From the NCBI RefSeq assembly GCF_000512895.1, contig NZ_CP007033.1:1-64000 (forward strand): 64,000 nucleotides of DNA, written 5' to 3'. The first letter of the stretch is position 1. Every line of letters begins with the position of its first letter. Positions 1-64,000 of this stretch are shown piece after piece. The position numbers and the translations under genes are program-made. The DNA comes from Dehalobacter restrictus DSM 9455. GTDB lineage: Bacteria > Bacillota > Desulfitobacteriia > Desulfitobacteriales > Syntrophobotulaceae. Below the pieces are notes generated by a model. That model was not told where the DNA came from. It did not search any database and saw nothing but the letters and a program-made list of their open reading frames with translations.

Positions 1-46
1 GAACTCTTTTATGGCGACGGGATTTAGGCTGATATGTTCTTTTCAA
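1..46 (-). CDS. rpmH: Ribosomal protein L34, 5' end only
   Basis: The first 15 codons on the minus strand read MKRTYQPKSRRHKRV, the invariant N-terminus of bL34 of the large ribosomal subunit. The start is TTG at 46-44, preceded by an AAGGGGG Shine-Dalgarno at 56-62 at normal spacing. The rest lies outside the window. Its position divergent from dnaA across the origin is the standard Firmicute arrangement (rnpA-rpmH, oriC, dnaA). Confidence 0.93.
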   Translation of the reverse strand, partial: MKRTYQPKSRRHKRV

Positions 47-72
47 AGCAAACACCCCCTTATAATTCCAAG

Positions 73-132
73 AATAAAAACTCAGCTGGCGCCAAGCTAT
101 TAGCGGCAACCTTAGCTGCACTTAGATCTATC
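73..132 (-). repeat. Intergenic repeat element, copy A (rpmH leader)
   Basis: Read on the minus strand this 60-base block shares most positions with 22541-22600 and, more loosely, with 4571-4629. The shared end is CTTGGCGCCAGC followed by a T-run, which folds as a short stem with loop GCCA, like a small intrinsic terminator. Here it lies in the 5' untranslated region of rpmH. Its function is unknown. Confidence 0.6.
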
Positions 133-481
133 GAAAAGATGTTAGAGCATTTCTGATAGAACTAACAAAAACGAAAGACAGACTACAGAAAATTATACTC
201 CAATTATTTTTATTATGTCAAGAAAATAACTGGTTAATAACTAGGTGAATATAATATGAAGAAGTTCCGGATTGTTTGTGAAGTTTCCTGGATACTCTGA
301 ATTAACTGTTGATAACGAAATGAAAAGTTGTTATGATAAATGTACATGTTCGCTCATATTTTGATGATTGGATGTGTATAATTTTTTCTTCTTTATCCGG
401 GGTGTTATCCACAAATAACCTGATATTTGTGAATAATTTTTTTTTACTGATGACTTTGCACTATCAATAAGGGGGTTCTCT
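133..481. other. oriC: oriC, part 1 (upstream of dnaA)
   Basis: This AT-rich gap between rpmH and dnaA holds a perfect DnaA box TTATCCACA at 405-413. Near-matches are TGTTGATAA at 307-315 and TGTGAATAA at 428-436 (one mismatch each to the reverse-strand consensus). With the boxes between dnaA and dnaN this gives a bipartite origin like that of Bacillus subtilis. No gene is seen here. An AAGGGGG Shine-Dalgarno ends just before the dnaA ATG. Confidence 0.75.
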
Positions 482-1819
482 ATGTCTCCTAATATTATAT
501 ATTTAAACGCTTTCTGGGAAAATATCCTTGAGAAACTGAAAGATGAATTATCTAAGCCCAGTTTTGAAACTTGGCTGTCTTCAACGAAGCTGGTTGATTT
601 CTCCAACAATCGGCTGACCATCAGTGTTTCCAATGAGTTTGCAAAAGACTGGCTGGAAAGCAGGTATTCCTCGCTCGTTAAATCCACTGTTCAAAATTAC
701 CTGAATGCACCGGTTACTCTAAACTTTATCGCAGAGCAAGATCCTTCCGATATTCCTCCAATAGAAACCCCTGGTGTTAATTTTGGCGTTTTGTCTCATT
801 CCCTGAACCCAAAGTATACGTTTGATACTTTTGTAATCGGCAACGGGAATCGTTTTGCCCATGCCGCAGCACTTGCAGTTGCGGAATCTCCTGCTAAATC
901 CTATAACCCTTTATTTGTCTACGGCGGCAGCGGGCTTGGCAAAACGCATCTAATGCATGCGATCAGTCACGTGATCAGCAAGAATTTTCCTTCGATGAAA
1001 ATTCTCTATGTCACCGGCGAACAGTTCACGAATGAAATGATTGATTCTATCCGTTATGAAAGACAGGTCGAATTCCGGAACACTTACCGGAAAATTGACA
1101 TCTTATTAATTGACGATATTCAGTTCCTGGCAGGCAAAGAAGGCACCCAGGAAGAATTCTTTCATACGTTTAACACTCTTTATGAGGCCAACAAACAAAT
1201 CATTATTTCTTCAGACCGTCCCCCGAGAGAAATACCAACACTTGAGGAAAGACTTCGTTCGCGATTTGAATGGGGTTTAACAACTGATATTAATCCGCCT
1301 GACTACGAAACAAGAATTGCTATTTTACGCAAAAAAGCTGAGCTGGAAAATTTTATTGTACCTGATGAAATTATTATTTTTATTGCTTCCGAGATTCAAT
1401 CCAATATCCGGGAGCTGGAAGGTGCCTTAAGTAAAATAACAGCTTACTGCATGCTCACTAACCAACCGATAACCGTTACCCTGGCAGAAGAGATATTGAA
1501 GGATATGATCCCACAGAAAAATCAAAAATTGATTTCTCTTGATATGATTCAAAAAAGTGTTGCTGAACATTATAAGATGTCCATTCAGGAATTCAAACAG
1601 AAGAAAAGAACAAGAACCATTGCTTTTCCCAGACAAATTGCGATGTTCCTATGCCGCGAGATGACGGATCTTTCTTTGGAACAGATCGGTGACAAATTCG
1701 GAGGCCGGGATCATACGACAGTCATTCATGCCTGTGAAAAGATCAGCGAACTGAAAAAAAATGATCCGCTGGTTGAAAAGAGCATCAATGACATTATCAG
1801 TAAAATTAAATCAAGTTAG
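482..1819 (+). CDS. dnaA: Chromosomal replication initiator DnaA
   Basis: Binds DnaA boxes at oriC and opens the duplex with ATP. The 445 residues are normal for the family. Domain I is at about 1-85. The AAA+ domain has Walker A GGSGLGKTH near residue 148 and Walker B ILLIDDIQ near 206. Domain IV, the DNA-binding helix-turn-helix, carries the signature GGRDHTTVIHA near 406. The ATG follows AAGGGGG. The DnaA boxes on either side suggest the usual autoregulation. The next gene is dnaN, 254 bases away. Confidence 0.98.
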   Translation: MSPNIIYLNAFWENILEKLKDELSKPSFETWLSSTKLVDFSNNRLTISVSNEFAKDWLESRYSSLVKSTVQNYLNAPVTLNFIAEQDPSDIPPIETPGVNFGVLSHSLNPKYTFDTFVIGNGNRFAHAAALAVAESPAKSYNPLFVYGGSGLGKTHLMHAISHVISKNFPSMKILYVTGEQFTNEMIDSIRYERQVEFRNTYRKIDILLIDDIQFLAGKEGTQEEFFHTFNTLYEANKQIIISSDRPPREIPTLEERLRSRFEWGLTTDINPPDYETRIAILRKKAELENFIVPDEIIIFIASEIQSNIRELEGALSKITAYCMLTNQPITVTLAEEILKDMIPQKNQKLISLDMIQKSVAEHYKMSIQEFKQKKRTRTIAFPRQIAMFLCREMTDLSLEQIGDKFGGRDHTTVIHACEKISELKKNDPLVEKSINDIISKIKSS

Positions 1820-1870
1820 AGTCTGATGAACCTTTATTTTATTTACTTAAACACACCGTAAATTAATAAT

Positions 1871-1963
1871 TGTGGATATCTTTCCATCATTTCCACATGA
1901 TATCAATACATTTATCCAATCAGACAGAAACCATATTTGGCTTTATATATCCTTTTATCCACA
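1871..1963. other. oriC: oriC, part 2: DnaA-box cluster between dnaA and dnaN
   Basis: A perfect DnaA box TTATCCACA lies at 1955-1963. TGTGGATAT at 1871-1879 is a one-mismatch box in the other orientation, and TTATCCAAT at 1912-1920 is weaker. The surrounding 1820-2073 is very AT-rich, and the stretch after 1963 is a plausible unwinding element. This is the downstream half of a bipartite origin. Confidence 0.7.
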
Positions 1964-2073
1964 ATTATTACCGCTATACTACTACGGTTACTACTAAATT
2001 AATATCTTATTATGAATAGTGAATAAATATGGTATAATTTTGAAATAGAGTCAGAATACATAGGAGGTATCCG

Positions 2074-3171
2074 ATGAAAGTCTTATGCAAAAAGGAAGAT
2101 TTGATTTTAGGAATAAACACTGTACAAAGAGCCGTGTCCTCCAAAAATACGCTTCCTATACTTCAAGGAGTCAGACTGAGAGCAGAAAACCAAAATCTCT
2201 GGTTTGAAGCCACTGATCTAGAAATTGGTATTCGATGCCAAGTCCCAGTCAATGTTCAGGAAGAAGGACAAGTCGTTTTACCGGCTAGGCTTTTTTCGGA
2301 AATTGCCAGGAAGCTTCCGGATACCGAAATTAGAATTGAAAGTACTGACAATAATATTAATATCTTTTACGATTCCTCTGATTTTGCGGTGAACGGATAT
2401 GATCCTGAAGAGTATCCTGAGATTTCCGATATTACTTCCAATGAAAGCATTGAACTTCCGGCTTTACTTTTTAAAAGTATGATTCGTAAGACCATATTCG
2501 CTTGTTCAGTCGAAGAAACCAGACCTGTTTTTACCGGCGTGCTACTTCAGGTGAATAAAGAAAATATAACACTTGTCGGAACAGATACGCACCGACTGGC
2601 ACTCAGCAATGAAGTTTTGCAGGGAAATCAAAAAGAGTTCAACGGGATTATTCCAGCCAAGACGCTGCATGAGATTTATAGGCTAATGGAAGATGATGAC
2701 AGTATTTTAATCAGTTTTAACAATTCCAGAATTATTTTTAAATTTAGCCAGGTTCAAATTGTCACCCGTCTGATTGAAGGACAGTTTCCAAGCTACAAAC
2801 AGGTTATTCCAGCAACATGCAACACGAAACTTTTGATATATACTCGAAAATTGATGGATGCAGTAGAAAGAGCCTCTCTTTTATCCAAAGACAATTACTT
2901 GAAGACCAATACGGTCCGTTTTAATATTGAGAATTCCCATATTAACATCAATCATTTTTCGGAAATGGGTAAAGTATTTGAACAGCTCGAAGTTGAACAG
3001 AATGGAGAGGACGTTGCAATTTCTTTTAATGCCAAGTATATCATCGACCTGCTTAAAGTTGTAGACACCGAAAACGTGGTTATGGAAGTTTCTGGACCAT
3101 CTAGTCCCTGTATCTTCAGGCCCGAAAGTAATGATAAATATTTATGTTTAGTTCTGCCGCTAAGAAATTAG
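2074..3171 (+). CDS. dnaN: DNA polymerase III beta subunit (sliding clamp)
   Basis: Ring-shaped clamp that tethers DNA polymerase III to DNA. It has 365 residues, the usual length, with three clamp repeats and the conserved C-terminal SNDKYLCLVLPLRN-type end (family LVMPMR). It starts with MKVLCKKEDL behind a strong TAGGAGGT Shine-Dalgarno at 2061-2068. It sits between dnaA and recF as in most Firmicutes. No oddity was seen. Confidence 0.98.
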   Translation: MKVLCKKEDLILGINTVQRAVSSKNTLPILQGVRLRAENQNLWFEATDLEIGIRCQVPVNVQEEGQVVLPARLFSEIARKLPDTEIRIESTDNNINIFYDSSDFAVNGYDPEEYPEISDITSNESIELPALLFKSMIRKTIFACSVEETRPVFTGVLLQVNKENITLVGTDTHRLALSNEVLQGNQKEFNGIIPAKTLHEIYRLMEDDDSILISFNNSRIIFKFSQVQIVTRLIEGQFPSYKQVIPATCNTKLLIYTRKLMDAVERASLLSKDNYLKTNTVRFNIENSHININHFSEMGKVFEQLEVEQNGEDVAISFNAKYIIDLLKVVDTENVVMEVSGPSSPCIFRPESNDKYLCLVLPLRN

Positions 3172-3192
3172 CATGATGATTCGTTTTTAAAC

Positions 3193-4290
3193 ATGTATAT
3201 TAAAGAATTATATTTGGTTAATTTCAGAAATTATCAAGAACAAAAGATTGACTTCCAGCCGGGAATCAACCTGCTAATGGGTTCCAACGGTCAGGGAAAA
3301 ACGAACATCCTTGAAGGAATCGGGTATCTTATTAGCGGTAAATCGGCCCACTGTAAGTCAGAAAATGATTTAATACGCTGGGGGGAGAAAAATTTTTATC
3401 TCTCAGGTTCTTTTCTAGTTTCAGAAAGGCTCTTCATGCTGGAGGGTTATTACGAGACCGGAAAAAAAGTCATGAAGATTAACCAATTGGCTTGTAAACG
3501 TCTTTCAGATTACGTTGGTACAGTCAATGGGGTTTCTTTTTATCCGGATGATTTAAATATTGTTAAAAAAGGACCCAACGAAAGAAGGCGTTTTATTGAT
3601 CTGCTGATTGCCCAGATTAGACCTACGCATTTTGCCCTGCTAAATGCTTATTTAAGGGCTGTTCACCAGAAAAATATTCTTTTGAAAAACGAAAGGAATA
3701 TTAATCTGTTAAGAATTCAGCTCCAGGCATGGAATGAGCAAATTTGTGAGATCGGTTCCAAGATTATCATTAATCGATCTGAATTTACAGATAAACTGAA
3801 TACCCACTGCAGAAAGATATTTCAAAGCATTTTTTCGGATGAGGACCATCTCGATATCGTTTATCAAGCCTTAGGAAAAAAGGATTTAGAGCAGGCTTTA
3901 CAAAGCTTTCCGGAGATACTTGAGAAAAAAATGATACAGGAAATTGAGAGAAAAGCTGTATTGTTCGGACCCCACCGCGACGAAATAATTATTTATCTTA
4001 ATGGAAATGATACAAGAATATTTGCATCTCAAGGTCAGCAGCGTTCTCTGGTGCTCAGTCTAAAGCTGGCTGAAATGGAAATCATCCGGAATGAAAAAGA
4101 TGAATATCCGATTTTACTGCTGGATGATGTTCTTTCCGAATTGGATGAATATCGGAGGGACTATTTGATTGAGTATATTAATACCCTGCAAAAACAGACA
4201 ATCATCACCATGACTGGTGCAGATGACAGGATTACGAATCAGAACGCAGTGGTATATCAGGTATCTAATGGAAATATAAGGAGGAAATAG
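3193..4290 (+). CDS. recF: DNA repair and replication protein RecF
   Basis: SMC-like ATPase that helps load RecA at gaps and stalled forks. The 365 residues start MYIKELYLVNFRNY. Walker A GSNGQGKTN is near residue 30, and the ABC-type signature SQGQQRSLVLSLKLAE near 280 is followed by Walker B ILLLDDVLSELD. The Shine-Dalgarno is weak, so translation may be coupled to dnaN, whose stop is 21 bases upstream. It is followed directly by remB. Confidence 0.97.
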   Translation: MYIKELYLVNFRNYQEQKIDFQPGINLLMGSNGQGKTNILEGIGYLISGKSAHCKSENDLIRWGEKNFYLSGSFLVSERLFMLEGYYETGKKVMKINQLACKRLSDYVGTVNGVSFYPDDLNIVKKGPNERRRFIDLLIAQIRPTHFALLNAYLRAVHQKNILLKNERNINLLRIQLQAWNEQICEIGSKIIINRSEFTDKLNTHCRKIFQSIFSDEDHLDIVYQALGKKDLEQALQSFPEILEKKMIQEIERKAVLFGPHRDEIIIYLNGNDTRIFASQGQQRSLVLSLKLAEMEIIRNEKDEYPILLLDDVLSELDEYRRDYLIEYINTLQKQTIITMTGADDRITNQNAVVYQVSNGNIRRK

Positions 4291-4293
4291 TTG

Positions 4294-4545
4294 ATGTTTC
4301 TGCACATCGGTAATAATATTATGGTGAGAAAAGACAAAGTCATTCTGATCCTTGATTTGGATACAGCAGGAAGCAACCAGATTTCCCGCAGTTTGTTGAA
4401 TAAAATGATGAAAAAGGGAAACGTACAGAATATTACTGAAAAAGGAAAAGAAAAGTCCTTTGTGATGACGGATTCGGAATATTATCTGTCTCCGATTTCT
4501 TCGTCAACGTTAATGAAAAGATCACAAAGCGGAAGTATTCTTTAG
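4294..4545 (+). CDS. remB: RemB-like extracellular matrix regulator (DUF370 family)
   Basis: A small protein of 83 residues in the RemA/RemB (YaaB) family, DNA-binding regulators that sit between recF and gyrB in many Firmicutes. The N-terminus MFLHIGNN is typical. An upstream in-frame TTG at 4291 could also start it, but the ATG at 4294 is better spaced from AGGAGG at 4279-4284. The family match rests on position, length and N-terminal motif. Confidence 0.8.
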   Translation: MFLHIGNNIMVRKDKVILILDLDTAGSNQISRSLLNKMMKKGNVQNITEKGKEKSFVMTDSEYYLSPISSSTLMKRSQSGSIL

Positions 4546-4570
4546 TGTATTAGCAAGTGTAAGCACTTTT

Positions 4571-4629
4571 TGATACATCTAGACTTCTAGGACTTCTGCC
4601 AAAGGATTGGCGCCAGCCAAGTTTTCTTT
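4571..4629 (+). repeat. Intergenic repeat element, copy B (upstream of gyrB)
   Basis: Shares TGATACATCTAG, the GCCAAAG box and the 17-base core TTGGCGCCAGCCAAGTTTT-type end with the copy at 22541-22600. An imperfect inverted repeat (TGTAT...ATACA) precedes it at about 4546-4578. The core can fold into a 5-6 bp stem followed by T-rich sequence. Function unknown. Confidence 0.6.
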
Positions 4630-4654
4630 AAGGAAGACGATTCGTTGTTTTATT

Positions 4655-4680
4655 GACCTCCGGAAGCTGGGAGGTCTTCA
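4655..4680 (+). terminator. Hairpin before gyrB
   Basis: A perfect 7-bp stem GACCTCC (4655-4661) / GGAGGTC (4670-4676) with an 8-base loop is followed only by a weak T-rich stretch. It may end the dnaA-remB transcript or act in the gyrB leader. The thin T-run keeps confidence low. Confidence 0.4.
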
Positions 4681-4730
4681 TATTTGAATGAAAGCAGATT
4701 TTATAGTATAATATTAAGGTTAAAGGATAA

Positions 4731-6683
<1,953 letters not shown>

Positions 6684-6697
6684 AGGAGCGTTGAACC

Positions 6698-9166
6698 ATG
6701 TCCATGGAACTTTTTAGCGGCAAGGTTTTGCCCATTGAAATTTCCGATGAATTAAAAAAATCATTTATAGATTATTCCATGAGCGTTATTGTCAGCCGAG
6801 CCTTGCCGGATGTACGCGACGGACTGAAACCGGTTCATCGCAGAATTCTTTATGCGATGAATGAATTAGGGATGACGCCGAATAAAGGGTATAGTAAATC
6901 GGCCAGACTGGTCGGGGATTGCATGGGGAAATATCACCCACATGGAGATTCATCGATCTATGATGCGTCTGTCAGGATGGCGCAGAATTTTTCCAGTCGT
7001 TATCCTTTAATTGACGGACATGGCAACTTTGGTTCCATCGATGGCGATTCAGCGGCTGCCATGCGTTATACAGAGATGAAGATGGCTTCGCTGGCTACGT
7101 ATATGCTGGCTGATATTGATAAGGATACCGTCAACTTTAGTCCGAACTATGATGAAAGAGAAAAAGAGCCGGACGTTTTGCCGGCGAAATTTCCGAATTT
7201 ATTGGTTAACGGTTCTTCCGGGATTGCTGTCGGGATGGCCACGAATATACCGCCGCACAATCTGGGAGAAGTCATCGATGGCGTCGTATATTTGATGGAC
7301 AGTGAGGATAACGAAGATGGAGCACCTCGACCTGGAATCAGAGATCTGATGAAATTTATTAAAGGACCTGATTTTCCGACCGGTGCCCAAATCATGGGCA
7401 CGGAAGGAATCATCAGCGCGTACACGACTGGCAGGGGATCAATCAAGGTCCGGGCGAAGGCCAATATCGAAAAAATCGAAAAAAACGGGAAAATGCAGAT
7501 CGTTGTTACGGAAATTCCGTATGTGGTCAATAAGTCCCGGCTGATTGAAAAGATAGCTGAACTTGTTCAGGAAAAGAAAATCGAAGGTATTACCGATTTG
7601 CGCGATGAGACCACAATGAAAGGGATTCGTATTGTGATTGAACTGCGCAGGGATGTTACACCTCAGGTCATTCTGAATCAGTTGTATAAGCATACCCAGA
7701 TGGAAGATAGTTTCGGGATCAATATGCTGGCGCTGGTTGACAATACCCCGAAAGTACTCAACCTGCAGGAAATTCTGGAATATTTTATCAAACACCAAAA
7801 GGAAGTTATTGTCCGGCGCAGCCGGTTTGAACTGAAGAAAGCAGAAGATGAGGCACATATTGTTGAAGGACTGCGCAAGGCGCTGGACTATATCGATGAA
7901 GTCATTGAGATCATTCGTTCTTCCAAGGATGATGACATTGCCAAAGCCAAACTGATCCTGCGCTTTGATTTCAGCGACAGACAGGCCCAGGCGATTATGG
8001 ACATGCGCTTAAAGCGCCTGACTGGTTTGGAACGTGAAAAACTGGATGCCCAGTATCAAAGGCTGATGGATGAGATTGCTTACCTGACGGCAGTTTTGAA
8101 TTCGGACAAAATGGTTCGTGGAATTATTAAAACTGAACTGAAGGAAATCAGGGATAAATTTGCGGACCCGAGACGTTCAGAAATTACCTTTGATGCGACG
8201 AAGATGGAAATTGAAGATCTGATCGCGGATGAGGACGTCGTAATTACGGTCACACACAGAGGGTATATCAAAAGACTGCCCTTAAACACCTATCACAGCC
8301 AGAGAAGAGGTGGACGTGGTGTCAACGGCATGTCTACCGGAGAAAATGATTTTGTGGAGAGCCTGTTTATTGCCTCTACACATCATCATATTCTTTTCTT
8401 CACTTCACGTGGCAAGGTTTACCGTCTGCGGGCGCATGAAATACCTGAGGCAAGCCGGACCGCTAAAGGGACTGCGATTGTGAACCTTTTGAGTCTTGCG
8501 CAGGATGAAAAAGTCACTGCGACGATTGCTGTCAAGGAGTTTAAAGACCAATTCAACCTGCTGACAGCAACGAAAAACGGGATTGTCAAAAAGACTTCGC
8601 TCCAGGATTACGACACAAAAAGAAGTGATGGCTTGATTGCGCTGACGCTGGATGAAAATGACGAACTGATCGGCGTGCGCCTCACGAAACAAGATGATGA
8701 TGTCGTGATTGCAACCCGTCTGGGTTTGGCGATTCGTTTCTCTGAGGAAGATGTCAGAGCCATGGGACGGACAGCCCGCGGCGTAAGAGGAATCTCTCTC
8801 AGGAAAGATGACTATGTCATTGCCATGGATGTCGTGGATAAAACCGCTAGTGATTTGGAATTGCTGACCGTTACCGAGAATGGCTTTGCTAAACGAAGCG
8901 AACTCAGTGAATTCCGGATCCAGGGACGCGGTGGCAAAGGCATTATCGGGCACAGAGTCACTTCTAAGACTGGGCCTCTGGCCGCCGTCAAGGTCGTCAC
9001 CGCCGATCAGGAACTGATGGTCATTACCGATGAAGGCATTGTGATCCGTCAGGAAGTCAGCGGCATCTCCGTCCAGGGGAGATCGGCCCAGGGAGTCACT
9101 GCCATGAGAACCGGTGAAAGCAAGGTCGTGGCCGTAGCTAAATTTGTAAGCAAAGAAGAAGAATAA
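6698..9166 (+). CDS. gyrA: DNA gyrase subunit A
   Basis: DNA cleavage and religation subunit of gyrase. It has 822 residues. The winged-helix/tower domain contains the catalytic tyrosine in [10 protein letters not shown] (about Tyr124). The C-terminal beta-pinwheel includes the GyrA-box-like [10 protein letters not shown] near 536. The Shine-Dalgarno AAAGGAG precedes the ATG. It is co-transcribed with gyrB. The quinolone-determining region [14 protein letters not shown] shows a Ser-Ile pair, the usual susceptible type. Confidence 0.98.
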
Positions 9167-9234
9167 ACGATTAATAAAATGATGTTAGCAGGGAACAATA
9201 GGACGATTAACAGATCTATTAGGAGGAATCATTC

Positions 9235-10119
9235 ATGGTTGAGGTAGCTTCATGGAAAGTAAAAACAGGCTTGGCGGAGATGTTAAAAGGCGGCGTCATT
9301 ATGGATGTCACAACACCCGAGCAGGCAAAAATAGCGGAGGAAGCTGGGGCCTGTGCAGTTATGGCCCTGGAAAGAGTGCCCTCTGATATCCGGGCGGCAG
9401 GCGGTGTGGCAAGAATGGCCGATCCTACCATCGTTAAAAAAATCATGGAGGCTGTAACCATTCCGGTTATGGCTAAAGCAAGAATCGGACACTTTGTCGA
9501 AGCCCGGATCCTGGAAGCACTTGGCGCGGATTACATCGATGAGAGCGAAGTTCTGACTCCTGCCGACGACCTTTATCACATTGATAAGCATAATTTTAAA
9601 GTGCCATTTGTCTGCGGTGCGCGCAATCTCGGTGAAGCCCTGCGTCGGATTGGCGAGGGTGCTGCGATGATCCGCACCAAAGGTGAACCCGGAACAGGCA
9701 ATGTGGTTGAGGCAGTGCGTCATATGCGGACGGTTATGGCCGATATCCGCCGTCTGACCACCATGCCGAAAGAGGAACTGATGACCGCAGCCAAGGAAAT
9801 GGCTGCACCTTACGATTTAGTTCTATATGTTGCCGAACACGGCAAACTGCCGGTTGTAAATTTTGCCGCAGGCGGAATTGCAACACCGGCTGATGCAGCC
9901 CTCATGATGCAGCTGGGTTGCGACGGTATTTTTGTTGGCTCCGGCATATTTAAATCCTCTGAACCAGCCAAGAGAGCCAGAGCAATCGTTCTCGCAACTA
10001 CTCATCACAATGATCCGGACATACTGGCCAAACTTTCCGAAGAAATCGGTGAAGCAATGCCTGGTCTGGAGATTTCCTCGATTGCTCCGGCGGAAAGAAT
10101 GCAGGATCGGGGCTGGTGA
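9235..10119 (+). CDS. pdxS: Pyridoxal 5'-phosphate synthase, PdxS subunit
   Basis: Makes pyridoxal phosphate from ribose 5-phosphate, glyceraldehyde 3-phosphate and ammonia. It forms a complex with the glutaminase PdxT. The 294 residues form one TIM barrel. [31 protein letters not shown], the active-site MAKARIGHF and GEPGTGN are all present. A GAGGAA-type Shine-Dalgarno precedes the ATG. Its stop codon overlaps the first possible start of pdxT, so they are translationally linked. Confidence 0.98.
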
Positions 10120-10121
10120 GC

Positions 10122-10706
10122 ATGAAAAAGAAGATTGGTGTCCTGGCTATCCAGGGCGCTTTTCGCGAGCACTGCAAATCTTTGGAAAAACTTGGAGTTG
10201 AAGCAGTTGAAGTCCGCAGTGTCGATGATTTAAAAGGAATCAGTGGGCTGATTATTCCCGGCGGGGAAAGCACAGCAATCGGTAAGCAGCTTGAAATTGA
10301 CGGTTTTGGCGATAAAATTGTAGAAATGGCTGGTGAAGGTTTTCCCATTTTTGGGACGTGTGCCGGTATGATTCTGCTCAGTAAAAAAATTGACCGGAGT
10401 AACCAGTATTCTTTGGGGCTTCTGGATATCTCCGTCAAACGAAATGCTTTTGGCCGGCAGATTGCGAGTTTTGAAGCGGATATCCCGGTTAAGGGACTAA
10501 AAGGCGGAAATTTGCGAGCCGTATTCATCCGCGCGCCGTATGTGACGGAAGCAGGTCCGGAGCTTGATGTGCTGGCCGCATATGCCGGCAAGATTGTCTT
10601 GGTCCAGGATGATCATATTCTGGCCAGCGCGTTTCATCCCGAGCTTACCGACGATACCAGAATTCATGAATATTTCATTAACATCGTTGATCAGTATCGA
10701 AAATAG
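10122..10706 (+). CDS. pdxT: Pyridoxal 5'-phosphate synthase, PdxT glutaminase
   Basis: Class I glutamine amidotransferase that supplies ammonia to PdxS. The protein of 194 residues starts MKKKIGVLAIQGAFREH. It contains the PGGES turn, the nucleophile elbow FGTCAGMILL (Cys near 80) and the His-Glu pair in HPELTDD. A GTG at 10116 overlapping the pdxS stop would add two residues; the ATG was chosen because the family usually begins MKIGVLALQG. Confidence 0.96.
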   Translation: MKKKIGVLAIQGAFREHCKSLEKLGVEAVEVRSVDDLKGISGLIIPGGESTAIGKQLEIDGFGDKIVEMAGEGFPIFGTCAGMILLSKKIDRSNQYSLGLLDISVKRNAFGRQIASFEADIPVKGLKGGNLRAVFIRAPYVTEAGPELDVLAAYAGKIVLVQDDHILASAFHPELTDDTRIHEYFINIVDQYRK

Positions 10707-11984
<1,278 letters not shown>

Positions 11985-12131
11985 ATTAGAATAAAAGTTT
12001 TTTAGATTATGTTGAGAGCATTAATTCAATTAGATTATTATATTATTTGTTGCTTCATTATTTAAAATTGGCGCAAACAGCTTCTTGTTTAGTTATAAAG
12101 TTTATGTTATACTATCTTTCGTCTTACTGCT

Positions 12132-12220
12132 GGAGGGGTGTCCGAGCGGTTTAAGGAGCCGGTCTTGAAAACCGGTGACTCCGAAAGGGGCCGTGGGTTC
12201 GAATCCCACCCCCTCCGCCA
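12132..12220 (+). tRNA. tRNA-Ser (anticodon TGA)
   Basis: The acceptor stem GGAGGGG pairs with CCCCTCC, with encoded G plus CCA at the end. The anticodon loop CTTGAAA gives TGA at 12166-12168. The long variable arm is typical of class II tRNA-Ser. The TTCGAAT T-loop is intact. Confidence 0.97.
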
Positions 12221-12232
12221 TGCAATCCATAT

Positions 12233-12311
12233 GGCCTCGTAGCTCAGGTGGATAGAGCGGGGGTTTCCTAAACCCTGTCTTGCGGGGGTTCGAGTCCTCC
12301 CGGGGCCACCA
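12233..12311 (+). tRNA. tRNA-Arg (anticodon CCT)
   Basis: The acceptor stem GGCCTCG pairs with CGGGGCC, and CCA is encoded. The anticodon loop TTCCTAA gives CCT at 12267-12269. D-loop AGCTCAGGTGGATAGAGC and T-loop GTTCGAGTC are standard. It lies 12 bases after the tRNA-Ser gene, so the two are probably one transcript. Confidence 0.96.
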
Positions 12312-12321
12312 TTATATTGCA

Positions 12322-12345
12322 AAGGTTTTAAGGCCTTTTTTTTAT
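12322..12345 (+). terminator. Probable terminator after the tRNA pair
   Basis: A short AAGG...CCTT stem is followed by eight T residues, directly downstream of the tRNA-Arg gene. The stem is weak but the T-run is long. Confidence 0.45.
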
Positions 12346-12468
12346 TAGATTTGCCGTTGCAAACGTTTAGAAGTACTCGTACTATGTCAATCCTGAATCT
12401 GTATTTCCTGTCCAGCATATTTTGATTTTTCTGCGGACCTGGCAGGATGGTATTCGAGGCTGAGAGAA

Positions 12469-12924
12469 ATGAAACATGAAGATTGGATGAGACTTGCGCT
12501 TGACCAAGCCCAAAAGGCGTATGACTGCAATGAGATTCCGGTTGGTGCGCTCGTTGTCGTGAATCAGCAGATTCTCTCTGTCGCCTTCAATGAAAAAGAG
12601 CAGAAACAAGACCCGACCGGACATGCCGAAATCCTTGCCATCCGGCGAGCAGCTGAAGTGATGGGTCACTGGCGGCTGACGGATGCGACGTTGTATGTCA
12701 CCTTGGAACCCTGCCCGATGTGTGCCGGCGCGATTCTTCAAGCTAGGATCAAACACCTGATCTACGGAGCGACGGATGCCAAAGGCGGCGCTGTTGAGTC
12801 CGTGATGAATGTACTGAACAGAAACTGCTGGAATCACAAAGTTGAAGTCACGGCAGGCGTCTTGGAAGAAGAATGCTCAGTACTGTTAAAACAATATTTT
12901 CGGGAAAAACGTACCAAAGCCTAA
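12469..12924 (+). CDS. tadA: tRNA-specific adenosine deaminase TadA
   Basis: Converts the wobble adenosine of tRNA-Arg(ACG) to inosine. It has 151 residues with the zinc deaminase signature: HAEILAI (His and catalytic Glu near 53-55) and PCPMCAGAI near 83. It starts MKHEDWMRLALDQA. Position beside tRNA genes and serS near the origin is usual for Firmicutes. Confidence 0.95.
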   Translation: MKHEDWMRLALDQAQKAYDCNEIPVGALVVVNQQILSVAFNEKEQKQDPTGHAEILAIRRAAEVMGHWRLTDATLYVTLEPCPMCAGAILQARIKHLIYGATDAKGGAVESVMNVLNRNCWNHKVEVTAGVLEEECSVLLKQYFREKRTKA

Positions 12925-12965
12925 AGCAAAACCCCATAAAGCATAAAAATATTATATTTATCATG

Positions 12966-13095
12966 GAGAAGTAGCGAAGTGGTCATAACGCGCCGCACTC
13001 GAAATGTGTTGGGCAAAGTGGAAGCCATGTAGCCGAAAACCTTGTATTTATGCGGTTTCTAGTGTCCTCGGAGTTCGAATAGATGTGGATTTTTG
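12966..13095 (+). pseudogene. Degenerate tRNA-Ser-like sequence
   Basis: The first 45 bases closely follow the intact tRNA-Ser(CGA) at 13147: GGAGAAGTA start, AAGTGG D-arm and the CACTCGAAATG anticodon arm. After that, an oversized variable region and a spoiled T-arm and acceptor end cannot pair. It looks like a remnant copy next to the integration site of the neighbouring mobile element. Exact limits are uncertain. Confidence 0.45.
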
Positions 13096-13146
13096 AACTG
13101 TTCTATCCAAGTTCTATCCGAGGTGCTAAAATAAAGTTAATAATTC

Positions 13147-13240
13147 GGAGAAGTACCCAAGTGGCTGAAGGGTCCGCACTCGAAATGCGGTAGGCCTGGT
13201 ATCCCCGGGCGCAAGGGTTCAAATCCCTTCTTCTCCGCCA
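13147..13240 (+). tRNA. tRNA-Ser (anticodon CGA), likely integration target
   Basis: The acceptor stem GGAGAAG pairs with CTTCTCC, with encoded G plus CCA. The anticodon CGA is at 13181-13183. There is a long variable arm and an intact GGTTCAAATCC T-arm. The stop codon of a tyrosine recombinase gene lies only about 17 bases downstream. This is the usual layout for an element integrated at the 3' end of a tRNA gene, although no matching second attachment site was found in the window. Confidence 0.95.
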
Positions 13241-13257
13241 TCATGGAGCTGTTAATT

Positions 13258-14607
13258 TTAAAGATTAGCAGCTCCTGCCATTTTAAGCGGTAAAGATTTT
13301 TGAATGATCTTTGCTGTTTTTTTCTTTGATTGGTATTCCAGATGGCCATAGGTATTGACTGTTGTCCGAATGTCGCTGTGGCCGACCCAATCCCGGATAC
13401 GCTCCATAGGAACTTCATTGGCCATCATCAACCCAACGCATGAATGTCGAAGGTCATGGAATCTGACGTGGGGCAATCCGGCCTTTCTGAGTAAATCTCG
13501 GTGTCTGTTGGTTATATAGTCTGGGTCGATGATTTCCCCCAAAGGATGAACGCAAAGATAACCAAGCCATTCCTTGCTGTAAGAACTGCCGCAAAGCGCC
13601 CTCAGTTCTTTATTTTCCGCTATCTTAGCTTTTATCCTTTCCTCGACATAAGGAATTAAAGGATAAGTACGGTTACTTGAATCCGTTTTGAGCTTGTCGG
13701 ACGGGATATATATTTTTTTCTTGTCGATTACTGCTTTTGTTACGGTGTGGCTGGCCCTAAAGAATTTATACCTGAAATCAAACTGGCTTTCTCTGGTGCC
13801 AGCACACTCACTACGCCGCATCCCATAGAAGCCGCCGAGCAATATAGGAATTTCAATAATATCCCCTACGATAAACTCAAGATAATACTGCATCTGATCG
13901 ACATTGAGAGTAGCGGCATTGTATTTCTCGATTTTGTGCAGGGTGATGGCACTGTTTGGATTTACACTAATCATCTTTTTGCTGACGGCATAATTCAATA
14001 CCTGGTTGATAATAGTGTAATCCTTGGCAACTGTCGCCTTCTTCTTGCCATGTTTCAGCCGGTAACCATAATGTCCCTTAAGCAGCTCGGGAGTAATCTC
14101 CCGGACAGTGCAGCCGTAAGCCTTGAAGGTCGGATATAAGTTGTGCTCGACGTTTTCTGCATATCCGGCCCAGGTATTGAGCTTGATTGTTTTGTCAAAG
14201 TTAAAATCTTCGCCGACTACAATATTATCTGGGTGCCTAAAGGCAAGCCATTCATTTAGTAAATCTGCAAACGAGGGATTCTCAGAATAGTTTTCATCAG
14301 AATCGGCCTGAGCATTGTTGTTTTCCTCGGGCGTTTCCTGCACAACCGTCTTTTCATCCTTATCAGCTATGCCGTTTTTCAAGTCAAGGGAATATTGGAT
14401 TCTTGCCGCCAGGCATTTGCTTTCAGCTTCCGCTTCGTTTTCCTCGGTTGTGGCAAGCCCGGTTGATGTCCAAAGGGGCTTGCGTTTTCCGTTCCGATCC
14501 TTTCGGTTGAGAACAGTATAATAATAGCCTTTCTTAGGTGTAATGAAGCCTCCTATTAATTCATCCTCGGTCAGTCCGACCATTTTCAGCATTGTGGATA
14601 ATTCCAT
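13258..14607 (-). CDS. Tyrosine recombinase / integrase
   Basis: Site-specific integrase of an integrative element. It has 449 residues. The N-terminal arm-binding region starts MELSTMLKMVGLTEDE and a SAM-like core-binding domain follows at about 110-215. The catalytic domain shows Arg in GMRRSE near 270, HDLRHSCV near 390, GHSDIRTT near 415 and the nucleophile Tyr in NTYGHL near 425. The C-terminus faces the tRNA-Ser gene. xis and a sigma factor lie upstream in the same direction, as in Tn916/Tn1549-type elements. All catalytic residues are present, so it may be active. Confidence 0.92.
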   Translation of the reverse strand: MELSTMLKMVGLTEDELIGGFITPKKGYYYTVLNRKDRNGKRKPLWTSTGLATTEENEAEAESKCLAARIQYSLDLKNGIADKDEKTVVQETPEENNNAQADSDENYSENPSFADLLNEWLAFRHPDNIVVGEDFNFDKTIKLNTWAGYAENVEHNLYPTFKAYGCTVREITPELLKGHYGYRLKHGKKKATVAKDYTIINQVLNYAVSKKMISVNPNSAITLHKIEKYNAATLNVDQMQYYLEFIVGDIIEIPILLGGFYGMRRSECAGTRESQFDFRYKFFRASHTVTKAVIDKKKIYIPSDKLKTDSSNRTYPLIPYVEERIKAKIAENKELRALCGSSYSKEWLGYLCVHPLGEIIDPDYITNRHRDLLRKAGLPHVRFHDLRHSCVGLMMANEVPMERIRDWVGHSDIRTTVNTYGHLEYQSKKKTAKIIQKSLPLKMAGAANL

Positions 14608-14694
14608 ATGGTTCCTCCTTTCAAATTATTCACTCACCTGCCGTTGACAAGATGAATGTAGCACAATAAAAAAGGTTCGTAAAATGTGTAAATC

Positions 14695-14934
14695 TCACTT
14701 TTCTTCACTGTCTCTACTTGGACCTATTCTCAAATAACTCAACAAAAAAGGCTTGGGGATTTTATAGGCCCGCCCAACCTTTAGGCATTCAATTTTATTT
14801 TCCTGTATCAAACCGTAACCCGTTTTAAGGCTGATGCCAAGAATTTTACACATTTGCTTTATATCAAGCACATCGGGGTATCCTTTTAGCATGATTCGGT
14901 AGGCTTTTTCTTGCGTTAATTTTTCATTAGCCAT
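14695..14934 (-). CDS. xis: Excisionase-type helix-turn-helix protein
   Basis: A protein of 79 residues starting MANEKLTQEK with a MerR-like excisionase helix-turn-helix (LDIKQMCKILGISLKTG, then YKIPKPFLLSYL). Such proteins bend attachment-site DNA and direct excision by the integrase encoded just downstream. The start was chosen for AGAGGAGG at normal spacing; an upstream ATG at 14997 lacks support. A diverged copy of about 210 bases covering its 3' half lies at 32720-32928 in the same orientation. Confidence 0.85.
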   Translation of the reverse strand: MANEKLTQEKAYRIMLKGYPDVLDIKQMCKILGISLKTGYGLIQENKIECLKVGRAYKIPKPFLLSYLRIGPSRDSEEK

Positions 14935-15523
14935 AATTAAGCCTCCTCTTGCTTTCATCAGGTCTATACTTAATAAAAAAATTTTTATATAAAACAATCG
15001 TCATTATTTTGATTAGCGCAGCGGGAGAATGCGCCTTCGTTCAGACACGTAGCGCATATCATAAACAGGCGCACCCCTATACTGCACTTCTATTTTGGTT
15101 TATAAGACTATGGTTTTATTCGGTGGACAGCGGCTGACCGTCCTCATAGGAATTTCACCTCTCCCAGGTTCTCTGCAAGCCGCCCCCATTACGTGATCCC
15201 GCTTAAGCGGGGCTGTGGCTGGACGGAAGTATCATTATCCCTCTGTATGTGTCATCGCCTTAAATGCTGCCAGCATTTATTTATAGCACGGATATTAATC
15301 GCTCGTACCTGACCTAATTCAATAGCAACATCATTTATACTTCACTAAATCCGATTGTTGACGGACTGGTGGTTATGGCGTATCTGCTATTTGGCTTTCC
15401 TTTTCAGGACATACAGGGAAAGTACCGAATAAAACAATTATTTAATTGTCAAAGATCAGTTAAGGGGGAAGAATTTTTGTCCCTCTAATAACCACTTCAT
15501 TTTTCAGGCAAAATCGCAGGGTG
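14935..15523. other. Non-coding remainder of the mobile element
   Basis: No convincing gene is visible between xis and the sigma factor. The perfect palindrome CCCGCTTAAGCGGG lies at 15198-15211. The stretch is likely decayed element backbone; the transfer and replication genes of a full conjugative element are absent. Confidence 0.4.
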
Positions 15524-15946
15524 TTACCGGAAATTTTTTAAAAACTTTTCGATATTTTTTAATCCACGTTCGATGGATTCCCTAACTGCGCTTTCACTAA
15601 TGCCATCTGCTTTAGCAATGGCGGTTTTGCTTATCCCCAAAAAGAAATGGGCATAAACACGTTTTGCCTGTTTTTCCGGCAAACTGTTGATGGCAGTATA
15701 CAACTCATGATTGGTGACTCTCCTCTCATAAATCTCTTGAGGAGACAAGGAAATGAAAACAATTTCCTGCTCAATACCGTCACCACGGTCGAGAGAGTAA
15801 TAGGCTTTTTGTCTGTATGTGCGTAATCTGTAAGCATTCTCGCTCAGCTTGAAGCACTTCAGCGATAAAGCGATTTCATCCGCAACTTCAACAAAAAAGT
15901 CAGATTGATAAAATGGGTAATAATCTCGCAAATTAATCCTTTTCAT
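15524..15946 (-). CDS. Element-encoded sigma-70-like factor
   Basis: A protein of 140 residues starting MKRINLRDYY. Its C-terminal half is a sigma region 4-type helix-turn-helix (INSLPEKQAKRVYAHFFLG, then ISKTAIAKADGISESAVRES). Small sigma-like regulators of this type accompany int-xis modules in Firmicute conjugative elements and are thought to regulate them. GGAGGT at 15953-15958 fixes this start; a longer frame reaching 16141 has no ribosome site. Region 2 is not evident, so promoter binding may need a partner. Confidence 0.75.
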   Translation of the reverse strand: MKRINLRDYYPFYQSDFFVEVADEIALSLKCFKLSENAYRLRTYRQKAYYSLDRGDGIEQEIVFISLSPQEIYERRVTNHELYTAINSLPEKQAKRVYAHFFLGISKTAIAKADGISESAVRESIERGLKNIEKFLKNFR

Positions 15947-16323
15947 CTTCAGACCTCCGTTTTGATTTTTTTGTAAAAACCAAAACAGAGGGCGGGGAAC
16001 GGCACCTGAGGGATTTAAATAATTTTTTTGAAAAAAAAGAAAATATATAATAATGGCGATTGTAAGCCTTAAGCTGATAAGCAACATGTTTTTGCCAAAT
16101 AAAAAAGCACGCAGTTTGCTTAAGGCAAATCGCGGGCTCATCCACCGTGACGTTTGTCAAGTAAGATTTATAAAGAACATTATGAAATTCTTCTTTATTT
16201 ACACCTCAGGAGGGTAATTTTTAACATGCTTCGCAATCAGCAACACTCCCTTTGCTTGGGGCAAAGAGCAAAGCCATGAAAAAACAACCCTAATCTCAGG
16301 GGGTAACGCAACTATAAGCAAAT

Positions 16324-16347
16324 AAAAAAACTGCCTCAAAAGGGCAG
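16324..16347 (-). terminator. Terminator of the orphan c-di-GMP riboswitch
   Basis: On the minus strand CTGCC-CTTTTGA-GGCAG is followed by seven T residues. It lies about 20 bases after the aptamer, where an expression-platform terminator is expected. Confidence 0.8.
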
Positions 16348-16365
16348 GATATACCATAAAACTGT

Positions 16366-16444
16366 TCGGCAACCAGGCTGTCATAGTGCATTGGCACGTT
16401 AGACCCTATGGCTTTGCGTCGCTGTCTTTAGACAACTTTGCCCT
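16366..16444 (-). promoter_or_regulatory. Cyclic di-GMP-I (GEMM) riboswitch, orphan
   Basis: Read on the minus strand it carries the GEMM-I consensus in order: GGGCAAAG, a GTCTAAAGAC hairpin, GACGCAAAGCC, ATAGGGTCTAA and TGACAGCCTGGTTGCC. A terminator follows. A plausible promoter precedes it with -35 TTGACT (16475-16480) and -10 TAAATA (16453-16458), 16 bases apart. Downstream there is no obvious host gene, only the mobile-element sigma factor about 380 bases away. The original target gene seems to have been lost. Confidence 0.85.
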
Positions 16445-16452
16445 TATCTTTT

Positions 16453-16480
16453 TATTTAGTTAATGTCTGCGTTAAGTCAA
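16453..16480 (-). promoter_or_regulatory. Promoter for the riboswitch transcript
   Basis: Minus-strand TTGACT and TAAATA lie 16 bases apart, placing a start at about 16446, immediately before the aptamer. Confidence 0.5.
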
Positions 16481-16523
16481 AGGAATAAAATACTGTCTTA
16501 ATCGACAGAAAATACTAAATACG

Positions 16524-16551
16524 CATATAAGAAGTAATGGGTTCTTATATG
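16524..16551. repeat. Perfect 10-bp inverted repeat
   Basis: CATATAAGAA (16524-16533) and TTCTTATATG (16542-16551) flank an 8-base loop, just upstream of the riboswitch promoter. It may be an operator. No T-run follows. Confidence 0.4.
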
Positions 16552-16724
16552 TCATATTATGTTAATTATATAATAAACCCTTTTTGCATAAATCTGTGTC
16601 AAATTGTGTTGTCGAAAAAGCGGATATTGTATATCATTTCCAAAAACCAAACCAGCCTTGTATTTTACTAAACCTGCTATGTTTCGGAATTTATGCTATA
16701 TTTTAGTAATCCCTAAATTTGTAG

Positions 16725-17534
16725 TTTTGTAAGTTTGGAGATTGTTTTCTTGGTTTTGTCACGGATTTAGGCACGGTGTTGGCTTTGGGATTCCTATTTA
16801 CAGGGTTTTCTTATAAATTGCTTATTTTTGTCGGAGCAGTCATTGTGGTGTGTTTTGTAGGAATCCCCCTGGCAAAATGGATCTTTGCAAGATACAGCGG
16901 GAAAGTCAGTGAGCCGGAAATTAAATTTTTTCTGCTGATTCTTCTGTTTTTGGGATTTCTCGCGGAATATTCCGGCAGCGAGGCGGTACTCCCGGCTTAT
17001 ATTATTGGTTTAGCTATGGCAGGATTTTTTCTGCAATATAAAGAAACGCTCCATAAAATGCGGGCTATTGCTTTTGTAGCCTTTACACCGTTCTATTTTA
17101 TAAAAGCAGGTTCCCTTGTTTCCGTTAAAGCACTTGCGGCAACGTTGTTCCTAATCGTAATTCTATTGCTGGTTAAAGTTGGAGCAAAATTTATCGGAGT
17201 GCTTCCAGCTACCAGGTTCTTTAAATACAAAAGAAGGGACGGTATCTATACCACCCTTCTTATGAGCACCGGACTGACATTTGGAACAATTTTGGCTTTA
17301 TACGGACTGACAAATAAATATATCAGCAACTCTCAATACAGCGTGAATGTAACCGTAGTTATTTTAAGCGCCGTTATTCCGACTTTGATAGCCCAGAAAT
17401 TCTTTTTCCCTAAAAATGTTTTACGAGAACGAGTTTTACAAGGAGAATCTAACGATGGAAATAAAAAAATAAACATTATTGACATATGTTCGAAATTGAT
17501 TATAATCAAATACATAAAGGGCATATGTCAATAA
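16725..17534 (+). pseudogene. 5'-truncated cation/proton antiporter (CPA2 type)
   Basis: The frame opens after a stop at 16722 and reads straight into VTDLGTVLALGFLF, a conserved internal motif of CPA2 Na+/H+ exchangers. About 260 residues with 6-7 membrane helices follow. A typical member has about 390, so the first third is missing. A GTG at 16776 could start a protein but lies inside the conserved motif. The lost 5' end coincides with the island edge, which suggests truncation by insertion or deletion. Its 3' end overlaps an inverted repeat serving the next operon. Confidence 0.65.
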
Positions 17535-17539
17535 TGTTT
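17471..17539 (+). promoter_or_regulatory. Promoter inside an 18-bp perfect inverted repeat
   Basis: AAACATTATTGACATATG (17471-17488) and its exact reverse complement (17522-17539) flank 33 bases. The left arm contains -35 TTGACA (17479-17484), with -10 TATAAT at 17501-17506 after 16 bases. The pair reads as a strong promoter bracketed by two operator half-sites, 23 bases before the DUF134 gene. That protein is the obvious candidate binder (inference). Confidence 0.65.
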
Positions 17540-17561
17540 ATGGCCTAAGGGAGGAAAAGAT

Positions 17562-17942
17562 ATGCCAAGACCAAGAAAATGGAGAAAAGTATGCTGCCTG
17601 CCGGAAAGCAGCCTTTTCGGTCCGCTTAATGCAGCTATTGATCAGGAGAATTTGGTCTTAATGCTGGTTGATGAGTATGAAACCATACGGCTCATCGACT
17701 TGCAGGGTTTTACGCAGGAAGAGTGCGCGGAACAAATGCATATTGCCCGTACGACTGTTCAGCGCATCTATAATGATGCACGAAAAAAGATGGCGGAATC
17801 TCTGGTAAACGGGAAAGTCTTGCGTATAGAAGGCGGAGATTACGAGCTCTGCAAAGGTTTGGAGAAAACCTGCCGCTGCGGGGGATGTTACAGGCACCGC
17901 TGCCGCACAGAATTTTCTGGACCTGACGAAAAAGGAAACTAG
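17562..17942 (+). CDS. DUF134-family DNA-binding protein
   Basis: A protein of 126 residues starting [12 protein letters not shown], the hallmark of DUF134. A sigma region 4-like helix-turn-helix ([22 protein letters not shown]) spans about 46-70. A Cys-rich tail [11 protein letters not shown] at 105-115 may bind metal or an iron-sulfur cluster. The family often heads operons of NifX-like and MinD-type ATPase genes, as here. It probably regulates this operon through the upstream inverted repeat. GGGAGG precedes the start. Confidence 0.88.
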
Positions 17943-17972
17943 TATTAATAATTAAACAAAGGGAGGATAAAG

Positions 17973-18341
17973 ATGAAGATAGCGATACCGGTAGACGATA
18001 ATTCAATGGATACCAGCGTTTGTATTTCTTTTGGACGGGCTCCTTACTTTCTTCTTTACGATACCGAAACAGAAGAAAACAATTTTCTGAATAACAGCGC
18101 CGCTGCCAGCCAAGGCGGAGCAGGAATCAAAGCCGCGCAAAATATTGTTGACAGCGGAGCAGAGGCAATCATTACACCGCGTTGCGGTGAGAATGCCGCA
18201 GAAGTGCTCAAAGTAGCGGAAATTGCACTTTATAAAAATACCAATAATTCTATCCGGGATAATATTGAAGCCTTGAAGGAAGGAAAATTAAATTTACTGG
18301 ACGATATTCACCCCGGTTTTCATCAACATGGAGGGAGCTAA
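17973..18341 (+). CDS. NifX/NifB-type iron-molybdenum cofactor-binding domain protein
   Basis: A protein of 122 residues with the single NifX/Orp fold, starting MKIAIPVDDNSMDTSV. These small proteins bind metal-sulfur clusters; in Desulfovibrio the related orange protein sits with MinD-type ATPases. GPCGENAAEVL-type core residues are present (PRCGENAAEVLK). A GGGAGG ribosome site is present. The stop overlaps the next start by one base. The cluster has no nif structural genes, so nitrogen fixation is not implied. Confidence 0.85.
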   Translation: MKIAIPVDDNSMDTSVCISFGRAPYFLLYDTETEENNFLNNSAAASQGGAGIKAAQNIVDSGAEAIITPRCGENAAEVLKVAEIALYKNTNNSIRDNIEALKEGKLNLLDDIHPGFHQHGGS

Positions 18342-19198
18342 TGAAAATTGCTGTCTTAAGCGGCAAAGGAGGCACGGGTAAAACCCTAGTAAGCGTCAAC
18401 CTGGCGGCAGTGTCACCAGAATCCGTATATATCGACTGTGATGTGGAAGAGCCGAACGGATATCTGTTCTTTAAACCGCAGGACATAAAAAATAAACGGG
18501 TAACGGTTAAACTTCCCCAGGCTGACTCAAAGCTGTGCAACGGCTGCCGCACCTGTGTCAATTTCTGCAAATTCAACGCTCTGGCCTATATTAAGAATAA
18601 CCTGATTGTCTTTAACGAGATCTGTCATTCCTGCGGGGGGTGTCTGCTTTTCTGTCCGCAAAAAGCAATTTCGGAAAAAGATAGGGAAATAGGCATGATC
18701 CAAAGGGGTATATCCGGTAATGTCCGGGTCGTGACCGGAATGCTGAATATAGGCGAAGCATCAGGGGTGCCGGTTATTGAAAAGCTTTTGCAGGATAGCC
18801 GTAAGGAGAACAAAGATGTTTTTATCGACTGTCCGCCCGGGAGCGCCTGTATGGTCATGGAGAGCATCAAAGATGCCGATTACTGTATTTTGGTAGCTGA
18901 GCCGACCATCTTTGGCGTCCACAACTTAGAAATGGTTTATGAACTTGTAAATCTTTTTCAAAAACCATTCGGCGTTGTCCTTAACAAATGCCTGGAGGGT
19001 GAAAACCCCGCCGAAGATTATTGCCTGCAAAACGAGATCAAAATTCTCAATAAAATTCCGTTTGACCTGGAATTGGGAACAATGAATTCCAATGGGCAGA
19101 TAGCGGTAAGAAAACATCCGAAATACAGAGACCTATTCCAAAACCTGTTGCAGGCGGTAAGGAAGGAGGCAAGGCATGAAACAGCTTCTGATTCTTAG
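18341..19198 (+). CDS. MinD/Mrp-type ATPase with ferredoxin insert (1)
   Basis: P-loop ATPase of 285 residues. The deviant Walker A GKGGTGKT is near residue 8. Two 4Fe-4S motifs are inserted at about 65-115 (CNGCRTCVNFC and CHSCGGCLLFC). The Walker B-like FIDCPPGSAC is near 163. Members of this family act in pairs and are thought to assemble or transfer metal clusters. It overlaps the following paralogue by 23 bases, which implies coupled translation. Confidence 0.9.
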   Translation: MKIAVLSGKGGTGKTLVSVNLAAVSPESVYIDCDVEEPNGYLFFKPQDIKNKRVTVKLPQADSKLCNGCRTCVNFCKFNALAYIKNNLIVFNEICHSCGGCLLFCPQKAISEKDREIGMIQRGISGNVRVVTGMLNIGEASGVPVIEKLLQDSRKENKDVFIDCPPGSACMVMESIKDADYCILVAEPTIFGVHNLEMVYELVNLFQKPFGVVLNKCLEGENPAEDYCLQNEIKILNKIPFDLELGTMNSNGQIAVRKHPKYRDLFQNLLQAVRKEARHETASDS

Positions 19199-20039
19199 CG
19201 GGAAAGGCGGTACAGGAAAGACAACCGTTGCGGGCGCTTTTATCAAGCTTGCCGATGCCAGAGCTTATGCCGATTGCGATGTGGACGCCCCTAATCTTCA
19301 CCTGATCAGAGCTCATAGTTTACCGGCTAAGCGATCGGATTATTACGGTATGAGAAAAGCGATTATTGATGCAGAATCCTGCCGGAGCTGCGGTCTTTGC
19401 AGGCAAAACTGCCGCTTTGAGGCTATTAATAAAAGCAACGGCCAATATGAAGTTGATGCCTATGCTTGCGAAGGCTGCGGCGTCTGCGAAGCAGTTTGCC
19501 CGATGGGGGCAGTTTCACTCCAACCTGCCGTAGCCGGAGAGCTGATGCTTTATAAAGATGATATGGTCTTCTCTACCGCCAGGCTTAAAATGGGTAGCGG
19601 TACTTCCGGTAAGCTGGTAACCGAGGTGAAAAAGCAGCTGAGGCAGGAAGCAATGGACGCTGATCTGGCCGTTATAGACGGTTCGCCGGGAATAGGCTGT
19701 CCGGTAATCGCTTCCCTTAACGGGGCGGACATGGTCCTGATCGTTGCTGAGCCGTCTCTGTCAGGAATCAGCGATATGGAGAGAATCATTACAATGGCTG
19801 AGAAGTTTAAAATGAAAACCGGAGTCTGTGTTAACAAGTATGATACCAACGAAGAGCTTGCCCTGAAAATTGAAGCATTTTGCAGGGAGCGGGCTCTGCC
19901 TTTCTTGGGCAAAATTCCGTTTGACACCGCAGCCATAAAAGCCGTAAACAAAGGGCAAAGTATTATCGACGTCGACTGTCCGTCAGGACGGGCCGCAACC
20001 AAAGTTTTTTATAAAACCTTACTGATAATGAACAGTTGA
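19176..20039 (+). CDS. MinD/Mrp-type ATPase with ferredoxin insert (2)
   Basis: Paralogue of the preceding gene, 287 residues. It has GKGGTGKT near residue 8, 4Fe-4S motifs CRSCGLCRQNC and CEGCGVCEAVC at about 69-112, and VIDGSPGIGCP near 167. The two probably form a heterodimeric ATPase carrying four 4Fe-4S clusters. GAAGGAGG inside the upstream gene is its ribosome site. Confidence 0.9.
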   Translation: MKQLLILSGKGGTGKTTVAGAFIKLADARAYADCDVDAPNLHLIRAHSLPAKRSDYYGMRKAIIDAESCRSCGLCRQNCRFEAINKSNGQYEVDAYACEGCGVCEAVCPMGAVSLQPAVAGELMLYKDDMVFSTARLKMGSGTSGKLVTEVKKQLRQEAMDADLAVIDGSPGIGCPVIASLNGADMVLIVAEPSLSGISDMERIITMAEKFKMKTGVCVNKYDTNEELALKIEAFCRERALPFLGKIPFDTAAIKAVNKGQSIIDVDCPSGRAATKVFYKTLLIMNS

Positions 20040-20086
20040 ACGATTTGTTTGAATTACCAATTTAAGCATAAGGAGAGTAAATAAAG

Positions 20087-21328
20087 ATGAGCGAAAATTG
20101 TAATCAGAATTGCAATACCTGCAGCGACGAATGCGCCGACAGAAAAGAACAGGCGGATTTCTCCGCCAAACCGCATGAACTGAGCAATATCAAGAAAGTG
20201 ATTGGCATTGTCAGCGGCAAAGGAGGCGTGGGAAAATCACTCGTTACTTCCATGATGGCCGTAACTATGGCCAGGAGGGGTTATAAGGCCGCCATACTCG
20301 ATGCGGACATCACAGGCCCGTCCATTCCGAAAGCTTTTGGCATTAGTCAGAAACCCGATGCCAGCGAGCTTGGTCTTTTTCCCGCCAAGAGCAAAACAGG
20401 CATCCAGCTCATGTCGATCAACTTGTTGCTGGAAAATGAAACCGATCCTGTTATTTGGCGGGGACCGATTCTTTCCGGCGTAATTAAACAGTTCTGGTCC
20501 GAAGTTATATGGGGCGACGTTGACTTCATGTTTATCGATATGCCGCCCGGCACGGGCGATGTACCGCTGACGGTATTCCAATCCATTAAGCTGGACGGCG
20601 TTATTATCGTGGCTTCACCTCAGGAACTGGTTTCCATGATTGTTTCCAAAGCAGTGAAAATGGCCAAATCAATGAATATACCTATCTTAGGATTAGTAGA
20701 AAACATGTCCTATTTTAAGTGCCCGGATTGTGGCAAGGAATACAAAATATTCGGGGAAAGCTCTATCGAAAAGATAGCTGAACAGCATCAACTAAAAGTT
20801 CTAGCCACATTGCCGATCGATCCGAAAATAGCTGTAGCCTGTGATAAAGGGATGATTGAACTTTATAACGGTAATTGGTTTGACGACGCAGCGGATATTC
20901 TGGAAGGCTCAGGAGAAAAAATTGCTGATACAAAAAAATTACAAAATCAAAAAAGGAGGAACGACAAAATGAAAATTGCTGTAGCGAGTGAAGGGAAAAT
21001 GGTTACCGAACACTTTGGACACTGTGAAGGTTTCATCATCTATGAGGCGGAAAACGGGCAAATTGCCAAGAGCGAGACCATAGCAAACCCCGGACATAAA
21101 CCCGGATTTTTACCGAACTTTTTAAACGATAGGGGAGTCAAGGTCATCATTTCCGGCGGCATGGGCGGCGGAGCAATTGACATCTTCAATGAAAAAGGCA
21201 TTGAGGTAATTACTGGCGCTTCGGGCGAAGCCAAAACTGTCGTAGAGCAATACCTTCAGGGCAACCTTAAATCCACAGGATCTGTCTGTCATGAGCATCA
21301 GCATCATGATGAATGCGGGAGACACTAA
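20087..21328 (+). CDS. Mrp/NBP35-type ATPase fused to a NifX-like domain
   Basis: Iron-sulfur carrier protein of the Mrp family in the N-terminal part: GKGGVGKS near 45, FIDMPPGTGDVP near 148 and the metal-binding CPDCGKEY near 212. A NifX/Orp-like domain occupies the last 119 residues (MKIAVASEGKMV onward). A Cys-rich N-terminus (CNQNCNTCSDEC) precedes the ATPase. The total of 413 residues exceeds the usual 270-290 because of the fusion. A strong AAAAGGAGG lies inside the frame at 20951-20959, 9 bases before an in-frame ATG at 20969, so the C-terminal domain may also be made alone. Confidence 0.9.
   Translation: MSENCNQNCNTCSDECADRKEQADFSAKPHELSNIKKVIGIVSGKGGVGKSLVTSMMAVTMARRGYKAAILDADITGPSIPKAFGISQKPDASELGLFPAKSKTGIQLMSINLLLENETDPVIWRGPILSGVIKQFWSEVIWGDVDFMFIDMPPGTGDVPLTVFQSIKLDGVIIVASPQELVSMIVSKAVKMAKSMNIPILGLVENMSYFKCPDCGKEYKIFGESSIEKIAEQHQLKVLATLPIDPKIAVACDKGMIELYNGNWFDDAADILEGSGEKIADTKKLQNQKRRNDKMKIAVASEGKMVTEHFGHCEGFIIYEAENGQIAKSETIANPGHKPGFLPNFLNDRGVKVIISGGMGGGAIDIFNEKGIEVITGASGEAKTVVEQYLQGNLKSTGSVCHEHQHHDECGRH
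20951..20971 (+). promoter_or_regulatory. Internal ribosome binding site within the Mrp-NifX fusion
   Basis: AAAAGGAGG at 20951-20959 and ATG at 20969-20971 are ideally spaced. They sit exactly at the domain boundary, in frame with the upstream ATPase and with no stop codon between. Confidence 0.6.
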
Positions 21329-21429
21329 TCAGAACAACTGCACAAGGAAGAGGGTTAGAGACTCTTAGCTATCAGATAATAAGGCTCATAAGGCAGGAAA
21401 GACTAAGAAAAGGTGTGGTAGATAAAAAG

Positions 21430-21830
21430 ATGTCCAAACTCAATTCTGAAATCCAAATTATATTCAGTAAACAGGATGTTTTCCGGTAGCTACGGCTGCT
21501 AAAGATGGGACACCAAATGTCGTCCCTATGACTTTTGTAAAAGTTCTTGATGAAAATAATCTTTTACTCGTTGACAATTTTATGAATAAAACTAAGAAGA
21601 ATCTTGAAGTCAACCCGATCATGGCAGTTTCCATTTGGGATTTGTCAACCTGTAAATCCTATCAGATTAAAGGGAGCACAACGGTTGTGGATTCGGGCAG
21701 CGTATTTGAGGATGCCAGGGCTTGGGTCAAAGAGAAAATGCCGGTTCTGCAACCTAAGGGCGCAGTAATCTTAAAGGTCGAAAAAATATTTGATTGTTCT
21801 CCCGGCCCTACTTTAGGGCAAGAGCTCTAA
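21430..21830 (+). pseudogene. Pyridoxamine 5'-phosphate oxidase-like flavoprotein, frameshifted
   Basis: MSKLNSEIQIIFSKQDVF is followed by TAG in the starting frame. One frame over it continues PVATAAKDGTPNVVPM to the end at 21830. The join is at about 21481-21484, where CC would need to be CCC, so one base is missing. Corrected, it would be a complete FMN-binding split-barrel protein of about 133 residues. This is either a real null allele or a base-calling error. Confidence 0.75.
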
Positions 21831-21883
21831 CTGTCATCATTATGCCCTCTAAATAATATGACTGAGAAATAAACATAAACTGA

Positions 21884-22102
21884 CTGTTAAAATTATTCCT
21901 GCAACGCATTAAGCCGAAGAAAAATGACATTGGTGAAGTTGAAGCATGGGCCGACCTGTTTCTGGTTACAGGAAGTACGCTCTGCAACGGGTCAATCATT
22001 AATTTTCTTTCTATTAAAAAACCTGTAGTTTATTTCGGGATAACAATTGCCGCTGCCGCATCTTTGTTAGGGTTAAAACGTTTTTGCTCACAAGCTCTTT
22101 AA
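21884..22102 (+). pseudogene. Remnant of a DUF364-type heavy-metal chelation protein
   Basis: An open frame with no start codon reads EVEAWADLFLVTGSTL, then KKPVVYFGITIAAAA and LLGLKRFC before the stop at 22100. This matches the C-terminal end of DUF364 proteins (family GSTLVNGT... and VTIAGAAALLGLKRFCP). The first two thirds are gone. Confidence 0.55.
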
Positions 22103-22141
22103 CGATAGATAATTTCAGACAAAGAAACAAGATTTAAAAAT

Positions 22142-22178
22142 AAAGCAGCTTAGCATTGAAGTCAAGCTGCTTTGTTAT
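22142..22178 (+). terminator. Hairpin terminator
   Basis: A perfect 10-bp stem AAAGCAGCTT (22142-22151) / AAGCTGCTTT (22164-22173) has a 12-base loop and a short T-rich tail. It probably ends the transcript before the ferredoxin gene. Confidence 0.55.
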
Positions 22179-22253
22179 GCAGAAAACAGAAACGAATTAA
22201 AATTACTTAAGAAATTAGCAAGAAAGAGTTGAAAATTAAACAGCACTTTGTTA

Positions 22254-22274
22254 ATATACCCATACGGGGTATAT
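22254..22274 (+). promoter_or_regulatory. CsoR/CstR/RcnR-like operator palindrome
   Basis: ATATACCC-(ATAC)-GGGGTATAT is a near-perfect palindrome with the TACCC/GGGTA arms bound by CsoR-family repressors (copper, nickel or sulfane-sulfur sensors). It lies 36 bases before the ferredoxin start. No csoR-like gene is seen in the window, so the repressor would be encoded elsewhere. The family assignment is an inference from the motif. Confidence 0.5.
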
Positions 22275-22309
22275 TTGTTTTCTCAGTAAGTTGTGAAAGG
22301 AGTGCTAAT

Positions 22310-22504
22310 ATGGCAATTGTAATTGATAAAAATCGTTGTCCGGAAAACCATCCCTGTCCGTCCGTGAGGGTATGTCCTGTAAATGCTTTGATTCAACAAG
22401 GATATAAAGCTCCGAAGGTAGACGCTGAGAGTTGTATTGAGTGTAATAAGTGCGTAAATTATTGTCCGATGGGAGCCATAAAAAATTTAGCAAAAGTTTT
22501 CTAG
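22310..22504 (+). CDS. Small 4Fe-4S ferredoxin-like protein
   Basis: A protein of 64 residues starting MAIVIDKNRCPENHPCP. The second cluster motif CIECNKCVNYCP is canonical. The first (CPENHPCPSVRVCP) has an unusual spacing, as in ferredoxin-like domains of sulfite or heterodisulfide enzymes. AAAGGAG at 22296-22302 fixes the start; a longer upstream frame would run through the palindromic operator. Likely a soluble electron carrier induced by metal or sulfur stress. Confidence 0.8.
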   Translation: MAIVIDKNRCPENHPCPSVRVCPVNALIQQGYKAPKVDAESCIECNKCVNYCPMGAIKNLAKVF

Positions 22505-22514
22505 GTTTTGTTCG

Positions 22515-22547
22515 TATATCAGAAAGTATAAAATACTTTCTGATATA
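22515..22547. terminator. 15-bp perfect inverted repeat, likely bidirectional terminator
   Basis: TATATCAGAAAGTAT (22515-22529) and its exact complement (22533-22547) have a 3-base AAA loop. It sits between the convergent ferredoxin and histidine kinase genes and runs into repeat copy C. Confidence 0.5.
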
Positions 22548-22600
22548 TCTAAGTGCAGCTAGGGCTACCGCCAAAGACTTGGCGCCAGCCAAGTTTTACT
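22541..22600 (+). repeat. Intergenic repeat element, copy C
   Basis: It shares TCTAAGTGCAGCTA and the CTTGGCGCCAGCCAAGTTTT end with copy A (73-132, opposite strand), and the GCCAAAG and TTGGCGCCAGCCAAGTTTT parts with copy B (4571-4629). The final part folds as CTTGGC-GCCA-GCCAAG plus TTTT. Confidence 0.65.
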
Positions 22601-24099
22601 TATGATCCGAAGGGAAGATCTATTTGCACGATTGTGCCCTGATCTATTTTACTGTCCAGTGTCACCAAACCGTTCAGCAGCTGCACCAAATGCTTGGCAA
22701 TGGCCAGTCCAAGCCCGGTTCCGCTGCTTTTTCGTGATTTATCTGTTTTATAAAACCGGTCCCAGATATACGGAAGTTCTTCAGCGGGGATACCCTGTCC
22801 TTGGTCCTGAACCGTTATTTTAAATGTTTTATCCAATTTTAAACTTACGGTAACTACAGTTTTTGCCGGTGAATATTTAATGGAATTATCCAGGAAGATA
22901 ACGATCAGCTGTCTTAGCCTGTCATAATCGCTGTTTACAGGGGGTACATCTTGGGGAATATCACAGTGGATTTGAATTTCCTTGCTGTCGGCGATTGTTT
23001 GCATACTCTTGACCACATCCGCCAGAAGGCTCGGAATGTGAACGGGTTCGAAATTAATGGCTATTTTTCCTGACTGAAGTCTGGAAAGTTCCAAAAGATC
23101 CTGAACGAGCCGCTCCAAACTCCTGGTCTCCGCAAGCATGCGCCCGTAATAACGTTTGATATCTTCCGGCTGCTCGATTGTCCCGTCTTCCAGCGCTTCC
23201 AGCGAACCCCGGATTACGGTAAGCGGGGTCCTAAACTCATGGGAAACATTGGCGATAAAATCTCTTCTCACCTGTTCCAGCTTATCGATTTTCTCCCTGG
23301 CCTGGGAAAGTTCCGAGGCCAAAAAATCAAGGGAATTTCCCAGCTGGCCGATTTCATCTTGTTGTTTTATGCCAGTCCGCGCGTCGTAATTGCCGTGAGC
23401 CATTTCCAGCGCAGTCTTGTTCATCACTTTCAGAGGACGGGTGAAAAGAACCGAATAAAAGATGCCCAAACCGATAGCAATAATGAGAGAAACCAAAAGA
23501 CTGGCAAGCAGGATGTGGAATGTTTTATTCAACGCATTCGTAATTCCGTTCACGGGAGTGTGCAGAAGAACGGTACCAATTACCTGCTTGTTGGCGTCGA
23601 AAATAGGGACACCGACGGTTAACGTTGCTTCCTGGTACACGCTGCTGAAGCTTTGGCTGATTGACTCTCTGCCGGAAAGAACATCGGTTATGACGTTTTC
23701 TGCTTCCGACGGCAGCGGCCCTGAGTAGAACGTGTGGTTTTGGCCCACTCCTGCTCCCATAGCACCCATACCATTGCCCTTGCCGTTCCCCATGCCATTG
23801 CCATTACCGGTAAAGACCAGAGGGCTGCCCTGTTTATCCATGATCCAGACATTGGCTTCAGCCATGGTATCCAAGAAACGTGTAAATCCGCCAATACCCC
23901 GCATTTGACCATTGCTTTGCAGGTTGGCGGAAACAACTTCGGAGATACTGCGCGCCCTTTCCAACATGGTTTGCTCCCGGCTGTCCAATTCATACTGGCG
24001 GAAAACCTGAATAAAAATCAGCCCCAGCGTAAGCATGGAGATTAAAACAATTAAGACAAACCCGGTGGTCAATTTAAAGGCGATATTTTTTTTAAACAT
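22600..24099 (-). CDS. Sensor histidine kinase
   Basis: Membrane sensor kinase of 499 residues. TM1 is at about 8-30 and TM2 at about 190-212. The extracytoplasmic sensor contains a Gly/Asn/Met-rich stretch (about 97-122). HAMP follows, then HisKA with the phosphoacceptor in FIANVSHEFRTPL near 290, and HATPase_c with N box LDNSIKYSP and G boxes DQGQGIP and GTGLGLAI. It overlaps its response regulator by 8 bases. The Gly/Met-rich insert resembles the tail of the divergently transcribed secreted protein and may contact metal (inference). Confidence 0.93.
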   Translation of the reverse strand: MFKKNIAFKLTTGFVLIVLISMLTLGLIFIQVFRQYELDSREQTMLERARSISEVVSANLQSNGQMRGIGGFTRFLDTMAEANVWIMDKQGSPLVFTGNGNGMGNGKGNGMGAMGAGVGQNHTFYSGPLPSEAENVITDVLSGRESISQSFSSVYQEATLTVGVPIFDANKQVIGTVLLHTPVNGITNALNKTFHILLASLLVSLIIAIGLGIFYSVLFTRPLKVMNKTALEMAHGNYDARTGIKQQDEIGQLGNSLDFLASELSQAREKIDKLEQVRRDFIANVSHEFRTPLTVIRGSLEALEDGTIEQPEDIKRYYGRMLAETRSLERLVQDLLELSRLQSGKIAINFEPVHIPSLLADVVKSMQTIADSKEIQIHCDIPQDVPPVNSDYDRLRQLIVIFLDNSIKYSPAKTVVTVSLKLDKTFKITVQDQGQGIPAEELPYIWDRFYKTDKSRKSSGTGLGLAIAKHLVQLLNGLVTLDSKIDQGTIVQIDLPFGS

Positions 24100-24799
24100 G
24101 TTTCACCTCAAATTTATAGCCCACACCCCAGATGGTCTTTATCTCCCAGGAAGAGGCACCTAATCTATCAATTTTAGCCCGGAGCCTTTTGATATGGGTA
24201 TCAACCGTCCGGGCATCCCCGAAATATTCATAGCCCCAGATACTGCTTAAAAGGTTCTCACGTGAGTAAACCTTCCCCGGATTAGATGCTAAAAGCCAGA
24301 ATATTTCCAGTTCCTTTTTGGTAAGATTTATGGGCTTCCCGTTTATTTGAACGGTATAATCGGAAAGGTTGATTTCAAGCCCCGTAAAAGTGACGATATT
24401 TTTTCTGCCGTCATTTTTTCTGTCGTCCTCCGGCAAATCTATTCGTCTCAGTACAGCCCGGATCCGGGCCATTACTTCCGCAGGGCTGAAGGGTTTTACA
24501 ATGTAGTCGTCTGCGCCTATATCCAATCCCATAATCCGGTCCGCATCTTCACTTTTAGCCGTAACCATAATAATCGGAACGTTGGAGCTTTGGCGTATCT
24601 CCCGGCAAATTTCAAACCCGTCCTTTTTGGGCATCATAACATCCAGTAATAGGAGTACAGGGGAATACCGGTAAAACATTGCCAGTGCTTCTTCACCGTC
24701 ATACGCAATGACTGGGATAAAGCCTTCCTTGGCAACATATGATTTTAAAATATCGACGATTGCTTCGTTATCATCGGCAATTAAAATATGCTTGCTCAA
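24092..24799 (-). CDS. OmpR/PhoB-family response regulator
   Basis: A protein of 235 residues. The receiver domain has Asp acceptor in LLLLDVMMP near 54 and Lys in VKPFSP near 103. The winged-helix DNA-binding domain at about 135-232 has VDTHIKRLRAKI and VGYKFE. It pairs with the downstream kinase. The likely target is the divergent gene at 25014, whose promoter carries two direct repeats 22 bases apart, the spacing expected for this family. Confidence 0.95.
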   Translation of the reverse strand: MSKHILIADDNEAIVDILKSYVAKEGFIPVIAYDGEEALAMFYRYSPVLLLLDVMMPKKDGFEICREIRQSSNVPIIMVTAKSEDADRIMGLDIGADDYIVKPFSPAEVMARIRAVLRRIDLPEDDRKNDGRKNIVTFTGLEINLSDYTVQINGKPINLTKKELEIFWLLASNPGKVYSRENLLSSIWGYEYFGDARTVDTHIKRLRAKIDRLGASSWEIKTIWGVGYKFEVKHV

Positions 24800-24919
24800 A
24801 ACAAAGTCCCTCCTGCCAAACCGATAAAAGAGAAACCCCTTATTGAAAGATATAAGGTGATTTGTATATTATAGCATTTTTTGCTAAAAAATTTGTGGCA
24901 AAACTATGACGATTCATAT

Positions 24920-24973
24920 GTCAAACTTAGTTCGGACTTTTGTCAAACTTTCGCCACATTTTCCGTTTAGAAT
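24920..24973 (+). promoter_or_regulatory. Direct-repeat activator site and -10 box
   Basis: TGTCAAACTT occurs at 24920-24929 and again at 24942-24951, two helical turns apart. The second overlaps the -35 position for -10 TAGAAT at 24968-24973. This is the layout of an OmpR/PhoB-activated promoter lacking a proper -35 box. Confidence 0.55.
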
Positions 24974-25013
24974 AAAGACAGAAAAAAATCAATCCAAGAA
25001 TGGAGTGTGAATC

Positions 25014-25484
25014 ATGAAAAACGTTAAAAAGCTGATTGCTTTAGTTACGGTAGTTGGAGTCTTGGGAGTATCGGGAGCTGCTTATGCAGCCGACATCAAA
25101 ACACCGGCGGAGCTTGCTGCGGCGTTAACAGGCAAATCACTTACCGAAGTTACCCAGGAACGGGCTGAAGGGAAGACTTACGGGGCGATAGCCCTGGAGG
25201 CCGGCAAATTGGATGAGTTTAAAGACCAGATGCTCGAACAGAAAAAAGCCGTATTAGACCAACGGGTAAAAGACGGGACGCTTACTCAACAACAGGCCGA
25301 CCAGATCTTGACCAGAATTGAGAACAACCAAGCTGTCTGTGACGGAACCGGCAGTGCCGGGATTGGCAGGGGAGCTGGTGCAGGCTTTGGTCAGGGCAAA
25401 GGTATGGGCTCAGGAAGAGGCAGCGGTACAGGAAGCTGCAATGGGAGCGGATTTGGTGGCGGAATGGGTCTGGGAAGAATCTAA
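25014..25484 (+). CDS. Secreted DUF2680/YckD-like protein with Gly-rich tail
   Basis: An exported protein of 156 residues. The signal peptide MKNVKKLIALVTVVGVLG ends in AAYA near residue 24. A helical domain at about 26-100 repeats short acidic/basic helices of the YckD (DUF2680) type (LTQQQADQILTRIE). A tail of about 40 residues is dominated by Gly with Met, Arg and two Cys. Function unknown. The two-component operon is divergent and probably controls it. A strong terminator follows. Confidence 0.8.
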   Translation: MKNVKKLIALVTVVGVLGVSGAAYAADIKTPAELAAALTGKSLTEVTQERAEGKTYGAIALEAGKLDEFKDQMLEQKKAVLDQRVKDGTLTQQQADQILTRIENNQAVCDGTGSAGIGRGAGAGFGQGKGMGSGRGSGTGSCNGSGFGGGMGLGRI

Positions 25485-25510
25485 CTTTTCAGACATCAGA
25501 ACTTGAAACG

Positions 25511-25555
25511 AAATGCCAGGGAAGTGGAAAGGTGCTTTTCCCTGGCATTTGTTTT
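25511..25555 (+). terminator. Strong intrinsic terminator
   Basis: A perfect 13-bp stem AAATGCCAGGGAA (25511-25523) / TTCCCTGGCATTT (25538-25550) is followed by GTTTT. Confidence 0.85.
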
Positions 25556-25603
25556 AAGCTGTCCTGCCACAAAAAAATTATGAAAAAAATAAGAGGTGTT
25601 GGC

Positions 25604-26719
25604 ATGAATTGGAATAAAACAGCGAAATGGCTTCGAATAATAATTTTAGTCGGGCTGCTGGTCTGGATTACAGTGGACGCTTATCTGCATCAGGTTTACG
25701 GAGGGGCAAAAGTTCCGTCCGTACATGCCTTATGCCCGTTTGGAGCGCTGGAAAGCTTATATTCTTTGCTCTTTTTCGGAAGTTTTATTAAGAAAATATT
25801 TATGGGTACAGTTATATTATTGGTATTGACTGTCGTGTTGGCGGTAATATTTAGGAGAAGTTTCTGCGGGCTGCTTTGCCCTTTTGGAACATTGCAGGAA
25901 CTGTTTGCAAGGCTGGGACAAAAGATATTCAAAAAACGTTTTACCGTACCGCCTTTTGTAGATAAACCGTTACGATATTTAAAATATCTTATCTTGGCGT
26001 TGACGATAGGCATGGCTTGGTATACAGGGATACTGTGGATGGCGCCCTATGATCCTTATTCCGCTTATTCTCATATATCGGCGGTATATGCGAGTATCCA
26101 GGAGGATCCTGCTGCAATCGTTGGCTTTATCCTGTTGATTGTAACATTGATCGGCTCACTGTTATACGATCGTTTCTTTTGTAAATATCTTTGCCCGGCC
26201 GGCGCTTTCTATGCAATTATCGGTAAGATAAGCCCGACTAAAATTGTAAGAAATAATCAGGCTTGTATTAACTGCAAGGCCTGCAACAAGGCTTGTCCGG
26301 TCAATATCAATGTCGCCAAAGCAGAAAAAATTACAGATGCGGAATGTCTGAATTGCAATGAATGTGTCCTTGCTTGTCCGAAGAAAGGGGCATTGGAGGT
26401 GAAGACAGCAAATAAAGTTATACACCCATTAACAGCTCTCATTCTAGTTGTTTTCCTGTTTTTCGGCACAATTGCCATCGCCCAGGCCACAGGAAATTAC
26501 CAAGTAACATCGTCGCCCCAGAAGGGTGAAATTGTTTCCATTACCGAAGTCAAAGGATCTTATACGATAGAGGATGCTGCGGAAGCAACAGGACTACCCT
26601 TGCAGGAAATCTATGAAAAACTGAGTATTCCTGAAAGCGTCTCGAAAAATACCAAACTTAAAGATATTTCTAAAGAAATACCGGGTTATAGTCTTGATGA
26701 AACGAAGGAGAAATTATAA
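25604..26719 (+). CDS. NapH/NosR-like membrane iron-sulfur protein
   Basis: Polytopic membrane protein of 371 residues. Five or six membrane helices carry two CxxxCP motifs (CGLLCPFG near 79, CKYLCPAG near 191) typical of NapH/NosR/CcoG quinol dehydrogenases. Two 4Fe-4S motifs follow near 220-260 (CINCKACNKACP, CLNCNECVLACP). A C-terminal periplasmic helix-hairpin domain (TIEDAAEATGLPLQEIYEKL) follows a final helix. It probably passes electrons from the quinone pool to an exported partner. The start at MNWNK was chosen for AAGAGGTG spacing; the frame extends upstream to 25532. Confidence 0.85.
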   Translation: MNWNKTAKWLRIIILVGLLVWITVDAYLHQVYGGAKVPSVHALCPFGALESLYSLLFFGSFIKKIFMGTVILLVLTVVLAVIFRRSFCGLLCPFGTLQELFARLGQKIFKKRFTVPPFVDKPLRYLKYLILALTIGMAWYTGILWMAPYDPYSAYSHISAVYASIQEDPAAIVGFILLIVTLIGSLLYDRFFCKYLCPAGAFYAIIGKISPTKIVRNNQACINCKACNKACPVNINVAKAEKITDAECLNCNECVLACPKKGALEVKTANKVIHPLTALILVVFLFFGTIAIAQATGNYQVTSSPQKGEIVSITEVKGSYTIEDAAEATGLPLQEIYEKLSIPESVSKNTKLKDISKEIPGYSLDETKEKL

Positions 26720-26800
26720 AGTCGTATAGCATACGCCGCTTTGTCTTTCGTTGATTTCTTGTTATGATAAGAAAGAACAAAGATAGATGGAGGACGAATT

Positions 26801-27216
26801 ATGGGAAAACTATTGTCGATTCATATCAGTCCGGAACGAGGTACGGTAAAATCGGATGTGCAGAAGTTCTGATTGTAAAAGGATGGGGCGTGGAGGGCGA
26901 TGCCCATGGTGGTGATTCGGACCGGCAAGTTAGTATTTTCCCCGTAGAAGCTTTGACTAAGTTGCCGGTAGAGAAGAAGAAAGAAGTCTTAGAGGATGGA
27001 TATACGTAAAATGTTACAATTTTCGGCGTTCCTTTAGAAGAACTGCTCGTTGGAGGAATCGTTCGCCTTGGCGAGGCGGAAGTGCAGATCTTGTATGTCG
27101 GTAAGGAACAATACAAAGAGCATGGAAGACCGTATATCGTCAGCAGTGAAGGACGTTTTGGCCGTGTTGTGAAAGAGGGGCGTATCTGGGTTGGGGATTC
27201 AGTAGAATTGCTTTGA
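26801..27216 (+). pseudogene. MOSC-domain protein, disrupted twice
   Basis: MGKLLSIHISPERGTVKSD begins in one frame. Homology continues in the next frame as AEVLIVKGWGVEGDAHGG, showing a frameshift at about 26850-26870. A TAA at 27007-27009 then interrupts EDGYT-NVTIFGVPLEE. The tail VGKEQYKEHGRPYI to the stop at 27214 is intact. MOSC proteins handle molybdenum cofactor sulfur. Two lesions make a genuine pseudogene more likely than a single sequencing error. Confidence 0.7.
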
Positions 27217-27218
27217 TA

Positions 27219-27668
27219 CTAATTTTTAATAAATCTACCGTATTTTTTAAGAATGAAAGATGTTATCACGCCAAAGATTGTCAAAATTATTAGTGCAAAC
27301 AGATTGGTAAGAGGTTGGGATTGTATTTGAGGGGCAATATTCAATAAGGGCATAAAAAACCCCATGGAAGCAAATCCAACTGCATTCGCTGCAATAATAC
27401 CTTTTAAAATGGCAAAATCCTTGCCGGTTATTTTCATGATGATAACTAATAATATTGTTGTGCCAATGCCCAGAGCCATTGTTCCAACAATTCCTAAGAA
27501 TATCCCGATAGGGGAATTAACTTGGCTCCAACTTAGAAAAACATCTGCGGCAATATTCCATGGAGATGTCATCGGAATTCCCAAAGCGATAAGAATATAG
27601 GATAAGAAGTCCATAATAATTGTGCCAATAATACCTGCAATGGTAGCAGCTCCAATAGGGTCTTTCAT
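27219..27668 (-). CDS. Small integral membrane protein, unknown
   Basis: A protein of 149 residues with four predicted membrane helices (about 7-30, 47-77, 87-110, 118-142) and a basic C-terminus ILKKYGRFIKN. A GGGGGT ribosome site precedes the ATG. No family was recognised. It converges with the MOSC remnant and is divergent from arsC, so its link to the arsenic genes is only positional. Confidence 0.6.
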   Translation of the reverse strand: MKDPIGAATIAGIIGTIIMDFLSYILIALGIPMTSPWNIAADVFLSWSQVNSPIGIFLGIVGTMALGIGTTILLVIIMKITGKDFAILKGIIAANAVGFASMGFFMPLLNIAPQIQSQPLTNLFALIILTIFGVITSFILKKYGRFIKN

Positions 27669-27844
27669 TTTTGGATACCCCCACAGTATTAAAATTTGTT
27701 ATTTAATGTTTCTCTGTTTAAATGCTTTTTATGTATAGAATATAAATTTCAGGACTAGCCTAAACAGTCTATCTCAAGGCGTCCGGGCAATCCAAATTTC
27801 TTTTATATTCAAAAGGGTATTCCACTAAAGGTAGGTTATAAAGC

Positions 27845-28252
27845 ATGCCGGAAAAAATAAAAGTAGCCTTTGTTTGTGTTCACAATTCCTGCCGTTCCCA
27901 AATGGCGGAAGCAATATCCAAGATAATAGCAAAAGACAGCTTCGAGGCTTATTCGGCTGGTACGGAAATCAAAGATAAAATTAACCAGGACGCGGTAGCG
28001 GCGATTAAGGAACTTTATGATGTGGATATGAACATATCACAAAAATCCAAACTTATATCAGACATTCCGCCGGTAGACATTGTTATTACCATGGGATGCA
28101 ATGTAAATTGTCCTTTCGTGCCCTGCAAACACAGGGAAGACTGGGGCCTTGAAGATCCGACAGGAAAAGATAAGCAGGAATTTATAAGAACGGCTAAAAT
28201 CATTGAAGAGAAAATTCTGGATCTCAAAAGTAGATTGCATGGCTTATCGTAA
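27845..28252 (+). CDS. arsC: Arsenate reductase, thioredoxin-coupled type
   Basis: Low-molecular-weight phosphatase fold enzyme of 135 residues that reduces arsenate to arsenite. The P-loop CVHNSCRSQMAEA starts near residue 11. The second and third redox cysteines lie in GCNVNCPFVPCKH near 80-90, and DWGLEDPTGK supplies the Asp. All three catalytic cysteines are present. It stands alone but heads a metal and arsenic segment with arsR and permeases downstream. Confidence 0.9.
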   Translation: MPEKIKVAFVCVHNSCRSQMAEAISKIIAKDSFEAYSAGTEIKDKINQDAVAAIKELYDVDMNISQKSKLISDIPPVDIVITMGCNVNCPFVPCKHREDWGLEDPTGKDKQEFIRTAKIIEEKILDLKSRLHGLS

Positions 28253-28349
28253 TATCGTTTTAATGACGATGACTCGCTTTTCTTAAAAGCTATATAGGAC
28301 AAGTAAAAGGTGAGCATGAAAAGAAGTAATCTGAATAAGATTTTCAATG

Positions 28350-28388
28350 AACCGGCTAGATGATAAATAAGGCATTTAGCCGGTTTTT
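28350..28388 (+). terminator. Intrinsic terminator after arsC
   Basis: A 9-bp stem AACCGGCTA (28350-28358) / TAGCCGGTT (28377-28385) runs into TTTTT. Confidence 0.75.
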
Positions 28389-28408
28389 GCAATAGTCAGA
28401 ACACGAGG

Positions 28409-28466
28409 TTGACAAAAACTGTTTTACGCAATATTATAATATAAGAATATTAGAAAATACTAATAT
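28409..28466 (+). promoter_or_regulatory. arsR promoter and operator
   Basis: -35 TTGACA lies at 28409-28414 and -10 TATTAT at 28432-28437 (17 bases apart). An inverted repeat ATATTAG (28447-28453) / CTAATAT (28460-28466) with 6-base spacer lies just downstream. This is a typical ArsR-family operator position. Confidence 0.6.
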
Positions 28467-28491
28467 ATAAGAAATATTTGAGGTGATAATA

Positions 28492-28806
28492 ATGTCCAAT
28501 ATGAGTGAACAGCTTGTTTCCAATGTATTTAAAACCTTGGCTCATCCGACCAGAATTCAAATTGTGAAGCTTTTGCGGGAAGGGGAGATGTGTGTTTGCG
28601 AGATTCTCCCTAATCTTGACTCTGAACAGTCCAATACCTCCCAACACCTTGCTCTGCTCAAAAACCAGGGTATTGTGGACAGCAAAAAAGATGGGACAAA
28701 GGTTATTTATTCAGTTAAAAACAAAGAGGTATACCAGATGATTGAACTTGCTGAAGCAATTATTCTTCGCCAGATAGAAGAGACTAAAAGTCTGCTGTCA
28801 AAATAA
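28492..28806 (+). CDS. ArsR/SmtB-family metal-responsive repressor
   Basis: A winged-helix repressor of 104 residues. It has the family motif ELKELMEGEMCVCEI-type metal site (REGEMCVCEILPNL near 32-45), where Cys-Val-Cys is the ELCVCDL arsenic or cadmium site. The recognition helix is SNTSQHLALLKNQGIV. The start was chosen at 28492 because TGAGGTG is well spaced. It probably represses itself, the MFS gene and the permease genes downstream, releasing on As(III), Sb(III) or Cd(II). Confidence 0.9.
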   Translation: MSNMSEQLVSNVFKTLAHPTRIQIVKLLREGEMCVCEILPNLDSEQSNTSQHLALLKNQGIVDSKKDGTKVIYSVKNKEVYQMIELAEAIILRQIEETKSLLSK

Positions 28807-28857
28807 CTGGGAAATGGAAATAATAAATCAAGATAGCAATAATGGGGGCAGAGTCTA

Positions 28858-30024
28858 ATGGATAAGAAAAAAATAATCATGATACTTGGTTTCGCCGGAT
28901 TTGTGGTGATGGCGGATAACTGGGTGGTTTCGCCCATTCTTCCTTCAATCGCCCAAAACTTGAATGTGAATGTTGCATCTGCTTCGATTGTCATTACGGC
29001 TTACATGTTGCCGTTTGGTATATTTCAGCTGCTGTTTGGTTATCTGGCTGAACGCTTTGGCAAGAGGCAGGTCATCACCTTTTCAATTTCGATGTTTACA
29101 ATAGCCGCGGCCCTTTGTGCTTTTGCTTGGGCAATTCCTGTTTTGGCGGGGTTTAGGGCTTTGACGGGAATATTTGCCGCCGCGATCATGCCGGTTTCAC
29201 TCGCTCTAATCGGTGATTTGTTTCCAATGGAAGAGAGACAGTCAGCCATAGGTTCTTTCATGGGCTTATCTTTCTTAGGCCAGGGGCTTAGTATGGCCAT
29301 CGGTGGTTCAATTGCCTACTTTCTGAATTGGAGAGGCGTGTTTGGCGTTTACGCAGTGCTTGCTGTTGTTTCCTCCCTCTTGTTGTTTACCATAGGCAGA
29401 AAGATACCTTCTGCAAAAAACAAAGATACCAAGGCTTTAACACCGTATATCAATATCCTGAAAAATCCTTCGAGTGTAATCATTTACGCTTTAGTCATCT
29501 TTGAAGGACTTTTCCTTCTGGGCTCATTTTCATTTCTGGGAGGATTTATTAAAACGGTATTTAACCTGAATAATTTTGCTATTGGCATGGTCATGACTGC
29601 GTTCGGCCTAATGGCGCTGCTTGCCGGCAGAAGAGCCGGTAAAATTGCAGCCAGAATAGGCCGCAAGAAAACGACCGTCCTTGGCTTAAGCCTGGCCTTT
29701 ATCGCTGACCTCTTACTTGTGGCGATGGGAAGCGTATTGCCTGTCGTAGTTATCGCAGTTGGACTTATGGGTGCCGGTTTTATGATGGCCCATTCCACCT
29801 TCCTGACTATTGCCACAGAATTTGCAGCCAAAGCGAGGGGTATTGCCATGTCGCTGGTTGCCTTTTGTTTCATGGGCGGGGGAGGTATAGGGACCGCCAT
29901 TGGGGGCAAGATTGTCGCAGTTTCAAGTTTTAATTCATTATTTTGCATTTACGGTGCAGGACTTTTATTGCTTACAGTTATTGCCTTGCTTGTTAAAAGC
30001 AGTTTTCAGGCAAAGAGTGCTTAA
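28858..30024 (+). CDS. Major facilitator superfamily exporter
   Basis: Membrane transporter of 388 residues with 12 predicted helices. The loop 2-3 motif GYLAERFGKRQV near 61 and its echo GKIAARIGRKKT near 263 are MFS motif A sites. Similar drug or metal-resistance exporters occur beside ArsR regulators. The substrate is unknown; arsenic or an organic cation is possible from context. It lies 51 bases after arsR, likely in the same transcript. Confidence 0.85.
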   Translation: MDKKKIIMILGFAGFVVMADNWVVSPILPSIAQNLNVNVASASIVITAYMLPFGIFQLLFGYLAERFGKRQVITFSISMFTIAAALCAFAWAIPVLAGFRALTGIFAAAIMPVSLALIGDLFPMEERQSAIGSFMGLSFLGQGLSMAIGGSIAYFLNWRGVFGVYAVLAVVSSLLLFTIGRKIPSAKNKDTKALTPYINILKNPSSVIIYALVIFEGLFLLGSFSFLGGFIKTVFNLNNFAIGMVMTAFGLMALLAGRRAGKIAARIGRKKTTVLGLSLAFIADLLLVAMGSVLPVVVIAVGLMGAGFMMAHSTFLTIATEFAAKARGIAMSLVAFCFMGGGGIGTAIGGKIVAVSSFNSLFCIYGAGLLLLTVIALLVKSSFQAKSA

Positions 30025-30071
30025 GAAAAGATAGTGGAATCGCTTTAGGAAAAATGAAAGAAGTGATATAG

Positions 30072-31091
30072 ATGTTTGCAGCAATAGATTGGGTTTTAAA
30101 AGAGTTAACGTACTATTTAAGCTATGGTCTGACGGTTCTGATCCGCTGGGTTTTAGACTTGGTTGGCGCTAATTCTTCCATCTTGGAATCAAGCCAGTAT
30201 AAAGGCGCGGTCAACTTTTTCTTTTACGACACTATGAAAATATTTTTAATGTTGTCTGTAATCATCTTTATCGTGTCAATCATCAGAAGCTTCTTTCCTC
30301 CGGAAAGGACCAAAAAACTTTTAGGGGAAGGAAAAGCTCGAGGTTTTTTAGGCAATATCTTTGCCGCCCTCCTGGGAATTGTAACTCCTTTTTGCTCCTG
30401 TTCTGCCGTACCGGTGTTCATAGGATTTGTCGAGTCGGGTATTCCCCTGGGAGTGACATTTTCCTTCCTTATTTCTTCGCCCATGGTTAACGAAGTGGCT
30501 CTTGTCATGTTGTGGGGGTTATTTGGCTGGCAGATCGCCCTGCTCTATATCGCCACAGGGGTAATCGTAGCAATAATTGCGGGAATTATTATTGGCAAAC
30601 TTAAAATGGAAGAGTATGTTGAAGAATATGTCTACAACATGAAAATGGGTGAGGCTGAAATTGAAAATCCCACCTGGAAACAACGTTTCGGAGATGCGCG
30701 GCATTATGTTGCGGAAATCCTTAAGAAGATTTGGCCTTACGTCATCATCGGTATAGCGATCGGCGCTGTCATGCACGGGTGGGCACCGGCAGGCTTGCTG
30801 GCCAAATATGCCGGGAAAGAGAATCCTTTTGCCGTGTTTGTGGCGGTTTTAATCGGGATACCGCTTTATTCCAATGCGGCCGGAACCATTCCTATTGTTA
30901 AAGAACTTACCCGACTGGGGATGCCTATGGGAACCGCGCTTTCCTTCATGATGTCGGTAACGGCGCTAAGCCTGCCTGAAATGATCATTCTGAGAAAAGT
31001 TTTAAAACCAAAGCTCCTGGCAGTGTTTATCGGAATCATGGCAGTGACCATTGTTATTATCGGTTATTTGTTCAATCTAATAATCCCGTAG
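30072..31091 (+). CDS. YraQ/ArsP-type permease (SO_0444 family)
   Basis: Integral membrane protein of 339 residues with about 8-9 helices. It has the family signature PFCSCSAVPVFIGFVESGIP near 113, whose Cys-Ser-Cys is thought to bind thiophilic metals, and the second half-repeat GIPLYSNAAGTIPIV near 265. Members export organoarsenicals or other metals. It is followed by a CxxC thioredoxin-like protein, a pairing common in this family. Confidence 0.87.
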   Translation: MFAAIDWVLKELTYYLSYGLTVLIRWVLDLVGANSSILESSQYKGAVNFFFYDTMKIFLMLSVIIFIVSIIRSFFPPERTKKLLGEGKARGFLGNIFAALLGIVTPFCSCSAVPVFIGFVESGIPLGVTFSFLISSPMVNEVALVMLWGLFGWQIALLYIATGVIVAIIAGIIIGKLKMEEYVEEYVYNMKMGEAEIENPTWKQRFGDARHYVAEILKKIWPYVIIGIAIGAVMHGWAPAGLLAKYAGKENPFAVFVAVLIGIPLYSNAAGTIPIVKELTRLGMPMGTALSFMMSVTALSLPEMIILRKVLKPKLLAVFIGIMAVTIVIIGYLFNLIIP

Positions 31092-31155
31092 GAAATAATT
31101 TATAATCCCGTAAGGAAATGTCAAACAATCATAGAGTGAAAGGATGGTAATAAGA

Positions 31156-31395
31156 ATGATGAATATTAAAATATTGGGCTCAGGTTGTTCCAACTGCAAA
31201 AAACTGCAGGCAGTTACTGAGGAAGCAGTGAAAGATGCTGGGGTTGATGCTACAATTGAAAAAGTTGAGGATATCAAGAAGATAATGGCCTATGGTGTGA
31301 TGAGAACACCAGCTTTGGTAATCAATGAAAAAATAAAAGCTTTTGGGAGAATCCCAACTAAGGATGAGATTAAGAAATATATTAAAGAGGTTTAA
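31156..31395 (+). CDS. Thioredoxin-like small redox protein
   Basis: A protein of 79 residues in the redox-active disulfide family 2. MMNIKILGSGCSNCKKLQ has the active-site CSNC, and the cis-Pro loop is MRTPALVINEK. The family regularly accompanies YraQ-type permeases and may reduce or hand over metal to them. The start is uncertain between 31144, 31156 and 31159; the GGA site favours 31156. Confidence 0.85.
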   Translation: MMNIKILGSGCSNCKKLQAVTEEAVKDAGVDATIEKVEDIKKIMAYGVMRTPALVINEKIKAFGRIPTKDEIKKYIKEV

Positions 31396-31397
31396 GT

Positions 31398-31877
31398 ATG
31401 TTTACAATTATCCTTTATGTTCTGGCCGGAGGACTTCTTCTGCTTTCCTTTCTTAAAGATAAAAAAAAGACCAAGATTGCACTGATGAAAGCCTGGAAGT
31501 CCTTCGAAAACATACTGCCGCAGTTTTTATCTATTCTTATTATCATTGGTATTATGCTGGCGGTGCTAAGTCCTGATACTATATCCAAATTGATCGGCCA
31601 GCAGTCCGGTTGTTTTGGAATGGTTGTTGCCGCTATTGTCGGTTCAATTACATTAATACCGGGCTTTGTTGCTTTTCCCTTAGCAGCGGCGCTTCTCAAA
31701 AGCGGAGCGGGTTTTATGCAGATAGCGGTATTTATTTCCACTTTGATGATGGTGGGTATTGTTACCATACCTCTTGAAATAAAATATTTTGGTAAAAAAG
31801 CTGCAATATTAAGAAACTCTTTAGCATTCATATTTTCTTTCGTTGTAGCACTCGTGATAGGAGTGGTGCTGGGGTGA
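31398..31877 (+). CDS. Half-length YraQ-like permease, subunit 1
   Basis: A membrane protein of 159 residues with four to five helices. GSITLIPGFVAFPLAAALL near 80-100 corresponds to one half-repeat of YraQ permeases. It lacks the Cys-Ser-Cys of the full-length gene upstream. It overlaps the next gene by 4 bases (GTGA), so the pair is probably one heterodimeric carrier made from two separate half-repeats. Confidence 0.75.
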   Translation: MFTIILYVLAGGLLLLSFLKDKKKTKIALMKAWKSFENILPQFLSILIIIGIMLAVLSPDTISKLIGQQSGCFGMVVAAIVGSITLIPGFVAFPLAAALLKSGAGFMQIAVFISTLMMVGIVTIPLEIKYFGKKAAILRNSLAFIFSFVVALVIGVVLG

Positions 31878-32410
31878 AAAAACTACTGAACCGTTATAAA
31901 TTCTTCATTATTCTCGCGGTCATTAACTTAGGACTTGTTGTTATTTATCCTTCATTAGGTAAAAATTCTTTAAGCATAACCTGGAGTAATACCCTTGAGA
32001 TGCTTTCTGTCATACCTCCAATTTTTATTCTTCTCGGACTTCTGGATGTTTGGGTCCAAAGAGAGACAATGATCAAACTGATGGGAGAAAAATCAGGATT
32101 TATCGGGGTAGCTTTAGCTTTCTTTCTGGGCTCAGCGGCTGCAGGACCCTTATATGCGGCGTTCCCCATAGCTGGGGTTCTTTTGAAAAAGGGAAGCAAA
32201 TTTTCTAATGTGCTTATCTTCATAGGGGCATGGTCAACAACCAAAATACCGATGCTGCTTTTCGAGACATCAGCGATGGGTTGGAAGTTTATGCTGACAA
32301 GGTTCATCATCGATATTCCTGGAATCGCCTTGATTGCCTATATAACACAAAAGGTTTTACATGAAAAAGAAATCAATCTTATATTTAAAAAGGCTAAGAA
32401 CCAAATATAG
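31874..32410 (+). CDS. Half-length YraQ-like permease, subunit 2
   Basis: A membrane protein of 178 residues with about five helices, GTG start overlapping the previous stop. GSAAAGPLYAAFPIAGVLLK near 90 is the matching half-repeat motif. It ends with a basic tail. With the preceding gene it would add up to one full permease of about 337 residues. Confidence 0.75.
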   Translation: MKKLLNRYKFFIILAVINLGLVVIYPSLGKNSLSITWSNTLEMLSVIPPIFILLGLLDVWVQRETMIKLMGEKSGFIGVALAFFLGSAAAGPLYAAFPIAGVLLKKGSKFSNVLIFIGAWSTTKIPMLLFETSAMGWKFMLTRFIIDIPGIALIAYITQKVLHEKEINLIFKKAKNQI

Positions 32411-32456
32411 AAGTAAGTTAAACTTAAAATGTTGATCTGAAATTCTATAGATACAG

Positions 32457-32719
32457 CTAAAATAATAACTTACTCTTAGTGTATAAAAGGCAAAAAAGTT
32501 TATAAAGCTCCGGATCATACAATTCTTTTTGCTTTTCCATAATCTCAAATGTAGTTTCTGCTTTCATAGCCTTTCGGTAAGGCCTATCACTTGTTAAAGC
32601 ATCGAAAGTATCTGTGATCCTTATAATTCTTGCTCCTAAAGGGATGGATTATCCTTTACACCCATAAGGGTATCCGCTTCCATCAAAGTTTTCATGATGG
32701 AATAAAATATCCTCTGAGC
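32457..32719 (-). pseudogene. Remnant of an HD-GYP domain protein
   Basis: On the minus strand HHENFDGSGYPYG is followed by an in-frame TAA and then SIPLGARIIRITDTFDAL, TSDRPYRKA and ELYDPEL to a stop at 32457. This is the C-terminal end of an HD-GYP cyclic di-GMP phosphodiesterase. The HD motif and N-terminus are missing. The upstream end abuts the xis-like fragment, so a mobile-element event may have cut it. Confidence 0.7.
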
Positions 32720-32757
32720 ATAATAAAAAAGGTTCGTAAATTGTGCAAATTTCATTT

Positions 32758-32928
32758 TCATTCCCTGCCGCTGCTTGGACCTATTTTCAGATAACTCAAT
32801 AAAAAGGGCTTGGGGATTTTATAGGCCCGGCCAACCTTTAAGCATTCAATTTTATTTTCTTGTATCAAACCATATCCTGTCTTTAGGCTAACTCCAAGAA
32901 TTTTACACATTTGCTTCATATCGAGCAT
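32758..32928 (-). pseudogene. Second excisionase-like fragment
   Basis: A 56-codon frame starting MLDMKQMCKILGVSLKTG closely matches the last 55 residues of Xis at 14695-14934, and the DNA similarity continues to about 32720. It lacks the first 23 residues. Its edge falls 16 bases from the trkA stop. It marks another decayed or recombined copy of the element end in direct orientation. Confidence 0.75.
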
Positions 32929-32944
32929 AACTTTATTTAACTCA

Positions 32945-33601
32945 TCATTTAGGCAAATTACTAATTGCTTGGTTTGAGCCGATAACGACTAAAATATCGC
33001 CTTGTTTAATAAGTGCCTCCGCGCCAGGTGCCGCGATTATTTCTTCCGCACTTTTAATGGCTATTACGCTTACCCGATATTTTGCCCGCAGATTTAATTT
33101 TCCTATGGTCTTATCCACAAATTCCCGGGGAGCATAAACTTCTATGATGCTATAATCTGGAGATAACTCAATATATTCTAATAAATCATTGGTGGAAGTG
33201 AGATTATGTGCCACCCGTATTCCCATATCGCGTTCCGGATAGATAACCCGGTCCACTCCTATTTTTTCTAAAACCCTGCCATGAAGAGCGTCTTTCGCTT
33301 TGGCAACAACTCTCTGTACCCCAAGTTCTTTGAGCAATACAGATACTAAAATATTTGATTGGATATCATCACCAATCCCGACAATGGCGACATCAAAATT
33401 GCGAATACCTAACCTTTTTAAAGACTCTTCGTCTCTGGCATCCAATTGAACCGCTTGGGTTACTTGATTAGCGATATCCTGTATTTCTTTTTCCGAATTA
33501 TCGATAACTAATACTTCATAACCAACCTTATACAAGGAAGTAGCCACACTTTTCCCAAAACGTCCGATCCCAATCACCACAAACTGTTTATCCTTTTTCA
33601 T
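32945..33601 (-). CDS. trkA: TrkA-type potassium uptake regulator
   Basis: Cytoplasmic RCK protein of 218 residues that gates the Trk/Ktr K+ channel. The Rossmann motif is FVVIGIGRFGKSVATSL near 8. The RCK_N domain is at about 1-130 and RCK_C at about 135-218 (APREFVDKTIGKLNLR). Single-unit KtrA-like length. It lies 11 bases after trkH in one operon. RCK_C domains of this type can bind c-di-AMP in Firmicutes (family knowledge, not shown here). Confidence 0.93.
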   Translation of the reverse strand: MKKDKQFVVIGIGRFGKSVATSLYKVGYEVLVIDNSEKEIQDIANQVTQAVQLDARDEESLKRLGIRNFDVAIVGIGDDIQSNILVSVLLKELGVQRVVAKAKDALHGRVLEKIGVDRVIYPERDMGIRVAHNLTSTNDLLEYIELSPDYSIIEVYAPREFVDKTIGKLNLRAKYRVSVIAIKSAEEIIAAPGAEALIKQGDILVVIGSNQAISNLPK

Positions 33602-33612
33602 TTCTCTTGCTC

Positions 33613-34989
33613 CTATCCAATCATTATTTTTGATTCGGGATATTTTGCTTGATTACCTGGATTGTTACCTTTGCCGATGGAAAAAGCGATTGTCAATAAA
33701 CCAACTCTTCCAATAAACATTGTAAGAATAATTAAGATTTTCCCAAAAAGTGTGAGATTAGATGTTATTCCCATGGACAAGCCGACTGTACCGAAAGCAG
33801 ATACAGTTTCAAACAATAAAGCTATCAAATCCGCCTTTTCCGTAATCGACAACAACCCAGTAACTAAAATAATCCACATGATAGCCATGGTCATAATCGC
33901 CACTGCCTTCTGGACAACTTCTCCGGGAATAGATCTTCCATGAACGGTCACTTGACTTTTATTCCTGAATATGCTGAAAATCGATAACATGATCGCTACA
34001 AAAGTTGTTGTTTTTATTCCTCCCCCGGTCGACCCAGGTGAAGCTCCTATGAACATAAAAACTATCATTAGTAGTATCGTTGTATCTTGAAGCGCGGAAA
34101 TATCTATAGTGTTGAATCCGGCAGTACGGGAAGTGACCGATTGAAATAAAGAAGAAAGAATTTTCCCTTGGTACCCAAGATTGCCAAGCGTGTCAGGATT
34201 ATTGAACTCCAGAAGGAAAAAGAGTATAGCCCCGATTGCAATCAATAACCCTGTCGTACGGATTACAACCCAGGAATGCAAGCTTATTTTTCTTCCACGT
34301 TGAGAATAGACATCGGAAATTACCGAGAAACCAATACCGCCTAAGACAATCAAGACCATTACTGTCAGATTGGTTACGATATCATTTTGAAACCTCACCA
34401 GACTATTGCCAAACAGATCAAACCCTGCATTGTTAAACGCTGATACAGTATGGAATACCGCGTAATAAAGGGCTTTACCGAAGTTTAAATCAAAAGACCA
34501 TCGGAGCGTGAGGATAATGACTCCAATACCTTCAATGAGAAATGACGCCGTAAAAATATATTTAGCCAACCTTACGATTCCTTCCACTGAAGACTGGTTA
34601 TAGGCTTCCTGCAAAATTATTCTATCTTGAAGATTTATTTTCTTCCCGAGAAGGATTGCAAAGAAAGTGGCAAAGGTCATAAAACCAAGACCACCGATCT
34701 GAATTAACAAAAGGATGAGGATTTGCCCGAATACTGAAAATACAGATCCGGTGTCTACAACAACCAGCCCTGTAACACAGACAGCTGAGGTTGCTGTAAA
34801 CAAAGCATCAATCAAAGATAATCCTTTTTCGTTAACAGTGGCTATAGATAAGCTCAACAACAAAGTTCCGACGAGGATGACAGAAATAAATCCGATAGCC
34901 AGTATCTGTGGGGGCGAGAGTTTTTTCTTTCCTTTTATAGATTGCGTATTAATATCAATCTTAAATATGTCATTCATACTTGTCTCCAT
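33613..34989 (-). CDS. trkH: Trk/Ktr potassium channel subunit
   Basis: K+-translocating membrane subunit of 458 residues. Four pore-loop repeats carry selectivity-filter glycines: TSAVCVTGL near 72, HTVSAFNNAG near 190, GASPGSTGGG near 320 and FETVSAFGTVG near 400. It works with the RCK protein encoded downstream. It probably serves K+ uptake during osmotic stress, consistent with neighbouring genes. Confidence 0.93.
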   Translation of the reverse strand: METSMNDIFKIDINTQSIKGKKKLSPPQILAIGFISVILVGTLLLSLSIATVNEKGLSLIDALFTATSAVCVTGLVVVDTGSVFSVFGQILILLLIQIGGLGFMTFATFFAILLGKKINLQDRIILQEAYNQSSVEGIVRLAKYIFTASFLIEGIGVIILTLRWSFDLNFGKALYYAVFHTVSAFNNAGFDLFGNSLVRFQNDIVTNLTVMVLIVLGGIGFSVISDVYSQRGRKISLHSWVVIRTTGLLIAIGAILFFLLEFNNPDTLGNLGYQGKILSSLFQSVTSRTAGFNTIDISALQDTTILLMIVFMFIGASPGSTGGGIKTTTFVAIMLSIFSIFRNKSQVTVHGRSIPGEVVQKAVAIMTMAIMWIILVTGLLSITEKADLIALLFETVSAFGTVGLSMGITSNLTLFGKILIILTMFIGRVGLLTIAFSIGKGNNPGNQAKYPESKIMIG

Positions 34990-35279
34990 GCAATCATCAT
35001 AAAGTCATAATATTCATCTACTAACCGCTAACCGACCCTGCCTTGTTGTCGTAAAAATATAACTGATTGCCATCAGCACTATCATTAGTTTTATGACTAA
35101 TCTATAAAAAAGCTATGTGTTATTCTATCTGATACAAGATCTTCTTTTTCGCCATAATAGCCAACATAGCGTTACCTTCCTCATCATCAGTCGCTACTAT
35201 TAGGCTTTGACCAGAAAAGTTTTGGCAACCTGCATAATGAGGAAGGCTCTTCATCGACGACAAAATATTTTTGGTCAGA

Positions 35280-36563
35280 TTAAAATAAATAAACAAAGTA
35301 GATATAAACTGAGGCTATTACAATCGAGAGCAACATTAAAGGAAAACCAAGTTTAAAAAACATTTTGAACGTAATTGAAAAACCCTGCTTTTCCGAGAGA
35401 CCGGCAACTATTACGTTAGCGGATGCCCCGATCAATGTACCATTTCCTCCCAAACAAGCCCCTAATGAAAGAGCCCACCATAGTGGTCTTAGGTTTTCAA
35501 TTCCTCCTAATTCCCCCATCTTTTGGATCAAGGGAATCATGGTGGCGACAAAGGGGATATTATCTACAAATGCTGAAGCAATAGCAGACAACCACAGAAT
35601 GGACATTGTCGTTAATGTTAAGGCCCCACCGGTAGCATCTAATGCCTTCTTAGCAATCCATTCAATAATACCTACATGCCCTAACGCCCCAACCAGCACG
35701 AACAGTCCAGCAAAGAAAAAGATAGTAGGCCATTCGATTGTCAGCAAGATATCTTCCGGCTCCTCACGGGTAATTAATAACAAAAGAATGGCGCCACCCA
35801 ACGCAATCGTTGCAGATTCCAGATGCAACAAACCATGTAGAATGAAACCTACTATTGTTACAGAAAGCACAACTAAGCATTTGCGCAAAAGAAAGTGATC
35901 CTTGATCGCCTGACTTTCATCCAAGGACATAATCTTTGCTTTTCTCTTCTCATCCACAACTAATGATTTCCGATAAATTAATTTCAAAGCAAGCATATTT
36001 GCGGCAAAAACTATTACAACTACCCCGCCTAGATTTAGGATAAAATCAACAAAGGTAAGGCCGGTAGCGCTGCCGATCATGATGTTTGGAGGATCACCAA
36101 TTAACGTAGCCGTTCCCCCGATATTTGAGGCTATAACTTGAGTAAGCAAAAAGGGAATAGGATTTATATTTAACTTTTCGGTTATCGAAAACGTAACTGG
36201 TACCATAAGCAGTACTGTCGTTACATTATCCAGAAGTGCAGATGTTACTGCTGTTATGATTGCCAAGAATAACATAATAAGCCATGGATCTCCCTTTGCG
36301 GTTTTAGCCGCTTTTAAGGCGAGGAATTCGAACACGCCAGTGCGACGGGTAATACCAACAATGATCATCATCCCAATTAATAATCCTATAGTGTTAAAAT
36401 CGATTGCTTTAACTGCTTCCTCCTGGTTTAGAATGCCTACTAAAATGATGAGGGCACTCCCAGCTAAAGCAACTACCGTTCTATGTAGTTTTTCGCTTAT
36501 TATTAAAGCATAGGTTATTAAAAAAATTACCAATGCAACGATAACTTGTGTATTATGCGACAT
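35280..36563 (-). CDS. ArsB/NhaD (SLC13-like) ion transporter
   Basis: Membrane carrier of 427 residues with about 11 helices in two repeats. Family motifs are SALLDNVTTVLLMVPVTF near 107, GGTATLIGDPPNIMIG near 147, SAFVDNIPFVATMIP near 333 and GGNGTLIGASANVIVAG near 377. Related proteins carry arsenite or exchange Na+ and H+. The neighbourhood of Trk and NhaB favours ion homeostasis, but arsenite efflux cannot be excluded. Confidence 0.85.
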   Translation of the reverse strand: MSHNTQVIVALVIFLITYALIISEKLHRTVVALAGSALIILVGILNQEEAVKAIDFNTIGLLIGMMIIVGITRRTGVFEFLALKAAKTAKGDPWLIMLFLAIITAVTSALLDNVTTVLLMVPVTFSITEKLNINPIPFLLTQVIASNIGGTATLIGDPPNIMIGSATGLTFVDFILNLGGVVVIVFAANMLALKLIYRKSLVVDEKRKAKIMSLDESQAIKDHFLLRKCLVVLSVTIVGFILHGLLHLESATIALGGAILLLLITREEPEDILLTIEWPTIFFFAGLFVLVGALGHVGIIEWIAKKALDATGGALTLTTMSILWLSAIASAFVDNIPFVATMIPLIQKMGELGGIENLRPLWWALSLGACLGGNGTLIGASANVIVAGLSEKQGFSITFKMFFKLGFPLMLLSIVIASVYIYFVYLF

Positions 36564-36937
36564 ATCTTTCCTCCATCCATAAAATTCGAGATCAAGGTCT
36601 ATTTAATATTTCAATTTTTAACTTCCCTTATTTACCCCCTAACGGATTATACACAACAAAAAAATCCTTCTAAAATTAACATCAAATTCTCAAATCAAAA
36701 GCACAAAGTGGGAAGCCTTAACAAAAGACTTCCCACCCCAAAAGTCAACATCCTTGAATACGAACCAATATGGTCGCTTCAACACGGTAAAATAAGTATA
36801 TAATTTCTTTCCTATGTTACTACTTTCTTCTAGCCTAGTCTAGAAGAATATTATTATCTTCTGATTTTGATTCTGGGATAAAGTAAGATAGGAAAATGAA
36901 AATAGTAATTGATAATCTGGGGTTCGCTGTGTCCGAC
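36564..36937 (-). promoter_or_regulatory. Leader region of the ArsB/NhaD-type gene
   Basis: No gene is seen. On the minus strand a GTGGGAAG/CTTCCCAC hairpin (arms 36729-36736 and 36708-36715) is followed by TTTGTGCTTTT, a possible terminator or attenuator. The palindrome TTCTAG-CCTAGT-CTAGAA lies at 36828-36845. The leader did not match a riboswitch class I recognise. Confidence 0.4.
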
Positions 36938-37894
36938 TTAACAGGGATGGTTCATTCTGTATAAGGGTGATGTTATAAGCCATCCCTTTAACCCACCATA
37001 CTTAATCATTGCATTGATGGCTTCCATTTCACTCCAGAGGTACCCTCCAAAGAGTTTTCTTAATCGGTCATCTATTGAACACTTTACAGCTTGGGCATGA
37101 TTGATCGTAGCAGCCGTCATTCCATAAAGCAGTTGGTTAAAGATAAAATAATCATCAATAAATTCAGTATTGTCAACTAACCCTAATGATTTTGGAGGTC
37201 TTTTGGGAATAGGCAACCCTAAAGTGTTCATTTCGTCTTCCAACTGTTTAGCTTGTTGTTCCGACATTTCATAGCGCTTATTAAGGAGAAGTCCAAAGTC
37301 TCCATCATGAACAAGCCGCGAAAAGAACTTTATTTGCTCCATGTTTAAATAACGATAAACCAGATGATCCCATAGGTAGCAGTCCTCTTTGCTGCCTTCT
37401 GGGACGTTAGGATACATCGGCGGCTGATGGACCCACTTTTTCAGTTTCAAATAATTAAGGATGGAATCCAGGTTATAAATCTCCTCTTCTACGAATCTCA
37501 TAAATAAGCTGCGAACATCATCGGAGACACTAGCGTTTCTCACTGCCCGAACTTTTATCTCCAGTCGTTCTTGTGCTATTAACAAAAGAAATTTGCCAAT
37601 CTGTTGGTCAGTTACCACCTGGGAATTTATTACTTCGTGTACATCTTTAGGCGGATAATCGGGAGATTTAACATTGTATTTATTCATTATTTTTTCAATC
37701 TTATTGTTCCGGTCTTTCAAATCATCAAGTATATCTTGTAGCTTAAATTTCAAATCTATATCATGAGCGTAATTTTGATAAATTTCAAGCTTTACCATAA
37801 TACCATAATTATATGTCAAAATATTCCAAAGGCTATAAACTCCGCCTACACTTATTTCATTCATTTTTTCTTCTTTAGCAAAAGCCAAGACCAT
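36938..37894 (-). CDS. DUF3231-like tandem-repeat protein
   Basis: A protein of 318 residues starting MVLAFAKEEKMNEISVGG behind AAAGGGG. Two halves of about 150 residues show the same helical pattern (LWDHLVYRYLNMEQIKFF near 181 echoes the LWNILTYNYGIMVKLEI segment near 22). This is the DUF3231 layout found in Bacillus and Clostridia, a ferritin-like or CotF-like helical bundle of unknown role, often linked to sporulation. The family call is by pattern only. Confidence 0.6.
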   Translation of the reverse strand: MVLAFAKEEKMNEISVGGVYSLWNILTYNYGIMVKLEIYQNYAHDIDLKFKLQDILDDLKDRNNKIEKIMNKYNVKSPDYPPKDVHEVINSQVVTDQQIGKFLLLIAQERLEIKVRAVRNASVSDDVRSLFMRFVEEEIYNLDSILNYLKLKKWVHQPPMYPNVPEGSKEDCYLWDHLVYRYLNMEQIKFFSRLVHDGDFGLLLNKRYEMSEQQAKQLEDEMNTLGLPIPKRPPKSLGLVDNTEFIDDYFIFNQLLYGMTAATINHAQAVKCSIDDRLRKLFGGYLWSEMEAINAMIKYGGLKGWLITSPLYRMNHPC

Positions 37895-37939
37895 AGTCAG
37901 TCCCCTTTTTATAGATATTGTAAACAATAAAGTAGTTTC

Positions 37940-38254
37940 CTATGCTAATCCTATTATTCCAAATTGTTTTTCCCTATTTGTGTAACAAATTGAAAAAGAT
38001 GAACCCTCTATCTTTTGGAGAATAACTTGCAGCAAAACGCAATTCTTATATACGGCCTTCTTTATATCTGAAACAATAAGCATCTTGCCGCCTTTTAGTT
38101 GTTCTTCAAAAGATCGAAGAATCTCACTTTCTCCTGCCTCAGTTAGATATTTTTCCGAAGACTTCCTAGGTTCTTCTAATAGCCATAAAAGAGAGAGTCC
38201 GCATAGGACACCCCCTTTTGCTTGATAAGTGATGTAACATTTTATGATTCGTTT
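37940..38254 (-). pseudogene. Open frame without a start codon, unknown
   Basis: A 104-codon minus-strand frame contains LSLLWLLEEPRKSSEKYL, AGESEILRSFEEQLKGGK and VLLQVILQKIEG before TAG. It looks like real protein sequence but has no ATG, GTG or TTG near its 5' end and no ribosome site. It may be the C-terminal remnant of a lost gene. No family was recognised. Confidence 0.3.
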
Positions 38255-38274
38255 TTAAATTAGATACTTTTGGA

Positions 38275-39780
38275 TTACAACAGGTACATTGTTGCCAGCA
38301 CACCTGTAAGAGACATAACGATGGCGTAAGGCAGCGCCAATTTTACCATTTCCAGGTAAGACAGGCGAATCAGCGGAGCCAGAGCAGACGTCAAGAGGAA
38401 CAGAAACGCCGCCTGACCGTTTGGCGTAGCAACAGATGGGATATTTGTACCCATATTAATGGCAACTGCCAGCTTGTTGTACTGCTCCAGCGCAATACCT
38501 CCGGCTTCAAATGCTTGCTGTGTTTCAGTCATATATACCGTAGCAACAAATACGTTGTCACTGATTGCTGAAAGGACACCGTTGGCCGCAAAAAAAGCGA
38601 CAAGCTGATTCTGTCCTTCCATGTTCAGTACCCATTGAATAATCGGCGTAAACAAATGCTGGTCATGAATAACCGCGACGACGGCGAAAAATACGACCAG
38701 CAGCGCAGTAAACGGCAGCGCTTCTTCAAAGGCATGACCAATGCGCTTTTCTTCAGTAACCCCATTGAAGGCTGTAAGCAGGATAATAATCATCAGACCA
38801 ATAATGCCTACTTCCGCCAGGTGCAGCGCCAGGGAGAAGATCAGCAGAACGCCGCACAAAGCCATAACAATCAGGCGTACACGTCCTCGCATATTTCTGA
38901 CAGCATCTTTGGCCTTTACATCATCTTCCATAACCTTTCGTACCGACTCAGGAAACTGGTAGCCGTACCCCCAGAACTTAGTAACTTCAAGGATAATGGT
39001 GGTCAGAAGACCAACGATCAATACCGGGATAGACACAGGGGCGCATTGTATAAAGAAATCTACGAAATCCCATTTCATGATGGAGCCAATCAACAGATTC
39101 TGCGGTTCACCAACCAGCGTTATTGCTCCGCCCAGCGCAGTGCCCACCGCGCCATGCATCATAAGATTACGCAGAAAACCACGAAACTCGTCCAGATCCT
39201 CATGATATTTCTCATCAACACTATGATCGTGATTAATGTCATACTCTTCGTATACTTTTTCACTGGAAGCAAACTTATGGAAGATGTTATAGAAACCGTA
39301 GGCCACGGCGATAATCACCGCCGTTACGGTCAGCGCATCCAGAAATGCGGAAAGAAACGCACCCAATACAGCGAACAGAAATGAAAGCGCGACTTTAGAG
39401 TGTACTTTAGTAAGGAGCTTGGAAAACAGGTACACAAGACCTTCTTTCATAAAATAGATCCCGGCGACCATGAACATCAGAAGAAGAATAACCGGCAGGT
39501 TCGTTTCAACTTCACTATAGACCATTTGAGGGCTAGTAAGTCCGAGCACAACGGCTTCGATTGCCAGAAGCCCACCGGCAGGAAGCGGATAACATTTTAA
39601 CGCCATTGCCAGGGTAAAAATGAATTCGACAATCAACACCCAACCGGTAACATACATACCGGCGGTATACATCAAAATAGGGTTCAATAACAGAAAAGCA
39701 AGAATTGCTCTTTTGTACCAGTCCGGAGCGTGACCCAGAAAATTTGCTTTGAATGCTTGTCCGATGCCCATTTGTTTCAT
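38275..39780 (-). CDS. nhaB: Na+/H+ antiporter NhaB
   Basis: Electrogenic Na+/H+ antiporter of 501 residues, close to the 513 of the Escherichia coli protein. It shares the diagnostic N-terminal segments [10 protein letters not shown] and [19 protein letters not shown], then [15 protein letters not shown] and [12 protein letters not shown] near 145. [16 protein letters not shown] and [18 protein letters not shown] give the two ion-site repeats. The ATG at 39780 was chosen over 39789 because GGGAGG directly abuts the latter. NhaB is mainly known from Proteobacteria. A c-di-GMP riboswitch controls it. Confidence 0.93.
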
Positions 39781-39814
39781 ATGTACCATCCTCCCAAGTG
39801 AAAATAAAAGACAT

Positions 39815-39847
39815 AAAAAAGAGAGTAATCCAAAATGGAACTACTCC
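39815..39847 (-). terminator. Riboswitch terminator upstream of nhaB
   Basis: On the minus strand GAGTAGTTCC...GGATTACTC forms an imperfect hairpin followed by TTTTTT, between the aptamer and nhaB. Termination versus readthrough is presumably set by c-di-GMP. Confidence 0.7.
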
Positions 39848-39868
39848 CCCCCAAGAAGTTCAATTACT

Positions 39869-39952
39869 TGCAGCCTGGCAATCATAGCAACTTACAAGCA
39901 GCCTTAGACCCATAGCTTTAGCGTCCTTCACTTTCACGAAGTTTGCACCAAC
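39869..39952 (-). promoter_or_regulatory. Cyclic di-GMP-I (GEMM) riboswitch controlling nhaB
   Basis: Minus strand, in order: GGTGCAAAC, the CTTCGTGAAAGTGAAG arm, GGACGCTAAAGC, TATGGGTCTAAG (tetraloop-receptor side) and TGATTGCCAGGCTGC closing the P1 stem. These are the conserved GEMM-I elements around the ligand pocket; GACGCTAAAGC differs from the usual GACGCAAAGC by one base. A terminator follows within 25 bases. Confidence 0.88.
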
Positions 39953-40107
39953 TCGTACAACTTTATATTGTTATTTTTGCTTAAGCTTATACATTATAAC
40001 AAATAAATTTTCTTTTGAATACCCTGAATATATCCATTTTATGCTGAATTGTCCAGTTATTTATCTTAAGTATTTTGCTTTTTAATATGATCCTTTAGCC
40101 AATCAGG

Positions 40108-40515
40108 CTATCTCTCATCCTTTGGAACATGAAAAAGAAAAGCGACATGGTTAGCTCCACCATTACGTAATTGAACAAAATCTTGTTCCCCTTGACAATC
40201 CACACTCGTCAACGTCTTTATTCCAATCTCATCGTCTGAAAGCGTAAATATACCTACTATATATAAATCGCCATATTTAACTGCGATTACATCACCCGTC
40301 TCAAGTTCGAGCCGGTCCTTCGTATTGGGGTATAATAAATGAGCCTCAACATTGTTTTTAGCGATAACCCCCATATAGTATTTCTTGCCGCACATAAATT
40401 CCCCAAAAGAAATCTTATTCTCCGGATTTTGTATTGCTGCCCGGGCATATTCATTTGCTAAACTTGCACGTCCGGATTTAACCGCGCCTAGTATCTGTCT
40501 TTTCCATTCTTCCAT
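40108..40515 (-). CDS. Hypothetical protein of 135 residues
   Basis: Soluble protein starting MEEWKRQILGAVKSGRAS. A helical N-terminus of about 30 residues is followed by beta-rich sequence (YYMGVIAKNNVEAHLLYP, DVIAVKYGDLYIVGIF). AGGTC-type ribosome site (GGAGGTCTTCG) precedes the ATG. No membrane segments or signal peptide. I do not recognise the family. Confidence 0.6.
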   Translation of the reverse strand: MEEWKRQILGAVKSGRASLANEYARAAIQNPENKISFGEFMCGKKYYMGVIAKNNVEAHLLYPNTKDRLELETGDVIAVKYGDLYIVGIFTLSDDEIGIKTLTSVDCQGEQDFVQLRNGGANHVAFLFHVPKDER

Positions 40516-40612
40516 TCGAAGACCTCCTACTTGCGTTTAATACCGATAGATCTCATTTATTATTATACTAAAAAAAAAGCAATGCTCAAATCTTTATGAT
40601 TATGCAAATTCC

Positions 40613-40813
40613 TCATTTTCTAATAAGATAGCCAGAAATATTACAGTTGTTGATAAGTCTACCTCGATACAAATACCCCAGCTTGCTTAAAGACACATTT
40701 ATTCCAAAATTTTTAGCCATGGAAAGGCTATATTCTGTAACAAAGCCCTTGCATTTCAATTGTTTTTCTAGTTGGAATATTAATTCGCTTAATATGTTTT
40801 TTAAAACAGTCAC
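40613..40813 (-). pseudogene. Fragment of a second ablB (beta-lysine acetyltransferase)
   Basis: The 66 codons correspond to residues about 212-268 of the intact AblB at 46080-46931. They share NILSELIFQLE, GFVT-YSLS-AKN-GIN, SLSKLGY-YRGRLINNC. DNA similarity is also high, so it arose by duplication or by recombination with a close relative. The GNAT N-terminal part and the last residues are missing. Confidence 0.85.
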
Positions 40814-41021
40814 ACTTTATTTGAAATGTAACATTTAATTAAAATTGTTATTTTGCTTTTGTTATGCCAAGTACACAGTACATCCTTATTAAGCAATAAA
40901 TATAGCCCAAGGCCCTTGTCCCAACGGTAAATATGATGTTGTGGAAGGTCGGCCACTCAAATAATAGGTAGCCTCCTCTCCATCAGTTCTTTCACGTCAC
41001 GGACTTTTGCTCCGACTAGGG

Positions 41022-42686
41022 CTAGTTAGTCAGCAGCTTCAGCCCAGTCGCCTTCACAATGGCGTTGCCGTTCTCAGCGTCCACCGTCCGAATGCTCACG
41101 CGGTCACCCTCGTTCACCAACACCACACTCTCGCTCTCGGCCACCGAGATTGCAAAATAAACATCATCCGAATCAAACAGCAAGTAATAAATGCTGGTGC
41201 CGTCGATGACAGCCACCCTGATGTCCTGCACTACCCCCTCAGTTCCACTCGTCACAATCGGCACCTCGTCGATCAGCCCGTTCTGGTTGAGCAGCCGAAC
41301 ATACTCCAGCTCACACTCCGCCACCGTCGAACCTGTCGCTACGATGTTGTACTTCTGGACATTGACCATTGCGTACATCTTGACGAGCGCAGCGTTGTCC
41401 TTAAGGGCAACAAAATAGGTCGGTTGCTCGGAGATGTTAAGCAACAGCGGGAAGGTCGCGACGTACCCCAGGTGCTGCACCACGCCCTGGGCAGAGTTCA
41501 TCGCTGAGAACTCCTCTGCACCTGCGCAGGAGTAATACCTCGTCTCTTTCGTGCGTTGGTTGCTAAGAATAAAACCGATGTTGCTCTGATCGCCTGTGAC
41601 CGAGGTAATACCGGTATAGACATAAACATCATCGTTCTGAGCAATATAATTGTAGCCGTCCGTAGTGACGGTCACGCCCTTCTGCCCGAATAAGGAGTTT
41701 AAGATGCCGCTGGAATACTTGCCGTGGTAGTCGTACTGCTCGATGATGAGCTCGGCCGAGTAGACCTGGTCGACCCAAGTTGGCACGTCTTTATAATAGG
41801 TGGACTGGCCTGTCACCGCGTCGACTAGGACTGCGCCGTCGATATCGGTGCCGCCGAATAATCCAATGGTCTTTTCGATTTTAGGGCAGATCCAGTAGGG
41901 ATGCCCACCGTCGTCAATTTCGAAGTGGGGGGTATCAAACATATAGGTTGGGAAGTTAAATCGCAGATGGCGGTTGAGGTTGCGGGAGAAATGCTCTGCG
42001 TTGGTGTATTTGATGCCCTTGTCAATCCGCACAACGTCGACATTTTGGGTTACCATGTCGATAATGATGTAGGCAGGGATGCCTTCGGCGCGATTACCAA
42101 ACCATTTAAAGATATCACCATAGGCAAGGGTGGCGACCCGCACCGGCTGATTTTTGTAGTTCATCTGGGTGTAGTCGTTAACCACCTCAAACTGACTAAC
42201 CATGTCGGCAAGTTCCCCAAGCTTGCGGTCACCGAGGCGCTGGGCAGAGGTCTTGTCCAGCATGGGAATCTGATCGTAAGCAATTTGTTTGACCTCGGCT
42301 GCGAAGTCACCCGTCACTACCGGCAGAATCTCGGAATAGGCACTAGCGCGTAGGATAACACTGGAGATAATGCCCCCCAAGATGAGCACCGCGACCAACC
42401 CTATGCAGATAAAGGCGGGGACAATGCAGGACTTTTTAAACGCTCTTAAGGTGGATTTAATGTCAATTAACTGATTTGCCATACCTTTAGCTATTACCGT
42501 AACAAGGCAGAAGATGACAAGGCAGATGCACAGGAATATGTATAAATCAGTATTGTGAAAATTGAGGGCGGGCAGCGCGGCATAGAAATAGACCGCCGCA
42601 AAGACGATGGTGACGATCAGTGCTGTTACTAAAGATGGCAGCCGCTTGTACGGCATTTTATTAGTTTTCCTAGTTCGTCCATTCAT
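41022..42686 (-). CDS. Large membrane-anchored protein, unknown
   Basis: A protein of 554 residues starting MNGRTRKTNKMPYKRL behind GGAGGT. Three membrane helices lie at about 15-35, 45-65 and 88-112. About 440 residues outside follow, including two or three beta-rich repeats (DGYNYIAQNDDVYVYTGIT, GTSIYYLLFDSDDVYFAI). The base composition looks more GC-rich than its neighbours, suggesting acquisition. I do not recognise the domain; the topology suggests an extracytoplasmic sensor or envelope protein. Confidence 0.65.
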   Translation of the reverse strand: MNGRTRKTNKMPYKRLPSLVTALIVTIVFAAVYFYAALPALNFHNTDLYIFLCICLVIFCLVTVIAKGMANQLIDIKSTLRAFKKSCIVPAFICIGLVAVLILGGIISSVILRASAYSEILPVVTGDFAAEVKQIAYDQIPMLDKTSAQRLGDRKLGELADMVSQFEVVNDYTQMNYKNQPVRVATLAYGDIFKWFGNRAEGIPAYIIIDMVTQNVDVVRIDKGIKYTNAEHFSRNLNRHLRFNFPTYMFDTPHFEIDDGGHPYWICPKIEKTIGLFGGTDIDGAVLVDAVTGQSTYYKDVPTWVDQVYSAELIIEQYDYHGKYSSGILNSLFGQKGVTVTTDGYNYIAQNDDVYVYTGITSVTGDQSNIGFILSNQRTKETRYYSCAGAEEFSAMNSAQGVVQHLGYVATFPLLLNISEQPTYFVALKDNAALVKMYAMVNVQKYNIVATGSTVAECELEYVRLLNQNGLIDEVPIVTSGTEGVVQDIRVAVIDGTSIYYLLFDSDDVYFAISVAESESVVLVNEGDRVSIRTVDAENGNAIVKATGLKLLTN

Positions 42687-42774
42687 ATATATAACCTCCA
42701 TTTTCTAATCTTATTAGATAAACTAGAACTTTAAGAACTTTCCTTTTCTTAGTCTTTCTGAAATGAGGCCAGTA

Positions 42775-43800
42775 TTATTTACTTTGTTCCAAATAAATAC
42801 TGCGGCTGGGGAATGCGACCGAGACATTCTCTTGCTCCAGAATTTCCATTATTTTATAGTTTGCATTCTCTTTAACACGAAGATACTCTTGCCAGGAAGT
42901 TGTTGTTGTATAAAAGTAAAGAAAGATATCTAAACTGCTCTCATTGAACTCATTAAATCGAACTATGATCAATTCCTTATCCACGTCTTCATGTTTATTT
43001 AACATCGTACTGATTCTTTCCACACAAGTTTGAATCTTATTTCTGGGTGTGGAATATGCGAGCCCCAGGTTAAAATTTATTTCTCGCTTCCCCATCTTGG
43101 TCCAATTTGTAATTGCTTCATTTGCCAAAGTGGAATTTGGAACAGTAACCAAAGCCTGAGCAAAAGTTCTGATTTTAGTACTGCGAAAAGTAATATCTTC
43201 TACTACCCCTTCGACACTGGGCGTTTTAATCCAGTTCCCAATTGTGAAAGGTTTCTCAGTTATTATGACAATTCCACCTAAAATATTCTTGATTGTATCC
43301 TGAGCTGCAAGGGCAATTGCTAACCCACCTAATCCCAGACCTGCTAAAAACCCCCCCACATTATATCCACACTCACTGGCGATGATACTTATGACCAATA
43401 TTACAATAACAAATCGGAGAAGTTGAGAGATAAACGGAAATAATATCCTGTCTACTTCTATATCAAACCGTTTGGCTATTTTAATAAAAAAGGCGGATGA
43501 AGTCGATGACAAATTATATAGACCCCATCCGATCAAAATTATTATTAGAGAACGGAATATCTTGATAAACAGAATATAATAATTGCTGTCGAATGGTAAA
43601 AACATAAGAGCATAATAAATACCAATCACTATAAATAAAACTCTTATAGGCTTTTCAAATGATAATAAAATATTTGATACTATATCTACAGGTGTTTTTT
43701 TAACGATTTTTAATATTATTTTAAAAAGATATTTTGAAAAGATCTTACGAAAGATAATAAAAAAATAAAAATTGCCAAAGATATTCCTATATTCCGGCAA
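42775..43800 (-). CDS. Small-conductance mechanosensitive channel, MscS family
   Basis: A membrane protein of 341 residues. About four helices precede the pore helix (GGFLAGLGLGGLAIALAAQD near 150-169, the Gly/Ala pattern of MscS TM3). A beta domain follows (GNWIKTPSVEGVVEDITFRSTKIR near 188). It would release solutes on hypo-osmotic shock. Its neighbours make a compatible solute and move K+ and Na+, which fits. Confidence 0.9.
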   Translation of the reverse strand: MPEYRNIFGNFYFFIIFRKIFSKYLFKIILKIVKKTPVDIVSNILLSFEKPIRVLFIVIGIYYALMFLPFDSNYYILFIKIFRSLIIILIGWGLYNLSSTSSAFFIKIAKRFDIEVDRILFPFISQLLRFVIVILVISIIASECGYNVGGFLAGLGLGGLAIALAAQDTIKNILGGIVIITEKPFTIGNWIKTPSVEGVVEDITFRSTKIRTFAQALVTVPNSTLANEAITNWTKMGKREINFNLGLAYSTPRNKIQTCVERISTMLNKHEDVDKELIIVRFNEFNESSLDIFLYFYTTTTSWQEYLRVKENANYKIMEILEQENVSVAFPSRSIYLEQSK

Positions 43801-43867
43801 AGTTCACTATTTAGATTTGCCATTAGTTTTATAGCCATAATTGGCCTCCAAACATTATGCTAATTTA

Positions 43868-45112
43868 TTAATCTTTAGATAAATTCTCCATCATCTTTAC
43901 CCATATACGTTGCGTTTCAATAAATTCTTCATAATGTTTTTTCACATTATTATTGTATTTCTCCAGTTCAGCCAAAATGTTTATAAACTCTTGCAGTCCA
44001 AAATAAGTGCATATTCCAGGTAGAACTTCTTTAAGTTGTTGGCGTATTTTTTCAATTTTTTCCTCATAACAATGCTGCTGTGTTATATAAAGTAATAATG
44101 GTTTGTATCGAATCCACCCAATACAGGCATTGTAAAAACGCCGGACAATTTGTTCATTATCAGCTTTGATAAACTTTAACCGGATTGGCAGCACCCCTTC
44201 TAAAAGATGATTGTAGGTAGAGAAGCCATCATGGAATGTATAACAGGGCACTTTCAAAACCTTTCTTTCACTTAAGCAAGTACTTAGGAAAGTATCCTCT
44301 CCTCTAGCTCCTGGAGGGTTGTAGAAAGGAAAGACCCGATGCGGATCGGTAAGATTGATGCCTAGGTTCCCGCCAGAAATAAATTTAGCATGATTGACTT
44401 CCTGAACCTCTTTTGTTTTATTGCTAACTAATATGGTCGTATCCGCATATGTCACTCCGCCATTGTTCATCACTGTCTTGATGTTATCCCAGTTTAGAAT
44501 GTCGTTACTTATAGCCTCAATAAATGAACGAAAGTCTGTCTCTGTCATCGTATCATTGTATTCCACAAATGGTATTGGTGATATATAACCGCAGTGATAT
44601 CCATGAGTTAAGTCCGCTTGTCCAATGTTTTTAATATGGGTTGAAAGAACATGCTGACCTCCCCAGACAGCATTCTTTTGAGTATTGGTAACCGCCACTG
44701 GGTATTCATCGTCATCTAAAAAAATCAAATAATCCATATCATTCTTTATGGCGCTGTAAAGCACAGCGTTACGCTGAGAGGCATAGCCTTTTCCAAAAAT
44801 TTTCCCCGCTTCTGTATGATTGATAATATTTTCTTTAATCAGATTTTCTATTTCTTCGTTTATATCTCTCTTCCCAATATATATAGCACCGTCAATATTC
44901 TCGGCTAGTTCCGGGTGCATGTTGATGTAATCTTTTTTATTAGTTTTATTATAAGTAAGATCATACGCTACAAAAATATTTAATAAGATTTTATTGTTAT
45001 CCACCAGACCAGATTCTTTCCAATTATGAATGTAACTTCTCAGTACCTTTTGAAAACTCTTTCTGCCGGTTGCAAAACCAATTCCTATTTTTAGACATTT
45101 TCCCTTATACAA
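43868..45112 (-). CDS. Putative glycosyltransferase-like protein
   Basis: A protein of 414 residues. The segment YLIFLDDDEYPVAV near 128, with an Asp-Asp-Asp triplet after a hydrophobic strand, resembles the metal-binding DxD of GT-A glycosyltransferases. QRNAVLYSAIKNDMDYL before it fits a nucleotide-sugar fold. Later GEDTFLSTCLSERKVLKVP is a typical GT acceptor-side motif. There is no membrane segment. Its role beside ablAB is unclear. Confidence 0.5.
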   Translation of the reverse strand: MYKGKCLKIGIGFATGRKSFQKVLRSYIHNWKESGLVDNNKILLNIFVAYDLTYNKTNKKDYINMHPELAENIDGAIYIGKRDINEEIENLIKENIINHTEAGKIFGKGYASQRNAVLYSAIKNDMDYLIFLDDDEYPVAVTNTQKNAVWGGQHVLSTHIKNIGQADLTHGYHCGYISPIPFVEYNDTMTETDFRSFIEAISNDILNWDNIKTVMNNGGVTYADTTILVSNKTKEVQEVNHAKFISGGNLGINLTDPHRVFPFYNPPGARGEDTFLSTCLSERKVLKVPCYTFHDGFSTYNHLLEGVLPIRLKFIKADNEQIVRRFYNACIGWIRYKPLLLYITQQHCYEEKIEKIRQQLKEVLPGICTYFGLQEFINILAELEKYNNNVKKHYEEFIETQRIWVKMMENLSKD

Positions 45113-45194
45113 AATTACACCTCCTTTTGTTCCAAAACAAATACTGGTTATTAATTTATCTACTATTTTTTATCCCAACATTTTGCCCATATAA

Positions 45195-45962
45195 TCATAA
45201 CAACTTTTTACTCTTGGCAAAATCTAAGGATACAGCTTCCTCCATAGTGTATATACCCTTTTCTTTCCCCATCAACCATTTCGCTGCGTATATAGCCCCA
45301 TGTCCAAAAGCCGACCTACTGATAGATTCATGAGTAATTCAAATGGTTTGATGAGGCAACCCGAATATCACTTCGTGTTTACCGACGATGCCCCCTACTC
45401 TCATGGAGTTCACATGTTGTTGTTTATCGAGACCTAGATCTTCAGCAATTCTTAACGCTGTTCCCGATACGTCTTTTTTTTCACGGAAATGTTCTTCGAT
45501 TATTTCTATATCGGCGTTGGGCGCAATAATTTGAAGCACTTTAGAAGCCTCAATCAAGAAATTAATGCCTAAAGTTATGTTTGGAGAATATAATACTGCG
45601 GTTTTTTTACCTAGTTCATACAATTTATGCAGATGTTCCTCGTCGTATCTGGATATAGCAGAAACAATCCGAGTTCCCTGAGAAGCTGCTTGATAGTAGT
45701 AATCTACTGCACTAACTGCGGCAAAATCAATGATCACATCTACTTCATGAGATATATAAAAAGTATCAGGGTCAATACTTGCTATGGAATAAAACTTTCC
45801 TTCGTCATGATTGAATCCTAACAAGTAACTTGCATAATCGCCTTCGTTAGCCAGCGATTTTCTCATTACCCATTTTAATTCGCACATTTCATCCTTTATG
45901 ATTTCCTGAGCAACTATAGCTCCTGTCTTGCCAAAGCCAAATAAACCAACGCTAATTTTCAT
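45195..45962 (-). pseudogene. DapB-like reductase with an in-frame stop
   Basis: NAD(P)-binding VGLFGFGKTGAIVAQEI at the start and the DapB-type ASKVLQI, EEHFREKKDVSGTALRIAE in the middle. Homology continues past a TGA at 45339-45341 as ITHESISRSAFG and AAKWLMGKEKGIYTMEEAV to a stop at 45195. The TGA stands where the family has Arg, so CGA to TGA is the likely change. Without the last 48 residues the protein would lack part of its core. It lies downstream of ablB in the same direction. Confidence 0.75.
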
Positions 45963-46079
45963 TTAGCATCAAATCCTTGTTGATTGTTTTTATATATTTA
46001 AGTGAGAAATAAATTAATTCATAAAACCTCGACCCCAATAAAACACTTTTAAATTGTTCGTTTTCAAGTCTTTTACGCA

Positions 46080-46931
46080 TTATTTTTTTAATGCCTTTAC
46101 CCAAATATTCATATCCTCATAGCCGCCAGAAATATTGCAGTTGTTGATAAGTCTACCTCGATATATATATCCCAGTTTGCTTAAAGACTTATTTATTCCG
46201 AGATTTTTAGCCCTAGAAAGGCTATACGCTGTAACAAAGCCATTACGTTTCAAGTGCGTTTCCAGTTGGAATATCAATTCGCTTAATATATTTCTGCCTC
46301 TATATTTAGGATTAGTAGCACAATCAGTTATCTCAGCATTCATGTGTTGTTTGTCCAGATCCGCCGAAGCAATACTGATAATTTTCCTTTCTTCTTCCGC
46401 CACCATAAACAAAACATGATCCCGCATGACTTTTTGAAGATACTCTCTGCTAAAAATTGGTGTTGGATAGGTTTCAAATACCGCTTGAAAAAGCTGAATC
46501 ATCTGGGGAATATCGTCCGGCACGGCCTGCCTCATTGTATAATTTTTATTCTTAGTCAGCTCAAATCTATTGGTATTCTTAACGCAATAGTCAATAATTC
46601 TGTTTTCTTTCTCCTCATAGAGTGAATTTTCGCGTCTTTTGTCAAGAAAAAGCGACATACAAGTTGCATCCTCTCCCTGAAAAAAACCGTCGATAACCCC
46701 CTCTGCTACAAACCCGCATTCCTCAAAGATATTTATCTGATGTTTATGACAATTCACGATAATTTTACCCAGGTTTTCTTTTTTGGCATAATCAATAATC
46801 TCTTTGATTATCAACTCAGACAGAAGAGAATGACTCAATATTTTAAGCCTTTTATTGCGATAATCTACGTATATGTCTATATCTGAAATATTTATATATT
46901 GATTCTTGAAGTTATCTTGATCTGTATTCAT
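46080..46931 (-). CDS. ablB: Beta-lysine N6-acetyltransferase
   Basis: GNAT acetyltransferase of 283 residues that converts beta-lysine to the compatible solute N-epsilon-acetyl-beta-lysine. The C-terminal GNAT domain at about 130-275 has the acetyl-CoA loop NPKYRGRNILSELI. An N-terminal domain typical of AblB precedes it. It overlaps ablA by 20 bases, so the two are co-translated. A partial second copy lies at 40613-40813. Confidence 0.92.
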   Translation of the reverse strand: MNTDQDNFKNQYINISDIDIYVDYRNKRLKILSHSLLSELIIKEIIDYAKKENLGKIIVNCHKHQINIFEECGFVAEGVIDGFFQGEDATCMSLFLDKRRENSLYEEKENRIIDYCVKNTNRFELTKNKNYTMRQAVPDDIPQMIQLFQAVFETYPTPIFSREYLQKVMRDHVLFMVAEEERKIISIASADLDKQHMNAEITDCATNPKYRGRNILSELIFQLETHLKRNGFVTAYSLSRAKNLGINKSLSKLGYIYRGRLINNCNISGGYEDMNIWVKALKK

Positions 46932-48189
46932 GAAACCCCTCCCTCTTGTTGAGTCTTACGTTTGTGCTTGGGATCAAACATACTTGTTCACCTCTGTATA
47001 ACTTTTCTAATCCACGGTATTCTTTATTCTTGAATTTACCGCATGTGCCGCATTTTTGGCACTGGTGCGTTTTATCCTCAGGCTCGGTATACGTACAAAT
47101 TACACCTTCAAAATTTCTAAGAATGACCTTTTCCGGAGAATATGAAATCAAATATTGCGGATTAACCGGGATCTTACCACCGCCCCCCGGCGCATCCACA
47201 ACAAACTGTGGAATAGCTAGACCCGAGGTATGTCCCCGCAGCATTTCTATGATTTCTATCCCCACGGAAACCGAAGTTCTGAAATGCTCTATTCCTTCTG
47301 AAAGGTCACACTGATAAAGGTAATATGGTCTGATTCTGGATCTAACCAGGTTTTGCACCAAATCGCGCATAATATAGGGGCAATCATTAATACCTTTTAA
47401 AAGCACTGACTGGTTGCCAAGAGGTATTCCGGCATCAGCCAATTTTCCGCATGCTTCCCTGGCCTCAGCTGTCAGTTCTTTGGGGTGGTTAAAGTGCGTA
47501 TTCAGCCAAATAGGATGGTATTTTTTCAGCATTGTGCAGAGCTTATCAGTGATTCTCTGAGGCATGACGACAGGTGTTCTAGTACCTATACGAATTATCT
47601 CCACATGTTTAATTTCCCGAATTGATTTTATAATAGCTTCCAGCTTGTCATCAGCGAGACACAATGGATCCCCGCCCGACAAAAGCACATCCCTGACTTC
47701 TTTATGCGCTTTAATATAATTGATTGCCCGTTTGATATTATCCAGGGAAAGCGCCTTATCCTCCTGATCGGCAAATCGTCTTCTGGTACAGTGACGACAG
47801 TACATTGAACACTGATCAGTAATAAGCAACAGTACGCGATCGGGATATCTGTGAGTAAGGCCGGGAACCGGCGCGTCGGCTGTTTCATGCAGCGGATCAC
47901 TACTGTCAAATTTGGAGATTTTGGTTTCATGAATCGTTGGAATAGCTTGTCTTCTTGCCGGGCAATGTTCGTCATTTGGATCCATAAGTGTAGAATAGTA
48001 GGGCGTTATTGCCATACGTAATTTTTTTAGACTTACCGCCACTCCCTGACGCTCATCTTGGGTAAGGTTGACTACTTGTTCCAATTGATCAATCCTTGTA
48101 ATTCTGCTGGAAATCTGCCACTTCCAGTCCTGCCATTGTTCTTCCGTTACATTTTTATACAAGGGTATATCCCTAAAATTTCTTTGCAT
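46912..48189 (-). CDS. ablA: Lysine 2,3-aminomutase
   Basis: Radical SAM and PLP enzyme that turns L-lysine into L-beta-lysine. It has 425 residues from MQRNFRDIPLYKN. The radical SAM motif CSMYCRHCTRR lies near 132. The PLP lysine is in the PGGGGKIPVNPQY segment near 340, and zinc-site cysteines are in CQKCGTCGKFKN near the C-terminus. The start was placed at 48189 behind AGGGGG rather than 48258, which falls in the riboswitch leader. With AblB it makes N-acetyl-beta-lysine; a c-di-AMP riboswitch precedes it. Confidence 0.95.
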   Translation of the reverse strand: MQRNFRDIPLYKNVTEEQWQDWKWQISSRITRIDQLEQVVNLTQDERQGVAVSLKKLRMAITPYYSTLMDPNDEHCPARRQAIPTIHETKISKFDSSDPLHETADAPVPGLTHRYPDRVLLLITDQCSMYCRHCTRRRFADQEDKALSLDNIKRAINYIKAHKEVRDVLLSGGDPLCLADDKLEAIIKSIREIKHVEIIRIGTRTPVVMPQRITDKLCTMLKKYHPIWLNTHFNHPKELTAEAREACGKLADAGIPLGNQSVLLKGINDCPYIMRDLVQNLVRSRIRPYYLYQCDLSEGIEHFRTSVSVGIEIIEMLRGHTSGLAIPQFVVDAPGGGGKIPVNPQYLISYSPEKVILRNFEGVICTYTEPEDKTHQCQKCGTCGKFKNKEYRGLEKLYRGEQVCLIPSTNVRLNKREGFHEYRSR

Positions 48190-48249
48190 ATTATTTAATT
48201 CCCCCTTCAGATTCTCATTGAAGATTGTCATCCTCAATATTTGTGGTAT

Positions 48250-48283
48250 ATAAAACAAAAAGCTACAGAGAAGTATCTGCAGC
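48250..48283 (-). terminator. Terminator of the c-di-AMP riboswitch
   Basis: On the minus strand GCTGCAGA-TACTTC-TCTGTAGC is followed by TTTTTGTTTT. It lies between the aptamer and ablA, so ligand binding probably causes premature termination. Confidence 0.8.
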
Positions 48284-48331
48284 GTATGCCAAAATATATA
48301 CCTTAACTAAAGGTGTAATTAAGCATATCAA

Positions 48332-48460
48332 TCACCTTCTCTTCCAACGCTTACGAGATTAGCTGACGGATTCGGGTCGAAAGAGCTTAACCCTACCAAA
48401 GCAACCGCTTTGAATTCACCCCTATTGTTTGGGTCTCCCGTTCCTAACGGATTCAGCGTA
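48332..48460 (-). promoter_or_regulatory. Cyclic di-AMP riboswitch (ydaO/yuaA type) of ablA
   Basis: Minus strand, in order: CGCTGAATCCG, TTAGGAACGGGAGACCC, AATAGGGGTGAAT, GGTAGGGTTAAG, CGAATCCGTCAGCTAAT and CTCGTAAGCG with GGAAGAGAAGG after it. These match the conserved 5' GAAUCCG-AACGGGAGACC and 3' CCGUCAGCUAA-GUAAGCG-GGAAG parts of ydaO RNA. ydaO switches typically turn off K+ import and osmolyte genes when c-di-AMP is high, which suits a compatible-solute operon. Confidence 0.85.
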
Positions 48461-48709
48461 TAAATATATTCAGTTGTTGTTGTCTTAAAAAGAATAAATA
48501 AAGGTGGATAGCTATACCAACATTTGGTAGCCTCCCACCCCAGAGCCCGCTTCTCTTGAAAATGGTAATAACCATTCCAACCGAAACTAACCTTATAAAA
48601 TTCTTTAATTAAGTTAATAATTAAGCTTTCTTTTATAAGATAACATTAAGCTACCCACATGTCAATTTAAACTGTTAATATTTGGTTGATAGAATTGTAG
48701 AACAGAAAG

Positions 48710-49690
48710 CTATCTGGCATAGCAAGCAGATGATTTTCCCTTGATATTATAACCTAAACAACCACTGATACATTTCTTTTCGTCCCAGAACCTGCATCCA
48801 TGGCATTGCTTAAACGGAGGACTGCTATATCTTTTACTGTCAATTTCAAGCAGAAAAAAATCGTTGACATCTTGAACGGTATTAAAATCTTTAATATTTA
48901 CCCTTAGATAATCTTCAAAAACGAAACATCGAGCGACGCTCAAGTCAGGCCTTATATCCATAACCGGCGAACATATTCCCTTGTGAATAAGATCGAAACC
49001 TGAGTAAATGAAATTCACAAGCTGCTCATTGGAAAAAATACACTTGGGCGGATTATTGCAATCAACATGAGGAGAAATCCCGTTTCTATGGCAATCATCT
49101 AAGAAGTCAACTAATGCAGGAACAAAACTCGCGTAATGTTCGAGACTGCCATTCCGATTGTTATCTGAGGGCACAGTAATACTATACCGGATGGTCTTTA
49201 ATTTTAGTCTTTTGCTTTGCTCAATAATATATTGATATTTAAAATTTGGCTCGAAGATATTAATGCCGAGCGTAACTTGAGGTTCGATATTCTTTCTGCG
49301 ATATTCGAATACCAGGTTTTCTACATTGTCTATTGTCTTATTATATAGATGCTCGCCGATTACATCGGATCCATTAAGATTAATCAAAAATGAAACCTTG
49401 TTATCCACAATGGATCGGCTCAAGGCATTATCTAAAGCGATGGCATTGGTGAAAATCTGGATTCTCCGGAAAAATGGATCATCTATTCCTTGATTCACCC
49501 ACTTTTCAAAGTTCGGATGCAATGTCGGTTCCCCCCCGAGCAGCCTTAAATCAATATGCGCCGACTTCTTAAAGAAATTGATTATATATCCATAATTGTC
49601 ATCGGAAATATCGACCTTGTTCTTCGGATCACAATTTGCAAAGCAATATGAACAATTTAAGTTGCAGTAATTATTTAACATAATATTCAT
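48710..49690 (-). CDS. Radical SAM protein of the triplet-repeat cluster
   Basis: A protein of 326 residues starting MNIMLNNYCNLNCSYC, so the radical SAM CxxxCxxC motif lies at residues 9-16, very close to the N-terminus. GGEPTLHP near 54 is the SAM-binding motif. A Cys-rich C-terminus (CHGCRFWDEKKCISGC near 296) may hold an auxiliary cluster like the twitch/SPASM type. The GGAGG ribosome site favours this ATG over 49702. It lies 112 bases after the repeat protein in the same direction and probably acts on it (inference). Confidence 0.85.
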   Translation of the reverse strand: MNIMLNNYCNLNCSYCFANCDPKNKVDISDDNYGYIINFFKKSAHIDLRLLGGEPTLHPNFEKWVNQGIDDPFFRRIQIFTNAIALDNALSRSIVDNKVSFLINLNGSDVIGEHLYNKTIDNVENLVFEYRRKNIEPQVTLGINIFEPNFKYQYIIEQSKRLKLKTIRYSITVPSDNNRNGSLEHYASFVPALVDFLDDCHRNGISPHVDCNNPPKCIFSNEQLVNFIYSGFDLIHKGICSPVMDIRPDLSVARCFVFEDYLRVNIKDFNTVQDVNDFFLLEIDSKRYSSPPFKQCHGCRFWDEKKCISGCLGYNIKGKSSACYAR

Positions 49691-49802
49691 AGTAACCTCC
49701 ATTCAGCCGCGCCGCTGGCGGCACAAATAAAAATGAAAAAGGAGAAAGAGATATCTTTATATAACATTCCGGACAGCAAAAAAATAGCATTGATGCTTTC
49801 AT

Positions 49803-50579
49803 TTACCGGGTAATTACATTTTGAAAGTGCTTTACGTTTGTGATAGCAACAGCATTGCTTGATCCCGAACTATTGCTGGCAGTAACATAAAAAGTTATCG
49901 GCTGAACAGTTGTCCCGGCAGGGATCGTAAAATATCCCACCCACGTATTTCCTCCGGTATTTGTAAAGGGAATTACTGTTGAATTTAAAGTATTGGTCGC
50001 AGTAACGGAAGTGGTGGCCCCGGTAGTCGTCGCTGTAATCTGGATTGTGGTGTTTGGAAATGCGATGGCCTGTACACTTGCTACAACCGAGGGGGGCGGC
50101 GTCCAATTATTCCAATTGCTATAATTGCTGTAAGCGCCCCAATCACCATAGTTGCCATAGTTACTATAGTTACTGTAGTTGCTGTAATTCGAATAAGCAG
50201 TCCAATTCGAATATTGGCTCCATGTTTCGGTATGGTTTTCCCATTGCGTATGGTTTTCCCAAGCACCGGAATTAGAGTAGTTGGCGTTCCAATTTACATA
50301 ATTGCCGTAAGTGTTGTTGTATACATCGGTATAAGCGCCATAATTTCCATAATTAGTCCATCCGGAGTTGGGCCAGGACCATTCCACCCAAGCGAAAGCT
50401 TTCTCGGGCTGCAAGGAAAAATTAAGGCCCAAAGCCTTGGAGTATTTGCCGTCTTTGGCTTTTGGCCGATCCGGATGATTGTTGTCAAGAACCAAGTCTT
50501 GAGTTATTGATGTATGAAGAATGCTTAGTGAAAGAAAGGCAAACAGCAATTTTTTCAATCTGGAAAACGTTCTTGCCAT
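49803..50579 (-). CDS. Exported aromatic-x-Asn triplet-repeat protein (candidate RiPP precursor)
   Basis: A protein of 258 residues. MARTFSRLKKLLFAFLSLSI is a signal-peptide-like start. A leader-like stretch follows to about 63 (ending EKAFA). From residue 74 to 159 aromatic residues recur every three positions, strictly so from Trp120 to Trp159. About 26 aromatic-x-x triplets are seen: the third residue is Asn in 17, Ala in 4, Asp 2, Gln 2, Glu 1. A beta-sandwich, Ig-like domain fills 160-258 (IAFPNTTIQITATTTGATTS). It overlaps the U32-like gene end. The triplets match the substrate pattern of three-residue cyclophane maturases. Alternatively it is a structural surface protein. Confidence 0.75.
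   Translation of the reverse strand: MARTFSRLKKLLFAFLSLSILHTSITQDLVLDNNHPDRPKAKDGKYSKALGLNFSLQPEKAFAWVEWSWPNSGWTNYGNYGAYTDVYNNTYGNYVNWNANYSNSGAWENHTQWENHTETWSQYSNWTAYSNYSNYSNYSNYGNYGDWGAYSNYSNWNNWTPPPSVVASVQAIAFPNTTIQITATTTGATTSVTATNTLNSTVIPFTNTGGNTWVGYFTIPAGTTVQPITFYVTASNSSGSSNAVAITNVKHFQNVITR
50103..50360 (-). repeat. Coding triplet repeat (9-base period)
   Basis: DNA of the aromatic-x-Asn region. It repeats TA(C/T)-(A/G)G(T/C)-AA(T/C) units, most perfectly at about 50160-50215, where four Tyr-Ser-Asn units run in tandem. Such repeats can change copy number by slippage without breaking the frame. Confidence 0.7.
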
Positions 50580-50580
50580 A

Positions 50581-51774
50581 TCACCCACCTACTGCACAGG
50601 ATAATGGACCTTCCTGCCCTTTCCCCGCAACATAATGCTCAATTTGTTCCGCTTTATGAAAACAATACTTGCATGTAGCCCCGCATTGGGCGGCGCATTG
50701 CGGCTTTTTTTCCATGAAATAATCTAGCTTTGGCAAAAACTCAAATATTTCCTTCATCTTCAGCGTCCCGTACTGATTGAAAACTTTATTCATAAAACGT
50801 GAATTGTAAGTATTATAGAATTCATTCAGCGCATATTCCGGATCGGTAGCGCCAAGCATATAGGCCTTTATCTTATTGACCAATTCCGGCTTAGGGTGAT
50901 CCCTGCCAACCAGCTTGATGCTGCTAACCCCGACTTTCTCATAATAGGGGATTTCCCAAGGGTAAATAATCCGGTTCAGCACCATTTGAATCGCAGGACT
51001 TTTAAAGGTAATCTGATCGCAAATGAATTTAGGGAATTCCCGGAATAAAGCGCTGCATTTATGAATGTTTTCCTGCTTGCCAAACAAGGCATAATGAATA
51101 TTCTTTGTCGGGCAACAAAAGATACAGCCCTCATCGGCCATCAATTCCAAGCCAACATCAGGCAGCAGTTTTTTAAATGATTCTATAAAAGCAAAATCCT
51201 TGTTGAGATCGGAAGCAGGAATGATATTGGAGAGCCCTAGATTTTCGCTCACATACTTCGCTTGGTTGATTGACCGGATATCCATCATCGTTGAAGCGTT
51301 TACTGCCAACCCGCTGAATTCCTCTTTCAAAAAGTCGGCAAGAAGCTGGCTCCCAACCGTAATGCTTCGCACCCCGATATCCGCCAAATGCTCGACAAAC
51401 TGCTTCAGTTGGGGAATATTTGATTCAAAGTCATACAGGGAAATAGTTGAGATATTATTCATCAGATAAATGAAGGCCATCCCGTTATCGGAAAGCTCTT
51501 TTATATAAGGCCTTAAATCTTCCAGTGTCCGGATTTTGCCGCTGTCTTCCTGCAAATTAACCGACCGGCCATGTTCATGCCCTGATTTGGCGTAGGATGT
51601 AACAGGCAGACTGTTATATACGGAGCGGATCTTATACTTCGCCTTATCCTGGCTGTTAAGTTTTATTAATTCCTGAATATACCCATAGTCATACAATAAA
51701 GGAACTGAATAGTACAGTTCCCGCGGCTGGTTTGGGGGTTGGAATTTTTGTTTTTTCTTAAAGATATTGATCAT
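50581..51774 (-). CDS. Peptidase U32-like protein
   Basis: A protein of 397 residues with a TIM-barrel-like pattern of the U32 family (YIKELSDNGMAFIYLMNNI, LADIGVRSITVGSQLL, VNASTMMDIRSINQAKYV). Cysteines in EGCIFCCPTKN near 216 and HKCSALF near 240 resemble the iron-sulfur ligands of UbiU/UbiV/TrhP-type U32 proteins, which hydroxylate substrates without oxygen. A second Cys group CAAQCGATCKYCF lies near 362. It sits between the SPASM enzyme and the repeat protein, so a role in modifying that protein is plausible. Confidence 0.7.
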   Translation of the reverse strand: MINIFKKKQKFQPPNQPRELYYSVPLLYDYGYIQELIKLNSQDKAKYKIRSVYNSLPVTSYAKSGHEHGRSVNLQEDSGKIRTLEDLRPYIKELSDNGMAFIYLMNNISTISLYDFESNIPQLKQFVEHLADIGVRSITVGSQLLADFLKEEFSGLAVNASTMMDIRSINQAKYVSENLGLSNIIPASDLNKDFAFIESFKKLLPDVGLELMADEGCIFCCPTKNIHYALFGKQENIHKCSALFREFPKFICDQITFKSPAIQMVLNRIIYPWEIPYYEKVGVSSIKLVGRDHPKPELVNKIKAYMLGATDPEYALNEFYNTYNSRFMNKVFNQYGTLKMKEIFEFLPKLDYFMEKKPQCAAQCGATCKYCFHKAEQIEHYVAGKGQEGPLSCAVGG

Positions 51775-51788
51775 AATATCAACCTCTC

Positions 51789-53249
51789 TTAAATAACGAG
51801 AAACTCCTTCAGCTTGTTTTCAGCGTGAGCAGGAGTTTCGATCCGTTTAATCGATTCTTCTAAAATATTTTTCATCATCTTGGCACTTCTGAATTGATGC
51901 CTGAATAAAAAGTTCAAGAATCTCGGGTTATATTTCGGCATATCGTCAAAATCAATTTCATTAATAACTCTTATAATATGGCTAATTACGTGCCGGTGCG
52001 TGTAGCAATTTTCAGGCTCCGGCTTATTCATGGTCAAATCGTACTGGATGTTGTCATTGTAGCAGCCGCTATGGCAGCAGTAGAAATAATCACAATTGCC
52101 GCAATGCCGCAGCATCCGCCGGGTCCCCTCGTACCATCTCTTATGGTTGGGATGATTTAAGATATCTTGAACCGATTCCATCTCAAAAATATTCCCGAAA
52201 GACACGGCAGCGCTCTCCGGCCAGTCCCGGCCGCAATGATAAATCGTACCGTCCGGTTGGGTTGAAAACCAGTAATCCTTTCCGGCGCAGTCCGTAAAAG
52301 CGCAGGAACCTCCAGCATCCAAGGCGGCCATGAGATATCGCTCGCACAGATCCGAATCAGCCGGTCTGTAAGTGTCTAAGATCCAATAGTCAAAGAATTT
52401 GCAGATTTCCTCGGCAACCGTTTTCCCGTCCAGGGTATAGGAATTCATATTTTTATGGGCCGCAAAGATGAGGTTCATCTTGCAGCCCAGGCCTAAGCGT
52501 TTAAAGTATTCGTAATCGTCAATCATTTGGTGGATATTATCTTTCGTAATGATCATGATGGCGCCGCCCAAGACCTCGTTTTTATCCGCTATGGCAATGG
52601 ACTGCATCAACCTGTCGGTATTTTTCCGGGTCAAATAGTTTGTTAAGCCATCGAAACTGAAGCCCGGCCGGATGTTCCACTTCCTTAACACAGCGGCGTT
52701 TTCATCGTCGATAAGCGTCAAGTTGGATTGCATGCAAATATTGGCTTTCTTAAATTGCTGCTTGATCAGAGTGTTTGCCTCATCATAGAATTCTTTCCCG
52801 ATCAGCAAAGGCTCCCCGCCGTGCCATATCCAGGTGCCGACATTGACGTCTTTGAACACTTTTAAAATCTGCCTGACCACTTCCAGCGTGACTTTGTTCC
52901 CTTCTACGTCAAGATCCTTGCGAAACATCACGTCGTAACAATACGGGCAATGCAGGTTGCAGGCATGCGTCGTTTTTACTATTAAGGTTGTTTTATCGGG
53001 ATAAGTAATATTTTCCGCCGCGGCCATCTTTTTGAAATCGATATCGCCCTCAAAATACTCCTTATGCCTTTTTATTTGTTTGAGAGACATGGAGAACATC
53101 AAGTTTTTATTGCCGGCAATAACGTCGAGAATCTCCCCGGAACCCATGCCGGGCATAATTTCCTGGTAAACTGAGCTGCGCAGTTCCCTTTCGTATTTGT
53201 TGTTGAATTTACGGAACTGCTGCAATTCATCTTTGGCTATCAAATTCAT
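51789..53249 (-). CDS. Radical SAM/SPASM maturase
   Basis: A protein of 486 residues starting MNLIAKDELQQF. Radical SAM motif CNLHCPYC lies near 96 and WHGGEPLL near 141. C-terminal SPASM cysteines are CAFTDCAG, IYHCGRDWP and CGNCDYFYCCHSGC at about 330-425, enough for two auxiliary clusters, as in sulfatase- and peptide-maturing enzymes. AGGGGG is best spaced to this ATG; the frame extends to 53303, overlapping the lipoprotein gene. The most likely catalyst acting on the aromatic-x-Asn protein (inference). Confidence 0.88.
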   Translation of the reverse strand: MNLIAKDELQQFRKFNNKYERELRSSVYQEIMPGMGSGEILDVIAGNKNLMFSMSLKQIKRHKEYFEGDIDFKKMAAAENITYPDKTTLIVKTTHACNLHCPYCYDVMFRKDLDVEGNKVTLEVVRQILKVFKDVNVGTWIWHGGEPLLIGKEFYDEANTLIKQQFKKANICMQSNLTLIDDENAAVLRKWNIRPGFSFDGLTNYLTRKNTDRLMQSIAIADKNEVLGGAIMIITKDNIHQMIDDYEYFKRLGLGCKMNLIFAAHKNMNSYTLDGKTVAEEICKFFDYWILDTYRPADSDLCERYLMAALDAGGSCAFTDCAGKDYWFSTQPDGTIYHCGRDWPESAAVSFGNIFEMESVQDILNHPNHKRWYEGTRRMLRHCGNCDYFYCCHSGCYNDNIQYDLTMNKPEPENCYTHRHVISHIIRVINEIDFDDMPKYNPRFLNFLFRHQFRSAKMMKNILEESIKRIETPAHAENKLKEFLVI

Positions 53250-53260
53250 AAGCATACCCC

Positions 53261-54046
53261 CTACATCTTCAGCTGGGTGTTTTCTTCGGAATCGACCTTC
53301 CAAACCCCGTTTACCTGCAGCAAAATAATTCTTTCCTCATATTTGCTTACCCAATAGTTGCCGCCGTTTTGTGCTGCATTGATGACGATGGTCAACTTCA
53401 GGAAAGCCCCTTCCTGATTATTTAGTTGGGGGATTTGATTAAAACTTATATCGTCAAGGCATAAAGACTTCACTTGTCTGGTATCCTTGTTTTTGATACT
53501 TTCAGATTTAAAATTCGGAAAAAAGTTGTCCAACGAATTTTGGAAATTCGCCGTCGTATAACTGCTTCCCGGCATTTGCGACATTGCTTCAAGCTTCTTA
53601 TAATCGGTGGATTTGAATTCTACCAGCCACCGGGCGGCCACTTCGTAAGCGGCTTTCTCTCTGTCTGCTTTTGCAGCATTATTTTGGACATCAACCTGAC
53701 GCCCCAAGCTATACAAAGATAACCCGGAATTGGCGGGAGGCTTCGGCTCCGGCTCTGGCTCTGGCTTGCTTGGTTGAGCCGGCTCAGTCTTTGGCTGGAC
53801 TTTGGGCTCAGCACTGGGTTCAACTTTTGTTTCGGTTTTGACTTCCGGCTGCGGAGCTTGCTGAGGTTCAACCTCTTTAATCGGCTCAAGCTCTTTTTCC
53901 GGGCTTTGATTGTCTTTTTGAGTCTGGGTATCCTGCTGGACCGGAACATTTTGTACCGGATCAGTCTTTTTGGAACTGCATCCAAAAAGAATCAAGGACA
54001 AAACAAGAAGCAGAATAGAAAATGTTTTAACTCTTAACTTTAACAT
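53261..54046 (-). CDS. Lipoprotein with a Pro/Glu/Lys-rich linker
   Basis: A protein of 261 residues. The signal peptide ends in lipobox LILFGC (Cys near 23). A low-complexity Pro/Glu/Lys/Gln linker spans about 30-108. A C-terminal domain of about 150 residues (YEVAARWLVEFKSTDYKKLE, ending WKVDSEENTQLKM) looks like an NTF2- or DUF4878-type alpha+beta fold. The linker would let the domain reach through the cell wall. It may anchor or display the cluster product. Confidence 0.75.
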   Translation of the reverse strand: MLKLRVKTFSILLLVLSLILFGCSSKKTDPVQNVPVQQDTQTQKDNQSPEKELEPIKEVEPQQAPQPEVKTETKVEPSAEPKVQPKTEPAQPSKPEPEPEPKPPANSGLSLYSLGRQVDVQNNAAKADREKAAYEVAARWLVEFKSTDYKKLEAMSQMPGSSYTTANFQNSLDNFFPNFKSESIKNKDTRQVKSLCLDDISFNQIPQLNNQEGAFLKLTIVINAAQNGGNYWVSKYEERIILLQVNGVWKVDSEENTQLKM

Positions 54047-54299
54047 GGTCGTATCCTCCTTTCGGGCCTACCGGAACATCCTCATCGCCTATTTTGATAT
54101 AGGTTTGGGAAAGTGTTTTTTTCTCCGACGGGTCAGCAGTTCTGCGACGCTCGTCCATATTCATCTCCATTTCCTCCAGTTGAGACAATATGGCTAGCCT
54201 GATAAATCGTTCCTTACTCATCCCAATTGAAGCGCTAAATCCTTCCGTTCTTTGATTTAAGTTATCTGAAACCTCTAGTTCCCATTTAAACATATCCAT
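54027..54299 (-). CDS. Small protein heading the rSAM operon
   Basis: A protein of 90 residues, MDMFKWELEVSDNLNQ. A predicted helix pair (GMSKERFIRLAILSQLEEME) resembles a ribbon-helix-helix-type arm. The C-terminus VGPKGGYDHVKVKS is Gly/Lys-rich. It overlaps the lipoprotein start by 20 bases. It could be a regulator, a chaperone or a second short substrate; the sequence does not decide. Confidence 0.6.
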   Translation of the reverse strand: MDMFKWELEVSDNLNQRTEGFSASIGMSKERFIRLAILSQLEEMEMNMDERRRTADPSEKKTLSQTYIKIGDEDVPVGPKGGYDHVKVKS

Positions 54300-54766
54300 A
54301 TCTCCTCTTCAATTATGCTCTTAGATATTCATGATTTCATAGATTTTCATTAGTTGTTACAACTTGATCGCCTCCCCACAAGTTGAACCAAAGAAATAGT
54401 GGTCCAGATGATTGAGGATCCTCCCAAAAAACTGGTCCACTTTCAATGTTAGAAATCGTTCTTATTTGCCTAAGAATCGGCAATTGTAATCTTTGTGGTA
54501 GATCTATCTTACTTATATCATAATGACTACATCACCCCTTGATCTTTTCTAGCCCGTTTTCTATAGATGCATTTGAATAAAAATAGTATCACTTGATATG
54601 TCATAGTTTACGCCAACAAGCAGGAAGATAATAAAAACTGAGTAGGGTTGCACTGGTATTTAAGAAGGTAGGAGCAAAGTATAACGAAACATTTGACGTA
54701 TTTACTACCCGTTTTCTTCATATTACAATATATATATAAGAATTTAAGGGAGGTAGGAAAACGGAA
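54300..54766. other. Intergenic region between the rSAM operon and the defence module
   Basis: No gene is seen. It probably holds the divergent promoters of both flanking operons. Near 54401-54445 TGGTCCA occurs twice around GGATCCTCCCAAAA; this recalls ends of degraded insertion sequences but is too short to name. Confidence 0.4.
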
Positions 54767-55813
54767 ATGGAAATGGAGCAATTAATTAATCAAGTTGTAT
54801 TACAGTATTTTCAAAATAAGGGTGTTCAAGAAAAATTTCTGGATTATCTGAACCGGCATGATGTTGTTAGTCGGGAGATATTTTCATATCTTGGCAAGGA
54901 TTACTCAAATATTGGAGACAGTCTCTTATTCCCACCTATTCCCAAAAAAGTATTCCTTCGTAGAATTCCATTCTACTTCTATAAGCCAGACATAAGCGCA
55001 GATAGAGTAGGTTGCTTGTCCCAATATATTAACAGTTTTTATATTAACAATAGGAATGAAGAATCCTATCGCGACAAAATTGAAGTTTTTTATGAAGCGC
55101 TTGAAAAGTTATTATACGATTATAAAATTCCGGTTAGTGAGATCTTTGAATACCCCATTATTCAAAGTGGCCGCATCGAACAAGCAGACCTGCTTTTACA
55201 ATGGGTGCATTATCTTGAGTTAGCACAAAAATACGATATAGAGGACCTAATTCCGCAACACTTTTTTATTTCCTATAATAGTCTGCTCGAAAAGGAAAAA
55301 CTGCCCCCAGTCATTTTTGATTTAAAGGAAATGTATATCGGGGAATACGTGGGCAGAACGAAAAATATTTTCCGGATGGAAGGTACATTCCCTTGCGATG
55401 AAAAGGGAAGACCGATTATGCGATGGATAGGTGTTGATGTTAGAAACGCCACTCGCATATGGGCAGAGGTCAATGAAAAGCATAAGGGATATCTGTTTGT
55501 TGAAGCAAATCCTAAAACATTAATCCGAGGTCGGAATTGTTGGGGACCAAATGATGATGGTTCCGACGCTTGGTACGAGCTATATGCCGGTCCTCAACTG
55601 ATGGAGTTTGATTTTGAGGCACTGAAAGACATAAGAAAGAGAGAGGGCTTAACACAGCAACAGATCGCTGATTGGATTGGTGCATCACTAAGAACATATC
55701 AAAAATGGGAAAGCGGAGACACGAATCCAGACTGTTACTACTTACTCAGATTAATGAACGTTCTGGATATTAGACAAGTATCGGAATTGACGAAAATAGT
55801 TGATGTTGATTGA
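54767..55813 (+). CDS. Protein with a C-terminal XRE helix-turn-helix
   Basis: A protein of 348 residues. The C-terminal 65 residues are a Cro/CI-type helix-turn-helix (LKDIRKREGLTQQQIADWIG, then LRTYQKWESGDTNP). The first 280 residues are a domain I do not recognise, with a basic/aromatic segment KVFLRRIPFYFYKP and GRNCWGPNDDGSDAWYE. GGGAGG lies 13 bases before the ATG. Its end overlaps the ORF of the AbiH-like gene, so it probably regulates that module. Confidence 0.7.
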   Translation: MEMEQLINQVVLQYFQNKGVQEKFLDYLNRHDVVSREIFSYLGKDYSNIGDSLLFPPIPKKVFLRRIPFYFYKPDISADRVGCLSQYINSFYINNRNEESYRDKIEVFYEALEKLLYDYKIPVSEIFEYPIIQSGRIEQADLLLQWVHYLELAQKYDIEDLIPQHFFISYNSLLEKEKLPPVIFDLKEMYIGEYVGRTKNIFRMEGTFPCDEKGRPIMRWIGVDVRNATRIWAEVNEKHKGYLFVEANPKTLIRGRNCWGPNDDGSDAWYELYAGPQLMEFDFEALKDIRKREGLTQQQIADWIGASLRTYQKWESGDTNPDCYYLLRLMNVLDIRQVSELTKIVDVD

Positions 55814-55871
55814 CTCATATTGTACCATTATTTGTAAAGCTACTTGCATTAGAAAGAAAGGTCATTTTTAT

Positions 55872-57279
55872 ATGAAATCAGTTTTAATTGGCAATGGAAT
55901 CAATATCCAATTTGGCGGTAAGGCCTATTGCAATGACTTCATCTTAATGAGGATCATGTTCAACGCCAAAGCGAATAAATATAATCCATTGTTTGACGGC
56001 CTACTTTCAGGTGAAGGTATTGAGAGCATCTTCAGAGCTTTCGTAGATATTGCAAACAAAGCTCGAAACGGTGATTATGATAGAATCGGCAATTCTGATG
56101 ACCGGAAAGCCATTGCGGATTTTAAGGACAGATATACCGTTCCCATCACGAAATATTATGAGATTATGCTTGAGGACTGGTTTCTGCTGATCCGGTTGTT
56201 CTTTATTGCGAATGCCGACATAAAAGATCAGTGGCAGTCAGCAAAGCAAGGATTTGAGCGTATAATCCTTGATGGAATCTATAATGATGGGATGCTTACT
56301 GACGTCCATCAAAATATGAACAAAAAGGTAAAGCGTTTTTTTGCTGGATTCGATAATATTTTTTCTCTTAATTATGATTGCAACCTCGAAGCGTTAACAG
56401 GTAGGAATGTGCTTCATCTACACGGCAACTATTCTGTCCCCGCTGACAGTGAAAACCCCGATACTGTCGAAGGGTATATGCGCCAGCAGGCAGGGCAGCT
56501 GGTTGTCATTGACGAGTTCCGGCATTGCTTTTGTAATGCGCTGCTGGATTATAGCGGCGAACTCAAAATTAAACGAGCTTTATATGTCAAGAAAGGTACC
56601 ACCGAAATGAATCGCTGGCTTGAGCTATCAAGACGCGACGAAGCGGAATTTAAAAAGCAAACCGCACTTCTGAGGGCAAAGGACGAATATGCTTTCCAGT
56701 TCGTTAACACGTACGTTCAGAACCCTAATCTGAAGGTAGGCACGGATTTACCATTTTGAAGCGCTCTCAAAGTTAGAGGGAGAACTGCATATCATAGGGC
56801 TGTCCCCAAACAATGACAGCCATATATTCAGGTGCATAAACGAAAGCAAGTTGGAGAAAGTCTGGTTTTACTATTTTTCCGAAACAAATAAAGACATCCC
56901 TGTCGCCAAACCCTATGAACCATTGTTCGTCAAGGATTTATGGAAATCGTTAGACGCTGAAAAGAAAATATACAATAACTCCTATCCCATACCGGATAAC
57001 CCCGAAGTGGATAAGTTTATCGAGGTGTTCAATGCGTTGTCGTTTGACCCAATTCCCAAGAAGAAAATTATTGACGAAGTAAACTCTATCCCACAGTTTG
57101 AAGCGACCCGGCTATGTACAATGGTAAGAAAAAAGATGGAAGAGCAAAAAAGCCGTGGAAATCCCAAAAACGAAAAAGAGCTGGAACGGGACATCTTAGA
57201 GATCGGCAGTATAGGGTTGCGTGAAGGGGTTTTGCCTGCCGCCCTGTTAATGCTGTATATAATGAATTATAAGAATTAG
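55872..57279 (+). pseudogene. AbiH/SIR2-like defence protein, +1 frameshift
   Basis: It begins MKSVLIGNGINIQFGG, the nucleotide-binding glycine motif of AbiH and SIR2-like abortive-infection proteins. NIFSLNYDCNLEALTG and VLHLHGNYSVP near 165-190 support this. The first frame stops at 56757-56759 (CCA TTT TGA). Skipping one T gives PFEALSKLEGELHIIGLSPN and continues unbroken to 57279, for 468 residues in all. The site is a TTTT run, so an error, a real mutation or +1 recoding at TTT-TGA are all possible. Neighbours suggest a phage-defence module. Confidence 0.65.
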
Positions 57280-57312
57280 GGTAAAAATCACCAAGCGAGC
57301 GGGGGTAAATTA

Positions 57313-58125
57313 ATGTGCGAAGTTAATGTTAGTGATGATTTTGGTATATGCCAGTTTGGTAACTATGCTTTGTTTAACCCTGAAAATATTAGCAGCCTCT
57401 CAAAGAAAATTATTGATATATCTAAACCATTTACAAAATTGCTCCCTGTTTTGAAGGAAATAAAAAACATGTATATTGTCTCTTGTTTTCAAAAGAGTGA
57501 TGAGATAACCAATGCAATTGAATTAATCCGCCTATGCCGTAATAACCATACCTTTATTACGGTTATTACCCCAAAAGCCTCATTAAGAGGTCAATTGGCA
57601 GTTAATCAAATTAAAAATGAAGCGGACATTTTTTTGATTCTTGAAAATGAATATTGGGAAGATGAGAAAATAGTTGACCCAGTATCGTATGCAATTTCGT
57701 TTTTGGTTGAAGCATTTGATGAAGTAATAATAAGCAAAGATCACGTGCCGTCGTATGATGGCCCACTTTATGCATTTTCTAAATCTGGAACAGCGGAAAT
57801 AATAACATTTAAAGTTCTAAAAAGTGAATATGAAAAAGAAAATTATGAGATTGCTGACGAAATAAAAGAAAAACTATCTGGAAAGCGTTTAGCCTTATTA
57901 AATATAAAGTCATGTGATGATGTGCGTGTATGGCCTAAGGAGGTAATAACTAAGGCTGTTAAACGCGCTTCTGGAAATATGCTTTATGCTTCTTGGTGTT
58001 CTTTATTTGGTCAAAGCATTGGTAAAAGAACATGGGTAACAGTTATTGTTTCAGATTTAGATAATAAGGATAATAGCTATAATGGCCCCAAAAATAGGAC
58101 TTTTTTTCAAGGTGGACACTTATGA
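57313..58125 (+). CDS. Divergent FtsZ/tubulin-like protein without the GTP loop
   Basis: A protein of 270 residues. The middle (MYIVSCFQKSDEITNAIELI, then FITVITPKASLRGQLA and ADIFLILENEYW) follows the order of FtsZ strands after the GGGTGTG loop, but that loop is replaced by QKSDEIT. The C-terminal part (LALLNIKSCDDVRVWPKEVI, then KRTWVTVIVSDLD) parallels FtsZ GVLVNITGG...EV and VRVTVIATGFD. If right, it is a non-GTP-binding tubulin-fold protein. The assignment is by eye and tentative. It is the third gene of the defence module. Confidence 0.45.
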   Translation: MCEVNVSDDFGICQFGNYALFNPENISSLSKKIIDISKPFTKLLPVLKEIKNMYIVSCFQKSDEITNAIELIRLCRNNHTFITVITPKASLRGQLAVNQIKNEADIFLILENEYWEDEKIVDPVSYAISFLVEAFDEVIISKDHVPSYDGPLYAFSKSGTAEIITFKVLKSEYEKENYEIADEIKEKLSGKRLALLNIKSCDDVRVWPKEVITKAVKRASGNMLYASWCSLFGQSIGKRTWVTVIVSDLDNKDNSYNGPKNRTFFQGGHL

Positions 58126-58175
58126 TAACAAAACCTTCATTTCTTTCCTTATAGGAATACTCGTAAAAAATAATT

Positions 58176-58706
58176 TTAATATTTAAACAATAATGAAGTA
58201 ACTATATAGCATAAAGAGATCAAAGTGGCACCGCCACCGGGAAAAAATCTGCTTTTTACGCCATTAGCAAAGAAATTGTTATTTTCTCCGATAGCGATCA
58301 AAACAAGTGAATCTGTTTTTATATCATTAATAGTTTGGGTTAAGCCTTTAACCCGTACAGTTTGAAAAAAGAAATAAAAGAAAGCTGAAAACATGAAGAG
58401 AGCTGAATTAAAGAAGAAGGCTCCGGGTGTTAAAAACAGGCTCAGAGCCAATAACAATTTAACATCACCTCCCCTCATCGCCCCGTGGGAATAGACGAAT
58501 AAGAGAATTAAGAAAAGGAAAAAGAAAGAAACGCCATAGCTTACGGAATATGTTTTGGCGTATATGACATAAATTATCCCGAGAATAAACCCGGGTATTG
58601 TCACCCAATTATATATTTTCCGCTTCTGCCAATCCGTCAGAACACAAATTGACAGCATCACTAAAGGTATCAGCAATGCTAAATAATTGACCATACATTT
58701 AATCAT
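58176..58706 (-). CDS. Prepilin peptidase (TadV/CpaA type)
   Basis: A protein of 176 residues with about six membrane helices. It has the aspartate-protease motif of type IV prepilin peptidases without the methylase domain: first Asp in CVLTDWQKRKIYNW near 24, second in GAMRGGDVKLLLAL near 77 (family GxGD). It cleaves Flp pilins and TadE-like pseudopilins encoded upstream. It is the last gene of the Tad operon in the window. The ATG at 58694 is an alternative start. Confidence 0.85.
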   Translation of the reverse strand: MIKCMVNYLALLIPLVMLSICVLTDWQKRKIYNWVTIPGFILGIIYVIYAKTYSVSYGVSFFFLFLILLFVYSHGAMRGGDVKLLLALSLFLTPGAFFFNSALFMFSAFFYFFFQTVRVKGLTQTINDIKTDSLVLIAIGENNNFFANGVKSRFFPGGGATLISLCYIVTSLLFKY

Positions 58707-58720
58707 TCCTTACATTCAAA

Positions 58721-59245
58721 TTATGGTGAGATTTTTAAAGCAGCGTCTTTCCCTATTTTAATTGTCCAATAAGGGGTTGGATTTACGATTTGGGTAAGGC
58801 CTCGCCTTACTCTGACTTCGATATAAACCACATAGGACGGCTCAGTGATAGCGTGATTGTCAATCGGGCTTACTGCCGGCAAAACATCAGAATTATAGGT
58901 TTTATAATAAAGCGTTGCTTTATTGACATAAATAACCGGCGAGCCCGGTAGCGGATTGAGGTTATTGTCTAAAGATAAATTTTTCTTTACCATTTCTAAA
59001 AAAACAACATCCGCTTGCGCTGGGTCTATAGCTAAAATACCTTGATTTAATTTGGCCTGGTCGGTTTGCTGGCTGGCTGCTAAAGCGGCAAATTTTACAC
59101 TGTCCGTTATTCCCCGTTTTATGTTTATGGCGTGGTAGTAATCCGTCCCCCAGCCAATAAGGGCAAGAGAAATGCCCAAAAAAATCAGCAGTTCAATTAA
59201 AGATGAACCCCGATCGTCTTTTATTATTTTATATAGCTTCTTCAT
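58721..59245 (-). CDS. TadE/TadF-like pseudopilin (1)
   Basis: A protein of 174 residues. MKKLYKIIKDDRGSSLIELL shows a class III-type prepilin motif (cleavage after Gly, then Ser-Ser-Leu-Ile-Glu) followed by one membrane helix. The rest is a beta-rich extracellular domain. Such minor pilins are part of Tad machines. Confidence 0.75.
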   Translation of the reverse strand: MKKLYKIIKDDRGSSLIELLIFLGISLALIGWGTDYYHAINIKRGITDSVKFAALAASQQTDQAKLNQGILAIDPAQADVVFLEMVKKNLSLDNNLNPLPGSPVIYVNKATLYYKTYNSDVLPAVSPIDNHAITEPSYVVYIEVRVRRGLTQIVNPTPYWTIKIGKDAALKISP

Positions 59246-59256
59246 AAACACCTCAT

Positions 59257-59667
59257 TTAAGGCAAATATTGACTCATGATCGTTTTGGTTACCGTAACCG
59301 TCTCCGATTTAGAAACCGGGTGTCCGCTTGACCAATCGGTAAATTTCCGGGGTCCGGTTATGGAAATTGTTATATATTGTCCGTAAGTAACGCGGCTAGC
59401 ATCACTGCCCGATCCGGTAACCACAAATAAACCGGTATCGACGCCGGTGTGTTTCAGCTGATCTTTCATCAGATTTCGGACCTCTGTCGTAGTTCCTCCG
59501 ACAACGGCAGCCCTTTCCAACCCGAGATTCACGGCGTTAACCATGGATCCCTGCAAGTTATTAAGGAAAAACATCGATATGAATGTGAAGAATATCGCCA
59601 TCCATAATGCAAAGACAATTAAGAATTCAATCAAGGTAGATCCGCGTTCATTATCAGGGTTTTTCAT
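59257..59667 (-). CDS. TadE-like pseudopilin (2)
   Basis: A protein of 136 residues starting MKNPDNERGSTLIEFLIVF, the TadE N-terminal signature (RGS-x-x-IEF) with one helix at about 12-34. The C-terminal domain GQYITISITGP is beta-rich. It lies 11 bases from the next pseudopilin gene. Confidence 0.8.
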   Translation of the reverse strand: MKNPDNERGSTLIEFLIVFALWMAIFFTFISMFFLNNLQGSMVNAVNLGLERAAVVGGTTTEVRNLMKDQLKHTGVDTGLFVVTGSGSDASRVTYGQYITISITGPRKFTDWSSGHPVSKSETVTVTKTIMSQYLP

Positions 59668-59768
59668 TAGTTTTTTTGTAAATTCAGCATAATTTTAAGC
59701 GGATAGCATACGTCTGAACATATACTATCCGCCATCTCCCTTCCTCCTCACGGTGAGGAATATTTTCA

Positions 59769-59945
59769 TTAAGGAGTGGTGATATTAGTTATACTGGTAT
59801 TCATATCCGTCAATTTGCCGCGGATTGTAACAAACAACACCGATACGGCTGCAACCGTAGCCAGAACACCGCCGAAGATCCAAATAATATTTTGAACAAG
59901 ATCTCCGCCTTCATCTTTGTAAAGGTTTTTTAGAAAATTTCCCAT
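59769..59945 (-). CDS. Flp-type pilin (1)
   Basis: A 58-residue protein: MGNFLKNLYKDEGGDLVQNI, a single membrane helix (IIWIFGGVLATVAAVSVLF), then a short polar tail. The Gly-Gly-Asp-Leu-Val-Gln site is the presumed processing site. A possible GGGGG ribosome site lies upstream. It resembles the next small gene closely in its N-terminal half. Confidence 0.75.
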   Translation of the reverse strand: MGNFLKNLYKDEGGDLVQNIIWIFGGVLATVAAVSVLFVTIRGKLTDMNTSITNITTP

Positions 59946-59965
59946 AAAAAAATAACCCCCCCTTC

Positions 59966-60145
59966 TTAATTAAGTTTGCTCATTCCGGCTGAGTCATTTG
60001 CTATTTTGGCTGTTATTGTATTGTAAAGAATCACAGCAATGCCTATTGTTGCCAGAATACCACCAAACAGCAAAACAATATTTTGAACAAGATCCCCCCT
60101 TTCATCATGCAACAATGTTGCCAGATAGCGGACAATTTTTTTCAC
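59966..60145 (-). CDS. Flp-type pilin (2)
   Basis: A 59-residue protein with GTG start behind GGGAGGT. MKKIVRYLATLLHDERGDLV, then a helix (QNIVLLFGGILATIGIAVIL) and a polar tail. It shares GDLVQNI and the GGxLAT helix with the neighbouring pilin, so the two arose by duplication and may form the pilus together. Confidence 0.75.
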   Translation of the reverse strand: MKKIVRYLATLLHDERGDLVQNIVLLFGGILATIGIAVILYNTITAKIANDSAGMSKLN

Positions 60146-60159
60146 ATATTGCTACCTCC

Positions 60160-61062
60160 CTACATTATTTGACCAAGGCTTTGATTAGCCTGGTATAGCA
60201 GCGGGACAAGAATGATTACCGGGATCATAATAAAAGGAATTGCGGTTAATGCTTCGACAAGCATTTTTTTGTTTTTATACCGCCTTATTTCTTTTAATCC
60301 CTCAATATATTCAATATCCCGGGACCGGCTTGCCATATACGCAACCATATTAGAACTATCAATGGTGATAGATTGCATTAGAATATCCGCTAAGTTTTTC
60401 AATTCATCGATATCCGTTTCTTTACTCAATTTAGCAAGTGCCGGTTTTGGCCCTGTTATGGACATATCCTGCAGGAGTCTTTCTAAGTGAGGCCGTAATT
60501 TATTTGTCGCGAATAAAGCCCCGCGAATAGAATCGGCTATGGTTTGCCCCGCTTTTCTTAAATCAACAATATAGGTCATGATTTCCGACAACTCATTGAT
60601 GAGAGCATTTTTGTACTGGTTGTAAAAATACGCAAGAATGGCTGTGGGCGCTATGGTCCCCACAAAAAAGCCTACGCAGATTAACCCTATTGCCATCAGC
60701 AAGTCTTTTGTGGAAAAACCCGCAAAGCCAAAAAGAATGGCGAATATGAATGGGGATAATTTTTTAAAAATCATATATTCCGCATATCCCATCGGCATTG
60801 TTCCAGGCTGTCTGAGTATTTCCAGCATGTAAGCCGAACGGTCATGCCTTCGGGTTTTGCTTAATAATTTAGAGATATATTTTGCTGTCTTTTTGCGAAG
60901 TTTTTCTAAAGGAGTCTCCTGAGCTTGTCTATAAGAAAGCTTGGTAGTGCCAAGAGAATTTATTCTCTTGAACTCCTTGCGGTTAGTCTTAATAAAAAAC
61001 GCTGCTATAAGCAGCATCAACCCCAGTGATAATCCTATAGAACAAATCAAGCGTATACTCAT
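60160..61062 (-). CDS. tadC: Tad pilus inner-membrane platform protein TadC
   Basis: A type II secretion F-domain protein of 300 residues. Helices lie at about 5-22, 102-145 and 270-295. The conserved cytoplasmic loop contains ALFATNKLRPHLERLLQDMS and ELKNLADILMQSI. It works with TadB and the ATPase to assemble Flp pili. It lies 6 bases after tadB. Confidence 0.88.
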   Translation of the reverse strand: MSIRLICSIGLSLGLMLLIAAFFIKTNRKEFKRINSLGTTKLSYRQAQETPLEKLRKKTAKYISKLLSKTRRHDRSAYMLEILRQPGTMPMGYAEYMIFKKLSPFIFAILFGFAGFSTKDLLMAIGLICVGFFVGTIAPTAILAYFYNQYKNALINELSEIMTYIVDLRKAGQTIADSIRGALFATNKLRPHLERLLQDMSITGPKPALAKLSKETDIDELKNLADILMQSITIDSSNMVAYMASRSRDIEYIEGLKEIRRYKNKKMLVEALTAIPFIMIPVIILVPLLYQANQSLGQIM

Positions 61063-61068
61063 ACTTAC

Positions 61069-62034
61069 CTAATCCTCCATTGATAAAAATTTCAGCAACA
61101 GCGCAGCCTCAATTAAGACAGAAATAATGATGGCATTCGTATAAAGGTGCCCAAATGAAGATTGTTTTACCAGGGCCAATGAATCCGGCCAAAAAAGACT
61201 TACGCCTAGATACGTAAGAATCATTACCAGCGTAAAAGCCACAGCTTTGGAGATTAGCGGATTAAGATCCTCTTTAATTGATTGCGCCCTGTTTTTTCTT
61301 GATCTGATTTTGTCCGTAAGCCTGTATAAAAGCTCTTCTGTGTTGCCCCCTGCCATCCTCGAAGAAACGATAACGTTGTAAAAATCCCTGAAAGACTGCA
61401 GTTTCAAAATTATAGATATTTTATATACAACCGCATCGAATTCTTCCCCATTATTCACCCTGGACTGGATTCGGCTAAACAATGAGCGCATTTGAGAAGG
61501 CATGGCAGCGATTGAATCCCAGGTTGCAGCTTCAAGATTATTACGGACAATATAATTGTTTAAGATAAGACTGAAAGTGTTCAATGCCTGTTTATTCAGC
61601 CTTCTTCGCGTACTGTGATAGATTAGATTTATCATTACCCAAGGAATTAGTAAGCCTATAACCGTAAAAATAATAGTGCCGAGAACATTATGGGTTACGA
61701 TTACAGCCCCCGGATTCTGATAGGTTGGATTCGGAATTTTTCCCGAAAGGATCACTATTGACAGGAGAAAAGCAATAAAACAAAACCCTATACTAATAAA
61801 AAGAAGAGCTTTTAAGCTCAACTTCAAATTTGTAATATAGATTCTTTGATTGTAATATCTTGCGAAATTACTTATCCTGTTGTTATTTTTAACTTTGTCT
61901 TGCAAATAGTTTATCCTTTTATTTATGAAACCAGATATTTGCTTCTTTTCTTTTTTCCCGAGAAACCATACAATTACAGACAATAAAAGCCCAATGCTTA
62001 TTCCATAACAAAGAACAAGCGTCATACCAACCAC
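61069..62034 (-). CDS. tadB: Tad pilus inner-membrane platform protein TadB
   Basis: A protein of 321 residues with helices at about 5-25, 78-97, 115-140 and 265-315. The type II secretion F domain lies at about 150-280 (FSLILNNYIVRNNLEAATWD, VIVSSRMAGGNTEELLYRL). It overlaps the ATPase gene by 13 bases, so translation is coupled. Confidence 0.88.
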   Translation of the reverse strand: MVGMTLVLCYGISIGLLLSVIVWFLGKKEKKQISGFINKRINYLQDKVKNNNRISNFARYYNQRIYITNLKLSLKALLFISIGFCFIAFLLSIVILSGKIPNPTYQNPGAVIVTHNVLGTIIFTVIGLLIPWVMINLIYHSTRRRLNKQALNTFSLILNNYIVRNNLEAATWDSIAAMPSQMRSLFSRIQSRVNNGEEFDAVVYKISIILKLQSFRDFYNVIVSSRMAGGNTEELLYRLTDKIRSRKNRAQSIKEDLNPLISKAVAFTLVMILTYLGVSLFWPDSLALVKQSSFGHLYTNAIIISVLIEAALLLKFLSMED

Positions 62035-63446
62035 CTCTTAACATCACTGGCATTTTTTCTGCCTTTGGCAATAAGACGATAAGCAAGTTTTTTGCTTATG
62101 GGGTTAAAGATCATTTTCCCGTCGCTATCTCTTTTAAAAATATCTTTAATAACAATATTACACTCCGAATCCAGATCTAATTCAGCGACTTGGGTAATTT
62201 CAATTTTTCTATCCACTATCCCTAACTGGATAATAATATCCACTGCCGTGACGATTTCTGTGTTAATTACCTTGTCACTGACATTGGAGATAGATTGAAC
62301 CTTGGTTCTTAATTCCTGACAGCATGATTCAGCGTCATAGGTATGAATTGAGGCCATTGTATTGGCGTGACCGGATCGCATGGCCCTAAGCGTATACATT
62401 GCCTCAATCGGAAAACGGATTTCACCAACCAAAATTACATCCGGGTCCATTCTCATAACCTGCGGGTAGATTTCCTCTACCCCTAAAGGATTGTATTTTG
62501 TGTCGCGTTCAAGCATTTCAACTACCTCAAGACCAGGGTAGTATTTTACCAGCTGCAGCTCCGGGCCATTTTCGATAGTTATTATCCGCAAACCGCTTTC
62601 GGGATCGCCCGGATCGTTTTCATCCGGAATAAGATCTTGAAAAATTGAGGCCAAGGTACGAATCAAAGTTGTTTTTCCGGTGTGAGTCCCGCCGCTGACT
62701 ATGATTGTAGCCCCCGCTCTTACAACATCCCGAATAAAATCAACCTGTCGATAAGAATGTTCTTTGCTTGGAATACTTTTGATCACGTCACGCTCTTTAT
62801 TTAGAGAATTTAGAGATCTGCTTTTTTCAGCTATTTTTAACGTCCCGATCTTTTCAAGTTCTTCCAAGGAAAAGTTTTTATCCCTAAATCTCCGGATATT
62901 TAATGTAATTCCGTGGCTAGGGACTATCGAGCTTTTATTAATTACAACCCTGCTTCGATCCGGAAGCCAAGCATTATCCACCATAGGGCTGCCCTCATTA
63001 GCTTCTGAGTGGCAGGTGAGCAATATGCGTTCTGTTATTTTTTCAAGATGAGCCAGATCTGTAAACTTAATATCCTTTGCTAAATACCTGATTCCATTCT
63101 TTTTATACGTGATTTGATACGGACCATTTACGCATATTTCTGTTATCTCAGCATCAAGAAGAAGGTCATGGATAACATCATACCCAATGATGTATTTATA
63201 TACCTCCCAAGCAATTTCATCGATACTCATATCGGGTACATCTAGTTTCTCATGACGAATAATATCTTTTATAACATTGCGGATTTGTTCTTGACATTCA
63301 CCTACCCCATAAATAGCATCGTTAAGCAATTTAGGGTGGTTTTCAGTTAATATTGTCTGAATAATACTTGTTGTTTGATATAGATGATTTTTGCTTTCTG
63401 TGTCATACGCTTTTTGTTCAACAGCTTTAACTGAACTGATTCTCAT
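62022..63446 (-). CDS. Tad pilus assembly ATPase TadA/CpaF
   Basis: Secretion ATPase of 474 residues of the CpaF/VirB11 type that powers Flp pilus assembly. Walker A GGTHTGKTTLIRTL lies near 254, with Asp and His boxes. Walker B is VILVGEIRFPIEAMYTLRAM near 340, followed by GHANTMASIHTYDAESC. The N-terminal domain contains VYKYIIGYDVIHDLLLDAEI. GGAGG precedes the ATG. The Walker A has Thr-His in place of the common Ser-Gly but keeps Gly-Lys-Thr. Confidence 0.92.
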   Translation of the reverse strand: MRISSVKAVEQKAYDTESKNHLYQTTSIIQTILTENHPKLLNDAIYGVGECQEQIRNVIKDIIRHEKLDVPDMSIDEIAWEVYKYIIGYDVIHDLLLDAEITEICVNGPYQITYKKNGIRYLAKDIKFTDLAHLEKITERILLTCHSEANEGSPMVDNAWLPDRSRVVINKSSIVPSHGITLNIRRFRDKNFSLEELEKIGTLKIAEKSRSLNSLNKERDVIKSIPSKEHSYRQVDFIRDVVRAGATIIVSGGTHTGKTTLIRTLASIFQDLIPDENDPGDPESGLRIITIENGPELQLVKYYPGLEVVEMLERDTKYNPLGVEEIYPQVMRMDPDVILVGEIRFPIEAMYTLRAMRSGHANTMASIHTYDAESCCQELRTKVQSISNVSDKVINTEIVTAVDIIIQLGIVDRKIEITQVAELDLDSECNIVIKDIFKRDSDGKMIFNPISKKLAYRLIAKGRKNASDVKRWLV

Positions 63447-64000
63447 TTAAATATCCTCCAATTCGAATCCCGCAATATACGTCGTTTTTTTACGGCTTTA
63501 GTTAAATGAAGCCGCAGCAGAATATTTTCAATTGCTTTATCAAATTTACCGTATTTTAATAAGGGAACCAGCGAGACAGTGGAGTTATCATAATTCACCT
63601 TGGAAACGCCCGGTACTGTTCCAAGCAGGGGCAGCGAAAGATTGCCCTCAATTTTATTTTTCGTGTACACTGCTTTATTGGAATATTGGTTGATGATTAA
63701 TTGGAATTTATTCATATCCATATTTCGGGCATGTAAATTATTAAGCCATTTAGCAGTGTTCTCAATCGTGTTTCTGTTCTGGTCTACAACGACCAACACA
63801 TCTGTTGCTGTTTTCAGCGCTGCGTCGGTGGAAATAAGCAGCGTATCGCTTTGGACGTCAATAAAAAGAATATCTACGAGATCGAATAACTCGTATATTA
63901 TTGTACGGGTTTGAATATCTCCCAGCTTATCAATTAATTGGGGGTTTTTAATTAATCCCGTCCAACATAATAAATTTGGAAGGTTCTTCGTTATGTGGGC
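63443..64000 (-). CDS. TadZ/CpaE-like ATPase, C-terminal part
   Basis: Partial gene running off the window end; the minus-strand frame is open from 64000 to the stop at 63443 (185 codons). It has DILFIDVQSDTLLISTDAAL and TDVLVVVDQNRNTIENTAKW, the ParA/MinD-like core after the P-loop, then QLIINQYSNKAVYTKNKIE and LPLLGTVPGVSKVNYDNST. TadZ/CpaE localises the Tad machine at the cell pole. It overlaps the ATPase gene by 4 bases. Confidence 0.75.
   Translation of the reverse strand, partial: AHITKNLPNLLCWTGLIKNPQLIDKLGDIQTRTIIYELFDLVDILFIDVQSDTLLISTDAALKTATDVLVVVDQNRNTIENTAKWLNNLHARNMDMNKFQLIINQYSNKAVYTKNKIEGNLSLPLLGTVPGVSKVNYDNSTVSLVPLLKYGKFDKAIENILLRLHLTKAVKKRRILRDSNWRIFK

Follow-up and report, generated by a model that had tools for sequence, protein, structure and literature searches.

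Cyclophane-forming radical SAM enzymes have been described from small RiPP natural products, and to our knowledge the characterised cyclophane precursors are all short peptides. The characterised enzymes that make three-residue cyclophanes are SPASM-type radical SAM enzymes that join Trp, Phe or Tyr to the beta-carbon of Asn or Asp, and His to the beta-carbon of Ala, so that the class as a whole accepts Trp, Tyr, Phe and His (PMC11002830). A different family, the U32 superfamily, includes O2-independent hydroxylases (PMC11574389). In the open-licence literature we found neither a published description of long aromatic-x-Asn/Asp arrays nor expression data for such a system. Here we analyze an array of this kind encoded in the first 64,000 nucleotides of the Dehalobacter restrictus DSM 9455 contig NZ_CP007033.1 (the window), together with its neighbouring radical SAM enzymes and their relatives in other genomes and phages.

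The array protein and its operon

The array gene lies on the minus strand and encodes 258 aa, with its ATG at 50579 and its stop codon ending at 49803, in agreement with the coordinates of the initial annotation (Table 1). The 97 residues of the array hold 18 aromatic-x-Asn motifs, or 20 when Asp is also counted, and Asn or Asp stands at +2 from the aromatic residue in 20 out of 29 instances, compared with 3 at +1 and 1 at +3. An aromatic residue at every third position had been claimed for residues 74-159; this is strictly true of residues 120-159, which form an unbroken run of 14 aromatics, but not of residues 74-119, where we observed several phase slips. Among 20,000 composition-preserving shuffles of the array, none reached a run of 14 (the longest was 10) and none matched the 20 motifs. 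The array protein also stands apart from the other window ORFs, with 13 motifs per 60 aa against at most 5 in all others (182 ORFs of at least 60 aa). The array is under purifying selection (dN/dS 0.07-0.14 where estimable) and its codons are varied; thus, it is not a DNA microsatellite, and the pattern is kept by selection on the protein. Indels between copies of the array occur in steps of three residues. Export of the protein is plausible given an RLKK sequence followed by a hydrophobic stretch, and the invariant A-F-A-W could be a signal-peptidase-like site. The Ig-like domain previously suggested for this protein could not be confirmed: a Pfam search returned no match and Foldseek nothing better than E = 0.01, although the AlphaFold2 model, whose confident regions are limited to parts of the C-terminal domain, places beta strands at residues 166-253 (pLDDT of the block ~40-84).

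The genes of the operon follow the order lipoprotein-like gene, radical SAM/SPASM enzyme, U32 protein, array protein and second radical SAM enzyme (rSAM2). The SPASM enzyme contains CxxxCxxC at residue 96, CGNCDYFYCCHSGC and C414, scores above the cut-offs for PF04055 and PF13186, and belongs to the radical SAM/SPASM enzymes; it is the main candidate for the maturase. A four-sequence comparison showed a resemblance between residues 11-58 of its N-terminal region and a phage protein of 102 aa that stands alone (33% over 49 aa, E 5e-4), and this region is perhaps a substrate-recognition part. The invariant cysteines of the U32 protein (C217x3C221x18C240x11C252 and C360x3C364x3C368x2C371) suggest an Fe-S cluster, and the protein is a candidate O2-independent oxidase or hydroxylase; its AlphaFold2 model was useless (pLDDT 32). 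An extra oxidation or hydroxylation by this protein is speculative, and since the U32 protein is confined to Dehalobacter-type loci, the general system can do without it. None of the array-linked enzymes reached an NCBIfam cut-off: the GrrM/OscB, FxsB, XyeB, YhhB and AmcB models all scored far below theirs, which gives no support for membership in the described three-residue cyclophane-forming maturase subfamilies covered by these models. The best matches of the SPASM enzymes were the dynobactin maturase DynA and the anaerobic sulfatase maturases (E 1e-29 to 1e-46), at 103-159 bits versus cut-offs of 349-450.

Upstream of the array operon, the window encodes a Tad/Flp locus, with a CpaF ATPase, TadB/C proteins, TadE-like prepilins and a prepilin peptidase in one cluster at 58176-63446 (PF00437, PF00482 and PF01478; the TadC-like gene had no Pfam match). 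Neither this pilus operon nor the phage relatives described below featured in the initial annotation. The Tad genes are separated from the modification genes by a block of some four plus-strand ORFs (54767-58125), the first of which encodes an HTH protein; this block is present in genomes G001 and G002, and it looks like an insertion because it is absent at the second copy of the locus in this genome and at loci L010 and L018. This second full copy lies at 416 kb, is preceded by CpaB- and CpaE-like genes, and encodes an array protein that is 90% identical. One operon, comprising Tad pilus genes, the lipoprotein, the SPASM enzyme, the U32 protein, the array protein and rSAM2, is kept at all 8 copies (six genomes from the genus and one neighbouring genus, including the second copy here), and one sequenced congener does not have the system. 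Across the class (83 genomes), the SPASM and U32 proteins are confined to genomes with the array operon. After the operon, the window carries ablA/ablB (46080-48258), the lysine 2,3-aminomutase and beta-lysine N-acetyltransferase pair for the osmolyte N-epsilon-acetyl-beta-lysine.

Table 1. Array operon and Tad genes of the window
Feature	Position	Strand	Remarks
Second radical SAM enzyme (rSAM2)	48710..49690	-	family common to phage array loci, 32-43% identity
Array protein	49803..50579	-	leader 1-63, aromatic-x-Asn array 64-160, C-terminal beta-rich domain ~164-258
Aromatic-x-Asn/Asp array, residues 64-160	50100..50390	-	20 motifs; period 3 unbroken at residues 120-159
Leader, residues 1-63	50391..50579	-	N-terminus hydrophobic; A-F-A-W invariant at 61-64
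U32-family protein, 397 aa	50581..51774	-	PF01136; two four-Cys sets
Radical SAM/SPASM enzyme	51789..53255	-	CxxxCxxC; SPASM CX2CX5CX3C-gap-C; extra N-terminal region
Lipoprotein-like protein	53261..54046	-	conserved in operon
Small conserved protein, 90 aa	54027..54299	-	in operon at 7 of 8 copies
Prepilin peptidase	58176..58706	-	PF01478
Two TadE-like pseudopilins	58721..59667	-	RGSTLIE prepilin motifs
Two small Flp-type pilin candidates, 58 and 59 aa	59769..60145	-	
Tad pilus motor: TadC-like, TadB-like (T2SSF), CpaF-type ATPase (T2SSE)	60160..63446	-	

Relatives in Tad loci and phage tail modules

A SPASM profile search of 398 genomes of the phylum identified two further genomes, G304 and G382. 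G304, like G479 with its 85% identical enzyme, has a complete Tad locus that includes an 815-922-aa protein with HTD/HSD-type motifs. In G382, a prophage tail module encodes an array protein, three SPASM-type radical SAM enzymes and one rSAM2 homologue; a subtilase (S8) gene, possibly for a processing protease, adjoins the prophage rSAM2 and array genes (L037:13059-13961). Single phage radical SAM queries found nothing new in IMG/VR; alignments used as queries succeeded. Specifically, in L039/L040 baseplate/tail genes on one side and an endolysin gene on the other flank an array of ~44 motifs, which is followed by an rSAM2-like enzyme and two SPASM enzymes; one of these SPASM enzymes is 39% identical to that of the window. 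The large phages L044-L046 and L048/L049 also encode rSAM2 homologues, located near Trp or Tyr arrays of period 4, W-x-x-x or Y-x-x-x (L044:9273-9974, L048:9666-10331), a related but different motif. The L048 phage reads well only with TAG as Gln, and the coding fraction of the 232-kb viral contig L047 rises from 0.37 to 0.84 with TGA as Trp, suggesting another recoded phage. A weak array match in G014 (L008), close to a gene for an anaerobic RNR, was a microsatellite of the CAGCAAATA type and not a relative.

In addition, we scanned the 398 genomes for a DNA pattern encoding four tandem [Tyr/His]-x-[Asn/Asp] triplets ([YH]x[ND]x4), independently of homology. Most of the matches, which fell in 25 genomes, were non-coding or of low complexity, and translation left one convincing array ORF outside the known family, in G337, where it directly precedes a radical SAM gene in a phage tail module. 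This enzyme is 52-57% identical to proteins of the cultured Thermus phages Cumys, phiMa and phiLo, whose array proteins carry 61-113 motifs each, mostly His-x-Asp. Cumys_13 and phiMa_29, which adjoin the radical SAM gene, are 342-343 aa long with 61-62 motifs; every array His lies within His-x-Asp (54/54 in Cumys and 53/53 in phiMa), at spacings of 3-9 residues. No array adjoins the phiLo enzyme. When all 585 ORFs of the phiLo genome were scanned, exactly four exceeded 5 motifs per 60 aa: phiLo_135, 136 and 137 (72, 113 and 81 motifs), which lie close to genes annotated as baseplate genes, and the radical SAM enzyme itself, whose C-terminus is an HxD array of its own. Short HxD tails also end the Cumys, phiMa and G337 enzymes; the enzymes at L101:6001-7449, L099:6001-7251, L097:7854-9110 and L116-L121 end in such arrays (e.g. 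HGDYTDHGDAPHGDHWDG), as if they were self-modified or carried substrate mimics. A DUF483-type protein (33-35% identity) is encoded beside enzymes of the Thermus/G337 type (L097:6955-7857, L099:7253-8191, L101:7479-8513) and may take part in maturation. The Cumys study describes a radical SAM module that also contains a DUF483 gene and another gene, one of no assigned function, and suggests DNA modification (PMC11437467). We found that the unannotated third gene of the Cumys/phiMa module encodes the HxD array protein, and this array raises the likelihood of a protein substrate in the module.

The association between enzyme and array was examined by querying IMG/VR with an alignment of the three enzymes of Cumys, phiMa and G337, which returned 28 loci. 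A separate array protein lay within 3.2 kb at 17 out of 18 loci with E <= 1e-40. After collapsing loci at 80% identity, this was the case for 12 out of 13 strong clusters versus 0 out of 9 clusters of weaker, unrelated radical SAM matches (Fisher p = 2e-5); a dense ORF 6.6 kb away at the weak locus L128 was left out of the count. We checked for seed bias, as the IMG/VR scan used an HGDH[YW]D seed: the radical SAM cysteine motif alone retrieved 10 of the 13 strong clusters, with arrays at 9 of these 10, and L122 was the sole cluster seeded outside its radical SAM gene. A separate observation concerns a Candidatus Chlorohelix plasmid (L102:4237-10796), where three radical SAM genes lie beside two unrelated proteins that both end in Cys-rich stretches and HYWYPN/HYWHPN tails, possibly a separate radical SAM-modified C-terminal tag.

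When comparing the arrays, we observed the preference for Asn or Asp at +2 in G304 (26/48), L039 (43/65), G337 (17/27) and Cumys (57/62) as in the window, with mostly much lower counts at other offsets. Outside Dehalobacter the motif spacing is irregular, and the conserved unit is therefore aromatic-x-(Asp/Asn) rather than a three-residue period. Thus, of the persistence in relatives on which the initial annotation had set store, the motif is kept and the three-residue phase is lost in distant relatives. The array proteins range from 178 to 1052 aa, and the middle residue of the motif is most often Ser, Thr, Gly or Ala. Formylglycine formation on a middle Ser was considered and rejected because the middle position frequently holds Thr, Gly, Ala, Gln or Leu.

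Proposed modification and alternative explanations

From sequence we can establish the array, its selection, the conservation of its operon and the repeated linkage of arrays to radical SAM genes in unrelated contexts. The idea that the neighbouring radical SAM/SPASM enzymes modify the array, already put forward by the initial annotation, is strongly supported by this conserved linkage in unrelated lineages, and further by the homology-free pattern search and the Thermus phage and IMG/VR tests; every homologue of the array protein was accompanied by radical SAM genes. We thus take the array to be the likely substrate of these enzymes. The Tad-locus and phage-tail contexts indicate an extracellular or virion role.

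We propose the following mechanism. The SPASM enzyme would recognise aromatic-x-Asn/Asp and, most likely, join the ring of the aromatic residue to the third residue's beta-carbon, so that each motif yields one three-residue cyclophane. The array would then become a chain of ~20 stapled turns, a stiff and protease-resistant rod spanning the distance from the N-terminal membrane or leader part to the C-terminal beta domain. Encoded in a Tad pilus operon, the protein would probably be extracellular, serving as a surface or adhesion component associated with the pilus, and the phage tail-module proteins would use the same stapling device. We judge this reading as a whole, from enzyme substrate and cyclophanes to a Tad-linked extracellular rod with a counterpart in phage tails, to be somewhat probable, and the function that we prefer is that of a stiff stapled rod or of an adhesive spacer. 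Cyclophanes are the most likely product because the motif, the enzyme class and the linkage all fit the characterised enzymes. Several observations complicate this reading: the enzymes stay below every NCBIfam maturase cut-off, Ala, Gln, Glu or Thr fills some of the third positions, and a long exported protein as substrate poses problems of recognition and export. Since related enzymes adjoin Trp or Tyr arrays of period 4, the product may vary among arrays.

An array modified by these enzymes could instead carry another product, such as a beta-hydroxylation, an epimerisation, an ether or C-N link or some other oxidation, with the U32 protein possibly performing a second oxidation. The many chemistries of radical SAM/SPASM enzymes allow for this, as do best NCBIfam matches to DynA and sulfatase maturases that all stay below cut-off, and U32 relatives catalyse O2-independent hydroxylation (PMC11574389). 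However, Asn/Asp at +2 matches the known three-residue cyclophane motif exactly (PMC11002830), a spacing that is kept despite irregular distances between motifs, and we consider a different product unlikely. It is also conceivable that the arrays bind metals or are unmodified, sticky low-complexity sequence while the enzymes act elsewhere, for example on pilins or DNA. His-Asp motifs can bind metals, and metal-binding His motifs occur in phage tail fibres; DNA modification was moreover proposed for the Thermus module (PMC11437467). This explanation appears quite improbable to us, given that arrays follow the enzyme across Tad loci and unrelated phages (the clusters counted above), that some of the enzymes bear an HxD tail of their own, and that Tyr/Trp-x-Asn, the Dehalobacter motif, is a poor metal ligand set. 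The bias of the array towards Tyr, Ser and Asn might finally suggest a fast-evolving simple repeat that has no specific function and lies beside the enzymes by chance. We disfavour this as extremely improbable in view of a dN/dS of ~0.1, varied codons, the lack of any comparable ORF in the window and the repeated independent linkage.

Returning to the stapled rod, we see about an even chance that it is a general device, in which radical SAM/SPASM enzymes turn tens to more than 100 aromatic-x-Asp/Asn motifs per protein into strained rings in Tad-linked and phage tail proteins, forming a structural, non-antibiotic RiPP-like class. If 20 to more than 100 motifs per pilus-linked or phage tail protein are indeed stapled, this chemistry would be a means of engineering the structure of large proteins; it would account for the radical SAM genes in the tail modules of many phages and offer very processive maturases for biotechnology. 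Stapling is directly testable in the virions of the cultured Thermus phages.

Comparison with known systems

The U32 protein shares PF01136 and conserved cysteines with the U32 oxidases (UbiU/UbiV, RlhA, TrhP), but instead of CX6CX15CX3C it has C-x3-C-x18-C-x11-C and a second four-Cys set, and its context in the window is not that of rRNA, tRNA or quinone genes. DynA and the anaerobic sulfatase maturases resemble the SPASM enzymes as their best NCBIfam matches, whereas neither a sulfatase nor a short antibiotic precursor was seen beside the SPASM enzymes here. The HxsA His-Xaa-Ser system likewise pairs a repeat-motif protein with paired radical SAM genes (Haft and Basu, as cited in PMC9062424), but its motif is HxS, and the HxsB model scores 49.6 bits on the window SPASM enzyme against a cut-off of 370. 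The Cumys/phiMa module belongs to the same family as the G337 enzyme; its authors proposed DNA modification, and the available part of their paper does not remark on the array (PMC11437467). There is also a likeness to the triceptides (three-residue cyclophane RiPPs; XncB, OscB/GrrM, MscB/FxsB, YxdB and HaaB enzymes), where the enzymes are likewise SPASM radical SAM enzymes and the aromatic-x-x motif has Asn, Asp, Ser, Arg or Ala as third residue (PMC11002830), as is found here with 20 aromatic-x-Asn/Asp motifs in 97 aa. The systems differ in that the enzymes here score far below all NCBIfam cut-offs and that, in place of a short precursor with a leader and a small core, the window encodes a 258-aa protein with a beta-rich C-terminal domain. 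More generally, the substrate here would be a surface or tail protein of ~180-1050 aa with ~20-113 motifs, encoded in Tad or phage tail operons.
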